NCBI GenBank assembly: GCA_003599885.1
Contig: QZKW01000067.1
Location: 1-54,840 of the forward strand
Direction: 5' to 3'
Origin: Desulfobacteraceae bacterium
GTDB taxonomy: Bacteria; Desulfobacterota; Desulfobacteria; Desulfobacterales; Desulfosalsimonadaceae
DNA length: 54,840 nucleotides
Shown: positions 1-54,840 of the stretch, piece after piece
How the letters are laid out: every line of letters begins with the position of its first letter
How positions within the stretch are numbered: the first letter of the stretch is position 1
Made by a program: the position numbers and the translations under genes
Notes under the pieces: model-generated
Seen by the model: only the letters and a program-made list of their open reading frames with translations
What the model was told of the DNA's origin: nothing
The model's database searches: none

Positions 1-1710
1 CTGGCGGGTCATGTCCCGCCCCAGCATGGGATTTTCATTATCCACCCCCATCAGGGACAGCAGTGTCGTCGGCAAATCGATCTGACTCACCAGCCGCGAA
101 TCCCGTTTGTGCGAAATGCCGTCTCCCACAATCACCCCCGGGATACGGAAATGGCTGACAGGCACGAGATCCGCCCCGGTAACTCGGGAGTCATGATCCG
201 CCACCACCAGAAACACCGTGTCTTTCCAGTACGGCGCCTTTTCGGCCTGCTCGAAAAACCGGCCGATGGCGTAATCGGCGTACTTGGCAGCATTATTGCG
301 CGTCTGCATGGGCTCCTCAAAAAGTTCAATCCGGCCTTCCGGAAAATCAAACGGGTCATGGTTGGTGGAGGAAAACACCAGGGTGAAAAACGGCTGGCCC
401 TGGCTGTGATGCTTTAATAATTCCTGGTGCGTCCGGTTTAACAGGTCTTCGTCCGATACCCCCCATGAAGCGACAAACTCCGGATTTTCATAATCCTTCT
501 GTTCAATAACCTGGTGAAATCCATTGCCCAGAAAAAAACTTCTCATATTGTCAAAATGACTCTCGCCGCCATAAATGAACTCGCAGAAATACCCCTTACG
601 GCGCAGCGAATCCGCCAGCGTAAAAAAATCATGCTGGGACTTGCCGAGCTTGACCACGGACAGGGCCGGAGTCGGCGTAAACCCGCTGATAATGGCTTCA
701 ATGCCACGGACCGACCGGGTGCCGGTGGCATACAGCCGCTCAAACAACCAGCCTTTTTTGGCCAGGGCATCCAGATTCGGAGTCAGCGGCAGCCCGCCCA
801 GAGTGCCGACATATCGGGCGCCCAGGCTCTCTTCGAGAATAATCACCAGATTCTTTGGTTTGCCTCGGTACGTTGCCGGTTGATGGTGCAGTGTGGGAAA
901 ATCCGGATTGGTAAACGCGGATTCCGGGAGCCCGGTTTCCTTCCGGATGCTGCGGATAATGTCCTCTTTTGCCATGTGGCCGTATATTTTTGAAGAATCC
1001 GCCTCATCATTCATTTGATTGATGCCATGGACCACGGCATAAAATGAATTCAGGGGCAGGGAATTCACCAGCGCGTCATCGGCGAATGCCACCATCGCGG
1101 GATTCAAGGGACGGTGCCCCAGGGATGACCGTGCGCCCAAAAATCCCGGCGCCAGAATCAAGAGCGCCATCGCCATTCGCCAGCCCCGGCCCGGATACGT
1201 AATCCCCTGAAAGGCATTGCCGAATAATCGCCAGCCGGCCCAAAAAGACACGCAAAGGCCAGCCAGACAAATGACAATCTCCGTTCGATGCCCCCGGGAG
1301 AGCATGGAAACGACTTCTTTGGGATAGCTTAAAAATTCCACAAACAGGCGGTTGGGCCGGAATCCGTATTCAATGATGAATGGAGGGGTGGCCAGTTCCA
1401 TAAACACGAGCAGCATCAGGGCAAACGAAAGCCACGCCTGAGCCGCTTTGTTCCAAACCCGGCCGACCAAGCCGGGGCCGGAAAGAAGGATCGAGAACAG
1501 GGCAATGACGCCAATCATCATGATAATGGTGGCCACATCCACCCGGAGCCCCTGAAGCAGGACCGGAACCCAGCCGTTCGCGGCTGAAACCCGGTCGAAT
1601 TGCCACAGGCTGAGTCCCAGACGGCTCAAGAACAATACAAGGACAGCCGTTCCCATAAACAGCAGAAAAGGATAAAACGGGCCGGTGTTTTTTTTCACAT
1701 GAAAAAGCAT
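1..1710 (-). CDS. Membrane sulfatase / LtaS-type phosphotransferase, C-terminus cut by window edge
   Basis: An open minus-strand frame starts at the ATG at 1710 and stays open to base 1, so about 570 residues are present and the C-terminus is missing. The first ~200 residues are hydrophobic with several membrane segments. The sulfatase/alkaline-phosphatase-fold domain follows: NLVIILEESLG (metal-binding Glu), TGTRSVRGIEA (candidate nucleophile Thr), ADHDSR (metal-binding Asp/His) and the typical late motif SQIDLPTTLLSLMG. This family (LtaS/EptA/OpgB-like) transfers phospho-alcohol groups from lipids to envelope glycans on the outer face of the inner membrane. The substrate cannot be told from sequence. 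A second member of the same superfamily lies at 6789-8846. Confidence 0.88.
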   Translation of the reverse strand, partial: MLFHVKKNTGPFYPFLLFMGTAVLVLFLSRLGLSLWQFDRVSAANGWVPVLLQGLRVDVATIIMMIGVIALFSILLSGPGLVGRVWNKAAQAWLSFALMLLVFMELATPPFIIEYGFRPNRLFVEFLSYPKEVVSMLSRGHRTEIVICLAGLCVSFWAGWRLFGNAFQGITYPGRGWRMAMALLILAPGFLGARSSLGHRPLNPAMVAFADDALVNSLPLNSFYAVVHGINQMNDEADSSKIYGHMAKEDIIRSIRKETGLPESAFTNPDFPTLHHQPATYRGKPKNLVIILEESLGARYVGTLGGLPLTPNLDALAKKGWLFERLYATGTRSVRGIEAIISGFTPTPALSVVKLGKSQHDFFTLADSLRRKGYFCEFIYGGESHFDNMRSFFLGNGFHQVIEQKDYENPEFVASWGVSDEDLLNRTHQELLKHHSQGQPFFTLVFSSTNHDPFDFPEGRIELFEEPMQTRNNAAKYADYAIGRFFEQAEKAPYWKDTVFLVVADHDSRVTGADLVPVSHFRIPGVIVGDGISHKRDSRLVSQIDLPTTLLSLMGVDNENPMLGRDMTRQ

Positions 1711-1873
1711 ATATAATTCTATTATATTGTAAATATTGATAATTTGATCAACTTTCAAGGTTGGCCGATTTTTAAATATACCGCTCCAAAATTACGGAAA
1801 CATGATTGAAACATTACGATTTGGTAATGTTGGCCGGAAGGCTGGAACAACGAGGAAAAAATAAAGGGATGAA

Positions 1874-3256
1874 TCAGAGGGGCAGCGACACCGAAAACGT
1901 GCTGCCTTCGTTTAATTTGCTTGTGACCCGGATATCACCGCCAAAGGCGTTGGCGATGGCTTTGACCAGACAGAGACCGAGCCCGGTGCCCGGCTGGGTA
2001 CGGCTGTTGTCGCACCGGTAAAACCGGTCGAATATCTTCGGCAGGTCCGTTTCTGAAATGCCCATACCCGTATCCGTGAATCCGATATGGACCTGCCCGT
2101 TTTTTTTATACGCTGAAACCGTCACTTTGCCGCCCGGGTCCGTATATTTAATAGCGTTTTCCAGAAGGTTGGTGACCATCCGCTGGAGCCTGCCCTTATC
2201 GCTCCGGACCGCCAGTTCATCCGGCAACCGGGTCAGGAGCTGGATACCTTTTTCATCCGCCACCGGCTGGAACAGGTCGCAGGCGTCCGTGAGCAGCTTT
2301 TTTAAATCCAGGGCTTCCTTCTCAAACCGCCCCACCCCGGCTTCGGTTTCCGTAATATCCAGCATGGTATTGATCAGATGAATCAGGTTGTCGCATTCCT
2401 CAATGGTGCTGGCCGCCATTTTTTCATAATCGGCAATGGAGGATTTCCCCATCAGGGTCATTTCGGCGATACCCCTGATCCGGGTGAGCGGACTCCGGAG
2501 GTCATGGGCCACATTGTCCGTTACTTCACTCATGCCTTTAAACAGAGCCTGAATCCGGTCCAGCATGGCATTAAACGTGTTCGCCAGGCGGCTGACTTCA
2601 AGCAGCCGCTTTTTCACCTGAACGCGCTTATCATAAGCGCCTTTCGTGATATCCATGGCGGTGAGGGTCACTTCTTCCACCCCCTTCAATCCCTGCCGCG
2701 CCAGGAGCCACCCGATGACCGCGGACACAAGAAACAGCGGAAGAATCAATAACAGCAACAACCTCCTGAAAATTTTAAGATATTTCTCGTTTTCCTCAAG
2801 GGATATCCCCACCTGCAATATCATTTCAGGGCTGATCTTACCATATATGGTTCGTACCTTAAACTTGTAATCCGGCAACTCCAGGGTCGATAAAACAGGC
2901 TTTACCTCATGACGCAAACTTTCAAAGATGTTTTCAGAAGGATCCACATGATTCCAGAAAGGTTTGCCTTCCATCGCAATGAGCCGGCCATCCGGGGAAA
3001 ATAAACGAAAAAAGATATCTTCTTCTTCGGATTGGACTTCCACTGTCATATATTTTTTAACACGTTCAAGACCGCCCTCATCCATGATCGTTACGAATTC
3101 TTCAATTTCCTCGACCAGCTCACTATCCGATGCCTTCAGCGTAATCACTGAAATTTTATAATAAAAAATGGAAAGCGCCAGCATGGAACATGCCGTAAAA
3201 ACCACAGCGTACCAGGCGGTCATCCGGAAAGCAAGGGTGCCGGTCACATCACGCAT
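1874..3256 (-). CDS. Sensor histidine kinase with HAMP domain (CusS/heavy-metal type)
   Basis: About 460 residues: TM1 near the N-terminus, a ~140-residue periplasmic sensor region, TM2 followed by HAMP, then HisKA with H-box VAHDLRSPLTRIRG (His about residue 251), N-box TNLLENAIKYTDPGG, DTGMGI and GTGLGLCLVKAI boxes. It autophosphorylates and should pass phosphate to the OmpR regulator encoded just upstream. The ATG at 3256 overlaps the regulator stop (ATGCGTGA), typical translational coupling, so it is preferred; a longer start at 3310 is possible. The architecture resembles metal or envelope-stress sensors, but the signal is unknown. Confidence 0.9.
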   Translation of the reverse strand: MRDVTGTLAFRMTAWYAVVFTACSMLALSIFYYKISVITLKASDSELVEEIEEFVTIMDEGGLERVKKYMTVEVQSEEEDIFFRLFSPDGRLIAMEGKPFWNHVDPSENIFESLRHEVKPVLSTLELPDYKFKVRTIYGKISPEMILQVGISLEENEKYLKIFRRLLLLLILPLFLVSAVIGWLLARQGLKGVEEVTLTAMDITKGAYDKRVQVKKRLLEVSRLANTFNAMLDRIQALFKGMSEVTDNVAHDLRSPLTRIRGIAEMTLMGKSSIADYEKMAASTIEECDNLIHLINTMLDITETEAGVGRFEKEALDLKKLLTDACDLFQPVADEKGIQLLTRLPDELAVRSDKGRLQRMVTNLLENAIKYTDPGGKVTVSAYKKNGQVHIGFTDTGMGISETDLPKIFDRFYRCDNSRTQPGTGLGLCLVKAIANAFGGDIRVTSKLNEGSTFSVSLPL

Positions 3257-3926
3257 CCGATTTAAGTACATATCCCACGCCCCGAATGGTGTGAATAAGT
3301 TTGGGTTCAAAATCCCGGTCCACCTTGTCCCTCAGGCAGCAGATACGGGCTTCCACCACATTGGTCTGGGGATTGAAGTTATAATCCCACACATGTTCCA
3401 TGATCATGGTCTTGGAAACCACCTGACCGGTGTTCCGCATCAGGTATTCCAGAAGGGAAAACTCCAGGGGCTGAATGTCGATTTTCTGCCCGGCCCGCTC
3501 CACCCGGCGGGTTTTCAGGTCCAGGGTCAGATCCGACACCGAAAGCCGTGAAGGACTGACGACACCGTTTGAACGGCGAATCAGGGCCTGGACCCGGGCC
3601 AGGAGTTCGGAAAACGCAAAGGGTTTGGTCAGGTAATCATCACCACCGGTCTGGAGCCCGTGCACCCGGTCATCCACGGTTCGTTTGGCGCTCAGAATCA
3701 GCACGGGCATCCGGAGATTGTGTTTGCGGATTTCGTCAATCACCGAAAGTCCGTCCTTTTTCGGCAGCATGATGTCTATCACAGCCACGTCATAGGGTTC
3801 GGTCAGGGCCATATGCAGACCGTCCTCGCCGTTTTCCACATGATCCACGGCAAAGCCCGCCTCTCGCAACCCCTGGGACACAAACAGGGCGATTTTTGCA
3901 TCGTCTTCAACTAGTAACAGTCTCAT
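3249..3926 (-). CDS. OmpR/PhoB-family response regulator
   Basis: 225 residues. The N-terminal receiver domain shows the acidic pocket LLLVEDD, phospho-acceptor Asp51 in VIDIMLPKKDG, and Lys101 in TKPF. The C-terminal winged helix (Trans_Reg_C) contains LEFSLLEYLMRN, VWDYNFNPQTNVVEA and the terminal HTIRGVGYVLK typical of the family. It is a DNA-binding transcription factor controlled by the kinase whose start overlaps its stop codon. The target genes are not evident; the metallophosphoesterase just upstream on the same strand and the sulfatase downstream are candidates by position only. Confidence 0.95.
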   Translation of the reverse strand: MRLLLVEDDAKIALFVSQGLREAGFAVDHVENGEDGLHMALTEPYDVAVIDIMLPKKDGLSVIDEIRKHNLRMPVLILSAKRTVDDRVHGLQTGGDDYLTKPFAFSELLARVQALIRRSNGVVSPSRLSVSDLTLDLKTRRVERAGQKIDIQPLEFSLLEYLMRNTGQVVSKTMIMEHVWDYNFNPQTNVVEARICCLRDKVDRDFEPKLIHTIRGVGYVLKSDA

Positions 3927-3951
3927 AATATCAGTAAGCCCCTTATTCAGT

Positions 3952-4917
3952 TCAATCCGACAAAAGCGACCTTATAAAACAAGATTTCCCGAACATTCCC
4001 GTATCCGCCGCCCCCGCGCTGAAAAGCACTTCAGGCGCATCCGAATCCTTCGGATGTATGGTTGCGTCAATATCCGTTTGAATCACCAGATCATTGGGAG
4101 TCTCGGCATTTGTTTCGACTTCCGGCACAGCCCCCCCGGTTTGATAGGATTTTACAGAAGCCTTGTCCCCGTTCACATCCACCAGAGTGACGCATATGGG
4201 ACCGCCGCCCCGGACTTCACCGTTGTCAATCTGATATACGCCGTTTTTTGCCATGTGGCTGAGGTTGTGGGTGTGCCCGCAGAAAAATGCATGGGCTCCG
4301 TTATCCCTCAAAATCTGCCAGAACCGGTCACGCCGACCGGGATCGGCATCCAGAGAATCCCCGACATGCTTGTCCAAAGGAAACGCGGGCTCATGGCCGA
4401 AGACAAATTTAAAGGTCCGGGTCGAGGCCCGCAAATCCTGTTCAATCCATTTCAGTTGTTCATCGGCATATCCCCCGGCGGGATTATCCCAGTACTGATT
4501 GGTGATCACAAAATGACAATTGTCCCGGTCAAAGGAAAAAATCGTACCCTGTGGCGAACGCACCGGCCCGTTTTTCGGATAGCAAGGAGCGATAGCCTCT
4601 GTAAACGTATCGTCTCCAGCAGGTGGCGCATCATGATTGCCAAGAGTGAAATAGAGATTTTGTCCGTTCGGCGTTTTTTCCGGGCTCACATCAAAACCGA
4701 ATTTCACAAAATGAGAATAATATTCCTGGGCGTCATAATAAAAATCTCCGGGCAGCAGGATAAGGCCCACTCGCTGGGAATCAAGAAATTTAAGTGCCTT
4801 GTTCAGAGCGTCGGCGCGGACATCGGAGATGACGGCGAATTGCATCGCCTGGGTGGAAGATATCAGGGCAATCGAAAAAAACCAACTGCAAATACAGACC
4901 CGAAACATTCGTTTCAT
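3952..4917 (-). CDS. Secreted metallophosphoesterase
   Basis: About 321 residues from the ATG at 4917 (preceded by GGGAG); a start 33 nt further upstream is also open. The N-terminus MKRMFRVCICSWFFSIALIS is a signal peptide, so the enzyme should act in the periplasm or outside. Calcineurin-like motifs are visible: LLPGDFYYD, TLGNHDAP, FGHEPAFP and CGHTHNLSH. The first motif reads VISDVRAD, so the usual His of the DxH metal motif is replaced by Arg. It resembles purple-acid-phosphatase/3',5'-cAMP-phosphodiesterase relatives; the substrate is unknown. It lies just upstream of the two-component pair on the same strand (25 nt gap). Confidence 0.85.
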   Translation of the reverse strand: MKRMFRVCICSWFFSIALISSTQAMQFAVISDVRADALNKALKFLDSQRVGLILLPGDFYYDAQEYYSHFVKFGFDVSPEKTPNGQNLYFTLGNHDAPPAGDDTFTEAIAPCYPKNGPVRSPQGTIFSFDRDNCHFVITNQYWDNPAGGYADEQLKWIEQDLRASTRTFKFVFGHEPAFPLDKHVGDSLDADPGRRDRFWQILRDNGAHAFFCGHTHNLSHMAKNGVYQIDNGEVRGGGPICVTLVDVNGDKASVKSYQTGGAVPEVETNAETPNDLVIQTDIDATIHPKDSDAPEVLFSAGAADTGMFGKSCFIRSLLSD

Positions 4918-5145
4918 GACGGGATGCTCCCATAACTTAGATTGCCGCACAGGTGGTTTAACAGTGCGGCTAATTATATTGATGGGCGAACCCTATCATA
5001 TGAAAATTACCCGGTCATGACCCTTATATTATCATTTGATAATGTAGCAAAAAATTCCTTTCCATGTGTAACCTTTTGCCGGTTAAATACGACTTTCAAT
5101 GAAAATACGAAAAAAACCGATAATCTTTTTTAACGGGGGTTCGCG

Positions 5146-5787
5146 ATGGGTAGAAAAAGCTTGCAACAGGACAACGTTGTTGATTTCGGCTCGGGATGCG
5201 GGAGAACGAAAAAGACAAAGATTTGTAGCAGACTGATTTTGAGTTCATGCCTGCTCCTTATTTTCGCATTTTTCACCGCTGCGGCGCTTGCGGATGACCA
5301 TGAGGGCAAACACGACAGCCATAAAAAACATGACACTAAACATTGCGACGACAAGCATGATGACAATCCCGATGTATTGCCGGTAACCAATCCGAATTAT
5401 TCAAATGAATGCGGCGCATGCCATTTTGCTTATCCGCCGGGGTTACTGCCTTCCGCATCATGGCGAGAAATCGTTGCGGGCCTGGAAAATCATTTTGGCG
5501 AGGAAGTGGCCATCGATACGGAATCTAAAAATATACTGATCCAATATCTGGAATCAAACGCTGCGGATACTTCCAAAACGGAATTATCCGAAAAAATCAT
5601 GCGGGGCATTGACGGACAAACGCTGCTTCGAATTACAGAACTATCTTATATTATTAAAAAACATCATGATATTGAGCCTTCTGTTTTTAAACGCCCGTCC
5701 ATCGGCTCATTGTCCAACTGTGCGGCTTGCCACAAAGGGGCGGAAACCGGCGACTTTGATGATGATAGGATTGTTATGCCAAAGTAA
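5146..5787 (+). CDS. Dihaem cytochrome c (DHC family)
   Basis: 213 residues. A hydrophobic signal segment (SRLILSSCLLLIFAFFTAAA) is followed by a His/Asp/Lys-rich stretch, then a first haem site CGACH within a motif ending YPPGLLP and WREIVAGLENHFG. A second haem site, CAACH, lies near the C-terminus. This spacing and the LENHFG motif match the small DHC family of periplasmic dihaem c-type cytochromes. The start has a G-rich ribosome-binding region. It begins a three-gene plus-strand group with a membrane protein and a zinc-ribbon protein, so it may accept or donate electrons to the membrane partner. Its own redox partner is unknown. Confidence 0.88.
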   Translation: MGRKSLQQDNVVDFGSGCGRTKKTKICSRLILSSCLLLIFAFFTAAALADDHEGKHDSHKKHDTKHCDDKHDDNPDVLPVTNPNYSNECGACHFAYPPGLLPSASWREIVAGLENHFGEEVAIDTESKNILIQYLESNAADTSKTELSEKIMRGIDGQTLLRITELSYIIKKHHDIEPSVFKRPSIGSLSNCAACHKGAETGDFDDDRIVMPK

Positions 5788-5818
5788 TTGAATTATTATC
5801 AGATTGGGAAAAAACAAC

Positions 5819-6412
5819 ATGAACTTAAAAACCAAGAGATTGACAATCGCCGTTTTCCTACTCTCCTGTATATTGGGATTCGGCTGGCGTTTGGCCGATA
5901 CCGCCGCAGCGGATGATCATAGTGAAAATAAAAAGCATTTCGGTCGCGAAGGTCATGATGAATTCCCGGCTAATAAGGAATGTGATGAAAAGGGTAATGA
6001 AACCGCCGGCCAAATCGCCGCATGGCTTCTCGCAATAGCGAACCTTCCGGTTGCCGTCAGCATATCCACCCGGTGGGCCAACCGCTCCATCCATTTACGC
6101 TCAAAGTGCAAAAATATCCTGACGGATTTGAACCGTTTTCAAAAAAAACACCTTATGGGGTTACACTACTACCTTAACCCGGTGGTTGGGGTTGTCGCTT
6201 TCTGGCACTGGCTGACATCCTGCTGTCGATCCACAGCGCTTCCGGAATGGGGCTTGCTGATACTCATCAGCATGATAACATTAGGGATTATTTTGAAATG
6301 GAAGTTTTGTCCCAAACCGTTTCAAAAAATTGTTTATCAGATACATACTCAACCCTTCATCTTTATCGCAATGATTATGGTGCTGACGATTGGCCACATG
6401 ATTGTTGATTAA
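5819..6412 (+). CDS. Membrane protein with paired His residues, possible b-type cytochrome partner
   Basis: About 197 residues from the ATG at 5819 (GGGAA upstream; a TTG 15 nt earlier is in frame). It has an N-terminal signal-like segment, then a His/Asp-rich loop (DDHSENKKHFGREGHDE) and four further hydrophobic helices. Histidines in or at the helices (HLMGLHYYLNP, AFWHWL, IHTQP, IGHMIVD) are placed as in cytochrome b561/ferric-reductase-like haem b proteins. I cannot name the family. It follows the dihaem cytochrome by 31 nt, and the pair could form a small quinone- or metal-linked electron-transfer unit. That role is inference. Confidence 0.72.
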   Translation: MNLKTKRLTIAVFLLSCILGFGWRLADTAAADDHSENKKHFGREGHDEFPANKECDEKGNETAGQIAAWLLAIANLPVAVSISTRWANRSIHLRSKCKNILTDLNRFQKKHLMGLHYYLNPVVGVVAFWHWLTSCCRSTALPEWGLLILISMITLGIILKWKFCPKPFQKIVYQIHTQPFIFIAMIMVLTIGHMIVD

Positions 6413-6443
6413 CCTTAACCAATAAATGTAACAGGAGTTAACC

Positions 6444-6716
6444 ATGAAATGCCCTTTATGCAATATTGACCTGGTAATGAGCGAGCGGCAGGGAATTGAA
6501 ATCGACTATTGTCCAACATGTCGCGGGGTGTGGCTCGATCGGGGAGAGCTTGACAAAATTATCGAGCGGGCGGCTAAAGAGACGCCCCAACCGCAAGCCA
6601 CACGAACCTTCACTGATCGAAATGAAAAACAACATCATGATGGGCATTACGAAAATGGACACGGCAAAGGCCATTCTTACAAAAAAAGAAGCTTTCTGCT
6701 TGATCTGTTTGATTGA
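6444..6716 (+). CDS. TFIIB-type zinc-ribbon protein
   Basis: 90 residues. The N-terminus carries two Cys pairs, CPLC and CPTCRGVWLDRGELDKI, the signature of the bacterial zf-TFIIB (PF13453) family. The tail is His/Lys-rich (KQHHDGHYENGHGKGH) and ends LLDLFD. Relatives are small cytosolic proteins of unknown role. Third gene of the cytochrome cluster, 31 nt after the membrane protein, with AGGAG upstream. All three proteins carry His-rich stretches, which suggests metal handling, but nothing more definite can be said. Confidence 0.85.
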   Translation: MKCPLCNIDLVMSERQGIEIDYCPTCRGVWLDRGELDKIIERAAKETPQPQATRTFTDRNEKQHHDGHYENGHGKGHSYKKRSFLLDLFD

Positions 6717-6788
6717 AAGGAAAGAAAATCGGTTGCATCACAGCTGCTGATTCCGCCCCTGTTTTGGCGGTTGCTCTCTTAGGCTATT

Positions 6789-8846
6789 TTATTCTTTCGC
6801 TATCTCAGATTTCACGGGAAGGAATGCGCCGCGCATGATGCGCCACCATCCGATGGCATAGTAATCATTGGCCCGTTCGAATATCCGGTCAACATCCGGA
6901 GGCAGGGGTTCCGGCATGTTTGCGGCGCTCCCCGGAACCGTCCCGGCCATATAGCGGCCCTGCTTTTCCACGATGGCATCCGGCGTTATGACGGCAAATT
7001 CAGCGCCGAATGCAGTCGGAGAAGGATCATCTTTCAGCAGGTTCCGGCCCATGGTGTGATAGCTGAACCCCTTCGGGGCCGACAGTTCAATCAGCGTGGG
7101 GGCGATATCGATATGGCTGCCGACGGCGTTTTCCGGAAGCTGCTTACCCTTTAAAACTGCGGGGCCATAAAGGACCAGGGGAACCGAAGAGCGCTCATAC
7201 AATGACGGCTGGCTGTTTAGAAATTTTCGTGAGAAGTGATCGCCGGTCACGGCAAAAACCGGGGCCGTGAGGTTCTTTTCAGTATGATTGATGAATGCGC
7301 CAAGACATTTATCCGAATACCACAGATGACCGAAAATATTTAAGGGAACGCCACTGTCATAGATATCCGCCAGGTCCGGCGGAATCTCTCTGACCGGATA
7401 TCCTTTCGCGAACACATCAATATTATAGGGCGGATGATAGCTCGTCGTCATGACCATGTTGAAACTCGGCTGATCATCGGAAATCGTCTCCTCGATAAAC
7501 TGAAACAACTCCTCGTCATCCACGCCCCACTCATTGGCCTGCACCCAATTCCCCATGTGCGGCGCGCCGTAAATTTCATCAAACCCCTGATTACGGCAGA
7601 AATCTTCAATCCGCTGCCAGGACAAATACCCGCCATAAAAAAACCGTGTCCTGTATCCGAGTTGTTTGAAAATCGGCGCAATGGAAGTGGGATAGGGTTT
7701 CCGTGAAGAGGGTTGATAATTGATCATGGTTTTCATGTCCGGAAGCCCTGCGATGATGGTGTTCAACGCATGGGGGGTGCCGCGGTATACCGGCAGAAAT
7801 CGCTTGACCCAGAGTCCTTTTTCCGCGACGGATTTCAATTGCCCGCATGTCTGCATGGATTTGTATTTTTCGAGCATGGGCCAGGAACTGTACCCTTCCA
7901 TGACAATCAGAAAAATATGCTTCGGCGGAACCGGTTCCGCTCCTTGTGCAATATGCCGCATAAAATCGTCAATATTATTCAATGCTCCGGCATCATTAAA
8001 ATATCGTTGGGCAGCCGAACGGATGTCCCCGTCCGGCAGAAATTTTTTGATGCCTTCTTCGCTTCTGGACGCCTGATAATCTGCAAAATGATACCGGAGG
8101 GCTTCATAGGGATTCAAGACGGTTTTATTCAAAAATAAATCCCGAGTGATGCTCGCGTCTTTTAACTGCACCGGGCGGAGCACGGAAAACCCTCGACCGG
8201 CAGCCACCACAAAAAATAAAATAAAAAAGGTAACCATGGTTTTCATCACAACCGGCAGGCGATTCGCTTTATATGCCCAACCCGGCTCGCGGTTTAAAAA
8301 ATTTTTCAAAAAAAATATTAGTCCCATGATCAGGGCCATGAGAACCGTCAGGCTCTTGATGACTGGCACCTGGCTCCAGGCCGTTCTGAGGATCGCACCG
8401 AAATCATCATATACAAGACCAAATATCCAGGAATTGAACTGGTCATTGTATTCCTTGAAATAAGGGATGGTGGCGCTGCAAAGAAGAAGGGTCAGCACGG
8501 TAAAAAAAATTCCGGTAGCCAGGCGGGCCCGATGAATGATGAGCTCCAGCGGGAAAAAGGCACTGGCAAGGCTGAGCAGAAAAATCGGCAGAATAAAATA
8601 CATGGCAACGCGGCTGTCAAACCGGAAGCCGTTGCCCATCACAGCCAGGATATCGGTCAGTCCGCTGGATGCGTCTTTTTTCGAGATAAAAAGTGTAATC
8701 AGGATGATCCGGAAAAGGCAGAGGGACGCGGTCATAAACAGGAATGACCGCAAATCCTTGAATGCCTGGATGCTGAACCGCGTCCAGGACAGACGGGCAA
8801 TCATTTTTTCCCCCGGCTCAGAAGCTGCAATTTCTTTGTTATTCAT
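6789..8846 (-). CDS. LtaS-like membrane sulfatase/phosphoglycerol transferase
   Basis: 685 residues. About five N-terminal membrane helices (to residue ~225) precede an extracytoplasmic sulfatase-fold domain. Motifs: KHIFLIVMEGYSSWPM (metal-binding Glu), YRGTPHALNTIIAGLP (candidate nucleophile Thr), WGVDDEELF, and AVTGDHFSRKF (metal-binding Asp/His). This layout is that of LtaS/MdoB-type enzymes, which transfer phosphoglycerol or phosphoethanolamine to envelope glycans. Its length and ordering match that family. It stands alone, convergent with the zinc-ribbon gene. The envelope acceptor is unknown; a simple sulfatase activity is less likely given the membrane-helix architecture. Confidence 0.9.
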   Translation of the reverse strand: MNNKEIAASEPGEKMIARLSWTRFSIQAFKDLRSFLFMTASLCLFRIILITLFISKKDASSGLTDILAVMGNGFRFDSRVAMYFILPIFLLSLASAFFPLELIIHRARLATGIFFTVLTLLLCSATIPYFKEYNDQFNSWIFGLVYDDFGAILRTAWSQVPVIKSLTVLMALIMGLIFFLKNFLNREPGWAYKANRLPVVMKTMVTFFILFFVVAAGRGFSVLRPVQLKDASITRDLFLNKTVLNPYEALRYHFADYQASRSEEGIKKFLPDGDIRSAAQRYFNDAGALNNIDDFMRHIAQGAEPVPPKHIFLIVMEGYSSWPMLEKYKSMQTCGQLKSVAEKGLWVKRFLPVYRGTPHALNTIIAGLPDMKTMINYQPSSRKPYPTSIAPIFKQLGYRTRFFYGGYLSWQRIEDFCRNQGFDEIYGAPHMGNWVQANEWGVDDEELFQFIEETISDDQPSFNMVMTTSYHPPYNIDVFAKGYPVREIPPDLADIYDSGVPLNIFGHLWYSDKCLGAFINHTEKNLTAPVFAVTGDHFSRKFLNSQPSLYERSSVPLVLYGPAVLKGKQLPENAVGSHIDIAPTLIELSAPKGFSYHTMGRNLLKDDPSPTAFGAEFAVITPDAIVEKQGRYMAGTVPGSAANMPEPLPPDVDRIFERANDYYAIGWWRIMRGAFLPVKSEIAKE

Positions 8847-9099
8847 AATTGGTTATTATTCGCTTCTCAATATACGATCAGACTGGCGTGATGAAAGGAA
8901 AGATCGACATAATCGGCAGCACTCGAATACTGGCATTTTTCTCATTGTAAGCTTTATTAGCGATTCGGTGTACCTGAAAAAATTTGTTAACCACAAGATA
9001 TAATTTCTTCCCCATCACAATTGTCCTGCGGCTCTCTAAAAATCAAGAAAAAATCCAGTCCATTGTGGGGATAGCCACCGACCATAGACTTAAAAAGGC

Positions 9100-9730
9100 A
9101 GTAATGCAAAATTTTCTTAGTGTGTACATGTGCCGTGCATGCCGGAAGGACCGGCGGGAGATCAATTCCGAATTTTCCGAGAAGTTGTTTGCCGATTTCG
9201 TTGGGCGTGGGGAATCTTTGGATAGTCATTTCTTTTTTTGATTTCCTGCACATGAATGGCTGCAAGTTCGTCTATGCCCTCCTGCACGGCAATATCCATG
9301 TCTGCCCAGCATCCTTCCAGTTCACGCTGCAGCAAAAGCGCGAGCATGAGCACAAAAGCATGTCCTCGGATGTTCTGCTCTTTTCTCACAAAAACCGGTC
9401 GAATTTCAAGGCGGGTGGTTTTCATTGTCCGGAAGGCGCGTTCCACATTCTCAAGATCGCAGTATCGGTGGTCGTGCAGTGTTTCCGCATTCGCGTTGTC
9501 TTGGGCACATCGGATTTGATCATATAGCAGCCATCAAGCAAGCCTTCCTGCTCAAGGGCGTCTTCATTCTTTTCAATACTTATCGTGCGTTGCTGGGCAA
9601 TGACGCGCAACCATTTTTCAGCCTTTAGTTTTTGGATTTTCGCCGTTGCCTTTTTTAGTGCGACATTAATCGATGCCTTGCCATGTTCCGCCAGGTATCG
9701 GGTTGGGTCTTGCACCAGCTTCTTCGCGGA
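9100..9730 (-). pseudogene. IS1634/IS4-type transposase remnant, frameshifted and 5'-truncated
   Basis: Minus-strand similarity to the C-terminal part of IS1634-family transposases is spread over three frames. 9715-9480 gives QDPTRYLAEHGKAS and LLDGCYMIKSDVP; about 9460-9240 gives VERAFRTMKTTRLEIRPVF and GHAFVLMLALLLQRELEGCW; about 9235-9109 gives FPTPNEIGKQLLGKFG. The second shift coincides with a run of seven T at 9234-9240. Family members are roughly 500-600 residues, and only ~210 residues of homology remain, so the N-terminal half is gone. No terminal inverted repeats or target duplication could be identified. Confidence 0.8.
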
Positions 9731-9783
9731 AGCCGGGAGCTTTTAAACCCATCAACAAATGAGGGGGATTGTCCCATACCATT

Positions 9784-10074
9784 TTACCCGGTAGCGTGAA
9801 TGGGGTCGTTCATGCAATCTCTTCCATAATTCACGAGCGATTTTTTTGAAAACCCGTCTTTATATCCCTGATGACGCTGATCACGTCTCTGATTTCCTGT
9901 TGATGCTCCCGGACCTATCCATAGCAGGTGGTCTTCATCAGTCCCGAATTTTTCGCCATAATACGCCCGGTGGATTCCCAGTTGATATCCAATCCAGTAT
10001 TCCGTCCGATCTGGTTCCAGGTTTTTAAGGGTTTTAGCTTTTTCCATCTCATGTTTAAATGTCTTTTCATCCAT
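9784..10074 (-). CDS. Hypothetical small protein
   Basis: 96 residues, MDEKTFKHEMEKAKTLK at the N-terminus, then EYWIGYQLGIHRAYYGEKFG and a C-terminal GYKDGF. I do not recognise a family. The charged, aromatic-rich motif EYWxGYxxGxxRxYxGExFG looks conserved rather than random, which supports a real gene. It lies directly upstream of the transposase remnant, and its last ~20 residues may have been altered by the element. There is no signal peptide or membrane segment. Confidence 0.5.
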   Translation of the reverse strand: MDEKTFKHEMEKAKTLKNLEPDRTEYWIGYQLGIHRAYYGEKFGTDEDHLLWIGPGASTGNQRRDQRHQGYKDGFSKKSLVNYGRDCMNDPIHATG

Positions 10075-10484
10075 GCCTGCAAGCCTCTTTCTTGCTTCCT
10101 GATCAAAAACTGATTAAAAATTAATATGGTCTTATTGAATTATCCTAATTTTTTTGAATATTATCTTGCTGACATTTTTATTCATATCAGTGCATGGCTG
10201 ATTATTTTGTAAGGATTTTCTGACGAATTAAAGGCAACTAAACCGGATGAACTATACAATCAACAGGTTTTCAAATTCAGGATTGGCTCAGATTTTTGGC
10301 CATTTTTCCATTTTATTTGATATAGTCATACGAGCATGAAAAAAACCATCCGGTATTTTCCATGTTAGACTTCTGAATACCAGCATAAATGAAATAAATT
10401 TCTATCGATCAACAATGTTCAATATGTTAGATTCCAGAAAAATATCTGATTTAATTGTCATTAATACAATGAATGAGGCGCATT
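10075..10484. other. AT-rich intergenic region without a recognised gene
   Basis: About 400 bases between the small hypothetical gene and the PilZ gene. It is clearly more AT-rich than the flanks. I see no open frame with recognisable protein features, no tRNA and no strong hairpin-plus-T-run. It presumably holds the promoters of the two divergent neighbours. Confidence 0.5.
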
Positions 10485-10841
10485 ATGAATTATGAAGACA
10501 ATCGGAAAACTTCTCGTAAAATAGTTTGGGATGATACTGAAGCGACAATAAAAGTGGATGACCCGTTCAGCTCCGGATCACGACAGACCATAACCATCAG
10601 GGGAAATGTCGGTAATCTCAGCACAGGCGGCATGTTTTTAAAAACACAAGAACCTGTTCCGGCATCTTCTAAAACAGAAATATTAATTAATTTTGACCCG
10701 ACTTCCGCCTCATCCAATCTTTCTGTAAAAGCTTATGGAGAGACTGTTCGTTCAGTTGAAACTGGCGTGGGCATCCGATTTACAACAATTGACATAACGG
10801 AACTGCAGCAGTGCATCATCAAAAGGATGAACAAAAAATAA
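10485..10841 (+). CDS. PilZ-domain protein
   Basis: About 118 residues from the ATG at 10485, which has GAGGCG five bases upstream; an in-frame ATG at 10473 is the alternative. The c-di-GMP-binding PilZ signature is visible: basic N-terminal motif NRKTSRK and NLSTGGMFLKT (D/NxSxxG), then a beta-rich body ending VGIRFTTID. It should be a single-domain c-di-GMP receptor acting on motility, secretion or polysaccharide systems, but no partner is adjacent. The next gene starts 37 nt downstream. Confidence 0.88.
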   Translation: MNYEDNRKTSRKIVWDDTEATIKVDDPFSSGSRQTITIRGNVGNLSTGGMFLKTQEPVPASSKTEILINFDPTSASSNLSVKAYGETVRSVETGVGIRFTTIDITELQQCIIKRMNKK

Positions 10842-10878
10842 TAGGCTTGCAGTCGCAGCTTACGAATAAGGATATCCT

Positions 10879-12513
10879 ATGTTTTCAAAACGATTCACCC
10901 GACGGTCCTTTTTGACCATTTCCGCCATGACAGCCGCCGCCGTTGTTTTAGATTGGAAAAAAGTGGAGGCATGGGCCAACAACATGGGACCCGGTAAAAA
11001 TTATCCCACGGTCATCATCGGCGCAGGTCTCGGCGGTTTGTGCTGCGGAGCATATCTGGCACGTCAGGGAATTCCCGTCACTATTGTGGAGCAGCACCGC
11101 ATACCGGGCGGATACGCCACCGCATTTGAACGCGGCATGGGTAAATTTACCTTTGAGGTCTCCCTTCACGGGATGTCGGCCAAAAACAACGCTGTGGAAC
11201 GGATTTTACAAAACCTTGGCGTCCTCAACCAGATAGAATTTGCCGAACTTCCAGAAATCTATAGCTTTAAAACTCCGGCATATGAAATTCGGGTACCCCA
11301 ACGAGATCCGGAAACGTACATTGACCGCCTGGCCAAGCTTTTCCCGGACGAAGTTGACGGCATCCGGGAGTTCGTTAATGAAATGATCGCTATCTCAGAC
11401 GAGGCGGATCTCATCCACCACAAAAATGGAAAATTTTTCAAACTCTTTTTTCCTTTTCAATACCCCAGCATGTGGCGAGTCCGAAACAAAACCCTAGAGG
11501 ACATGCTGAATGACCATGTGCAAACCCCGGCTGTAAAAGATGCTTTGGCCGGACTCTGGGGATATTATGGCCTGCCGCCATCCCAGCTTTCAGCATTTTA
11601 TTATTCTGTGGCTACCGGGGGATATCTTAAAAACGGCTCCTACTACATAAAGCCCCGGTCCCAAGCCTTAAGCAACGCACTTGCGCGAGTCGTCGAAACC
11701 AACGGCGGAAAAATCATTTACGGTAAAAAGGCGGCCCAGATCCATGTCGACAAAAATGCCGTGACCAGCGTCAGCCTGGAAGACGCGACTGTTCTCCACG
11801 CCAAAGCCGTGGTGAGCAACGCCAGTGCAATCACCACCTTCGGACAAATGCTGGCACCAGGGGTTCTGCCGGAAAATTATGTTACCAAAATCAACTCATA
11901 CAAACCCAGCCTCTCCACCTTTCTTGTCTGGCTCGGGCTGAATGTTGATATCCGGGACAGGGTTTCCTGCTATGCGACCCACATGTCATCCGGCTCAGGG
12001 AGTGAAGCGGATTATCTGGGCTGCGTAAACGGCGACATTGAAAAAGGACCGTTCGGTGTAGCATTATACGACAAGGCTTTTGAAGGATATTCAAGGCCGG
12101 GGACATCCTCTCTCATGCTGATTTTTCTTTGCGGTTACGGCCCATGGAAAAAATTTGAAAACGATTATAAAGCCGGAAATAAGGACGCCTATAATCTGGA
12201 AAAGGACCGCTGGACCCGGATTCTGATCCGCCGCAGCGAAGAAACACTAATTCCGGGATTGTCATCACTCATTGATGTCGTGGAGGCTGCCACCCCGCTC
12301 ACCAACCAGCGTTATACCGCCAACACCAGTGGAGCCATCTATGGATTTGAGCAGTCGATGGATAACGCCTATATGACACGAATTAACAACCAAACGCCAG
12401 TGGACGGGCTCTATCTCGCGGGTGCCTGGGGAAATCCCGGCGGCGGATATGAAGGGGTGCTTCGAGGCGGGGAAGTAACATTCCAGATGCTCATGGAATC
12501 CTGGGGCGGATGA
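10879..12513 (+). CDS. Tat-exported FAD-dependent oxidoreductase (phytoene desaturase/CrtISO-like)
   Basis: 544 residues. The N-terminus TRRSFLTISAMTAAAVV is a twin-arginine signal. FAD-binding Rossmann motif VIIGAGLGGLCCGAYLA and EQHRIPGGYA follow. The C-terminal GLYLAGAWGNPGGGYEGV is the second FAD-contact motif of the phytoene desaturase/carotene isomerase/retinol saturase superfamily. Those enzymes saturate, desaturate or isomerise polyene or other lipid substrates; the substrate here is unknown. The folded, cofactor-loaded protein would be sent to the periplasm, unusual for this superfamily. It follows the PilZ gene closely; no carotenoid genes are nearby. Confidence 0.87.
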   Translation: MFSKRFTRRSFLTISAMTAAAVVLDWKKVEAWANNMGPGKNYPTVIIGAGLGGLCCGAYLARQGIPVTIVEQHRIPGGYATAFERGMGKFTFEVSLHGMSAKNNAVERILQNLGVLNQIEFAELPEIYSFKTPAYEIRVPQRDPETYIDRLAKLFPDEVDGIREFVNEMIAISDEADLIHHKNGKFFKLFFPFQYPSMWRVRNKTLEDMLNDHVQTPAVKDALAGLWGYYGLPPSQLSAFYYSVATGGYLKNGSYYIKPRSQALSNALARVVETNGGKIIYGKKAAQIHVDKNAVTSVSLEDATVLHAKAVVSNASAITTFGQMLAPGVLPENYVTKINSYKPSLSTFLVWLGLNVDIRDRVSCYATHMSSGSGSEADYLGCVNGDIEKGPFGVALYDKAFEGYSRPGTSSLMLIFLCGYGPWKKFENDYKAGNKDAYNLEKDRWTRILIRRSEETLIPGLSSLIDVVEAATPLTNQRYTANTSGAIYGFEQSMDNAYMTRINNQTPVDGLYLAGAWGNPGGGYEGVLRGGEVTFQMLMESWGG

Positions 12514-12786
12514 CCGGTTATCGCAAGAAAAAATCAACCCAATGTTCCGATCCAGCTAAAACTGCTCCTGTGCCTTGCCTGACAGTTCGAAAAGCGCAAA
12601 CCGTGACACATTTCTTTGTATGCTCCCCGATTTTTTGAAATATAAATACTCTTGACGAAACGCTTGATTTACTTCATGTTATTTTAAAATGAATCATTAT
12701 TTCCGACCCGGCCGAAAAAATCCGTTCCCTTTTTTGGTCAGGAGGAATGACAGCAATCCCTTCGATTATTAAACCATATTATTTTA

Positions 12787-13182
12787 ATGATAAAAAATGC
12801 GCTGCTTTTGATCATTATCTCCGCCTTACTGACCAGCCCCGGTCTTTGCGGTTCCCTTAATCCAGCCGGCAAGTCCCCCAATTCTGACGGCATCTGCACC
12901 TATCGCATCACCGACCTGAAAAAAAGCCGGTTCCAGGCAACGGAATCATTCCAAATAAAAGAAGAATTGGCCATCATCGTTAAGGGCTATGGCGGCCACG
13001 AAGTCACCATCAACATCATGGATCTTCCCAAAAACAAAGTGGTATTTGAACTCATCGATTTTATTCCCCAGAATAAACACAAACTCTGGATATGGAGAAG
13101 TACGCAAACCGGAATTTTTCAGGCCGCCCTGCTTGTTGATGGCGAAAAAAAAGACGAGGTTAATTTTAAGATTATTCAATAA
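12787..13182 (+). CDS. Hypothetical secreted protein
   Basis: 131 residues with a clear signal peptide (NALLLIIISALLTSPGLCG) and a likely beta-rich mature domain with KDEVNFKIIQ at the end. I do not recognise a family; the pattern (KNKVVFELIDFIP, FQAALLVDGEKK) resembles a small immunoglobulin-like or C2-like periplasmic fold, but that is a guess. It stands alone between the FAD oxidoreductase and the porin-like gene, with AT-rich spacers of about 270 and 245 bases that hold no other feature I can support. Confidence 0.62.
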   Translation: MIKNALLLIIISALLTSPGLCGSLNPAGKSPNSDGICTYRITDLKKSRFQATESFQIKEELAIIVKGYGGHEVTINIMDLPKNKVVFELIDFIPQNKHKLWIWRSTQTGIFQAALLVDGEKKDEVNFKIIQ

Positions 13183-13428
13183 CTACTTGTTACAATTAAG
13201 TTTTATAAAAAAAATAAATATTTGGAAACGGCTCCGGCCTGCTGATTCCTGCTGCGAGGCTTGTTGGGCCGGTTAAAAAAATCAGCTAAAACCAAGTCTG
13301 GGTTTGACATTGACGCCTCATGATGTTAAAAAACCGACCTAAATAATCTGATTTCATCATTATAAATGCAACATATTGTTTTTCACCGTAGCGTCCGTGT
13401 ATCACTAACCCAAAACAGGAGGAAAAAG

Positions 13429-14748
13429 ATGAAAAAACTGGTTATTTTGTTTTTAGTGCTGTTTTTATCCGCGCCAGCGTTTGGCGCCGCCGACAACTGG
13501 TCGGACAAGCTCGAGCTGGGCGGAAGCACCCAACTTCGGTATTATTGGCTCAACAATATGTGGGATAACAATGACGACACTGATTTTGACAGATGGGACT
13601 CTTACCGGCTACATACCAAAATCAATGCCAAGGCAACGATCAGCGACACCATTTCGGGATTTGTTCAACTGGGTAACCAGACATACGGAAACGGCGTTGT
13701 TGATAGAAATTTAAATGACAGCGATAACTTAGGCAACAAAGTATTTGTGGAAAACTCCTATATCACTGTCAATGATTTCTTCGGTTCCAATTTCACATTC
13801 CAGGCCGGCCGCATGAACCTGATGTATGGTTCAGGGTTCGTGCTGTTTGACGGCAATTCTCAATTTGCCTCCACATCACTTTACTTTGACGGTGTGAAAC
13901 TTACCATGCCCATCGGTAAAAAATCCAAGATAGACGCCCTGTATTTTATTGACGAAGAAAACAACCGGGCCGACGGGCCGACGAATGATGATGATATCTC
14001 TTTGAGCGGACTTTATATGACCGCCAATTGCCCTGCCATGGGCAGTGACAAAGGTCAGCAGGAAATCTATACCCTCAACCGTAATGACGAACTCTTAAGC
14101 AAAGACATCTGGATGGTTGGCCTCCGGTTATCCGACAAATTTGAAATGGGTTTTGATTATTCCGGTGAAGTTGCCTATCAGATGGGTGAATTCAATAGTA
14201 AAACAAACATTGACCAGGAAGCCCTAGGCTATAAACTGGATGCGGGTTATACATTCACCAATGCCATGATGACTCCCCGACTGTTCTGCGGCTATATGTT
14301 CATGGAAGGCGATGATCCTGATACAAAAGACAAGGAACGATGGGACGTGTTTTACGGCGGCTGGCCTCAGTTCGGTGATATGCTTGCCTGGAAATATGTC
14401 AACGTCGGCGCTGCAAACAATATCACCGATTATGACCCGACTTATAACGAAGGCAGCAGCACCCCCGGCGAAGCCGTCTACTCCAACCTTTCAATGGCAA
14501 GCGTCGGCGTTGGTGCTAATCTGACGTCTCAGTTGTCCACAAAATTCACCTATGGACTGCTCACTGTTGATGAACCGGTTGCCGGCGCAGACGATGATTT
14601 TGGCGATTATTACCAATTACAGGCAACATACGGATATCACAAGAATCTGTCTTTCTCTGTATACTCCGCCATGATTGATCCGGGCGATGCGTTCAACAAT
14701 GATGACAAGGCCTATGAAATATTTCTTGAAACAAAATTAGTATTCTAA
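13429..14748 (+). CDS. Outer-membrane porin-like beta-barrel protein
   Basis: 439 residues from the ATG at 13429, which is preceded by AGGAGG. Signal peptide KKLVILFLVLFLSAPAFGA; the mature part is rich in aromatic, Asn and Asp residues in alternating beta-strand patterns (LELGGSTQLRYYWLNN, QAGRMNLMYGSG, FKMTYG-like strands) and ends in a Phe (FLETKLVF), the usual C-terminal signal for Bam-mediated insertion. This is the layout of general or alginate-type porins of Desulfobacterota. Substrate specificity cannot be told. A strong terminator follows immediately, so it is probably a single-gene unit. Confidence 0.85.
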   Translation: MKKLVILFLVLFLSAPAFGAADNWSDKLELGGSTQLRYYWLNNMWDNNDDTDFDRWDSYRLHTKINAKATISDTISGFVQLGNQTYGNGVVDRNLNDSDNLGNKVFVENSYITVNDFFGSNFTFQAGRMNLMYGSGFVLFDGNSQFASTSLYFDGVKLTMPIGKKSKIDALYFIDEENNRADGPTNDDDISLSGLYMTANCPAMGSDKGQQEIYTLNRNDELLSKDIWMVGLRLSDKFEMGFDYSGEVAYQMGEFNSKTNIDQEALGYKLDAGYTFTNAMMTPRLFCGYMFMEGDDPDTKDKERWDVFYGGWPQFGDMLAWKYVNVGAANNITDYDPTYNEGSSTPGEAVYSNLSMASVGVGANLTSQLSTKFTYGLLTVDEPVAGADDDFGDYYQLQATYGYHKNLSFSVYSAMIDPGDAFNNDDKAYEIFLETKLVF

Positions 14749-14766
14749 GGTTCGGCCATCATCCAT

Positions 14767-14805
14767 AAAAAAGGCGTGGTTCCGCTGTGGGGCCGCGCCT
14801 TTTTT
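14767..14805 (+). terminator. Rho-independent terminator of the porin gene
   Basis: Stem AAAAAAGGCGTGG pairs with CCGCGCCTTTTTT around a small inner stem-loop; the right arm ends in a T-run. It lies 19 bases after the porin stop codon. The A-run on the left arm means it could also work on the opposite strand. Confidence 0.9.
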
Positions 14806-14908
14806 ATCTTAAAATAAGTCTGGTTATAAAAACGCCCTTGATTCAAAACAAAAATTGCTTATAGTGATAATAAAAAAATTTGAACTGAATCATCAAAGGG
14901 GAGACCAC

Positions 14909-15397
14909 ATGAGCGACAATGAATTTGCAGAAGATAATGTCACAACCATCCAGCATTTAAAAACCATACCCGCCCTGGAAGGTTTTAGCGAACAGGATCT
15001 TCATACTTTCCTGCGCTTCAGCGAAATCAAAACATACAGGGAAAACGAAATTATCATTGAAGAAAACAGTCTGGATGACCGGGTATTTTACCTGATTTCC
15101 GGAAAAGCCAAAGTGGTGAAGAATGGCAGAGAACTCATCATCCTGCGCCGGACCGGTGATGTATTCGGTGAAATCGGTGTAGTTACCGGCATTGCGCGTT
15201 CCGCCTCTGTTTTTGCTACCGGCCCCACCTCCTGTTTGATTATCCGGACCTCGCAAATCGAGACGCTTGATGAGAAGAACCGGCTTGCCTTTAAATACAT
15301 TCTCTACCGGGGATTTGCTGAAATTTTAGCCAATCGTTTAAAGAGAACAACGGAAGAACTGATACAGGCCCGCACCGAGCTTTCATTAAAAAAGTAA
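14909..15397 (+). CDS. Cyclic nucleotide-binding domain protein (CAP/FNR effector fold, no HTH)
   Basis: 162 residues from the ATG at 14909 (AAAGGGGAG upstream). A CNMP-binding domain is visible: IPALEGFSEQDLHTFL, NEIIIEENSLDDRVFYLISG, RTGDVFGEIGVVTG and ARSASVFATGPTSCLII. The phosphate-binding cassette reads GEIGVVTGIARSAS, with Glu and Arg in the expected places. The C-terminal ~45 residues are a helical tail, not a DNA-binding domain. It is likely a cAMP/cGMP-responsive stand-alone module acting by protein contact. Confidence 0.87.
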   Translation: MSDNEFAEDNVTTIQHLKTIPALEGFSEQDLHTFLRFSEIKTYRENEIIIEENSLDDRVFYLISGKAKVVKNGRELIILRRTGDVFGEIGVVTGIARSASVFATGPTSCLIIRTSQIETLDEKNRLAFKYILYRGFAEILANRLKRTTEELIQARTELSLKK

Positions 15398-15467
15398 TTT
15401 TTTAAAAATGTCTCAGGACTGCGTCCGTTAAACAACGCTGGAAACCATCATTTTCCGGATGCCGGTT

Positions 15468-16886
15468 TTACAGCGCGTTCAACAACCTTTCGTGAATTCC
15501 GTCAAACCCGCCGTTTGACATCACCAGAACCACGTCTCCGGTTTTGGCGATGTCTGATACAAATGCAATAATCGCATCGGTATCCGGAAAATAATACGCG
15601 TCCCGGTTTCTTCTTTTCAAATCCGTCACCAGTTGCTCCGAAGAAAACCGATGTCCTTCCGGGATTTTGGAAAGCATTGGCGGCTGACGGATGCAGATGA
15701 TATCCGCCAGATCAAAAGCTTCTGTGTATTTCTCCTGAAAAACGTCCCGCATACTGGTATTGGTTCGGGGTTCAAACACGGCGATCAATCGGCCATCCGG
15801 ATAAAACGGGCGCACCGCACGAATGGTTTCGCGAACCGCCGTCGGGTGGTGCGCGAAATCATCCAAAACAGTCACCTCATTTTTCACGCCCCTGATCTCC
15901 TGACGCCGCTTCACCCCGGCAAAGGTTTCAAAGGCCTCCGCGATGACTGCTGGCGAAATTCCCAACCGGCTGGCAGCGGCAATGGATGCAAGGGCATTCA
16001 GCCGGTTATGCTCTCCGGGAATTTTTGTTTTAAAACGGCCAAATTCCTGACCATTCCGGGACACTTCAAAGCAATTCCAGGGAGGGGTTACGGATGCCCG
16101 TTCGATGCGCCAGCAGGAATTCGGCGCCAGCCCGTATCTCTGGGCATTCGCCTCTTTTCCCGTAGTCAGTTCGTCAATATTCTTGTCATCATCCCAGGCG
16201 ACCAGCAGGCGGTCCGCTGAAATTTTGTCGACAAACCGTCCAAACGCCCGTTTCACATGGGCCAGATCATCAAAAATATCCGCATGATCAAACTCCACGC
16301 TGGTCAGAATCGCGACAAAGGGGTCAAAATGTAAAAACTTTGACCCCTTGTCAAAAAAAGCAGTGTCATACTCATCCCCTTCGATGACCACATACTCTCC
16401 CTGCCCCAGCCGGTAATTGCCATCAAAATTCGGCAGAATCCCGCCGATCATAAATGACGGATCCAGCCCGGCCACTTGCAAAATCCAGGCAAGCATGGCG
16501 GATGTCGTGGTTTTTCCATGGGTACCGGCGACCACCAACGCTTTTTTATCCCCTACGACAAAGTGATTCAACGCCTGGGGCATGGAGCAGTAATGCAGAC
16601 CGTTAGCCATTGTATGAACCGCCTCGGGATTGTCTTTTCGAACGGCGTTGCCCACCACCACCAGATCCGGGCCATAATCCAGATGGGTTTTATCAAAGCC
16701 TTCAAAAATGGAAACGCCTTTATCCCTCAAAAAAGTACTCATGGGCGGATACACATTGGCGTCGGACCCGGTGACGGCATAGCCCAGATCCTTCAACATG
16801 CAGGCCAGCGCACCCATCCCCGTTCCGCAGACGGCTATCAGATGGATTTTCTGTACATTCACCGGTATGGCATTGACGCTTAACAT
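15468..16886 (-). CDS. mpl: UDP-MurNAc:L-Ala-gamma-D-Glu-meso-DAP ligase
   Basis: 472 residues, full length for Mur ligases of the Mpl type. The N-terminal Rossmann motif HLIAVCGTGMGALACML, ATP-binding loop VVAGTHGKTTTSAMLAWIL, EGDEYDTAFFDKGSKF and EFDHADIFDDL, and the C-terminal FAHHPTAVRETI and EPRTNTSMRD are the Mpl rather than MurC versions. It attaches recycled tripeptide to UDP-MurNAc in the cytoplasm for peptidoglycan recycling. It lies 45 nt downstream of hemL on the same strand and may be co-transcribed with it, without an obvious functional link. Confidence 0.95.
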   Translation of the reverse strand: MLSVNAIPVNVQKIHLIAVCGTGMGALACMLKDLGYAVTGSDANVYPPMSTFLRDKGVSIFEGFDKTHLDYGPDLVVVGNAVRKDNPEAVHTMANGLHYCSMPQALNHFVVGDKKALVVAGTHGKTTTSAMLAWILQVAGLDPSFMIGGILPNFDGNYRLGQGEYVVIEGDEYDTAFFDKGSKFLHFDPFVAILTSVEFDHADIFDDLAHVKRAFGRFVDKISADRLLVAWDDDKNIDELTTGKEANAQRYGLAPNSCWRIERASVTPPWNCFEVSRNGQEFGRFKTKIPGEHNRLNALASIAAASRLGISPAVIAEAFETFAGVKRRQEIRGVKNEVTVLDDFAHHPTAVRETIRAVRPFYPDGRLIAVFEPRTNTSMRDVFQEKYTEAFDLADIICIRQPPMLSKIPEGHRFSSEQLVTDLKRRNRDAYYFPDTDAIIAFVSDIAKTGDVVLVMSNGGFDGIHERLLNAL

Positions 16887-16931
16887 ATCATCGTTTTCCT
16901 TATGAGAAATATTACCCCTTGAGAGAAGCGC

Positions 16932-18224
16932 CTATGCGCTCAGATTCCTGAACACCTCTTCCGCTGCCGCTACCGTGTCATCAATATCCTGGTCTGAGTG
17001 GGCGGCAGACACAAACAATGCTTCAAACTGGGATGGCGCCAGATAAATTCCCCGTTCCAGCATCTTTCGATAATATCCGGAAAACTTTTCCAGATCAGAA
17101 GTTTTAGCGTCTTCGAAACTGGCAACCGGCTGATCGGTTAAAAATAGCCCGACCATAGATCCCACCCGATTGACCACCGCCCGGGTTCCCGTATTTTCGG
17201 CAGCTCGGGCCAATCCGGCGGCAAGGCGGCGGGAAGACGATTCAAGGGCTTCGTAAAACCCCGGCCTTTTGATCGCCTTGAGGGTCGCGATACCGGCAGC
17301 CATGGCCAGCGGATTGCCGGAAAGGGTGCCGGCCTGATACACCGGGCCTTCAGGAGCCACTTGCGACATGATATCTTTTCTGCCGCCATACGCCCCCACC
17401 GGCAGACCGCCCCCGACAATTTTGCCGAAACAGGAAAGGTCCGGCCGGATATTATACAAGGTCTGTGCCCCGCCATAAGACACCCGGAATCCGGTCATGA
17501 CCTCATCAAAAATCAGCAGGCCGCCGTGCTTTTCCGTTTCCGTCCTTAATGCTTCCAAAAACCCCGTTCTGGGGGGCACCAGTCCCATATTGCCCGCCAC
17601 CGGTTCAACAATCACCGCAGAAACCCCATCCCCGGATTTTTTCATGACCGATACAAAGGCATCTATATCGTTATAAGGCAAAGACAACGTATGCTGAATG
17701 ACCGCATCCGGGACCCCCGGACTTCCGGCAATCCCAAGAGTGGCGACACCGGATCCCGCAGCCACCAGAAACGAGTCCGCATGCCCGTGATAACATCCAT
17801 CAAATTTAATGATGGTGTCCCTGCCCGTAACGCCCCTGGCCACGCGGATCGCGCTCATGGTCGCTTCGGTGCCGGAATTCACCATGCGGACTTTTTCGAT
17901 TGAAGGAACTGCGTCGATAATCATTTCGGCAAGTTCCACTTCAAGGTCCACGGGCGCTCCGAAACTGGTTCCCCGCTTTAATACATTCTGGATAGCGGCA
18001 ATCACATCAGGATGGGAATGCCCCAAAATCATGGGACCCCACGACCCGACATAGTCAATATATTGGTTCCCATCCGCATCAATTAACCGGGAACCCATTG
18101 CGCTCTCTATAAATACCGGGTCCGCACCCACGGACCGGCAGGCCCGGACCGGGCTGTTGACCCCGCCGGGGATAATTTTTTGGGCCTGTTCAAACAGGTT
18201 CCGGGATTTTTCATAGGATTTCAT
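16932..18224 (-). CDS. hemL: Glutamate-1-semialdehyde 2,1-aminomutase
   Basis: 430 residues from the ATG at 18224, preceded by AAGGAG; an upstream in-frame start at 18275 lacks a good ribosome-binding site. PLP-dependent class III aminotransferase fold: GGVNSPVRAC, VNSGTEATMSAIRVARG, DGCYHGHADSFLV, LIFDEVMTGFRV and FGKIVGGGLPVGAYGG with the Schiff-base Lys. It converts glutamate-1-semialdehyde to 5-aminolevulinate, the C5 route to haem, sirohaem and cobamides, which fits an organism making many cytochromes. Confidence 0.97.
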   Translation of the reverse strand: MKSYEKSRNLFEQAQKIIPGGVNSPVRACRSVGADPVFIESAMGSRLIDADGNQYIDYVGSWGPMILGHSHPDVIAAIQNVLKRGTSFGAPVDLEVELAEMIIDAVPSIEKVRMVNSGTEATMSAIRVARGVTGRDTIIKFDGCYHGHADSFLVAAGSGVATLGIAGSPGVPDAVIQHTLSLPYNDIDAFVSVMKKSGDGVSAVIVEPVAGNMGLVPPRTGFLEALRTETEKHGGLLIFDEVMTGFRVSYGGAQTLYNIRPDLSCFGKIVGGGLPVGAYGGRKDIMSQVAPEGPVYQAGTLSGNPLAMAAGIATLKAIKRPGFYEALESSSRRLAAGLARAAENTGTRAVVNRVGSMVGLFLTDQPVASFEDAKTSDLEKFSGYYRKMLERGIYLAPSQFEALFVSAAHSDQDIDDTVAAAEEVFRNLSA

Positions 18225-18368
18225 GAATCGTCTTCTCCTTGGTATTTCAATAAACCGATTGACATATTTGACCATAAAACGGTAGTCACGTTATCAGAGG
18301 ACGCCATGACGGTCAAGGGAACGTTTAGTGTCCGTTGTCTTACAATTTATGGGCTGTCCTGTTCAACC

Positions 18369-19145
18369 ATGGTCATGAATCGCCAAAAACAAATTGAACA
18401 ATTTGCAAAACTGGCGGCAACTATTCTGGGCCGTTGCCCCCATGAATTCGGTCTTGTGCCGGACCCTGACGGTTTTATAAAAACAAAGGAATTCATTCAG
18501 GCAGTTACTGAAACCGACGGTTGGCGGCATGTCCGCCTCAGTCATATTAACGACATGATGTTGATGATAGGCGACCCGCCAGTCGAGGAGGATCAAAACC
18601 GGCTCCGGGCAAAAGACCGCGGCTTGCTGCCGGTACAAAAGTCTTGCGAAAACCCGCCCAATCTCCTGTATCTCTGCATTAAACAAAAATCATATCCAGC
18701 AGTCTTGAAAGACGGTATCCTCCCCACTTTTTTTGATAGCATCGTTTGCTGCGAAGACAAGGCGATGGCTGAACGAATCGGCAAAAGGAGAGACCAGCAC
18801 CCTGTGCTTCTCACCGTGCATGTCAGCATCATGAAAAAAAAGGGCTTACCAATAAATCAATTCGGTGACGGCATTTACCTGACCGACTTTATCCCGTCTG
18901 ATTGCTTCACCGGCCCGCCCCTTTCAAAAGACATACATGCGAGTAAACGAGCAGAAAAAAAGCCGGAGTCTGTTGAGACCTATAAACGCCAGACCCAGGC
19001 AGGAACTTTTCCATTAAAACCCCCTGGCAGTGATTCTCCGGTTGAATCACGCCATAAAGGCAAACACAAAGAAAAAGATTCAAGCTGGAAACACAATAAA
19101 AAGCGCTTACGAAAAGAAAAAACCCGCGACTGGCAGGATTTTTGA
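18369..19145 (+). CDS. KptA/Tpt1-like protein lacking the catalytic motifs
   Basis: About 258 residues from the ATG at 18369 (18375 also possible); the open frame extends upstream over the hemL start. The order of motifs follows tRNA 2'-phosphotransferase: a winged-helix part (FGLVPDPDGFIKTKEF), NRLRAKDRG where KptA has RIRAxQGHS, LLYLCIKQ where KptA has LYHGT, then VLLTVHVSIMKKKGLP and FGDGIYLTDFIPSDCF, which match KptA well. The catalytic LRH, GHS and HGT residues are therefore replaced. A Lys-rich tail of ~70 residues follows. Probably a catalytically dead or repurposed NAD/RNA-binding paralogue. Confidence 0.72.
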   Translation: MVMNRQKQIEQFAKLAATILGRCPHEFGLVPDPDGFIKTKEFIQAVTETDGWRHVRLSHINDMMLMIGDPPVEEDQNRLRAKDRGLLPVQKSCENPPNLLYLCIKQKSYPAVLKDGILPTFFDSIVCCEDKAMAERIGKRRDQHPVLLTVHVSIMKKKGLPINQFGDGIYLTDFIPSDCFTGPPLSKDIHASKRAEKKPESVETYKRQTQAGTFPLKPPGSDSPVESRHKGKHKEKDSSWKHNKKRLRKEKTRDWQDF

Positions 19146-19221
19146 TCCTTTCACATCTAAAAAACAATTTGACAAGTGAACCCCGACTTGTTATTTGAAA
19201 CACTTTTATAAATAAGTACCA

Positions 19222-19298
19222 GGGCCGTTAGCTCAATCAGGCAGAGCACCTGACTCTTAATCAGTAGGTTGTTGGTTCGATTCCAACACGGCCCACCA
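19222..19298 (+). tRNA. tRNA-Lys(CTT)
   Basis: A complete cloverleaf: acceptor arm GGGCCGT/ACGGCCC, D-arm GCTC/GAGC, anticodon loop CTCTTAA with anticodon CTT, T-arm GTTGG TTCGATT CCAAC, and encoded 3' CCA. The outermost anticodon-stem pair is a C-T mismatch. Confidence 0.95.
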
Positions 19299-19304
19299 AA
19301 TACC

Positions 19305-19340
19305 AAGGGTTCACAAAAATTAATTTGTGAACCCTTTTTT
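19305..19340 (+). terminator. Terminator of tRNA-Lys
   Basis: A perfect 13-base stem (AAGGGTTCACAAA with TTTGTGAACCCTT), six-base loop, then further T residues. It starts seven bases after the tRNA. A group II intron 5' end begins four bases after the T-run. Confidence 0.95.
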
Positions 19341-19344
19341 GTTG

Positions 19345-19740
19345 GTGCGCCCGGCAGGGCGCGCCCACTTGGAGGTGCAAGTCATCTACACACTCGACAG
19401 GAGGCACTGTTAGCCGGACGACAGTCATTGGAAAAGGTCGTTAGGCTCGCTGGCGAAAATATCAATAAATTTAAATGACGAGTTATGTAAGTTGTTTTTA
19501 ACAACGTGCATGATACGAATATTCAATGGCATATAGAAACAACTCAATGGTGTATAAATAGAGGCAGTCATACGTTATTAAATGCAATATACCCTATTAA
19601 ATGATAAAGATCTTGAGAGGCCAAATTGCCACCTCAAGTTGGGGCGGTACTCGGTGTATGCTGATGGTTTATAGGGAACAGGGCTATGCCTGCTTCCTGA
19701 CCGGTTTCCCCCCGAACTTTCATTAAACGGTTCTGGTTTT
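19345..19740 (+). mobile_element. Group II intron remnant (5' domain I, degraded 3' part, no intron-encoded protein)
   Basis: The sequence from 19345 begins GTGCGCCCGGCAGGGCGC and continues with TGGAGGTGCAAGTC and CTGTTAGCCG, the conserved 5' end and early domain I of bacterial group II introns. Near 19723-19740 the stretch GAACTTTCATTAAACGGTTC resembles the 3' half of domain V, but the matching 5' half is missing. There is no reverse transcriptase frame in the ~400 bases between, so this is an internally deleted remnant. The 3' limit is approximate. Insertion just behind a terminator hairpin is the known habit of class C introns. Confidence 0.7.
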
Positions 19741-20160
19741 TTTTAATCGATTACGCTATCTTTTTGGACTTTGAATAATACTCACGATTACCATTTCAAT
19801 AGCCAGCAGCCGTCAGCGTTCTTTTATCGAATATAACCAGTTGAAAATAAATCTTTTATAAAACAATCTGGCATCTGGTTTTTGAACTTTGCCATAAAGC
19901 ATTTATTTGGGGTTTTGAGAAAAGCCAGTTTTTCTCAAAACTAAAAATAAATCCATAGTCGCATGCCCTATGACCCTTTTATTCAAATTGATCGCAGGAA
20001 ATCATAAATATTTTTTTTACTCGTGCTGGGGGCTTGATTATATTGATCTTCATAGGTATGATAAATAAAATATTTTTCAACTAATGAAGGGGTTTTAAAT
20101 TTTCCAGCAAACGTTTTGGACTTTAAATTTAAACTGCAATGATAAAGAAAGGAATGATTC
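19741..20160. other. AT-rich non-coding region
   Basis: About 420 bases between the intron remnant and the Cys-rich gene. No protein frame, tRNA or strong hairpin was recognised. It is A+T-rich and may contain further decayed intron sequence and the promoter of the downstream redox operon. Confidence 0.5.
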
Positions 20161-20161
20161 A

Positions 20162-20368
20162 ATGACTAAAAAACGCTATGAAATCAAGACATCTTGTCCG
20201 CAGTGCGGGTGCAGTGCGCTGGCGCATTTGAGCAAGGAAGAGATGATGGAGCGGTACGGGGATGTGCCGAATGTAGACCTTGAGTGCAGCGCATGTATGG
20301 TTAAATACTCCTCTGACATGAAAGATGCCTGCCCGGAATGGGACAAGGAATGTCAATTGGCAAAGTAG
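20162..20368 (+). CDS. Small Cys-rich (putative zinc-binding) protein
   Basis: 68 residues with CPQCGC near the N-terminus and CSACM further on, a likely zinc ribbon, plus two more Cys (DACPEW, KEC). AAAGGAATG precedes the start. I do not recognise a named family. It is the first gene of the plus-strand redox group and lies 25 nt before the nitroreductase, so it may bind metal or serve as a thiol substrate of the glutaredoxin/FTR pair. Confidence 0.72.
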   Translation: MTKKRYEIKTSCPQCGCSALAHLSKEEMMERYGDVPNVDLECSACMVKYSSDMKDACPEWDKECQLAK

Positions 20369-20393
20369 AACTGGCATAATGCAGGGAGAGATT

Positions 20394-21029
20394 ATGAACT
20401 TTAAAGAGGTTATTTACAGCCGGCGCGCCGTCAATTTTTTTGATCCGAAGAAACAGGTTCCGGAATCATTGTTGAATGAGATCATAGAACTGGCGGCCAA
20501 GGCCCCGTCCGGGTTCAATCTCCAGCCCTGGAGCCTGATTGTTTTGCGGGATCCGGAAGAAAAACTCCGTCTGCAAAAACATGCCTGGAATCAGCCCAAA
20601 ATCAGTGAAGCGCCCGTCACCCTGATTGTTCTGGCGGACATGGATGGCTGGAAAACCGGCAATCCGTTTCTTGAGAAAAATTTTCAGGAGATGGTCAAGA
20701 CCGGGGCCATGAACGAAGGCCAGCGCCAGTGGTTTGACGGGGCCCGTGAGTCCCTCTATGGCTCCAGCGAGTCCAGAAAGGTGGCGTTTGCCTGCAAGAA
20801 TACCGCTTTTTTTGCCATGGCCCTGATGCTGGCTGCCAAAAGCCTGGGGGTGGACACCCACCCAATGGACGGTTTTGATATGGACGCGGTCCGGAAAGAA
20901 TTCCAGATCCCGGACAATTACTGGATACCGATGTTGATCGCCGTCGGATACTTCGACGCCGCCAAATCCCTGGTGCCCGGCAAATGGCGCAAAACAGCGG
21001 ATGAAATCATTGTTCGTTTCGATAAATAA
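20394..21029 (+). CDS. Nitroreductase family FMN oxidoreductase
   Basis: 211 residues from the ATG at 20394 (GGGAGAG upstream). FMN-binding signatures include YSRRAVNFFDP, KAPSGFNLQPW, a central ACKNTAFFAMALMLAAKSLG and a C-terminal LIAVGYFD. The family reduces nitro-compounds, quinones or flavins with NAD(P)H in the cytoplasm; the physiological substrate is unknown. Its placement between a Cys-rich protein and a glutaredoxin suggests a role in redox or thiol homeostasis. Confidence 0.9.
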   Translation: MNFKEVIYSRRAVNFFDPKKQVPESLLNEIIELAAKAPSGFNLQPWSLIVLRDPEEKLRLQKHAWNQPKISEAPVTLIVLADMDGWKTGNPFLEKNFQEMVKTGAMNEGQRQWFDGARESLYGSSESRKVAFACKNTAFFAMALMLAAKSLGVDTHPMDGFDMDAVRKEFQIPDNYWIPMLIAVGYFDAAKSLVPGKWRKTADEIIVRFDK

Positions 21030-21095
21030 TCCTGATCCCGGCATTTTCTCCCGGCCATCAATCGTTTTCTCAATCAAGCAAAAGGATATCAGACA

Positions 21096-21350
21096 ATGGC
21101 AACTCCTGAAGTTAAAATTTATTCGCTCACTACCTGCGGTCATTGTAAAGCCACCAAACGGTTTTTAAATGAGTGCAGCGTCGCCTATGATTTTGTGGAT
21201 GTGGATGTGCTGGAAGGCGACGAACGCAAGGCCATTCTGGAAGATGTGAAGAAACTCAACCCCAAATGTTCCTTCCCCACCATTCAAATCGGCAAAAAGG
21301 TTATTGTGGGTTTCCGGGAAGACGAGATCAAGGAGGCGCTGGGCTTATAA
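21096..21350 (+). CDS. Glutaredoxin-like protein
   Basis: 84 residues, typical for short glutaredoxins (NrdH/Grx type). Active site TTCGHCKATKRFL, cis-Pro motif FPTIQIG and FREDEIKEALGL at the C-terminus. The CGHC active site is closer to that of PDI/thioredoxin-like reductants than to the CPYC of classical glutaredoxins. Its stop codon overlaps the start of the FTR gene (TAATG), so the two are translationally coupled and probably work together. Confidence 0.93.
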   Translation: MATPEVKIYSLTTCGHCKATKRFLNECSVAYDFVDVDVLEGDERKAILEDVKKLNPKCSFPTIQIGKKVIVGFREDEIKEALGL

Positions 21351-21679
21351 TGGACGTGGAAAAGCTCTATGCACAATTAGCCAAAACACAGGAACCGAAG
21401 GGGTATTATTTCAATACGGATCAACTTCTGGTTTTTGATCTTCTGGAATCACTCCAAATAAACATGAAACGATATGGATATATGGCCTGCCCCTGCCGCC
21501 TGGCTTCCGGCGACCGGAAAAAAGACCAGGACATTATTTGTCCGTGCGTTTACCGGACAGAGGACGTGGCGGAATTCGGCAGCTGTTATTGTAATCTTTA
21601 CGTTTCAAAGGACTGGAACGAAGAAAAAATCAAGCGGCAATTTGTACCAGAAAGACGCCCGGTGGAATTGCAGTTTTGA
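21350..21679 (+). CDS. Ferredoxin-thioredoxin reductase, catalytic (beta) subunit
   Basis: 109 residues. The Fe-S/active-site cysteines are in the classic order: CPCRLASG, then CPCVYRTEDV, then CYCNLYV (CHC in plant-type enzymes, here CYC). The [4Fe-4S] cluster reduces a disulfide using ferredoxin electrons. No variable (alpha) subunit is encoded nearby, as is usual for bacterial and archaeal anaerobes. The likely target is the glutaredoxin whose stop codon overlaps its ATG, giving a ferredoxin-to-glutaredoxin reducing system. Confidence 0.93.
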   Translation: MDVEKLYAQLAKTQEPKGYYFNTDQLLVFDLLESLQINMKRYGYMACPCRLASGDRKKDQDIICPCVYRTEDVAEFGSCYCNLYVSKDWNEEKIKRQFVPERRPVELQF

Positions 21680-21693
21680 CGGTCGGGGAAATA

Positions 21694-22548
21694 ATGAGTA
21701 AAAACGAAATGGTATTGCGGTCGATTGATGCCGGGGAAGTATCGATTCAGTATCTGGATTCGGAAAACGACGCCCCGGCCATTGTTTTTTTGCATGCCAC
21801 CGGTTTTCTCCCCTGGCTGTGGCAACCCATTGCACGGGAGTTTTCGGACACATACCGGGTCATTGCGCCTTATTTTTGCGATTACCGGGAAGCTGATCCT
21901 CATAAGGGCGGATTGAGCTGGGCCAGCCTGGCTATGGATCTGGTCGGATTCTGCAAGGCGCTGGATATCCAGAATCCTTATCTGGTGGGTCATTCCATGG
22001 GGGGGGCGGTGATCGCCATTGCCGCCGGCGCTTTGGGTCTGAAAGTCCAAAAAACGGTGCTCATTGAACCGATTTTCCTGCCTCAGGAGATTTATTCAAT
22101 GGACATGACCGTGGATCAGCATCCCCTGGCCTCTAAATCCATCAGGCGCCGCAATGCATGGGCGGACGCGGAAGAAGCAAAAGCGTATCTGAAGTCCAAA
22201 AAGCTGTTTCGCGTATGGGACGATGAAATGCTGGATCTGTATGTGCGATATGGAATGGTCCCTTCTCAGAACGGCGGGCTGGAACTGACCTGTCATCCGC
22301 AGAGAGAGGCGGCATTGTTTATGGGCAGCAGAGGCTATGACCCGTGGCCGGTCCTTTCAAAAGTGGCATCTCCGGTGCTGGTGCTGGAAGGCGAGCATAC
22401 GGAAAACAAAGGATTCATTGATCAGCAAAAAGCCGCTGCCATGTTTCCGTCAGGTGAATACAGGCTGATTGAGGGGGCCGGGCATTTGATTCCCATGGAG
22501 CGGCCCAGAGAGACAGTGCGGGTTATCAGGGAGTTTTTTGAGAGATAG
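21694..22548 (+). CDS. Alpha/beta-hydrolase
   Basis: 284 residues from the ATG at 21694 (GGGGAAATA upstream). Motifs: oxyanion-hole region FLHATGFLPWLW, nucleophile elbow VGHSMGGAV, acid region LVLEGEHTE and catalytic His in GAGHLIPMERP. This is a cytoplasmic alpha/beta-fold hydrolase or haloperoxidase-like enzyme of unknown substrate. It lies 14 nt after the FTR gene and probably ends that operon. Confidence 0.9.
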   Translation: MSKNEMVLRSIDAGEVSIQYLDSENDAPAIVFLHATGFLPWLWQPIAREFSDTYRVIAPYFCDYREADPHKGGLSWASLAMDLVGFCKALDIQNPYLVGHSMGGAVIAIAAGALGLKVQKTVLIEPIFLPQEIYSMDMTVDQHPLASKSIRRRNAWADAEEAKAYLKSKKLFRVWDDEMLDLYVRYGMVPSQNGGLELTCHPQREAALFMGSRGYDPWPVLSKVASPVLVLEGEHTENKGFIDQQKAAAMFPSGEYRLIEGAGHLIPMERPRETVRVIREFFER

Positions 22549-22592
22549 ATGGATCGGTATGAAGATCAGGTTTTTATAATTTAAGGGGCGAT

Positions 22593-23768
22593 ATGGGCAT
22601 ATTAATCGTTGATGACAGCAAGATAGAGCGGATGATTTTAAAGGAAATGCTCGAATCGGAAGGGCATGCGGTGTATGCTTCGAAAAACGGTGAAGAAGCG
22701 CTGCAAACCGCCTTGGACTCTATTCCGGACCTGATTATTTCAGACATCCTCATGCCGGTCATGGATGGTTTTTCATTATGCAAATCCATCCGGTCCGATA
22801 ACCGGACCGCCCATATCCCGTTTGTCTTTTACACCGCCACGTATACAAATGACGAAGATGAAGCGCTCGGGAAAAAAATCGGCGCTGACGGATTTTTCAG
22901 AAAGCCGATGGCGTGGGATGACTTTTATCCGGCCATCACCGCCATCGTCAACAACGCAGAAAAAAACGCGAGATGCCCCAAAAGTACGCCCGAAGCTGAA
23001 GGGGATTTTTATAAGCTCTATAATGAGCGGCTGATCAAAAAACTCGAAGATAAGGTTTTTGATCTGGAAAAGGAAGTCGTTGAACGTAAAATGGCAGAGG
23101 AGGCCCTGAAAAAATCCCGTGAAGAGCTGCGGGAACTATCAAAATATCTCCAGTCCGCTATTGAGAACGAAAGAATCAAGATCGCCCGCGACATACACGA
23201 TGAACTCGGACAGGTCCTGACAGCAATCAAATTTGATGTGGCATGGTTAAAGGGTCAAATGTCCCGGAACCGGAAACCCGTTCTTGAAAAAGCGGATTCC
23301 GCAATTTCCCTGATTGATATTGCGATTCAATCGGTCAGAAGAATTGTGACGGGTTTAAGGCCCGGGTTGCTGGATGATATTGGTCTTATCGCGGCCATTG
23401 AATGGCAGGCCGGTGATTATGAAAAACTCACCGGCGTGAAGCACAGCGTTGTCATCGAACCGGAAAACATCAGGGTTGATAAATATCTTTCGACTGCGCT
23501 GTTCAGGGTTTGTCAGGAATCCCTGACAAATGCAGCACGGCATTCAAAAGCAAGTCATGTTCTGATCAGCGTGATTCAAAAAAATAAAATACTGGAACTC
23601 GTTATCTCGGACAATGGCACCGGTATTGATGAAAACAAGATATCCGATTCCAGATCATTCGGATTAATGGGGATGCGGGAGCGGATTGCTGCATTTGGCG
23701 GCAGTATTGAAATTTCAGGAAGTGTCAACGGCGGGACCCGGGTAATGGTAAAAATTCCTGTCAAGTGA
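22593..23768 (+). CDS. Receiver-histidine kinase hybrid (NarX/DegS-type HisKA_3)
   Basis: 391 residues. An N-terminal receiver domain (LIVDDSK, phospho-acceptor Asp51 in ISDILMPVMDG, Lys104 in RKPM) is joined by a coiled coil (~145-195) to a HisKA_3 dimerisation domain (IARDIHDELGQVLTAIKF, His about residue 202) and a HATPase_c domain with CQESLTNAARHSKA, DNGTGID and GLMGMRERI. No membrane segment, so it is cytoplasmic. It lies 28 nt before the giant hybrid kinase, which lacks its own histidine-kinase ATPase domain, and could phosphorylate that protein or act below it. Confidence 0.92.
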   Translation: MGILIVDDSKIERMILKEMLESEGHAVYASKNGEEALQTALDSIPDLIISDILMPVMDGFSLCKSIRSDNRTAHIPFVFYTATYTNDEDEALGKKIGADGFFRKPMAWDDFYPAITAIVNNAEKNARCPKSTPEAEGDFYKLYNERLIKKLEDKVFDLEKEVVERKMAEEALKKSREELRELSKYLQSAIENERIKIARDIHDELGQVLTAIKFDVAWLKGQMSRNRKPVLEKADSAISLIDIAIQSVRRIVTGLRPGLLDDIGLIAAIEWQAGDYEKLTGVKHSVVIEPENIRVDKYLSTALFRVCQESLTNAARHSKASHVLISVIQKNKILELVISDNGTGIDENKISDSRSFGLMGMRERIAAFGGSIEISGSVNGGTRVMVKIPVK

Positions 23769-23796
23769 TCCGAAACGTATTCATGGAAAGAGATAC

Positions 23797-26700
23797 ATGC
23801 CGTTTCATCCGCGGAACCGTCAAAAAATGATTTTTCTTCCCGGTTATCAGGTGGCATCCCCGATCCATAAAGGTGAAAAGTCGATCATTTACAGAGGGTT
23901 GCGGGAATATGACTGCAAGCCTGTGGTTATTAAATGGTTCTATAAGCCATACCCGAGCCTTGAGGAACTGGACCGGTTCAGGCGGGAATATGATATCACC
24001 CGGATGTTTGACTCCCAGGGGATCATTAAAACATACGGTTTTGAACGGTATAACCATTCATCAGCCATCATTCTGGAAGATTTTCCCGGCAAGTCTCTGA
24101 GAGAATGTCTTAACGAAACGCCATTTCATCCGGCCCAATTTTTGCCCCTGTCCATCCGTATCGCCGAAGCCCTTGAAGAGATTCACGGAAAGCGCGTCAT
24201 CCACAGGGACATCCATCCCGGCAACATTCTCTGGGACAAAGATTCCGGCCAGGTCAGAATCATTGACTTCAGCGTTTCCACGTATGTTTATAGCAACCCC
24301 CCCGAAACAATAACCCCTGACGCTCTCCAGGGGACATTGGCGTATATGTCTCCGGAGCAGACAGGCCGGATGAACCGGCCAGTGGATTATCATACCGATT
24401 TTTACTCCCTGGGCGTTACCTTTTATCATATGTTGACCGGACGGCTCCCCTTTGAATCGGATGATCCCATGACGCTGGTGCATTCCCTCATGGCCATCCA
24501 TCCGGAATCTCCCAGCCGGATAAATCCCCGCATCCCCCGGACGCTGTCTGATATCATCATGAAACTCATGGCGAAAAACGCTGAAGACCGGTATCAGAGA
24601 TTGTCCGGCCTGGTATGGGATCTTCAGACATGCCTGGATAAGCTGAATGCTCTGGGGCGCATTCCGGTTTTTGATATCGGGAGAAAGGACATTCAGCGTA
24701 AATTCTATATTCCGCAGAAGCTATATGGACGGGATGACGAGAACTTAATCATTCTGTCCGCATTTGGCCGGGCGGCCATTGGTAAAAAGGAGAAGATCCT
24801 CATAGCCGGTCCGTCCGGGATCGGGAAATCCGCTCTGGTCAGTCAAGTGAAAAAGGAATTGAACGCAAAACCCGGCTTTTTTATTTACGGGAAGTTCGAT
24901 CAGTTTCAGCGCAATATTCCGTATTCGGCCCTGGATCAGGCGGCTAAAGGGCTCTTTCAGCAGATCGTGACCGGAGGCGAAGCGTCGATTTCATTCTGGA
25001 AGGAAGAGTTGTCCAAAACCATGGGATCAAACGCCCGGGTGATGACTCATTTGATTCCGGAACTGGAATTAATTATCGGCAAGCAACCGGAAATTCAGGA
25101 AATTTCCGGAGCTGAGGCTCAAAGCCGATTTCACCTGGCAGTGCTTAGCTTTTTGAGTGCGTTTGATAAGCAAAAGCATGCGCTTGCCATTTGTATGGAT
25201 GACCTTCAATGGGCTGATGAAGCGTCCCTGCAACTTATCGAACTGATTCTCAATGAGCCGGATTTGGGACATTTGCTTTTTATCGGCACCTATCGGGACA
25301 ATGAAGTGGATGCGTCCCATCCGGTGACGGGTTTTTTTAACCGCATTGACCAATCCGAGACTCCTACTATTCGCATTTTCCTTAAACCATTGGGAAAAAA
25401 TGAGATTAACCAATTTCTGTCGGAAATCCTGCTGTGCCGTCCGGAACATCTGGATGAGGTGGCCACGCTGTGCCATGAAAAAACCCACGGCAATCCTTTT
25501 TTCTTTATTCAGATGGTGCAATCCCTTCACGAGAACCGGCACATTTTTTTTGATCCATATTCCGGATGCTGGAAATGGGACGCGGATGCAATCCGACTGG
25601 CCAGCATCACCGAAAATGTTCTTGAATTGATGGTAAATGCCATCCATCGTCTGACGGGTCCATCCCAGAACGCTCTCAGGGTGGCTGCCTGTATCGGAGC
25701 CCGGTTTGATCTAAAAACCTTATCCCTCGTTATCGGGCAGCCAGTGATGGAAACCGCGCAGCAATTGTGGCCGATGCTTGAACACGGGCTGGTCATTCAT
25801 GAGACGGAAGAACTCCATAATCTGAAGAGATTTGATCGGCAAACAGATGCCCGTGGAGGAGACATCGCATTTCAAGGCACAAACCCAGCATATGAATTTG
25901 TCCATGATCGTATCCGCCAGGCGGCATATGAAATGCTCGCAGAAGATGAAAGAATACGAATTGAACTAAAAATCGGATATTTGTTATGGGATTCATTTCT
26001 GATTGATGAAAGCAGCGAAACTGTTTTTGATATCGTAACACACCTCAATGCCGGATCTCCCGGGATCACCGATCCGGAAAAACGGTTCGTCCTGGCGCAG
26101 CTGAATCTAACGGCTGGAAAAAGGGCCAAGGTGGCGGCTGCCTTTGAGCCTTCCCTGAAATACCTGAAAACGGGAATTTCGCTGCTTCCAGAAAACAGCT
26201 GGACGCAAGCGTATCCGTTAACATTTGACTTCTACTTTGAGGCAGTGGAGGCCGCGTTTCTCTCCGGGGATTTCGCCGAAATGGAAATATTGGCGGACGC
26301 GGCCCTGAACCATGCCTCCAGTGTGCTGGATAAGGCAAAAATTTATTCGGTAAAAATCCAGTATTATTATGCGCAAAATGAGTTGATGAAGGTTGTGGAA
26401 GAGGGGGTGACGATTCTGGGGCTGATGGGGTACCGGTTTCCTGCAAACCCAACCAAACTGCATATCCTTCTCAAACTGGTCAGGGCCAGATTCGCATTAA
26501 TGGCGAAAATATCTTTCAAAGTCAATTCGTTAGGAGATATTGAGGACCCGGTGGTCCTGACGGCCATGCGCATCATGGTCCATCTGGGACATGCCGCATT
26601 TGGCGCCCGGCCTAACCTCCCCCCGCTGCTCAGCTTTCAGGCAATGCTTTTGTCCCTGAAGCACGGCGTTGCCCCGGAAACACCGGTTTCATTTATATTT

Positions 26701-28968
26701 TATGGGGTTGTCCTGTGCGGCGCTTTCAATCAGATTGATGCCGGATATGGTTTCGGCGAGCTGGCGCTGAAATTAAATGATCGCCCCTGCGTTCAACATT
26801 TCAGGGCAAGAGTGATTTTTGCCATGGGCGGCATGATCGTTCATTGGAAGCATCACCTGAAAGATACACTGCGCCCCTATCTTCTGAATGCCTACGACAT
26901 CGGGATGGCAGCCGGTGATTATGAATTCGGGACCCTTTCGGCTTTTTTTTATTGCGCGTATTCATACTTTATGGGCACCCCGCTTTCGGACCTCTCGGAT
27001 GAAATGGCCTTATACAGCACAACCATCCGAAGGTCCAGGCAGACCACCCATTTTTATTTCAATGAAATGGTCCGGCAGGTCGTGTTAAACCTGATGGGCG
27101 CATCTGATGACCCCTGCCGGCTGGCAGGGGACGCTTATGATGAAGACCAGCGGCTGCCTGAGCATCAGAAAGCAAACGATACATCAGCCATTCATATGCT
27201 GTTTTTATACAAAATGCAGTTATGCTACCTGTTCGGCCGGTATCAGGAGGCCTTAGAATGTTCCCGGATGGTTGAAACCTGCCTGGAAGGCATGCTCGCT
27301 ACGGCTTATGTGCCGTTGTTCCATTTTTATGATTCATTGATACGGATCACGCTGCTTTCGGACGGGAAACACCCGGAGAAAAAGCGGTTTCTCAAAAAAA
27401 TTGCCGCCAACCAGAAAAAACTTAAGAAATGGGCGTTTCATTGCCCCATGAATTATGAGCATAAATTTGTGCTGGTGGAGGCAGAAAGGATGCGGCTCTC
27501 CGGTCAGACGGTGAAAGCTGCCAAATGTTATAACAAGGCCATATCTCTTGCCGAAAAACAGGGGTATATTCAGGAAGAGGCCCTGGGTAATGAACTGGCG
27601 GCCGGTTTTTGGCGGGAAACCGGAAATTCAGACATAGCGGGGGCTTATCTGAAGAAGGCGGTTTATTGTTATGACGTATGGGGAGCCAAGGCAAAGGTGG
27701 ATTTTATGAGTCAAACCCACCCGCTGCTCCTTGGGTTAACCCAGGAAAGACAGGCGTCTCTTTTTAAAAAAAAACAGGTCAGGCCTATCGTATCCACGGT
27801 TCCTATAACTTCGGATGAGGAAACGGCCGAAAGAGATAAAGGCGCGGCCCAGGCGGCTGAAGACAGGGGGAAAAATGAGTTTCTGGCCAATTTGAGCCAT
27901 GATATCCGGTCTCCGCTGAATGCGGTCATCGGATTCACTGAGCTTATCGCCGAAACCAGCCTGTCTCCGGAACAGAGTTTTTATATTGAAAAAATCAGGG
28001 AGTCTTCAACAACTTTGCTTTCCAGGATTAATGGTCTGTTTGATGGTGCAAACATCGAACCGGGAAACCAGGATCTGGAAGATGCGCCTGCATCTGAAAT
28101 CAGACCTTTGCCCGGCCTATCAACGGAATTTCCGGAAAGCATCAGGGGGATTCACGTCCTGGTGGTGGAAGACAGCGAAATCAACCGGCTCATTATCAGG
28201 AAAATGCTGGAGGATGCTCAGATTCAGGTGACATTGGTCCATAATGGCTGGCAGGCCATATCCGCCCTTGACGAATCCGTTTATGACGCGGTACTTATGG
28301 ACATTCAGATGCCGGGAATGGACGGGTATGAGACAGCACGAAGAATTCGTCACAACCCGCGCCATGAACACCTGCCGATTATCGCCTTAACTGCTTACGT
28401 CCTTGATGGCTCCCGGGAAAAATGCCTGGACGCGGGAATGAATGATGTGGTCACCAAACCCATCGACTATTCCCAACTTTTCGCTACGCTTGCCAGGTAT
28501 GTGGCCGCTGCGGGATCTTTGGGCATCGGTGAGGGCATCCCTGAAAAAAAACAGATGGAAACCGCTCCTCCTAATTTGTCCGGTGGTGATCTGTTCGGCG
28601 GGTTTGCGGGCATGGATGTGGCCGCCGGACTCAAACGGCTGGGCGGCAAACGGGAACTTTATGTCAGGGTGCTTAAGGAATTTCACAAAGAATATCATAA
28701 TGCTCCGGAATTACTGGCGAACGCTCTGAAAAAGGGTGACAGGGAGCTGATTCACCGGGTTGCCCATACCATAAAGGGACTGGCGGCGAATATCGGGGCC
28801 GCAGACCTTAAAACCATCGCGGGGAAAATTGAAACCGCATGCGCTTCTGATGGCTCGATGCCGTGCTTGTCCGATCTGGATGCGTTTAATTATCATCTCA
28901 AGGCGTTTTTTGCTGATTCAAAAAAGGTCGAAGCCTGTTTGATGGACGCGCATTCCTGTAATGACTGA
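23797..28968 (+). CDS. Giant hybrid: Ser/Thr kinase - AAA ATPase - helical region - H-box - REC - HPt
   Basis: 1723 residues. Order: protein kinase (~13-285; Lys46 in VVIKW, HRD at 136-138, DFS at 157-159); a signalling AAA ATPase (Walker A GPSGIGKSA about 338, Walker B MDDLQWAD about 468); a long helical TPR-like region (~600-1320); a histidine-kinase H-box NLSHDIRSPLNAVIGF (His about 1368); a receiver domain (Asp about 1502, Lys about 1554); an HPt domain (HTIKG, His about 1657). The head matches HstK-type kinases of cyanobacteria and myxobacteria. The HATPase_c N/G boxes expected after the H-box are absent: only ~90 residues separate it from the receiver. A shorter start at residue 11 is possible. 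Confidence 0.93.
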   Translation: MPFHPRNRQKMIFLPGYQVASPIHKGEKSIIYRGLREYDCKPVVIKWFYKPYPSLEELDRFRREYDITRMFDSQGIIKTYGFERYNHSSAIILEDFPGKSLRECLNETPFHPAQFLPLSIRIAEALEEIHGKRVIHRDIHPGNILWDKDSGQVRIIDFSVSTYVYSNPPETITPDALQGTLAYMSPEQTGRMNRPVDYHTDFYSLGVTFYHMLTGRLPFESDDPMTLVHSLMAIHPESPSRINPRIPRTLSDIIMKLMAKNAEDRYQRLSGLVWDLQTCLDKLNALGRIPVFDIGRKDIQRKFYIPQKLYGRDDENLIILSAFGRAAIGKKEKILIAGPSGIGKSALVSQVKKELNAKPGFFIYGKFDQFQRNIPYSALDQAAKGLFQQIVTGGEASISFWKEELSKTMGSNARVMTHLIPELELIIGKQPEIQEISGAEAQSRFHLAVLSFLSAFDKQKHALAICMDDLQWADEASLQLIELILNEPDLGHLLFIGTYRDNEVDASHPVTGFFNRIDQSETPTIRIFLKPLGKNEINQFLSEILLCRPEHLDEVATLCHEKTHGNPFFFIQMVQSLHENRHIFFDPYSGCWKWDADAIRLASITENVLELMVNAIHRLTGPSQNALRVAACIGARFDLKTLSLVIGQPVMETAQQLWPMLEHGLVIHETEELHNLKRFDRQTDARGGDIAFQGTNPAYEFVHDRIRQAAYEMLAEDERIRIELKIGYLLWDSFLIDESSETVFDIVTHLNAGSPGITDPEKRFVLAQLNLTAGKRAKVAAAFEPSLKYLKTGISLLPENSWTQAYPLTFDFYFEAVEAAFLSGDFAEMEILADAALNHASSVLDKAKIYSVKIQYYYAQNELMKVVEEGVTILGLMGYRFPANPTKLHILLKLVRARFALMAKISFKVNSLGDIEDPVVLTAMRIMVHLGHAAFGARPNLPPLLSFQAMLLSLKHGVAPETPVSFIFYGVVLCGAFNQIDAGYGFGELALKLNDRPCVQHFRARVIFAMGGMIVHWKHHLKDTLRPYLLNAYDIGMAAGDYEFGTLSAFFYCAYSYFMGTPLSDLSDEMALYSTTIRRSRQTTHFYFNEMVRQVVLNLMGASDDPCRLAGDAYDEDQRLPEHQKANDTSAIHMLFLYKMQLCYLFGRYQEALECSRMVETCLEGMLATAYVPLFHFYDSLIRITLLSDGKHPEKKRFLKKIAANQKKLKKWAFHCPMNYEHKFVLVEAERMRLSGQTVKAAKCYNKAISLAEKQGYIQEEALGNELAAGFWRETGNSDIAGAYLKKAVYCYDVWGAKAKVDFMSQTHPLLLGLTQERQASLFKKKQVRPIVSTVPITSDEETAERDKGAAQAAEDRGKNEFLANLSHDIRSPLNAVIGFTELIAETSLSPEQSFYIEKIRESSTTLLSRINGLFDGANIEPGNQDLEDAPASEIRPLPGLSTEFPESIRGIHVLVVEDSEINRLIIRKMLEDAQIQVTLVHNGWQAISALDESVYDAVLMDIQMPGMDGYETARRIRHNPRHEHLPIIALTAYVLDGSREKCLDAGMNDVVTKPIDYSQLFATLARYVAAAGSLGIGEGIPEKKQMETAPPNLSGGDLFGGFAGMDVAAGLKRLGGKRELYVRVLKEFHKEYHNAPELLANALKKGDRELIHRVAHTIKGLAANIGAADLKTIAGKIETACASDGSMPCLSDLDAFNYHLKAFFADSKKVEACLMDAHSCND

Positions 28969-29018
28969 CTGACTTCCTTACGCCTTCAACCGTATATTTA
29001 ACAAGGAAACCTGACCCA

Positions 29019-29510
29019 ATGAATGAAAAGACAGTCAGACAAAGCCGGGTGATCGTCTCTCAGGTGATGCTGCCCGAAGACGCCAACCCGGCAGGAAATG
29101 TTCATGGCGGCACGATTATGAAACTCATTGATAATGCCGCAGGCGTCGTGGCGGTCCGGCATTCCAGATGCAACTGTGTGACGGCTTCGGTGGATCAGAT
29201 CGATTTTCATCACCCGGCGTTTATCGGGGACCTGCTCATGATCAAGGCCAGCCTGAACCTCGTGGGGAAAACCTCAATGGAAATCGGCGCACGGGTGGAA
29301 TCGGAAAATCTCCTGACCGGTGAGACCCGGCATATCGCCTCCGCCTATCTGACCTTTGTGGCGCTGGACAGCCATTCAAAGCCATTGGCAGTGCCGGGTT
29401 TGATTTTTGAAACCGATAAAGAAAAGCAACGCAACTGCGCGGCCCAGGTCCGCCGTAAGAACCGGCTGGAAGCGAAAAATATGCATGAAACCAATTGCAG
29501 TCTTAAATGA
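29019..29510 (+). CDS. Acyl-CoA thioesterase (hotdog, YciA/BFIT type)
   Basis: 163 residues. Hotdog-fold signatures: VMLPEDANPAGNVHGGTIMKLIDNAAG, HPAFIGDLLMIKASL and HIASAYLTFVALD. The Asn-His-Gly-Gly segment after the central helix is the usual catalytic region. It hydrolyses acyl-CoA thioesters in the cytoplasm; chain preference is not readable. It is followed 12 nt later by cutA. Confidence 0.9.
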   Translation: MNEKTVRQSRVIVSQVMLPEDANPAGNVHGGTIMKLIDNAAGVVAVRHSRCNCVTASVDQIDFHHPAFIGDLLMIKASLNLVGKTSMEIGARVESENLLTGETRHIASAYLTFVALDSHSKPLAVPGLIFETDKEKQRNCAAQVRRKNRLEAKNMHETNCSLK

Positions 29511-29522
29511 AAGGGGGAGCCA

Positions 29523-29846
29523 ATGGATAACACCACCTTTGTATACATGACCATGGGAAGTAAAAAAGAGGCTCTGGCCATCGGTAACGAGCTGGTGACC
29601 AACCGTCTGGCGGCATGTGTCAATATCATCGACCAGATGAACTCCATTTACCGCTGGGACGGCGAGATCCGTTATGACAGTGAAGTGGTGATGATCGCGA
29701 AAACCCTTTCCTCAAAAGTTCCGGAGCTGATTGAAATTGTGAAAGCCAATCACAGCTACGAATGCCCCTGCATTGTCACCCTGCCGATTATTTCCGGCAA
29801 CCCGGATTTTTTGAGCTGGATCGCAAGGGAAGTAAAAGGGGAGTAG
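29523..29846 (+). CDS. cutA: CutA divalent-cation tolerance protein
   Basis: 107 residues, full length for CutA. Motifs: TTFVYMTMGSKKEALAIG, LAACVNIIDQMNSIYRWDG and EVVMIAKT, ending with YECPCIVTLPI and SWIAREV. CutA forms stable trimers and is linked to metal tolerance in E. coli; its biochemical role is still unsettled. AAAGGGGG precedes the start. Confidence 0.95.
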   Translation: MDNTTFVYMTMGSKKEALAIGNELVTNRLAACVNIIDQMNSIYRWDGEIRYDSEVVMIAKTLSSKVPELIEIVKANHSYECPCIVTLPIISGNPDFLSWIAREVKGE

Positions 29847-29876
29847 ATGATGAAGGGGTTGAGCCTGGTTCCGGTT

Positions 29877-29904
29877 GGATCATGCTTCGTGCGAAGCATG
29901 ATCC
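29877..29904. repeat. Perfect 13-base inverted repeat between convergent genes
   Basis: GGATCATGCTTCG and its exact reverse complement are separated by two bases. It lies between the ends of cutA (plus) and the RND pump (minus). No T-run follows on either strand, so it is either a rho-assisted or weak bidirectional terminator, or a copy of a dispersed palindrome. Confidence 0.75.
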
Positions 29905-29972
29905 CAAATGTCGCAATCCCTTTTGTAATCAGGTCAGTTTTTCAGAAATAAAACCCGGCGTCCGTGCCACCT

Positions 29973-32900
29973 TTACATTGTAAGCGTTTCCATGGCGTCG
30001 TGATGTTTCAAATGCCCTGCTTCCCACCGTTTGTCCAGAAAATAGAGAATCGGTACCGTCATCCGGGAGAAAAGCAGGGACGCCACTTCACCGGCCATGA
30101 GTGAGATGGCCAGTCCCTGAAAGATGGGGTCGAACAGGATCACGCTTGCCCCCACCACCACGGCGGCGGCGGTGAGCATCATGGGCCGGAACCGCACCGC
30201 GCCCGCGTCGATCACTGCCTTGTCGAGGGGCATGCCCTCGGCCATTCGCAGTTCGATAAAATCAACCAGAATAATGGAATTGCGCACCACAATGCCAGCA
30301 CCCGCGATAAACCCGATCATGCTTGTGGCGGTGAAGAACGCGCCCAGGGCCCAGTGGGCGGGCAGGATGCCGATGAGCGAAAAGGGGATGGCCGCCATGA
30401 TGACGATAGGGGTTGAAAAGGACTGGAACCAGCCCACCACCAGAATGAAAATCAGCACCAAAACCACGGCAAAGGCAATGCCCAAATCCCGGAAGACCTC
30501 ATAGGTGATGTGCCATTCGCCGTCCCATTTCATGGCGATCCGGCTGTCTGTTTCGGGGAGCCCTGCGGTGTGCTGTTCAATCTGGTACCCTTCGGGCAGC
30601 TCAATGGCCTTTATCTTTTTCCACATGTCCAGAATGGCATACACCGGACTTTCTTTTTGCCCGGCCACGTCGCCGGTGACATAGACCACAGGCATGAGAT
30701 TTTTGTGATAGATGGGCTGGTCAATGTCGATGGGAGTGACCTGGACCAGTTCCGACAGGGGCACCAGGTTGCCGTCCGCGCCCGGAATTCGCATGGCCAG
30801 GAGCCGATCGATATTGGAGCGGTCTTCAAGGGCAGGCAGAATGACGATATTGACATCTTCTTTTTCCAGGGGCTGATGCAGCAGGCCGCTTACTTTTCCG
30901 CTTAACTGCATGCGCACGGTGTCGGCAATGTGGGCCACCGGGATGCCGTGCAGGGCCGCTTTTTCCTGATCGGCTTCAATGCGGAACCGGGGCCGGGGAT
31001 CTTCCATATACCAGTCCGCATCCACCACCTCACCCGTGGATTCAAAAATTTCCAGGATGTCCTTGGCGATCTCCACCCTGCGTTCATGATCCGGGCCATA
31101 CACCTCCGCCACCAGGGTGGACAGCACCGGCGGTCCGGGCGGCACTTCCGCCACCTTGATGCGGGCCTCGTACCGGTCTGCAATAGCCTTAAGATGGGGG
31201 CGAACCCGTTTGGCGATATCGTGGCTCTGGAGGTCCCGGTCATGCTTCCCGGCAAGGTTTACCTGGATATCGGCCATGTGGGGGCTTTGCCGCAGGTAGT
31301 AGTGCCTCACCAGGCCGTTGAAATTAAACGGAGCGGCGGCTCCGGCATAGACCTGATAATCCACCACTTCGGGAACGGTTTTTAAATACGCGCCCATTTC
31401 CAGAGCGGCCGCCGATGTTTCTTCAAGGGTGGCGGATTCCGGCATGTCGATAATCACCTGGAATTCACTTTTGTTGTCAAAGGGCAGCATTTTCACATGC
31501 ACCAGACCTACGCCCACCAGAATGCAGGAACCCAGCAGGAGAACCCCCACCAGAATCAGAAAAAACCATCGCCAGAACGGCTGATGAATCAGCGGGTCCA
31601 TAACCCGGCGATACAGGCGCGTGCTCCAGTCTTCTTTTTCCCCATGCCCGGCATCGGAATCGATGGGGTGTTCGTGATTCAGGAGGTGAAGCGATGCCCA
31701 GGGGGTGATGATAAAGGCGATAAGCAGGGAGAAAATCATGGCTGCGGATGCGCCCACGGGAATCGGCCGCATATACGGCCCCATCAGCCCGCCCACGAAC
31801 GCCATGGGCAGGATGGCCGCAATCACTGTGAAGGTCGCCAGAATCGTCGGGTTGCCCACCTCGGAGACCGCTTCTAAAGTCACGGTGATCTGGGACCGCT
31901 GCCGGTTTCCCGGCAAACGCAGATGGCGGACCACATTTTCCACCACCACAATAGCGTCATCCACCAGAATGCCGATGGAGAAAATGAGCGCAAACAGGGT
32001 GATGCGGTTTAAGGTGTAGCCCAGGAGATAGAAAACCGTGAGGGTGAAGGCCAGAGTCACGGGAATGGCAATGGCCACCACCCCGGATTCACGGCGGCCT
32101 AATGTCAGCCAGATGAGGAGGGTGACGGACACAACGGCGATAAGCATGTGCAGAAGCAGCTCATTGGATTTTTCCTTGGCGGTTTCCCCGTAATGCCGTG
32201 TTACGGTCATGTGGATATTGTCCGGGATCACCCGGCCTTTGGCGTCTTCCACCCGCTTCAGGATGCGTTCGGCCACGGTGATGGCGTTGGTGCCTTTGCG
32301 CTTGGCAACCGTCAGGGTGACGGCCGGGTACGCGCCCATTGAGGATTTCCCGGCGTCTATTTTGTCCCCGGACGGCCCTGTATTGAAAAATACATAATTG
32401 TCCGGCTCCTTGGGCCCGTCGATGACAGTCGCCACGTCCCCAAGATACACGGGCCGGCCCTGATGGACGCCCACCACCACCCGCCGGACATCATCGGTGG
32501 TTTCTAAAAAATTGCCGGCCTGGACAAGAACCTGCCCTTCATTTGACGGGTAGCTGCCTGCCTGGGATTCAAGGTTCGCGCCCTGAATCATTTGAGAAAT
32601 TTTTGCGCCGTCCAGACCATAGGCAGCTATCCGTGACGGGTCCAGGCGAACTTCCAGCCGGCGCTGCTGGCCGCCGATAATCTGGGTGAGGGACGCGTTG
32701 GGTTCCCGCTTGACGATGTTTTCCACTTCCGCGGCGACCCGGCGCAGGGTATAATGGTCTGCGGAATCACTCCAGAAAGTCATGGCCAGAATCGGCACAT
32801 CGTCGATATACCGGGGCTTGACCAGGGGCGGACTGACCAAGCAGGGGATGCGGTCGTAGTTGGCCATGAGCTTGGATTGGAGCCGGGTAATGGCGTTTTC

Positions 32901-33224
32901 TTCGTTTTCACCGACATAGAAACGCACAATGGCCATGGAATAACCGGGACTGGATGTGGAATAAATATATTCAACGCCGGGAATTTCCCAGAGCAGTTTT
33001 TCCATGGGAGAGGTGACCCGCTGCTCCACTTCCTTAGCTGAGGTGCCGGGCATCTGCACAAAAATGTCCACCATCGGCACAATGATTTGCGGTTCCTCTT
33101 CCCGGGGAAGGGCGATGACCGATGCGATTCCTAGAAACACGCCTGCGATGATGACGAGCGGGGTCAGCTTTGAGCTGATGAACATCCGGGCAATATAGCC
33201 CGCAGGGCCTCCGATTTTTGTCAT
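29973..33224 (-). CDS. RND efflux transporter (HAE1/AcrB-like permease)
   Basis: 1083 residues. Twelve-helix RND layout with two large periplasmic loops: an N-terminal helix, then [11 protein letters not shown] and [13 protein letters not shown]; helix 4 with [14 protein letters not shown] (paired Asp of the proton relay); and a C-terminal [20 protein letters not shown] repeat of the same motif. It exports lipophilic compounds or metals across the envelope using proton motive force. It is the last gene of a tolC-adaptor-pump operon; its ATG overlaps the adaptor stop (ATGA). The substrate is unknown. Confidence 0.95.
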
Positions 33225-34435
33225 ATCCCCTCCACCTTAACGCCGTCCGAGATTTCAGCATCCGGGGCCGCTAAGCAACGATCCCCGTCCTTCAATCCGG
33301 AAACCACTTCGACCTGATCATTGAACGCTCGTCCCTGCCGGATGAGCCGGAACCGGGCAATCTGATCGTTGCCGACGATAAATACGGCTGTCAGCTGGCC
33401 TTGCTGCACCACGGCGGTTTTAGGGACCAGTATCATGCCCGCCTCTCCGACCGGGATCATGACTCTGGCGAACATCCCGGCCCGAATGCCGGGTGTCTCA
33501 GGCAGGGTGACTTTGAGCTGAAAGGAACGGGTGGACGGGTCTGCGGAAGGGTCAATGGTGGTGATGGTTCCGGTGACGGCTGGTTCAGTTTTCTGGGACG
33601 GGAAAACAACGGATACGGTATCTCCGATGGCCACATGGCCAATATGGGTTTCAGGCAGGAGCAAATGAACTTCCATCAGTCCGGTCTCTTCAATTTTAAC
33701 CAGCGGCAGACCGGGAGAAGCCATATCCCCGGCATCCGCCAGCCGCGCGGTGATGGTGCCGTCGTAGGGTGATGTCAGGGTGGTGTCCTCAAAAGCGGAT
33801 TCGGCGGACGCAACCGCAGCCTTGGCCTGGTTGGAGCGTTCCCTGGCTGCGTCCTGCATGAATTTCGCCTGGGACAGGGCGGCCTGGGCCTGACGGTATT
33901 TGGCTTCCACTTCGTCAAATTCCTGTTGGCTCACGGATTGAGTTTCGAGCAGCTTTTTGTATCGGTTATACGTTGATTCTGCCAGAGCTTTCGATGCCTG
34001 GGCCGACTGCAGTGCCGACAGGGCTGCATGTTCCCCCTGTATGGCTTCCCGCAGCCCTGCCTCGGCCTGCTGCAGGCCTGCAGATATCTGGCGGCCTTCG
34101 ATGCGCAGCAGAACCTGGTCTTTTTTGACCGTGTCACCGGCGTTTACCGTGATTTCCTTGATCTCGCCCATGACTCTGGCGGAAATGGTGGACGCGGTTT
34201 TCGGACGCACGGTTCCGGTGGCTTCATAATAGATGGGCCGGCTGGCCGATGTGATCTCATGGATCGCGGCCTTGACTGTTTTGGACGATGCATCCGGGGC
34301 GTTTTCAGATTCCGTGCCATTCCCGCAGCCCATGAGCCAAAAGACGGCCAGCATAATTATCACGGCTGTTATTAAATATTTGATGGATATCTTTATGTTC
34401 ACGTCAGCGCATCCTTTTTTATCTAAAGTTTTCAT
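33221..34435 (-). CDS. RND periplasmic adaptor (membrane fusion lipoprotein)
   Basis: 404 residues. N-terminal helix ending LMGC, a likely lipobox, so the mature protein is probably a lipid-anchored periplasmic adaptor. MFP features are visible: [19 protein letters not shown] (barrel-sandwich hybrid), a long coiled-coil hairpin (~95-185) and [20 protein letters not shown]. It bridges the pump and the outer-membrane channel. It overlaps the upstream channel gene by 17 nt and the downstream pump by 4 nt. Confidence 0.93.
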
Positions 34436-35798
34436 CCAGTGTTCCTAACGCCAGCGCCAGATGGACCCGGGCTTTCACATGGTCCTGAAGCGAGGTGTAA
34501 TAACTTGTGTTGCAACGGTAGAGCGCCAGTTCAGCATCCAGCAGGGATACGACGTTCAGAAGCCCGGTGTCGTATCGGTTGGTGACAATGCGCAGGGTCT
34601 CATCGGCGTTTTGGACCGCCAGTTCGGAAGCGGTGATCCGCAAATCCGCACTCAAAAGATCGTAATAGGCTTTTTCCGTTTCCAGCCGGATCTGCTGAAA
34701 AAGGGCCTGTTTTTGGGATTTGGCTTCCGAAAGTTTGTTCAGCGCTTCCCTTGCCTGTCCGGTGATTCGGCCTCCTGAGAAGAGATTGACGGTGAGGTCA
34801 GCGCCGATAGTGTAATTTTCATTGGTATCATCAGTGAATTCTTCAGAATTGAATTCATACCCGCCGTTTAGATTGAGGGTCGGCCAGTGGCCGGCCCTGG
34901 CCTTGTCCATTTCGGATGCGGCTATCCGGACCTGAGCTTCCATTTGTTTGAGATCCGGGCGTCTGCTGACGGCAGTGGTGATTAATTCCGGCAGTTCCGG
35001 AAGTGGTTCCTTTATTTTGGATAATTGGGTCGTCAGCGACACATCCTGGCTGGTTGGCGCGCCCATGACGGTGTTCAGAGAGGCCCGGGCGACGGCTGCG
35101 CTGCTCCTCGCAATGGCCCGGTTTTGTTCCAGTTCCGCCAGATGAACCTTGGCCCTTAGCACGTCGCTTTTCACCACCATGCCGTTTTCAAACCGTTTCT
35201 GGATCATTTTGAGATGAGCGGTGGCGGTATCGATGGTTTGATCAATCACGATTATCTGATGACGCGCTGACAAAAGGTCCGCATAGGCTTCAACCGTCCG
35301 TGCGATGGTTTCCTGTCGCGTTCGGTCAAACGCTGCGCCTGATGCCGTTTCCCCCAAATCCGCCTGTTTCCAGCCATAGATGGTGGGGCCGTCCAGCAAG
35401 GGCCAGAGAAACCAGAATCGGGAGTTGAAATTGTCGATGGCCTCCGGGTCATTGAGCAGATTCGGGGCGAAATCACCGGCTGTCATGACGCCTTGATTCA
35501 GTTTTGTTCCCAGCACCCACATGGGGTTGGTGGTGCGCTGAAACGACTGGGTAAAATACACCTGGGGCAGCATGCCGGACCGGGCCTGGGTGAGCCGGTC
35601 GCCGGAAGCGCCGCGCCTGCTGTCCGCCGCTCTAAGCATGGGATTGGATGTGATAGAGGCGTGAATGGCTTCCTGAAGCGACAGCGATGCCGGTTGGCCG
35701 GATGGCGGCCTGGCCGGTGTTTCGGCGAAAGCGGATGATAAACCGGCCGTCAATAGGCATATGATGGGAATACATAAAAAAATTAAATTACGCCGCAT
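34419..35798 (-). CDS. TolC-family outer-membrane channel
   Basis: 459 residues. Signal peptide (FLCIPIICLLTAGLSSAFA), then two related TolC repeats: SLQEAIHASITSNPMLRAAD and, later, ELITTAVSRRPDLKQME, with long coiled-coil helices and beta-strand turns such as NGGYEFNSEEF and NLFSGGRITGQA. It forms the outer-membrane exit duct of the tripartite pump. It is the first gene of this operon; the PIN toxin gene ends about 90 nt upstream. Confidence 0.94.
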   Translation of the reverse strand: MRRNLIFLCIPIICLLTAGLSSAFAETPARPPSGQPASLSLQEAIHASITSNPMLRAADSRRGASGDRLTQARSGMLPQVYFTQSFQRTTNPMWVLGTKLNQGVMTAGDFAPNLLNDPEAIDNFNSRFWFLWPLLDGPTIYGWKQADLGETASGAAFDRTRQETIARTVEAYADLLSARHQIIVIDQTIDTATAHLKMIQKRFENGMVVKSDVLRAKVHLAELEQNRAIARSSAAVARASLNTVMGAPTSQDVSLTTQLSKIKEPLPELPELITTAVSRRPDLKQMEAQVRIAASEMDKARAGHWPTLNLNGGYEFNSEEFTDDTNENYTIGADLTVNLFSGGRITGQAREALNKLSEAKSQKQALFQQIRLETEKAYYDLLSADLRITASELAVQNADETLRIVTNRYDTGLLNVVSLLDAELALYRCNTSYYTSLQDHVKARVHLALALGTLDENFR

Positions 35799-35885
35799 GG
35801 TTATCTCCGGTAATGATGAATAAGAATAATGGAAATCAGGAACGTTTTCAAGCTGGTTAAAATGATTGTTTGACCAAACACAATT

Positions 35886-36317
35886 CTACGGGCTCTCTAA
35901 AAATGGATTAACCACAGTCAGAGATCGGATTTTCTGGTTATGCTGAAGATCTTCCGAATAGAGAATCCGGCAATCCGATTGTAACGCAGCGGCAACAATC
36001 AGGGAATCGTAAAATGAAAACCGCCATCGTTCCATTACATCCATTGCGCTTTGATAAAGACAGATGCCCGGATACTGATCGCAAAGGGGTGTGAGCACTT
36101 TATCAAAATATTTTTTACAATCATCAAAAGAGAGCGGGACGACGAATTTTCTGGTGGCGACATTGATAAATTCCTGAATCACCTGATAGCTGATGCATCC
36201 CTTGCGATTCATAAGGGCGTTTCGGATGATGGCATGGGACTTTTGCTGCTTTTCAGGATTTTCGGAATTAAATGAATAGACGAATATATTGGTGTCAATA
36301 AAGAATTTATCTTTCAT
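35886..36317 (-). CDS. PIN-domain toxin (VapC-like ribonuclease)
   Basis: 143 residues from the ATG at 36317. PIN-fold acidic residues are visible: FFIDTNIFVYSF (Asp), VIQEFINVATR (Glu) and the C-terminal FYDSLIVAAAL with SEDLQ. Such proteins are Mg2+-dependent endoribonucleases. The ATG overlaps the antitoxin stop by 11 nt (ATGAAAGATAA), typical coupling in toxin-antitoxin operons; a longer start at 36383 would lie inside the antitoxin and is unlikely. Confidence 0.92.
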   Translation of the reverse strand: MKDKFFIDTNIFVYSFNSENPEKQQKSHAIIRNALMNRKGCISYQVIQEFINVATRKFVVPLSFDDCKKYFDKVLTPLCDQYPGICLYQSAMDVMERWRFSFYDSLIVAAALQSDCRILYSEDLQHNQKIRSLTVVNPFLESP

Positions 36318-36528
36318 TGAATTCATCCCTTGAAAACCCTCGCGTTGATCTGGCGTAGCTGAGCGACTGGATAAAATTATCATAATCCAATGGGGTGGTG
36401 CTGGAATTCACGTATTGTTGCAACCATTGTCTGAAGCTGATATTGAGCGATGTGTTTTCTTTTTGCGCCCGCTCCCTTGCCTTTTGGATGAGTTCTTCAT
36501 CAGCGCTCAGGGTGATGTTTTTTAACAT
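36307..36528 (-). CDS. Antitoxin partner of the PIN toxin
   Basis: 73 residues from the ATG at 36528 (AAGGAG upstream). The N-terminus LKNITLSADEELIQKARERA is a ribbon-helix-helix-type DNA-binding segment; the acidic C-terminal tail (DYDNFIQSLSYARSTRGFS) should wrap the toxin. It probably represses its own promoter together with the toxin through the palindrome just upstream. Confidence 0.88.
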   Translation of the reverse strand: MLKNITLSADEELIQKARERAQKENTSLNISFRQWLQQYVNSSTTPLDYDNFIQSLSYARSTRGFSRDEFNER

Positions 36529-36548
36529 GGCAGTCTCCTTATGTAAAT

Positions 36549-36602
36549 CTTGCACACTATAATAGTGTACAAGATTGTAATCGGATCATCGTGGGTTGTC
36601 AA
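36549..36602 (-). promoter_or_regulatory. Promoter and palindromic operator of the PIN toxin-antitoxin operon
   Basis: On the minus strand TTGACA (36602-36597) and TACAAT (36579-36574) are 17 bases apart, a near-consensus sigma-70 promoter. Directly downstream at 36573-36549 lies the near-perfect palindrome with half-site CTTGtACACTAT, covering the expected transcription start. It is the natural site for autorepression by the antitoxin complex. Confidence 0.85.
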
Positions 36603-36725
36603 TTGATAAAAAGGAACGGATGCCTGTTTGACAGAATCGGCAGTTTTATGTAAGTCTGGAATCCGTGAAAAACCAATATATAGGCCAGTTGAATGAAAGT
36701 TAATGATGTAATAAAGGATTAAATA

Positions 36726-37232
36726 ATGGAACTGACGGATCTGTTATCCCTTGAGAAGTGGGTTGAGTTTGAAAAAGATGTGTATGCACGGTCCGGCCTG
36801 GATGCGAGCGTTTTTAACACCAAAGGCATCCGGATCACCGACTATAAGCAATGGGTGAACCGGTTTTGTCCGGCGGTTAAGGCCGATGACCGGGGCCAGA
36901 GCTTTATTTGCGCGGTGGCCCACATGAATGTCGCTGAAATGGCGAAAAATGCCAAGAAACCTGTGATTGAGGAATGCGACGCCGGGCTGCTGAAACTGGT
37001 GGCGCCGATTTTCGTTGATGATGAGTTTGTCGGAGCGTTCGGGGCCTGCGGCCTGATCTTAGACGACGGCGAGGTGGATTCTTTTATGGTGAACAAGACC
37101 ATTGGCATGGATGAGACGGAAATTGAAAGCCTTTCCAATGACATCAAACATATATCCTCGGAAGCGGCCAATGAGCTGGCGGCATACATTCAGGGGCGGA
37201 TTGAAGAAGTCGTGGCCCAATACAAAGGCTAA
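36726..37232 (+). CDS. Stand-alone PocR-type sensory domain protein
   Basis: 168 residues. It resembles the PocR ligand-binding domain (PF10114): LLSLEKWVEFEKDVYARSGL, conserved Cys in NRFCPAV and SFICAVAH, EECDAGLLKLVAPIFVD and AFGACGLI. In other proteins this domain sits before kinases or DNA-binding domains and senses small hydrophobic compounds; here nothing is attached. It may act as a soluble sensor or redox protein. It is divergent from the toxin-antitoxin operon and convergent with the selenoprotein gene. Confidence 0.82.
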   Translation: MELTDLLSLEKWVEFEKDVYARSGLDASVFNTKGIRITDYKQWVNRFCPAVKADDRGQSFICAVAHMNVAEMAKNAKKPVIEECDAGLLKLVAPIFVDDEFVGAFGACGLILDDGEVDSFMVNKTIGMDETEIESLSNDIKHISSEAANELAAYIQGRIEEVVAQYKG

Positions 37233-37264
37233 AGACGCAGTTTTATATGAAAATATGAAAAAAC

Positions 37265-37329
37265 CTCTGCGTCCCTGCGTCCCTGCGGGAGAAAAAACAT
37301 ATCTCGCGCAGAGACGCTGAGACGCAGAG
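37265..37329. repeat. Imperfect 27-base inverted repeat rich in CTCTGCGTC units
   Basis: The left arm (37265-37291) is built of CTCTGCGTC/CCTGCGTC units and the right arm (37303-37329) is its near reverse complement with CGCAGAGACG and GAGACGCAGAG, around an 11-base AT loop. Elements of this type are dispersed in many bacterial genomes. It lies between convergent genes and could also end transcription. Confidence 0.85.
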
Positions 37330-37385
37330 AAAAATCAGTTAAGCCTTTATTTTTATCCTTCGTTGTTCCCATCCGCGCATGGGGG

Positions 37386-38588
37386 TTAGTCAATAATCAG
37401 GATATCCGCCACCAGTTCCCATAAATATTTGACGGAGATATGCCCCATGCCGTTTTCCGCCAAGAGCGTCTTGATTTGGCCGTGGCAGCTATGGCACGGG
37501 AGAACGATCATGTCTGCCCTGCTTTGCCGGATCTGTCGGATTTTTTTCTCGCCATAGATCAGCCGCTCATCTTTATAGGGCGTCAGCAGCGTCCCGCCGC
37601 CACCGCCGCAGCAATACTGGTTGCCTTTGTTCGGGGTTAAATCCACCCAGTCGGACACGCATTGGTTCAGCACCCACCGGGGTTCGTCATAAAACCCGTG
37701 CCCGAACAGTTCTTCGGACTTGCGGCCGTAATTGCAGGGATCGTGATAGGCGATGCGGCCGGTGATCAGGGACTTGTCCAGTTTGATGCGGCCGGATTTG
37801 ATATAATCCATCAGCAGGTCAAATACCGTGAGCGCGCCGAACCGGTCAAAGAAATCCGGAAACCATTTTTGCAACCCGTACCGGGTCGCCAGATACGCGT
37901 GCCCTCACTCCGGGTACATCAGGTTTTTGATGTCAAGCGTCTCCATGTGTTCCACAATGCGGCCCACAAAGACCTTCATGGCGTCATCGTCGCCGGAGAA
38001 CAGGCCCCAGTTCACGCCTTCCCAGTTGACCGAAGGAATGGTCCAGTCTTCCCCGGCTTTATAAAAAATTTTCCACCAGTGCACCAGGTCTTCATTCTGG
38101 GTGTTCACCAGCTTGTTGTGAAGGGTATGGAGGAGATTTGCGCCCTGCTTGTCAAACGGCACCGCAAAATCCTCGAACCCCGGGGTTTCAGCAAGCTCGG
38201 TCGCAACGTCCTCAATGATGAACTGAAAATCCTCTGCCGGAAGTCCCAGATTGTTGCCGGTTTCAAGATCCAGTTCAACCCCTTTATGAATCATTCCCGG
38301 AACCTTGTCGCGATCAACCATTCCGCGGGCGGTTCGCATGATATGGACAATGTTGATCCCCATAGGGCAGGCATGCTCGCACTTGCCGCACATGGTGCAG
38401 AGCCAGGGCAGGGGGGAGTCGACAAGTTCCCGGTCGTTTCCTTCCAGCACCATCCGGACGATTTTGCGGGGGTCGAAGCCGCTGATGCCGGTAAGCGGAC
38501 AACCCGCGGAGCAGGTGCCGCAGGAAAGGCAAAGATCGGGAATGCTTTCTATAGGGCGAAGGGGGGCTTTATCTTTAATAGTGTGCAT
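37386..38588 (-). CDS. HdrD-like (Fe-S)-binding CCG-domain oxidoreductase, probable selenoprotein
   Basis: Two minus-strand frames (38588-37905 and 37874-37386) are in the same phase, divided only by UGA at 37907-37905. Read as selenocysteine the protein is 400 residues with Sec228. The N-terminal half has HdrC-like [4Fe-4S] motifs CLSCGTCSAGCP and CTMCGKCEHACP. Around the UGA the text is NLMYPE-U-GHAYLATRYG, where relatives have PECGHAY; the second CCG half follows with HDPCNYGRKSE, YCCGGGGG and LPCHSCHGQI. A strong hairpin starts 15 nt after the UGA. Likely function: thiol/disulfide or quinone-linked electron transfer. A pseudogene with a point nonsense mutation is the alternative, but all motifs are intact on both sides. 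Confidence 0.85.
37871..37907 (-). promoter_or_regulatory. Candidate bacterial SECIS element with the Sec UGA codon
   Basis: On the minus strand the UGA (37907-37905) is followed after 15 nt by GCGACCCG-GUA-CGGGUUGC (37889-37871): eight base pairs including one G-U, with a three-base GUA apical loop. The loop is 23 nt from the UGA, inside the distance range known for SelB-dependent bacterial SECIS elements, and carries the G-U typical of the loop. Confidence 0.78.
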
Positions 38589-38704
38589 CTTTCATTGTCC
38601 TGAAAATATATATAATATTTTGAATAATTATTGAGATCGCTTAAAATCTGTTTGAGAATTTCGTCTGAAAACCGATGGATGGAATTGTTATAAGAAATTT
38701 TTTT

Positions 38705-39607
38705 CTAAATATTGTTGGCTTGTTCAACTATTTTTCGAATAAAGGTAGAGTCAATATCTTCGGCTGTTAAATAAAGTTCGGGATAGTCTCCCCAACCATT
38801 ACGTATTATATTTCCGTTTCTGTCTTTGTAATTACCTTTTCGTAACCAGATCGCAATCTTTCGCCTGTCAGGCCTTATCCATATCAAACCTTTTCCTCCT
38901 GCATAAAAACATATCATGGACTTTTTAATTTTTTCCTCAACGTTTGGATTAATTTGATATACTATTTGTTTTATAAGCATGTACGCTGCTCTGATATCGG
39001 GTTCAACGCCATTAAGCAGCGCATCATCGCTGAACGCCTTGAATTGAGAATTTACATTTTTAATGACTTTACTGGCCTTCGTAATCTTACCTAAATTTGC
39101 CGAAGCTCGCTGAGAGCTTATCTTATTGTAGCCGATAATATTATTTGAATTATTTGAATATAGCCGTACCTTCCAGAGTTCAATAGGAAGATCTCTGAAG
39201 CTAATGGCTTCTATTTGATAAGGCGTGAAGGAAGGAGATATGAAAATTACTTTAGACCGGGACCAGTCAAAATCTTCTTTTTTAGAAGAAGACGCTGCAT
39301 GTTCATTATATTTAAGTACGAAGTCTGCTTTGTTATTAAACATTGCAGATAAGTAAGCATATCCTTGATCAATAACACTAAAATTTTGATCATTTTTATA
39401 TTCGAAAATAACAAATGAACTTAGATCATCGTCGAAACCAACCGTATCTAGTCTAAAATGTCCTACCGAAAATTCTGAGCAAACAAATTTGATTCCAAAT
39501 ATTAATTGAAGATTCTGCTCAGTGATTGTCTGCATTTCTTTTTCAGAGGTGAAAGTAACAAGATTCATGCGTGTGAGTGATTTACCAGAAATTCCAAATA
39601 TTGGCAT
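38705..39607 (-). CDS. DUF5655/COG3586-like protein with possible nuclease fold
   Basis: 300 residues, GGGGGGGAGAG before the ATG. The N-terminal part contains RLDTVGFDDDLSSFVIFEYK, an Asp...Glu-x-Lys arrangement as in PD-(D/E)xK nucleases, followed by QGYAYLSAMFNNKADFVL. The C-terminal ~100 residues (SMICFYAGGKGLIWIRPD, KIAIWLRKG) resemble the DUF5655 domain. The gene is clearly more AT-rich than its Hdr neighbours, which suggests recent acquisition. Relatives have been called transport proteins without good reason; a DNA-acting or defence function is more likely but unproven. Confidence 0.7.
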   Translation of the reverse strand: MPIFGISGKSLTRMNLVTFTSEKEMQTITEQNLQLIFGIKFVCSEFSVGHFRLDTVGFDDDLSSFVIFEYKNDQNFSVIDQGYAYLSAMFNNKADFVLKYNEHAASSSKKEDFDWSRSKVIFISPSFTPYQIEAISFRDLPIELWKVRLYSNNSNNIIGYNKISSQRASANLGKITKASKVIKNVNSQFKAFSDDALLNGVEPDIRAAYMLIKQIVYQINPNVEEKIKKSMICFYAGGKGLIWIRPDRRKIAIWLRKGNYKDRNGNIIRNGWGDYPELYLTAEDIDSTFIRKIVEQANNI

Positions 39608-39749
39608 GGTTCTCTCCCCCCCTTTATTCTTTTGTATCCTATAACAGTTAAAATAAATGGAAAAACTAACAACTATAATATGGAAGATCAGCCCACATTC
39701 AAGTCAAATCAAATATGCTTTGGGTGGTTTGGCTAACAGTCTTCAGTCT

Positions 39750-39845
39750 ATAGCCTACTCAGGCTCCACTTCCAGTGCCCCCATAACCCCTGATCCTCAA
39801 AATCCTCCAAAAAAGTCGCGCTGCTGTGACAGATGACGGCGCAGA
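39750..39845 (-). pseudogene. Degraded copy of the 3' end of the double-hdrA gene
   Basis: The stretch 39791-39844 matches 40587-40640, the end of the 847-residue hdrA-like gene, at about 45 of 54 bases. In the same sense it reads AVICHSSATFLEDFEDQ against AAICPNSATLLGDFEDH. Similarity also returns at ATAGCCTAC just beyond the stop. The copy has lost its ferredoxin cysteines and ends abruptly near the mazF stop codon. Confidence 0.8.
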
Positions 39846-39878
39846 CTTTTTGATTCTCTGAATTTGTGGGTTGGCCGC

Positions 39879-40214
39879 TCAGTAGATACAGGCCTCCAAA
39901 ATGGAAAGCACTTCTGACAACAGCTCATCATTACCATGTTCAATGCGTTTGGCGCGGCGGGAACTGAAATCAACCGATTTGACCTGTTCCACCATAACAA
40001 ATCCCGTCAGTTTGCTTTCTTTCGGAATCGGCACATGAAAGGGAAAATGACGATCAGTGTTTGTAATCGGGCATACCATCGCCAGGCCTGTGCTTCGATT
40101 GAACAGATCCTTGCTGACAACAAGGGCAGGCCGACGCCCTTTCTGTTCATGACCGGATTGCGGATCGAAGGTGATGGCAATGATGTCCCCTTGTTTGGGG
40201 ATATAAGCGGCCAT
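39879..40214 (-). CDS. mazF: MazF/PemK-family toxin
   Basis: 111 residues, starting AAYIPKQGDIIAITFDPQSG with KGRRPALVVSKDLFN, MVCPITNTDRHFPFHVPIP and VEQVKSVDFSSRRA. These are the MazF signatures, including the catalytic Arg (RRPALVVS) and Thr (ITNT). It is a sequence-specific endoribonuclease. The start directly follows the antitoxin stop (TAGATG). Confidence 0.96.
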   Translation of the reverse strand: MAAYIPKQGDIIAITFDPQSGHEQKGRRPALVVSKDLFNRSTGLAMVCPITNTDRHFPFHVPIPKESKLTGFVMVEQVKSVDFSSRRAKRIEHGNDELLSEVLSILEACIY

Positions 40215-40463
40215 CTACCATTCCTCCTTGCCGACCGGCTCTCCCCAGTCAACCTCACCGGGTTGGTAGCTTTTTGGGATACGCGCCACGAGATCTTTAA
40301 GGTTATGACGGCCGCGTTCCCTTTTGGCGGGCGCAACAATCATTATGCCGTCTTTTACGCTGATATTCACCTCATCGCCGACATCCAGTTTCACATCTGC
40401 AAGCAGATTCTTACTGATTCGAAGTCCCTGGCTGTTTCCCCATTTTTGAATTTTTGCAAGCAT
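40215..40463 (-). CDS. mazE: MazE-type antitoxin (AbrB fold)
   Basis: 82 residues from the ATG at 40463, with AAGGAGG upstream; the longer frame would extend into the promoter. The N-terminus KIQKWGNSQGLRISKNLLAD and VGDEVNISVKDG is the SpoVT/AbrB DNA-binding fold, and the acidic/aromatic C-terminus (SYQPGEVDWGEPVGKEEW) should inhibit MazF. Confidence 0.95.
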   Translation of the reverse strand: MLAKIQKWGNSQGLRISKNLLADVKLDVGDEVNISVKDGIMIVAPAKRERGRHNLKDLVARIPKSYQPGEVDWGEPVGKEEW

Positions 40464-40476
40464 CGGATACCTCCTT

Positions 40477-40517
40477 ATGTATATCCAATGTATAGCCACT
40501 TTGGGCGCGATTATCAA
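40477..40517 (-). promoter_or_regulatory. mazEF promoter with repeated operator motif
   Basis: On the minus strand TTGATA (40517-40512) and TATACA (40494-40489) are 17 bases apart. The -10 overlaps two copies of TATACAT spaced by four bases (40494-40477), a plausible MazE operator. The promoter begins only ~25 bases upstream of the end of the last hdr gene's intergenic space, so mazEF has its own control. Confidence 0.75.
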
Positions 40518-40549
40518 GGAAAAATTCGAAGCCACCAATAGCCTACAAC

Positions 40550-43093
40550 CTATCCTATCGCCGTTTCCAGCGCATCCATCACCCGGTGATCTTCAAAATC
40601 CCCCAAAAGGGTCGCGCTGTTGGGGCAGATGGCAGCGCAGGCTCCGCAACCCTGGCAGGCAGCGACATCCACCATAATGCGGTTTTGTTCCGTGTCGGCA
40701 AACCGGGCCCCATAGGGACAAGTATCTATGCAGAGTTCGCAACGGGAGCAGATAGCATGCCGGACAATAGCCGTGACCCGTTGGGGTTTGATGAGGTCGC
40801 TTGCAAGGATGCGAAATGCCCGGCAGGCCGCTGCTTCGCCTTCCTGGATGCTTTGCAGGGCAGTTTGGGGAGCCCGCCCCAGACCGGCCACAAAAATGCC
40901 TTCTCTGGGACTATCCACCGGCCGCCATTTATAATCCGCTTCCTTGAAAAATGCGTCAACGGTCAGGGGGATGAAGAACATCCGGGCTATGTCGTCCGAA
41001 GGATTTGGCGATACTCCGGTGGACAAGACGACCATATCGGGTTTAAAGCTTACTGCCGCATTCTTTATCGGATCATGACCAGTGACGATGATATCCGGTC
41101 CGTTAATGCTCACAGACGGTTTACGGCTCACGTCAAAGGGAATAAAGCAAATACCTTTGCGCCGGGCTTCGGTATATAGCGTTTCAGTGTCGCCGGTGGT
41201 CATGATGTCCCTGTAGAATATCCGGATATCGGTCTCCGGCCACTTTTCCTTTAATCCAATCGCATTGTTCAGGGCCTTGATGCAGCAAATCCGGCTGCAA
41301 TAATTGGCGGGTTCTTCCCGTGAACCGGCGCACTGGATCATGACCACGGATTTGGGGGGAAGTTGATCCAGTTCCCCGTCATGGAGGCGTTTTTCCAGAT
41401 CAAACTGGGTTATGATGCGGTCATCAGTGCCGGAACCATAAGCATCGGTTTGGGCGGCATGACCGCCGGTGACGATGACGGTCGCGCCGTGTACCAGTAT
41501 TTTTTCACCTTCTTCCCCAAGCCTGATCCGGGAGACAAACCGGCCGGGGATGCCCTGATGATTGATTACCTGGGCGTTTTTATAAACCGTAATCAGCGGA
41601 TGGTTCATTACATTCGTAATCAGCTGTGCAATGGATTCTTTGGTGTCTTTATCAACAATATGGGCCGCATTTCCGCCCAGCGCATCTTGTTTTTCCACCA
41701 GCGCCACTTTGACGTAAAACCCCGCAAGGGTCAGGGCGGCGCTCAGTCCGGCAGGCCCGCCGCCGACAACCAGGGCGGTTTTCTCCACGGGTCTGCTTTG
41801 TGAATCGGCAGGCGAATCATCCGAAGCCGTTTTTTCATGGGTTTTGGGGAGGATTTTTTTGAGCAATCCTGCGGCAGCAGCGCCGGAGGCAATTACGGAC
41901 TCGGATATGTCTTTGAATTGCTGGACCGAATCCGGCATAAAGCCCCCGTCATGACGCACAAAGTCCGGCAACACCGGGGCGGGTTTCCGGCCGGTGGACA
42001 GTATTGCCAAGTCAAAAATTTCTTCAATCCTATGGCCTTCGGCATCCACATAACTGATGATGAGATCGCCGGGGGTGTCTGCCGGTTCGATGCTGTGGAC
42101 CCGGCAGCGGATAAACCGGACGCCCAGTTCAAATTCGGCCCGGTCTTTGTACCGCTGGAAATCGCGTCCGAAGGTGCGCATGTCCATATAAAATATAGTG
42201 GTCTCGGCTCCCTCGATTTTTTCGTGCGCCAGAATCGCTTCTTTGACGGCGATCATGCAGCATGCGGTGGAACAATGATCGGCCCCGAGCATGAGGTTGC
42301 GTGAGCCCACACATTGCAGCCATGCGATTTTTTTAATGGGCAGATGATCGGAAGGCCTTACTGTAATATCGGCAAACGGTCCCGCGCTGTTTAAGATGCG
42401 CTCAAAACCCGTTGACGTCACCACGTTGGGCAATATCCCGAACCCGTAAAGGTCTACCGCCCGAGGATCAAACAACTCCGCGCCCGGCGTATAAATCACC
42501 CCGGCGATGTTTTGAAGGGTCTGGGGTCGTGAAGCAGCGTCCAGATTGATGGCCGATTCCGGGCATATTTTGCGGCAGGCGTCGCATCGGTTGCAGGCAT
42601 CCCAATTGATGGTGCGCTTTGTTCCCGACTGGTGCGGCACGGGTTTGTATATGGCCTTGGAAAAAGATAGGGACGCATTGAATTGATCCGGAATTTCAAC
42701 CGGACAAACGGTTTCGCACTCGCCGCAATCCGTGCATCGTTCCGGGTCGACACCAGTAGGGGTGGTAGCAAGGGTGACGGTCATGTTCCCCGGAGCGCCT
42801 GTGATGCCAAGAACTTCCGTTTGGGTCAAAATCCGGATGTGGTCATGATCCAGCCCTCTGCGCAGGCAGGTCTGCCGGCAATCATCCCGGTTAATCATCG
42901 GGAGTATGCGGCACATGCCGCAATGGTCATCCGGGAACTGGTGATCGATCTGGGACAGGATGCCCCCACTGGCTGCCGCTTTGTCGACCAGCGTCACCCG
43001 GCACCCGGTTTCAGCCAAATCAATGGCGGCGTGCATGCCGCTGATGCCAGCGCCTATGATGAGTACATGGGGCCTTGTGTTGTTCGGAACCAT
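40550..43093 (-). CDS. Double HdrA-like flavo-iron-sulfur subunit (fused)
   Basis: 847 residues. Two FAD-binding halves: the first opens with VLIIGAGISGMHAAIDLA, has the HdrA-type Cys region HCGMCRILPMINRDDC and two [4Fe-4S] motifs CTDCGECETVCP and CNRCDACRKICP; the second opens with ALVVGGGPAGLSAALTLAG about residue 440 and ends with ferredoxin motifs CSRCELCIDTCP and CQGCGACAAICP. It resembles QmoA/QmoB or HdrA with a duplicated flavin domain. It is the last gene of the hdrCBA-mvhD run, 3 nt after the FrhB-type gene. Role by family: flavin-based electron branching within a soluble Hdr complex. Confidence 0.9.
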   Translation of the reverse strand: MVPNNTRPHVLIIGAGISGMHAAIDLAETGCRVTLVDKAAASGGILSQIDHQFPDDHCGMCRILPMINRDDCRQTCLRRGLDHDHIRILTQTEVLGITGAPGNMTVTLATTPTGVDPERCTDCGECETVCPVEIPDQFNASLSFSKAIYKPVPHQSGTKRTINWDACNRCDACRKICPESAINLDAASRPQTLQNIAGVIYTPGAELFDPRAVDLYGFGILPNVVTSTGFERILNSAGPFADITVRPSDHLPIKKIAWLQCVGSRNLMLGADHCSTACCMIAVKEAILAHEKIEGAETTIFYMDMRTFGRDFQRYKDRAEFELGVRFIRCRVHSIEPADTPGDLIISYVDAEGHRIEEIFDLAILSTGRKPAPVLPDFVRHDGGFMPDSVQQFKDISESVIASGAAAAGLLKKILPKTHEKTASDDSPADSQSRPVEKTALVVGGGPAGLSAALTLAGFYVKVALVEKQDALGGNAAHIVDKDTKESIAQLITNVMNHPLITVYKNAQVINHQGIPGRFVSRIRLGEEGEKILVHGATVIVTGGHAAQTDAYGSGTDDRIITQFDLEKRLHDGELDQLPPKSVVMIQCAGSREEPANYCSRICCIKALNNAIGLKEKWPETDIRIFYRDIMTTGDTETLYTEARRKGICFIPFDVSRKPSVSINGPDIIVTGHDPIKNAAVSFKPDMVVLSTGVSPNPSDDIARMFFIPLTVDAFFKEADYKWRPVDSPREGIFVAGLGRAPQTALQSIQEGEAAACRAFRILASDLIKPQRVTAIVRHAICSRCELCIDTCPYGARFADTEQNRIMVDVAACQGCGACAAICPNSATLLGDFEDHRVMDALETAIG

Positions 43094-43096
43094 GAT

Positions 43097-44203
43097 TTAA
43101 ATCCCTTCATTGCCGGTATTTTCATCAAACACCAGCAGAGGAATGGCTTCGGAAAGGTCCCGGCCCGGTTCATAATCATACAGTTTCTGGATTTCCTCCG
43201 CCACCCGGATAAACACGTCGGCCACGGGAATGTGGCTGGGGCAGACGCTGGAACAATGCCCGCAGGCGACACAGGCATGGGCAATATGCGCCATGCGGGT
43301 CATGTGAAACATGGTGGTGTCCGCCGGCAGTTTAACCATTCCTTTTTTGGAGGCGCGGCGCAGCAGCACTTCCGGATCATGGGCGAACACGTCCGTCAAA
43401 AAAACACATTCCCGGCAATAACACACCGGGCAGGCTACACGGCAGTTATGGCAATTCAGACAGTCGGCAAAATAGCGCTGGAATTTTTCAATGGAATCGG
43501 TTTTATCTTTGTTTTCCGATAGAAGAGCAGCTTTTGAAGCCTTGCGTTCATCCAGAAGGCGATGGATCTGATCCTCTCTGCGGGCAGGGGCTTCACTGGT
43601 TTCAAAACCCAGTTGTTTTAAAACCGAAAGCCCTGCCTCTGTTTCAGCAGACAATCCGATGCATTCATTTGCGGGCATTCCGACCAGACACAGGGAAATA
43701 TCCGCATGAACGGGCTGAAACCGGGTGCAGATGGCGCAAGACGAGCAAATGTGTTTTTGCAGGTCCGGATCTTCATAAAACGCCTGGGTCAGGCCGGGAT
43801 TTTGGGATGCTGATTCAAGATATACCGAGTTTTCCATTCGCCCCAGGCATTCGATGCCAATCAGAAGGGTGTTGTCCAATGAGCACTGCTTTAATTTGGC
43901 CAGTTCGATAAGCGCCCGGATTTCACAGGGCCGCAGCACCAGGGCAATGCGTTTGCCGGTATCATGTTTTAATACCGATATTGCCTGACGGGCAGAATTA
44001 AAGGGTGCTGCCGGGGCCAGCGGGTCTGCTTTCTCGATTAAATCGGGGGCCGTAAACAGCGTCGGCATGGGAAGTAAAGAATAAGGGGTCGGCGCGGCCG
44101 CCAGGACGGCATCGGCTATCTGCTCGGTCAGCAATTTTTTTAAAAAACCGGCAACGGCATTCGAAAGATGACCGTCGGTTTTGATTATAACGAATGGGTG
44201 CAT
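43097..44203 (-). CDS. FrhB/FdhB-type flavo-ferredoxin subunit with two extra [4Fe-4S] sites
   Basis: 368 residues. The N-terminal part matches the FrhB/FdhB C-terminal domain (LVLRPCEIRALIELAKLK, LLIGIECLG, CSSCAICTRFQPVHADI). The C-terminal half has CLNCHNCRVACPVCYC and CVACGHCSSVCPSHIP. Relatives couple F420, formate or NAD(P)H oxidation to Fe-S chains in Hdr complexes. Here it lies between mvhD and the double hdrA and is the most likely entry point for electrons. Which donor is used cannot be told from sequence. Confidence 0.85.
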   Translation of the reverse strand: MHPFVIIKTDGHLSNAVAGFLKKLLTEQIADAVLAAAPTPYSLLPMPTLFTAPDLIEKADPLAPAAPFNSARQAISVLKHDTGKRIALVLRPCEIRALIELAKLKQCSLDNTLLIGIECLGRMENSVYLESASQNPGLTQAFYEDPDLQKHICSSCAICTRFQPVHADISLCLVGMPANECIGLSAETEAGLSVLKQLGFETSEAPARREDQIHRLLDERKASKAALLSENKDKTDSIEKFQRYFADCLNCHNCRVACPVCYCRECVFLTDVFAHDPEVLLRRASKKGMVKLPADTTMFHMTRMAHIAHACVACGHCSSVCPSHIPVADVFIRVAEEIQKLYDYEPGRDLSEAIPLLVFDENTGNEGI

Positions 44204-44213
44204 GGTGATCCTC

Positions 44214-44636
44214 TTATAATATCATACAATCACGGGCCGGGTTGGGCCCCATCGCTTGAATGGCTGCCACGAATTCGGTCATGTGGCGCTGAAATTCCGG
44301 GCCTTCGCTGGCGCCGATCCACTGGAGCTTGAGACGTGCCGGATCAAATCCGAATTGCTCCAGAAGTTTGCCAACGCCGGTGATCCGTTTGACGGCTTTA
44401 AGATTGCCATTAATATAATGACAGTCGCCGGGATGACATCCGCCGATAAACACCCCGTCTGCCCCGTCGAGAAACGCTTTCAGGATATATTTGGCGTCGA
44501 TCATTCCGGTGCACATAAGCCGGACAATGCGGATATTGGATGGATACGTCAGCCGGGATGTGCCGGCCAAGTCTGCGGCTGTATAGGTGCACCAGTTGCA
44601 TACCATCGCGATAATTTTGGGTTCAAAATCACTCAT
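44214..44636 (-). CDS. mvhD: MvhD/FrhD-type [2Fe-2S] electron-transfer subunit
   Basis: 140 residues from the ATG at 44636, which overlaps the hdrA stop (TTATGAG). Conserved cysteines are in place: MVCNWCTYTAADLAG, RLMCTGMID and GGCHPGDCHYINGN. In methanogens and sulfate reducers MvhD links hydrogenase or dehydrogenase modules to HdrA. Its position between hdrA and the FrhB-like gene fits that linking role. Confidence 0.94.
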   Translation of the reverse strand: MSDFEPKIIAMVCNWCTYTAADLAGTSRLTYPSNIRIVRLMCTGMIDAKYILKAFLDGADGVFIGGCHPGDCHYINGNLKAVKRITGVGKLLEQFGFDPARLKLQWIGASEGPEFQRHMTEFVAAIQAMGPNPARDCMIL

Positions 44637-46600
44637 AACAAAATTGCCTCCATTTCTTCCATAATCTGCCGGTCGGTAAAGTGCCGGATACCGGCGGCAC
44701 TGCTGGGACAGGCCGCGGCGCAACTGCCGCATCCCTTGCACAAAGCTTCATTCACAACGGCAACCCTCCGGCTTTCGTCAAAACTGATGGCTGTGTATGG
44801 GCATACCTCGATGCAGGTTTTGCATCCGCTGCACAGGTCCGGATCAATATATGATATTTCAGCCAGCGTCCGGACCGTCCCCTTGGCAAGCAATGATACG
44901 GCTTCTCCGGCAGCGGCGGATGCCTGGGCCACGGTGTCCGGAATATCTTTGGGCCCCTGGCAGCACCCGGCCAGAAAAATGCCGTTCATGGCGGTTTTGA
45001 CCGGGGCCAGCTTGGCGTGCAGTTCGTTAAACCATCCGTCCGCGTCTCGCTGCACCCCGAGCATCCGGCCCACTGCATCGCTGCCGTCCGCGGGTTCAAG
45101 GCCGACGCCCAATAGCACCATATCCACCGGGACCCTCAGAACTCGCCGGGTCAGGGTGTTCTCCGCCACCACCGTGAGACGGCCTTCATCTTTTTTGGTT
45201 TCAGGAATATCAGTCACCTCGGCGACCCTTCCCCGAATCATGTGCACGCCTTCTTCCTGAATCCGGTTGTAAAATTCCTCATAGAGTTTACCGGGTGAGC
45301 GGATGTCGATATAAAATTCCCACACTTCAGCGCCCGTTTTTTCCCGCACCAGATGGGCGAATTTCATGGAGTACATGCAACAGACCCTGGAACAGTAAGG
45401 GTGATATCGGGAATCGCGGGATCCCACGCAATGGATAATGGCAACTTTTTCCGGCGGTTTTCCGTTTTTCATCAACAGTTTGCCCGCCGTCGGACCGGTG
45501 GCGTTGTTCAGCCGTTCAAACTCCAGGCTGGTATACACTTCCGGATACCGGCCATATCCGTATTGGGAAAGGGGTGTGGGGTCAAATGCTTTGAACCCGG
45601 TGGCAACGATAATGCTTCCCGCAGCAATTTCGATGACTTCTTCCTGTTGATTAAAATCGATGGCCCCGGCTTCACAAAATTTTTTACAGGCCCGGCACTT
45701 GCCTTTGGTAAAATAAATGCAGTGGTCCCTGTCAATCACCGGCGTGTTGGGGATGGCCTGGGGAAAAGGCGAATAAACGGTTTTCCGGTGGGTGAGCCGT
45801 TGGTCGAATTCCGAAAGAACTTTGGATGGGCATTTGGTAGTGCAGATGCCGCAACCGGTACATTTGGATGCATCCACATAGCGGGGGTTGTGACGGATAC
45901 AGACTTTAAAATTACCGACGAACCCTTCCACTGAATCTACTTCGCTGTAAGTGTGGAGAGTGATGTTTTTGTGCTGGGCCACCTCCACCATTTTTGGCGT
46001 CATAATGCAGGCCGCGCAATCCAATGTGGGAAACGTTTTGTCGAATTTCGCCATATGACCGCCGATGGAAGGCTCTCGTTCCACGATATGGACTTCATAT
46101 CCGGCTTCCGCAGCAGTCAGGGCCGCCTGAATGCCGGCGATGCCGCCGCCGATCACCACTACGGATTTTTTAACCTTAATTTCGCGGCTGGTCAGGGGCG
46201 CATGATAGACCGCCCGGGCAACGGCTGCGGCCACCTGGTCACGGGCTTTGGCCGTGGCTTCAGCGGAATCTTTGGTTACCCATGAAATTTGTTCGCGGAT
46301 ATTGGCCATCTGAAAATAATGGGGATTGATGCCGGCCTGTTCACAGGCTTTGCGAAATGTCTGCTCATGCATGCGGGGAGAACAGGATGCGACAATAATT
46401 CGGTTTAAGCCCTTTTCACGGATGTCTTTGATGATAAATTCCTGGCCCGGGCTGGAGCACATGAATTTATAGTCCCGGGCCACCGTCACATGATCAAGGG
46501 TTTCGGCGAAGGCCACGACATTTTCAACATCCACTTTCGGAGAGATGTTCATGCCGCAGTGACATACATAAACGCCGATGCTGGGTTTTTCGTATTTCAT
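44633..46600 (-). CDS. hdrA: Heterodisulfide reductase subunit A
   Basis: 655 residues. N-terminal YVCHCGMNISPKVD and VVASCSPRMHEQTF, FAD motif VVVIGGGIAGIQAAL, Cys motif TLDCAACIMTPKM (this position is selenocysteine in some methanogens, Cys here), then CTGCGICTTKCP, CRACKKFCEAGA, and C-terminal ferredoxin motifs CSGCKTCIEVCP and CKGCGSCAAACP. This is the bifurcating flavin subunit of Hdr complexes. Follows hdrB by 32 nt and overlaps mvhD. Confidence 0.96.
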   Translation of the reverse strand: MKYEKPSIGVYVCHCGMNISPKVDVENVVAFAETLDHVTVARDYKFMCSSPGQEFIIKDIREKGLNRIIVASCSPRMHEQTFRKACEQAGINPHYFQMANIREQISWVTKDSAEATAKARDQVAAAVARAVYHAPLTSREIKVKKSVVVIGGGIAGIQAALTAAEAGYEVHIVEREPSIGGHMAKFDKTFPTLDCAACIMTPKMVEVAQHKNITLHTYSEVDSVEGFVGNFKVCIRHNPRYVDASKCTGCGICTTKCPSKVLSEFDQRLTHRKTVYSPFPQAIPNTPVIDRDHCIYFTKGKCRACKKFCEAGAIDFNQQEEVIEIAAGSIIVATGFKAFDPTPLSQYGYGRYPEVYTSLEFERLNNATGPTAGKLLMKNGKPPEKVAIIHCVGSRDSRYHPYCSRVCCMYSMKFAHLVREKTGAEVWEFYIDIRSPGKLYEEFYNRIQEEGVHMIRGRVAEVTDIPETKKDEGRLTVVAENTLTRRVLRVPVDMVLLGVGLEPADGSDAVGRMLGVQRDADGWFNELHAKLAPVKTAMNGIFLAGCCQGPKDIPDTVAQASAAAGEAVSLLAKGTVRTLAEISYIDPDLCSGCKTCIEVCPYTAISFDESRRVAVVNEALCKGCGSCAAACPSSAAGIRHFTDRQIMEEMEAILL

Positions 46601-46632
46601 ATGGGATCATTCATCATCAGTTAAATTTAGTT

Positions 46633-47481
46633 TCAGAATTTCAAGCCTGCCGTCTGCATGGGCGTCAGCAATTTGTCCATCCCCAAAATGCTGGGGGGAA
46701 GTCCCAGTGAAAGTCCTGCAAGTTGTGTGAAATAGGGAACGGGGAGCGACGGGCCCCTTTGTTTTTCCTGAACGGCGTCAATGTTGATCTGGCACAGCGG
46801 GCAAAGGGTGCTGATGGCCTGCCCTCCCTTTCGTTTGATTTCATTAACGATTCGTTCGCAGAGGGTGCGGCAGCTGTCTTCATAGGTAATGAAATGAGAC
46901 GCGCCGCAGCACACTGTTTTTGCGCCATGCTCAACCGGCTCATAGCCCAGCCGGGCAATGAAATTATCCATTATTTGCGGGTGCTCGGGATCATCGATGT
47001 CCGCCCAGGGGCGGGTCAACTGGCATCCGTAATAAGACGCCACTTTCATGGGTTTGAAATTGGCTGCCCTTTTTCGGGACCAAAGTGCTTCATCAATATC
47101 ATGAGACCAGACATCCAAAAGGTGGCGCACCGGGGGCAGGGTTGTAATGGCAAGCCCCTCAATGGCCAGGCGCTCGTTGACCCGGCGGGTCAGCTCCGGT
47201 TCGGTTTTAAACGTTTTACTTGCTTTACGCAACGTCGTGTAACAGGCATTACAGGTGGTGATGATGGTGTCCAGTTTCTGTCTGGCGGCAAGGGCAAAAA
47301 TTCTGCCGGTCAGCACAAGGCCGTCCATCTGGTCCAGACTGAAGATACTGGTCGCGCCGCAACAGTTCCAGTCGTTAATGGTGACCAGTTCAAGTCCGAT
47401 CACCCGGCATACGGCTTCCACCGAATGCTTGTACACCGCTTCCGTCTTATAAGCGCAGCCTGGATAAAATCCATAAGTCAT
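46633..47481 (-). CDS. hdrB: Heterodisulfide reductase subunit B (CCG domains)
   Basis: 282 residues from the ATG at 47481. Two CCG repeats are intact: YGFYPGCAYKTE with DWNCCGATSIFSLD and TTCNACYTTL; then ASYYGCQLTRP, KTVCCGASHFITYED and TLCPLCQINID. These bind the paired noncubane [4Fe-4S] clusters that reduce disulfides. In sulfate reducers the substrate is probably a protein or small disulfide (for example a DsrC-type trisulfide partner) rather than CoM-S-S-CoB. Starts two bases after hdrC ends. Confidence 0.95.
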   Translation of the reverse strand: MTYGFYPGCAYKTEAVYKHSVEAVCRVIGLELVTINDWNCCGATSIFSLDQMDGLVLTGRIFALAARQKLDTIITTCNACYTTLRKASKTFKTEPELTRRVNERLAIEGLAITTLPPVRHLLDVWSHDIDEALWSRKRAANFKPMKVASYYGCQLTRPWADIDDPEHPQIMDNFIARLGYEPVEHGAKTVCCGASHFITYEDSCRTLCERIVNEIKRKGGQAISTLCPLCQINIDAVQEKQRGPSLPVPYFTQLAGLSLGLPPSILGMDKLLTPMQTAGLKF

Positions 47482-47482
47482 T

Positions 47483-48019
47483 TTATTTTTTTGCCTTTTC
47501 CCCCAGCATGCAGGCAAGATGCTGAGGGTGTTTTATTTTTTGCGGAGAAATTTCAAGACGGTTTTTTTTAAAGAGTTGAAGACCCAGAGACATTTTTCCC
47601 AGCATGTCGCCAGGGTGTTTCATGCCATATCGGCTCATCAGATGAATGGCGCTCACTCTTCCATGCCGTTCAATATCCTTATGGAAGATATGATACATGT
47701 CCTGCATTTTATGGGTTTTCGGAGCAAGACCGAGTTCTGTCGCCATCTGTTTTAGCATATACATGATGTCGGTCACCGGAATTTCTTTTGGGCACCGTGA
47801 CATGCAGTTATAGCAGGATACACAAAACCATGGGGTATTGGACCGGAGAACTTCTTCCATGTGTCCGTCCCGGATAAGGGCGAAAATTTCCCTGGGCGCA
47901 TGATCCATGTTTTCATTCAACGGGCAGGATGCGCTGCAGGTGCCGCATTGGATACAGCTTAAAATTTTTTTCCCAAGAGCATGATCAAAAAAACGTTTCT
48001 GAAGGATTGAATGATCCAT
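47483..48019 (-). CDS. hdrC: Heterodisulfide reductase subunit C
   Basis: 178 residues. Two [4Fe-4S] motifs: CIQCGTCSASCP and CVSCYNCMSRCP, with helical connecting region and C-terminal tail. HdrC hands electrons to HdrB. It is the first gene of the minus-strand hdr run. The 137 bases between it and the upstream methyltransferase probably hold the operon promoter, though I see no clear consensus. Confidence 0.95.
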   Translation of the reverse strand: MDHSILQKRFFDHALGKKILSCIQCGTCSASCPLNENMDHAPREIFALIRDGHMEEVLRSNTPWFCVSCYNCMSRCPKEIPVTDIMYMLKQMATELGLAPKTHKMQDMYHIFHKDIERHGRVSAIHLMSRYGMKHPGDMLGKMSLGLQLFKKNRLEISPQKIKHPQHLACMLGEKAKK

Positions 48020-48156
48020 GTCAGGCTTCCGTTTATATGTTTCTTATGAAATGTTTCATTGTTTATCGTTTTGAGCGAATGCTAAAAATAATTCCGGGAT
48101 ACCGGCATGTCAAGGAGAAAATATTCTTCCGCCGGATGGGAAAAATTTTACCTTTT

Positions 48157-48816
48157 TCAGGGCTTTTGGGCCAAAAGACAGGCCCATCCGTGATGATGGG
48201 GCTGGCCGTGGGAAAGGTCTTCTTCAATCCCTTCATAATAATATAAGTGGGTTAAATCCTGAAAGTGCAGCTTGAGCTCATCCGGTTTATAATAATATTC
48301 CATGCAAAAAGCGGTGTCGCTGACGCCGGACACACTCACTTCGCTTGCAGCCTGTTGTTTTACTATATATCCGGGATCGGAAACGGTAAAGACGTTGACA
48401 TACAGGATGCCTCCGGGCTTAAGGGCGGATTGTATGCTGTCAATGGTGCGTTGACGCAGACCGTCCGCCAAATGATCCAAAACCGTTGCCGCCACAATGA
48501 TGTCAAATTGATTTTTATTAAACGTGAAATCAGCAATATCAAGGACACTGGCCGCAACCGGCAACTGCAGTTTTTGGGCGGTTGACCGTAATTTGAATAT
48601 GCCCGCAGGCGTTCTGTCGATGGCTGTCACATGGCACCTTTTCTCTGCGAGATACAGGGTGTATCTCCCTTCTCCGCATCCCAGATCAAGGGCCTGCATG
48701 CCGGCGAGGTTCTGATTCGCAAAGTAATCGGTAAATTCGGGCCGCAACTCCTGCCCATAATAGCAGTCTGATGATTGATATACCGTGTTGAATTTCTGGA
48801 TATGCGATTCTTTCAT
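48157..48816 (-). CDS. Class I SAM-dependent methyltransferase
   Basis: 219 residues. SAM-binding motif ALDLGCGEGRYTLYLAEK, motif II VTAIDRTPAG, FDIIVAATVLDHLADG and GGILYVNVFTV. The substrate is unknown. The protein has the sequence QPHHHGWACLLAQKP at the C-terminus, resembling TehB/Methyltransf_11-type relatives. It lies upstream of hdrC on the same strand, with no evident link. Confidence 0.88.
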   Translation of the reverse strand: MKESHIQKFNTVYQSSDCYYGQELRPEFTDYFANQNLAGMQALDLGCGEGRYTLYLAEKRCHVTAIDRTPAGIFKLRSTAQKLQLPVAASVLDIADFTFNKNQFDIIVAATVLDHLADGLRQRTIDSIQSALKPGGILYVNVFTVSDPGYIVKQQAASEVSVSGVSDTAFCMEYYYKPDELKLHFQDLTHLYYYEGIEEDLSHGQPHHHGWACLLAQKP

Positions 48817-49031
48817 GGGCCGTCCATTTTTTAAAAAACCGTTTACTCATGTGTCGGGCGATGAACCAAACCTTACATTATGTTGCCGGAATAATAAAGG
48901 AATAAAGCCGTCTTTCCTGTCAGATACCTTTCAAAACAGGGATTTAATTATTGACTTCAATGTCGAGGTTGTTTAATTTGTCAATATTTACAATCATCTG
49001 TCAGCCTTTAGAAAACCGACAATAAGGTATT

Positions 49032-49853
49032 ATGAAAATTCTTGATTATCTGTTGCCTGCCATGACCGCTGCGGTTGAAGCCGGTCGCGCTATCCTGTCG
49101 GTTTACAGCCAGGCGGAGTTTGCGGTAGAAGAAAAATTCGACAAATCCCCCCTGACTCTGGCGGATAAAAAAGCCCATGAAACCATTGTCGCCCATCTTT
49201 CAAGGTTTGAGATCCCGATTTTAAGTGAAGAGGGCCGGTCCATTGAATATGCGACCCGCAAGCAATGGCCATATATGTGGGTTGTCGACCCGCTGGACGG
49301 GACCAAGGAATTTATCAAGCGCAACGGGGAATTCACGGTCAATATCGCCCTGGTTCACGATCAGCATCCGGTATTGGGTGTGATCTATGTGCCGGTGGCA
49401 GGCCGCCTGTATTTTGCGGCCCAGGGTTTTGGGGCCTATGTTCTTCATTTAAGTGATGCTGCGATTTTGAAAACAGAATCCCTGGATGCAATCGTTGGCC
49501 TGTCCTGCCGGATTTCCGTAAAAGCCGGTGGCGGCGACCCTTTTACCATCGTGGGCAGCCGTTCTCATGCCACTCCTGAACTGAACGCCTATGTTGAAAA
49601 AAAACGCAGCGAACACCGAGCGGTTGACTTTATTTCCGCAGGCAGTTCATTAAAAATATGCCAGGTGGCTGAGGGCAGGGCCGATGTGTATCCCCGGCTG
49701 GGGCCGACCATGGAATGGGACACGGCGGCGGGGCATGCGATCGCTGAGCAGGCAGGGGCGCTTGTTTTTCGAAGCGATACCGGAGGGCCGCTGCTGTATA
49801 ATAAGGAAAACCTGCTCAATCCCTGGTTTTTTGTATCTAACGGCAACCACTAA
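49032..49853 (+). CDS. cysQ: 3'(2'),5'-bisphosphate nucleotidase
   Basis: 273 residues. Inositol-monophosphatase-fold signatures: SPLTLADKKAHE, ILSEEGRSIEY (metal Glu), WVVDPLDGTKEFIKRNGEF (metal Asp) and C-terminal MEWDTAAGHAIAEQAGA. It hydrolyses PAP to AMP, removing the inhibitor left after PAPS use. It is 18 nt ahead of the fused sat-cysC that makes PAPS, so this is a PAPS supply-and-clearance pair. Confidence 0.95.
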   Translation: MKILDYLLPAMTAAVEAGRAILSVYSQAEFAVEEKFDKSPLTLADKKAHETIVAHLSRFEIPILSEEGRSIEYATRKQWPYMWVVDPLDGTKEFIKRNGEFTVNIALVHDQHPVLGVIYVPVAGRLYFAAQGFGAYVLHLSDAAILKTESLDAIVGLSCRISVKAGGGDPFTIVGSRSHATPELNAYVEKKRSEHRAVDFISAGSSLKICQVAEGRADVYPRLGPTMEWDTAAGHAIAEQAGALVFRSDTGGPLLYNKENLLNPWFFVSNGNH

Positions 49854-49870
49854 TTCAGGCAGAAATTGAC

Positions 49871-51583
49871 ATGACAGATACGACCCATATTGCCCATGGG
49901 GGCCGGCTGGTAAATTTGCTCGTGGATGAGAACCGGGCCCGGGAACTCAAGGGCATGGCCCTGAATTTGCCCGATATTGCGTTAAATGACCGTCAGGCGT
50001 GTGATCTTGAAATGTTGGCGGTTGGCGGGTTTTCACCGCTTACGGGATTTATGACGCAAGCTGACTACGAATCCGTGCTGGATCGGATGCGGCTCAAAAA
50101 CGATGTCCTCTGGCCGGTTCCGGTATGTCTGGATGTGTCTGAAGCTTTGGCTGAAAAGCTTAAAAAGGGTGATTCTCTGGCTTTAAGAGATCCTGAAGGG
50201 TTTCTGCTGGCGGTCATGCACATTAAAGACATCTGGAAGGCGGACCGGGAAAGAGAAGCTCAGCAGGTTTTTGAAACCACGGATACCCATCATCCGGGTG
50301 TTTGGCAGTTGCTCCATAAATCCAGCCCATGCTATATCGGTGGCGATATTGAGGTCATTAACCTGCCCCTGCATTTTGATTTTAAACAAATCCGGCTGAC
50401 GCCTGCCGAGCTTCGGGCAATATATGCCAAACTCGGGTGGAACCGGATTGTGGGATTCCAGACGCGGCAGCCCCTTCACCGGTTTTTGTTTGAAATGACC
50501 ACCCGTGCCATGCGCCAGACCCGTGCCAACCTGCTTCTTCTGCCAGCGGTTGGCATGACCCGGCCCGGCGATTTTGATCATTATACACGGGTCCGCTGTT
50601 ATCAGGCCGTGTCTAGATATTTTCCTCCGAACTCCCATCTGACTTCCTTGCTGCCTTTGGCTATGCGGCTATCGGGCCCCAGAGACGCGATTTTGGATGC
50701 CATCATCGCTAAAAATTACGGGTGCTCCCATTTTATTGTGGGCCATGACCACGCCAGTCCGGGAAATGCCCGGAATGGCCTTCCGTTTTATGAAAGCGAC
50801 CGGGCCCGGAATACCGCTGCCCAATTCAGCGAGGAACTGGGCGTGGAAATCGTTTCCTTTGAAAAGCTCGTTTATCTGCCTTTTGAAGACGAATACCGTG
50901 GCGTGGACGAGGTGTCCGAGGATGCCCAGACGATTTTCATGACCGGGACGGATATCCGGAACCGAATCCATCAGGGACGGCGCATTCCCGAGTGGGCGAC
51001 ATTCAAGGAAGTGGTCGAAGAACTTCAAAAAGCCTATCCTCCGCCCCGTCGGCAGGGGTTTACCATTTTTTTAACCGGGTTGTCCGGGGCTGGAAAATCT
51101 ACAGTGGCCAAGGTATTGTATTCATTGTTTCTTGAAATCGGCGACCGCCCGGTCACGCTTCTGGACGGCGATATTGTAAGGCTGAACCTTTCCAATGAAC
51201 TGAGTTTTACCAAAGAACACCGGGACATCAATGTCCGGCGTATCGGATATGTGGCCAGCGAAATTACAAAAAATCGCGGCATTGCTATTTGCGCGCCCAT
51301 TGCCCCCTATGAGAGGACCCGCCGGGAGGTACGGCAAACGATTGAACAATATGGCGGATTTATTGAGGTGCATGTGTCAACCCCCATCACCGAATGCGAG
51401 CGCCGGGACCGGAAAGGCATGTACGCCAAGGCCCGGGCCGGGCTGATCAAGGGGTTTACCGGTGTGGATGATCCGTATGAATCTCCGGAGTCCCCGGAAC
51501 TTCGGATTAATACAACGGACCAGACGCCGGTTGAATCCGCCCAGGAAATATTGCTGTTTTTAGGGAAAAAAGGATATATTTAA
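49871..51583 (+). CDS. Bifunctional sulfate adenylyltransferase/adenylylsulfate kinase
   Basis: 570 residues. The ATP sulfurylase half (~1-390) has FQTRQPLHRFLFEMTTRA, GMTRPGDFDHY and FIVGHDHASPGN, with the HxxH-type active site. The APS kinase half opens with FLTGLSGAGKSTVAKVL (Walker A, about residue 400) and DGDIVRLNLSNELSF, ending with GFTGVDDPYESP. It converts sulfate to PAPS. In a sulfate reducer the dissimilatory Sat is separate, so this fused form points to sulfation of sugars or assimilation. Follows cysQ, precedes a UDP-sugar dehydrogenase by 6 nt. Confidence 0.95.
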   Translation: MTDTTHIAHGGRLVNLLVDENRARELKGMALNLPDIALNDRQACDLEMLAVGGFSPLTGFMTQADYESVLDRMRLKNDVLWPVPVCLDVSEALAEKLKKGDSLALRDPEGFLLAVMHIKDIWKADREREAQQVFETTDTHHPGVWQLLHKSSPCYIGGDIEVINLPLHFDFKQIRLTPAELRAIYAKLGWNRIVGFQTRQPLHRFLFEMTTRAMRQTRANLLLLPAVGMTRPGDFDHYTRVRCYQAVSRYFPPNSHLTSLLPLAMRLSGPRDAILDAIIAKNYGCSHFIVGHDHASPGNARNGLPFYESDRARNTAAQFSEELGVEIVSFEKLVYLPFEDEYRGVDEVSEDAQTIFMTGTDIRNRIHQGRRIPEWATFKEVVEELQKAYPPPRRQGFTIFLTGLSGAGKSTVAKVLYSLFLEIGDRPVTLLDGDIVRLNLSNELSFTKEHRDINVRRIGYVASEITKNRGIAICAPIAPYERTRREVRQTIEQYGGFIEVHVSTPITECERRDRKGMYAKARAGLIKGFTGVDDPYESPESPELRINTTDQTPVESAQEILLFLGKKGYI

Positions 51584-51589
51584 ACCATC

Positions 51590-52882
51590 ATGACAAGCAA
51601 AACACCAACGATTGCGGTTATCGGGCTGGGCTATGTGGGGCTTCCCCTGGCTGTTGAATTCGGAAAACATTACCCCACCATTGGTTATGATTTAAAAGCC
51701 AGCAGTATCATATCCTATGAGCAGCATGCGGATCCTACCGGTGAATTGAGTGAGGCGGAATTAAAAGCTGCCAAGCATATCGAATATACCACTGATCCGC
51801 AAAAAATTACGGCAGCGGATTTTATTATTGTGGCCGTTCCAACACCTATTGACAATGCCCGGCAGCCGGATTTGTCTCCGTTAAAAAGCGCTTCGGAGAC
51901 GGCGGGCCGGTATATGAAAGAAGGCGCTGTGGTGGTTTACGAATCCACGGTTTATCCGGGCGCCACCGAAGAGGTTTGTGTCCCGATTCTTGAAAAGTTT
52001 TCCGGCCGGACCTGGAAACAGGGGTTTTACGTAGGGTATTCTCCGGAGCGGATAAACCCGGGGGACAAAGAACATACCCTGACCCGAATTGTGAAAGTCG
52101 TTTCCGGAGATACGGATGACACGTTGGATCAGATCGCCCGTCTGTATGGTTCTATCATCACTGCCGGGGTGTACCGCGCATCGAACATTAAAACCGCAGA
52201 AGCCGCCAAAGTGATCGAAAATACCCAGCGGGATCTCAATATCGCCCTGATGAATGAACTGGCGGTGATATTTGATAAATTAAATATTGATACCATTGAA
52301 GTGCTGGAAGCGGCAGCCACCAAATGGAATTTTCTGCCGTTTCGGCCCGGTCTGGTGGGCGGGCATTGCATTGGAGTGGACCCTTATTATCTCACGTATA
52401 AGGCCGAAACCTGCGGATATCACCCGGAGGTGATTCTGGCGGGCCGAAGAATTAATGACAATATGGGCAGGTTTGTCGTGGCCCAGGCCGTCAAGCTGAT
52501 GACCCGCGCCGGTCTGAAGATCCATCAGGCCCGGGTCGGAATTTTGGGGCTGACGTTTAAAGAAGATTGTTCGGATTTAAGAAATTCACGGGTGATTGAT
52601 ATCATCGAAGAGTTGCAGGAATTTTGTATTGATCCTATTGTTCATGATCCGCTTGCCGATGAAGCCGACGCGCAAAATTTTTTCAGCGTTCGCCTGAGTC
52701 CATGGGAAGCCATGACTGATCTTGATGCCATGATTATTGCCGTTGGGCATCGCGTTTACAAACAACTTGATCTGGATGAGTTTATCAGCCGACTCAATCC
52801 AAATGGCTGTATTATTGATATCAAATCGATACTTGATGTCTCATCGGTCAAAAAATCCGGCGTCAATTACTGGCGATTGTAA
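51590..52882 (+). CDS. Nucleotide-sugar dehydrogenase (TviB/WbpA-like)
   Basis: 430 residues. NAD-binding IAVIGLGYVGLPLAVEFG, EVCVPILEKFSG and YSPERINPGDKEH, NTQRDLNIALMNELA, the catalytic Cys region LVGGHCIGVDPYYLTYKAE, and a C-terminal GLTFKEDCSDLRNSRV. It oxidises a UDP-hexose (likely UDP-HexNAc) to the uronate for capsule or O-antigen. Last gene of the cysQ-satC unit; together they suggest a sulfated acidic polysaccharide, which is inference. Confidence 0.93.
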   Translation: MTSKTPTIAVIGLGYVGLPLAVEFGKHYPTIGYDLKASSIISYEQHADPTGELSEAELKAAKHIEYTTDPQKITAADFIIVAVPTPIDNARQPDLSPLKSASETAGRYMKEGAVVVYESTVYPGATEEVCVPILEKFSGRTWKQGFYVGYSPERINPGDKEHTLTRIVKVVSGDTDDTLDQIARLYGSIITAGVYRASNIKTAEAAKVIENTQRDLNIALMNELAVIFDKLNIDTIEVLEAAATKWNFLPFRPGLVGGHCIGVDPYYLTYKAETCGYHPEVILAGRRINDNMGRFVVAQAVKLMTRAGLKIHQARVGILGLTFKEDCSDLRNSRVIDIIEELQEFCIDPIVHDPLADEADAQNFFSVRLSPWEAMTDLDAMIIAVGHRVYKQLDLDEFISRLNPNGCIIDIKSILDVSSVKKSGVNYWRL

Positions 52883-53024
52883 TCCTTCTACAACGTAAGT
52901 TCAGTATGGTTTACAGCAACCATAAGATTTACGTAATCATACACGCAACACCCAATGCTTTATTGACTTGTTTTTGATTGTTCTTTCCATTCACCAGTGT
53001 TTTCACAAATTCAAGGAGGGGTAT

Positions 53025-54746
53025 ATGAAGACAACGATTATGGAGGTTATGGCGGGCACCGCGAAGCAATCCAAGGACAAAGTTGCATTAAAAACGAAAA
53101 TCAACGGTGAATGGAAGGAAATGGCCTGGGGGGAGTATTACCAACAGGTGAGAACGACGGCCCGGGCGTTTATGGCTCTGGGGCTGGAACCGGGCAAGGC
53201 CGTCAGTATTTTAGGCAATAATTGTCCCCAGTGGTTTATCAGCAATATGGCCGGCATATTTGCAGGAGCGGTTCCTGGCGGCATCTATGTCACCAGCAGC
53301 CCGGAGCAGTGCCAGTATATCGCCTCCCACAGTGAAGCCAATATCGCGGTAGTGGAAAACGCAGATCAACTGGCGAAATTCAAAAAAATCAGAGATCAAC
53401 TGCCTGACCTGAAAGCCATTGTGCTGATGAATGGATCAGACCCTGACGAAAATGTTTATGCATGGGCGGATTTGGCGAAACTGGCAAAAAAAGTTTCCGA
53501 TGACGACCTTAACCAACGAATAAAAGCCCAAAAACCGGATGACTGCTGTACCCTGATTTATACGTCAGGAACCACCGGCAATCCAAAAGGGGTGATGATC
53601 AGCCATGACAATATTATATGGGTGGCCAAACAAATGGTTCAAACCATTGATGCCGGGCCGGATGACCAGATTATCAGTTATCTCCCCTTAAGTCATATCG
53701 CTGAACAGCTTGTCAGTCTGCATTGTCCCTACACCATGGGCGCGACGGTCTGGTTTGCGGAATCTCTGGACAAGCTTGGCGAAAACCTGACGGAAGTCCG
53801 CCCGACGCTTTTTGTCGGGGTTCCCAGGGTTTGGGAAAAGATTCAGGCCAAAATGGTGGCTGCCGGAGCCGCTAACCCGCCCCTTAAGAAAAAGATCGCG
53901 GCCTGGGCCCGGAAACAGGGACTGGCTGGCGGTTACGCCCATCAGCAGGGAAAACCCATGCCGTTATTTTATGGTCTGGCCAAAAAACTGGTTTTTTCAA
54001 AAGTGCGGGAAAAGCTGGGTCTGGATCGCTGCAGGCTCTTTGTTTCCACCGCAGCCCCAATCTCTATGGATACCCTGGAGTTTTTTCTGAGTTTAGGGAT
54101 TCCCATGACCGAAGTTTATGGAATGAGCGAATGCACGGGGCCTGCGACCGTATCCCTGCCTGAACCGTTTCAATATGAAACCGGATGGGCCGGTCCTGCA
54201 CTTTTGGGTTCAGAAGTGGCGATAGCAGAAGAAGACGGGGAAGTCCTGATGCGGGGCCGCCATGTATTTAAGGGCTATTTTAAAAATGAAAAAGCCACGA
54301 AAGAAACCATTGATGCGGATGGATGGCTCCATTCAGGGGATGTGGGCAAAATCGATCATCGGGGGTTTCTGAAAATCACGGACCGGAAAAAAGAGTTGAT
54401 TATTACGGCAGGCGGAGAAAATATTCCGCCCCAGCTCATCGAAGGAAAGCTTAAAGCCATTCCGGTGATCAGTCAGGCAGTGGTGATCGGTGACAGGCGT
54501 CCGTATTTGACCGCCCTGTTTACCCTGGATCCGGAAAAAGTCGCATCAGAGGCGGCCATTGCCGGCAGTCCGGCCAAAACGGCTGAAGAGGCTGCAAAAT
54601 GCGAGAAATTCAAGGCCTATCTTCAAGGCAAAGTCGATGCCGTGAACACCACGCTGGCCAGGGTTCAGACCATTAAAAAATTTGTTATCCTGCCCCAGGA
54701 GTTATCGATTGAAGGCGAGGAGTTGACCCCGACCATGAAGTTATAG
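53025..54746 (+). CDS. Long-chain acyl-CoA ligase (AMP-forming)
   Basis: 573 residues from the ATG at 53025, preceded by AAGGAGGGG; an upstream in-frame start at 52968 lacks a good site. ANL-superfamily motifs: TLIYTSGTTGNPKGVMIS (A3), YLPLSHIAEQ, EVYGMSECTGPATVS (A5), DGWLHSGDVGKIDHRG and ITDRKKELIITAGGENI (A8). It activates long-chain or aromatic carboxylates with ATP and CoA; the exact chain length is not readable. A further gene starts 64 bases downstream. Confidence 0.95.
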   Translation: MKTTIMEVMAGTAKQSKDKVALKTKINGEWKEMAWGEYYQQVRTTARAFMALGLEPGKAVSILGNNCPQWFISNMAGIFAGAVPGGIYVTSSPEQCQYIASHSEANIAVVENADQLAKFKKIRDQLPDLKAIVLMNGSDPDENVYAWADLAKLAKKVSDDDLNQRIKAQKPDDCCTLIYTSGTTGNPKGVMISHDNIIWVAKQMVQTIDAGPDDQIISYLPLSHIAEQLVSLHCPYTMGATVWFAESLDKLGENLTEVRPTLFVGVPRVWEKIQAKMVAAGAANPPLKKKIAAWARKQGLAGGYAHQQGKPMPLFYGLAKKLVFSKVREKLGLDRCRLFVSTAAPISMDTLEFFLSLGIPMTEVYGMSECTGPATVSLPEPFQYETGWAGPALLGSEVAIAEEDGEVLMRGRHVFKGYFKNEKATKETIDADGWLHSGDVGKIDHRGFLKITDRKKELIITAGGENIPPQLIEGKLKAIPVISQAVVIGDRRPYLTALFTLDPEKVASEAAIAGSPAKTAEEAAKCEKFKAYLQGKVDAVNTTLARVQTIKKFVILPQELSIEGEELTPTMKL

Positions 54747-54809
54747 TAAACGTAATATTTATTGCAGTTACAATTAATTTGTGACATGTTCATCTCAAGG
54801 AGGTGAAGC

Positions 54810-54840
54810 ATGCCAAAATTATTAAAAATAGAAAATACTG
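54810..54840 (+). CDS. Start of a gene cut by the right edge
   Basis: AAGGAGGTG is followed by ATG at 54810 and an open frame beginning MPKLLKIENT to the window end. That start resembles LivF/LivG-type ABC ATPase subunits, which often follow acyl-CoA ligase genes in related genomes, but ten residues are too few to be sure. Confidence 0.5.
   Translation, partial: MPKLLKIENT

Follow-up and report, generated by a model that had tools for sequence, protein, structure and literature searches.

The window analysed here is a stretch of 54,840 nucleotides from a Desulfobacteraceae bacterium (GenBank assembly GCA_003599885.1, contig QZKW01000067.1), in which the gene of an HdrD-like Fe-S oxidoreductase is crossed by a single in-frame UGA. 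The locus raises two questions: whether this UGA is read as selenocysteine (Sec), as a sequence-only reading had proposed, and, if so, what Sec would do in a protein of otherwise Hdr-like build.

One reading frame crossed by a UGA

37386..38588, minus strand: proposed Sec-containing HdrD-like Fe-S oxidoreductase, 400 aa, by translation (ATG at 38588, stop codon ending at 37386)
37905..37907, minus strand: UGA codon, read as selenocysteine 228 (PE-U-GHAY) on homologue comparison at this column

The gene, its Sec codon, the hairpin that follows, the Sec machinery and the gene order are all visible in the DNA itself. Translation of 38588 to 37386 confirms that one UGA joins two open halves in the same frame, and places them on the minus strand, which the sequence-only reading had not given. 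It yields 227 codons before the UGA and 172 after it up to the stop, reproduces the reading NLMYPE-U-GHAYLATRYG and, as had been claimed, finds the 10 codons from the UGA to a downstream TTG open and the Cys motifs on both sides intact (two CX2CX2CX3C, DPC, CCGGGGG, PCHSC). The forecast that ORF calling would report the gene in two also held, the list giving pieces of 227 aa (37905-38588) and 162 aa (37386-37874, TTG start). An enzyme of energy-metabolism type is thus recovered that ORF calling divides in two.

This layout alone is not decisive, because the window contains four in-frame stops that are preceded by at least 200 open codons and followed by at least 150. The UGA of the Sec gene is the sole TGA among them; the other three, TAA or TAG at 51581, 16934 and 43099, each end a listed ORF. 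Support beyond chance comes from comparison with other genomes, and on that evidence we judge the interrupted gene to be a real selenoprotein gene. That it is both a Sec gene and HdrD-like in nature seems highly probable.

The half after the UGA behaves as coding sequence. When the window gene is compared with nine relatives, dN/dS is 0.055-0.211 after the UGA (finite in six of the nine comparisons) and 0.040-0.088 before it (finite in four of nine), and pN/pS is 0.130-0.363 after versus 0.062-0.205 before, the downstream value being the higher in seven of the nine relatives. These ratios clearly point to purifying selection on a protein-coding downstream half, somewhat less constrained than the upstream one.

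Comparative evidence for Sec at residue 228

A pattern search of the named genome contigs gave 44 matches, of which 15 encode a relative; TGA stands at this codon in all 15, one of them (L035) showing it once read in the proper frame. A search across the phylum drew 395 genomes, scored no more than four candidates in each and found a match at 1e-20 in 211; TGA stands at the codon in each of its best 30 matches, window gene included. Among the listed matches above 460 bits, 57 of 58 contain exactly one TGA, the codon itself having been checked in the 30 that were fetched. Twenty more distant loci, all chosen because no stop was listed in them, were added, and 19 of these are readable. The 69 sequences readable at the site, window gene included, comprise 47 with Sec (the window gene and two paralogues of its own genome among them) and 22 with Cys, the 47:22 proportion being no natural ratio, as 19 of the 22 Cys rows were selected for absence of a stop. 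No other residue occurs, and the alignment that had been proposed as a check therefore finds TGA or Cys at this codon in all readable homologues. Outside the 69 are L111 (unreadable) and L071 (not picked up in extraction; ECGH with TGC in a motif scan).

The genome itself holds both forms of the family. Cys members (L068, L070, L071 and the DsrK L086) lie at other places, and two further members have TGA at the site:

G000:C37:23239-24381 (L067): paralogue with TGA at the same site
G000:C4:30170-31306 (L069): paralogue with TGA at the same site

A tree was built from 57 of the 69 readable rows after manual removal of near copies; on it the Sec/Cys label changes at least four times (bootstrap range 3-4), against a mean of 17.9 changes when labels are shuffled. 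Long branches (DsrK L086, L070 and L109) leave the deep part of the tree unsure; well-supported branches force two changes, and on these Sec and Cys have been exchanged at the site at least twice. The distribution of the Sec gene is also patchy, the best match to it in a same-genus genome (G333) being only 39% identical. The histidine after the site is not universal, because there are Cys members with PDCGG instead of ECGH (six of the 19 readable added loci: L103-L107 and L109) and a seventh with PDCAG.

The second line of comparative evidence is a hairpin directly downstream:

37871..37907, minus strand: SECIS-type element (UGA, 15-nt spacer, stem GCGACCC/GGGTTGC, loop GGTAC)

We call it SECIS-type on the basis of the spacing rule of bacterial SECIS elements. 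Folded as a single sequence it is not significant alone (-15.1 kcal/mol, z -0.74; 45 of 200 shuffled sequences fold at least as well). Across sequences it occurs in two registers, a CGG type (21 sequences, the window among them; ACCC[GGnnn]GGGT), in which L043 and L045 are counted but may fit the other register, and an AGG type (26 sequences; mostly GACC[AGGnnn]GGTC). GG occupies hairpin positions 26-27 in all 44 distinct sequences. Paired cells number 73 of 80 in the CGG type (20 distinct rows) and 96 of 96 in the AGG type (24 distinct rows), and double changes from C-G to T-A occur in two distinct CGG-type and three distinct AGG-type sequences; in the CGG type, pair 22-34 is broken in five of 20 rows and pair 23-33 in two. 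When one arm was slid by one base as a control, 57/80 (CGG type) and 48/96 (AGG type) cells paired after a 3' shift and 43/80 and 50/96 after a 5' shift, many cells still pairing because of runs of C and G. Codon choice in the AGG type is skewed towards the hairpin, with GGT for Gly in 23 of 23 cases (18% elsewhere in the same genes) and GCG for Ala in 26 of 26 (20% elsewhere), the 26 of 26 for its Arg codon being so by construction, as that codon defines the group; in the CGG type, Arg is CGG in 21 of 21 against 36% elsewhere in the same genes. The binomial P values calculated in this comparison count related sequences as if independent and should not be read as probabilities. By comparison, then, a conserved bacterial SECIS-type hairpin is predicted after the UGA.

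The hairpins of the two TGA paralogues contain GTCC; in L067 this pairs with GGAC, and L069 has a broken outer pair. One Cys homologue (L096, G255:C51) keeps the GCGACCC/GGGTTGC stem after its Cys codon, with the loop GG changed to TT, and this stem looks like a fossil SECIS left by a Sec-to-Cys change.

The genome, rated 98.8% complete and 2.4% contaminated, also has all four components of the Sec machinery whose presence had been suggested as a check: selA (608.8 bits, C1), selB (369 bits, C10), selD (364.8 bits, C2, with an internal TGA of its own) and tRNA-Sec (selC; 74.7 bits, C26, anticodon TCA). The claim that the UGA encodes Sec is thus supported by two of the tests proposed for it, machinery and homologue codon. 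A second pair of decoding genes is present as well:

L090:11647-13554: second, divergent SelB, with GHRSHGKTT instead of GHIDHGKTS
G000:C28:11517-11606: second tRNA-Sec(UCA), with the second SelB directly after it

Two SelB matches at or below 1e-60 occur in four of 31 genomes, the present one included, one of these in a single contig. Contamination as the origin of the second SelB is disfavoured, a second match being found also in G395, G401 and G161. Two tRNA-Sec genes in some bacteria have been reported before, in the part of PMC5330540 covered here. The genes beside the second pair look rhodanese-like by eye.

Several readings other than Sec insertion can be set against these data. Were the gene decaying, the UGA would be a nonsense mutation and the downstream half a remnant, as the two pieces given by ORF calling might suggest; but the same TGA in 47 fetched sequences, the window gene and two own-genome paralogues included, the conserved hairpin, the Cys ligands invariant in 15 sequences and the low dN/dS after the UGA wherever it is finite reduce the chance of this to almost nothing. 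It is barely more credible that the UGA is a true stop and that the C-terminal half restarts as a second polypeptide at the TTG at 37874, for, although this codon exists 10 codons past the UGA, the GHAYLATRYG ahead of it is conserved as protein in the relatives, and the Cys homologues run through as a single protein. The second SelB and second tRNA-Sec, together with Cys as the alternative residue at the site, give a foothold to the idea that the UGA is decoded not only as Sec but, for example, as Cys by the divergent pair. Against it, G232 has TGA at the site (L042) with one SelB match only, selA and selD are present, and both tRNAs are called tRNA-Sec with anticodon TCA, so that this too is very improbable.

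The protein family has precedents in the literature. That Fe-S oxidoreductases are among selenoproteins, as the sequence-only reading had stated, is borne out by a family already listed: 'Fe-S oxidoreductase (GlpC)', motif UGH, COG0247/PTHR43551, in print since 2006 and given for Syntrophobacter fumaroxidans, Desulfotalea psychrophila and Desulfovibrio vulgaris in the parts covered of PMC1794560, PMC9312934 and PMC13188914. The motif is tabulated in the covered part of PMC13188914, WP_174406253.1 is a listed member, and a 2026 review, as far as covered, counts the family among those whose functions are largely uncharacterized. As in the UGH family, Sec stands directly before Gly-His in the present protein; hdrA and frhD/mvhD are the family's operon neighbours, and hdrA and mvhD are also near the Sec gene. 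The operon described in the covered parts, however, is glpC-hdrA-frhD-frhG-frhA, whereas the Sec gene lies with hdrC, hdrB, hdrA, mvhD, fdhB-like and hdrA2-like genes, and the neighbours searched include no hydrogenase gene. GlpC is also unsuitable as a name for the Sec protein, which scores 39 bits with TIGR03379, below the cut-off of 279.9.

A likeness is also found in Desulfobacterium autotrophicum HRM2, for which the covered part of PMC2702500 describes an HdrD type made of HdrC plus HdrB domains, a Sec-containing HdrD4 and an hdr locus VIII (Fig. 4 legend) with tandem hdrL/hdrA, a formate dehydrogenase subunit B gene, hdrB, hdrC and then hdrD2. Locus VIII is close to the present cluster, yet the Sec protein in that source is HdrD4, not HdrD2. 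In a MAG titled Desulforapulum autotrophicum (L033), the Sec gene stands behind hdrA-mvhD-fdhB-like-hdrA2-like. Because locus VIII is similar, the gene cluster is probably not new. An Fe-S oxidoreductase is likewise among the selenoproteins of a marine deltaproteobacterial MAG in the covered part of PMC8318568. The selenoprotein family is thus already known, and the addition made here is to read its protein as half an Hdr. This idea did not appear in the literature covered: the covered parts of PMC13188914, PMC1794560, PMC9312934 and PMC2702500 give no mechanism for the UGH site, and none of the titles found announces one.

Cluster sites and gene neighbourhood

38364..38531, minus strand: HdrC-like part, residues 20-75 (Pfam Fer4_8, residues 19-78); two CX2CX2CX3C, two [4Fe-4S] expected
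37470..37754, minus strand: C-terminal CCG domain, residues 279-373 (Pfam CCG, 44.9 bits); expected non-cubane [4Fe-4S] site

The term HdrD-like stands as a description and goes no further as a name, because the scores of the protein with equivalog models are far below their cut-offs: HmcF NF045711, the best NCBIfam match, 168.7 bits (cut-off 750), TmcB NF045724 154.8 (735), DsrK NF045796 142.7 (400), and GlpC as above. Its domain order is nonetheless similar to that of DsrK, TmcB and HmcF of sulfate reducers; the genome's own DsrK is L086 (G000:C15, 748.8 bits). Cys 20, 23, 26, 30, 64, 67, 70 and 74 are invariant in 15 sequences, as are the C-terminal CCG ligands C, CC and CxxC, that is, Cys285, 326, 327, 365 and 368.

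A 16-member profile of the family finds EtfD of Mycobacterium smegmatis (9ojn) at 2.9e-20, the CCG domains being in common. In EtfD, according to the covered part of PMC13083937, the linear cluster D1 is held by Cys503, 538, 581 and 584 and the non-cubane D2 by His583 and Cys637, 672, 673, 709 and 712; Hdr has two bridging Cys, Cys81 and Cys234, which substrate displaces. The hmmsearch alignment sets C228 on Cys581, H230 on His583 and A231 on Cys584, and Cys285, 326, 327, 365 and 368 on the Cys of DPC, CCG and CxxC (D2 ligands). For the D1 ligands Cys503, 538 and 584 there is no counterpart in the printed alignment, and that of Cys581 alone remains. Aligned by hhalign to the window's own HdrB, residue 228 falls on the first Cys of the first CxxC (probability 92.6). 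Cys81 and Cys234 of Hdr are, we assume, the second Cys of each CxxC; if this assignment holds, Cys368 would by analogy keep the bridging role, and its N-terminal counterpart would be Ala231.

Ligands for a second non-cubane cluster were not found in the first (N-terminal) CCG domain as aligned. EtfD retains the linear cluster D1 and HdrB (5odc) has two non-cubane clusters, as far as the sources were covered, whereas the Sec protein appears to have ligands for one CCG cluster. We infer from the alignments that the family kept the D2 site, lost D1 and retained one D1 ligand position, occupied by Sec or Cys, and the Sec/Cys exchange would then coincide in position with the loss of one of the two Hdr-type cluster sites. 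The earlier suggestion of a 'cluster-ligand or redox position' can thus be sharpened: in the alignment, residue 228 takes the place of one Cys ligand of the first CCG cluster, no other ligand of which remains, and the residue two positions on, His230, is the equivalent of the EtfD His that ligates the second cluster. In the Cys members with PDCGG (L103-L107, L109), this histidine, which in EtfD is in contact with the non-cubane cluster, is missing. An AlphaFold model (pLDDT 70.5; below 50 for residues 319-340 around the CCG loop) also has EtfD 9ojn as its best fold match (E 2.2e-9, TM 0.59 by query length, rmsd 6.8), a loose superposition, so that the model speaks for the fold only.

The genes around the Sec gene are as follows:

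36726-37232, convergent to the Sec gene: PocR sensory-domain protein
39879-40214, minus strand: PemK/MazF-type ORF (Pfam PemK_toxin, 101 bits)
40215-40538, minus strand: 107-aa ORF before the PemK/MazF-type ORF, AbrB-like by eye
40550..43093, minus strand: HdrA2-like flavoprotein, 847 aa (HdrA2 model 565.8 bits, below cut-off 1100)
43097..44203, minus strand: FrhB/FdhB-like Fe-S protein (Pfam FrhB_FdhB_C 24.8 bits, cut-off 23.3; Fer4_8 35.7)
44214..44741, minus strand: MvhD/FlpD (Pfam FlpD 170.6 bits; ORF as listed, domain from near residue 40)
44633..46600, minus strand: HdrA (HdrA2 model 833 bits, below cut-off 1100)
46633..47517, minus strand: HdrB-like, two CCG stretches, CxxC motifs present (TIGR03288 128.6 bits, below cut-off 345; Pfam CCG 75.1 bits)
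47483..48019, minus strand: HdrC-like (TIGR03290 78.3 bits, below cut-off 160)

The HdrC-like, HdrB-like, HdrA, MvhD, FrhB/FdhB-like and HdrA2-like genes all lie upstream of the Sec gene on the same strand. Two of the 15 related loci (L022, L032) hold no upstream sequence; among the 13 comparable ones, hdrA2-like is the next recognised upstream gene in 11, the exceptions being L024 and L035. The FrhB/FdhB-like protein is in the same place in relatives, and the order MvhD, FdhB-like, HdrA2-like, Sec-HdrD is found in eight of the 15. The gap between hdrA2-like and the Sec gene, measured to the ATG, is 15-111 bp in eight of the 11 loci and larger in L029 (347 bp), L033 (567 bp) and L023 (about 1.7 kb). 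In the window it is 1,961 bp; three ORFs, namely the PemK/MazF-type one, the 107-aa one preceding it and one of 300 aa that has no family, occupy window positions 38705-40538. The gap is also enlarged in the close relative L023. PocR homologues adjoin the Sec gene in L023, L024 and L026.

A possible mechanism and its alternatives

How these parts might act together can be put as follows. Sec would be inserted at the UGA (37907-37905), directed by the adjoining downstream hairpin and SelA/B/C/D, the locus being one gene and not two. The product would be an HdrCB-type fusion whose C-terminal CCG domain carries one non-cubane [4Fe-4S], reached by way of two cubane [4Fe-4S] clusters. Of the cluster once bound by the first CCG domain, only one ligand position would be left, that of Sec228; it is part of an E-U/C-G-H motif, and the histidine of this motif appears to match the EtfD residue ligating the remaining non-cubane cluster. 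Electrons exchanged with the neighbouring Hdr/MvhD/FdhB-like proteins would reach the non-cubane cluster; Sec228 would face this cluster and form or resolve a selenosulfide with the substrate, and the disulfide would be split between cluster and selenolate. The substrate would most likely be a protein disulfide such as that of DsrC, handled in either direction, although the gene cluster itself points to no particular substrate, DsrC included. We infer the cluster type, the place of Sec, the substrate and the direction from homology and context, and taken by itself the mechanism has somewhat less than an even chance of being right. More tentative still is the complete proposal of a disulfide reductase amounting to half an Hdr, in which one non-cubane cluster and the Sec228 selenolate, close to a His230 that would touch this cluster, replace the two clusters of classical Hdr for Se-Fe cleavage of a protein disulfide, and which would be a second catalytic unit, beside HdrB, in an HdrCBA-MvhD-FdhB-like-HdrA2-like-HdrD assembly in relatives of sulfate reducers. 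It does offer a testable mechanism for a selenoprotein family of largely uncharacterized function.

Sec may be inserted and yet serve otherwise. Sec228 could be a ligand that tunes the non-cubane cluster rather than a nucleophile, since its own EtfD equivalent is a ligand of the other cluster and the residue two positions downstream corresponds to a cluster ligand. The C-terminal CCG site, however, already has five invariant Cys, and the EtfD cluster to which the equivalent Cys belongs is without its remaining ligands in the Sec protein; we regard a ligand role as rather unlikely. Alternatively, the protein could be an EtfD-like electron relay that reduces no disulfide, with Sec tuning the potential or giving protection. 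In favour of a relay, the best solved fold match is EtfD, which the covered part of PMC13083937 describes as an electron conduit; but Cys368, the last Cys of the C-terminal CxxC, is kept and is taken, tentatively, to match the substrate-displaced bridging Cys234 of Hdr, and no membrane stretch is apparent by eye. A relay seems to us distinctly unlikely, and cleavage of a disulfide by cluster and selenolate is the reading that we prefer.

DsrC is a substrate of DsrK-type proteins, which have a role in sulfate respiration and its disulfide handling. The genome's own DsrK has Cys at the position of Sec228, in ECGH, so that an answer for the Sec protein would bear on DsrK-type disulfide handling in sulfate respiration. 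The two differ in the C-terminal CxxC: DsrK L086 is without its last Cys (CAID), whereas the Sec family has that Cys.
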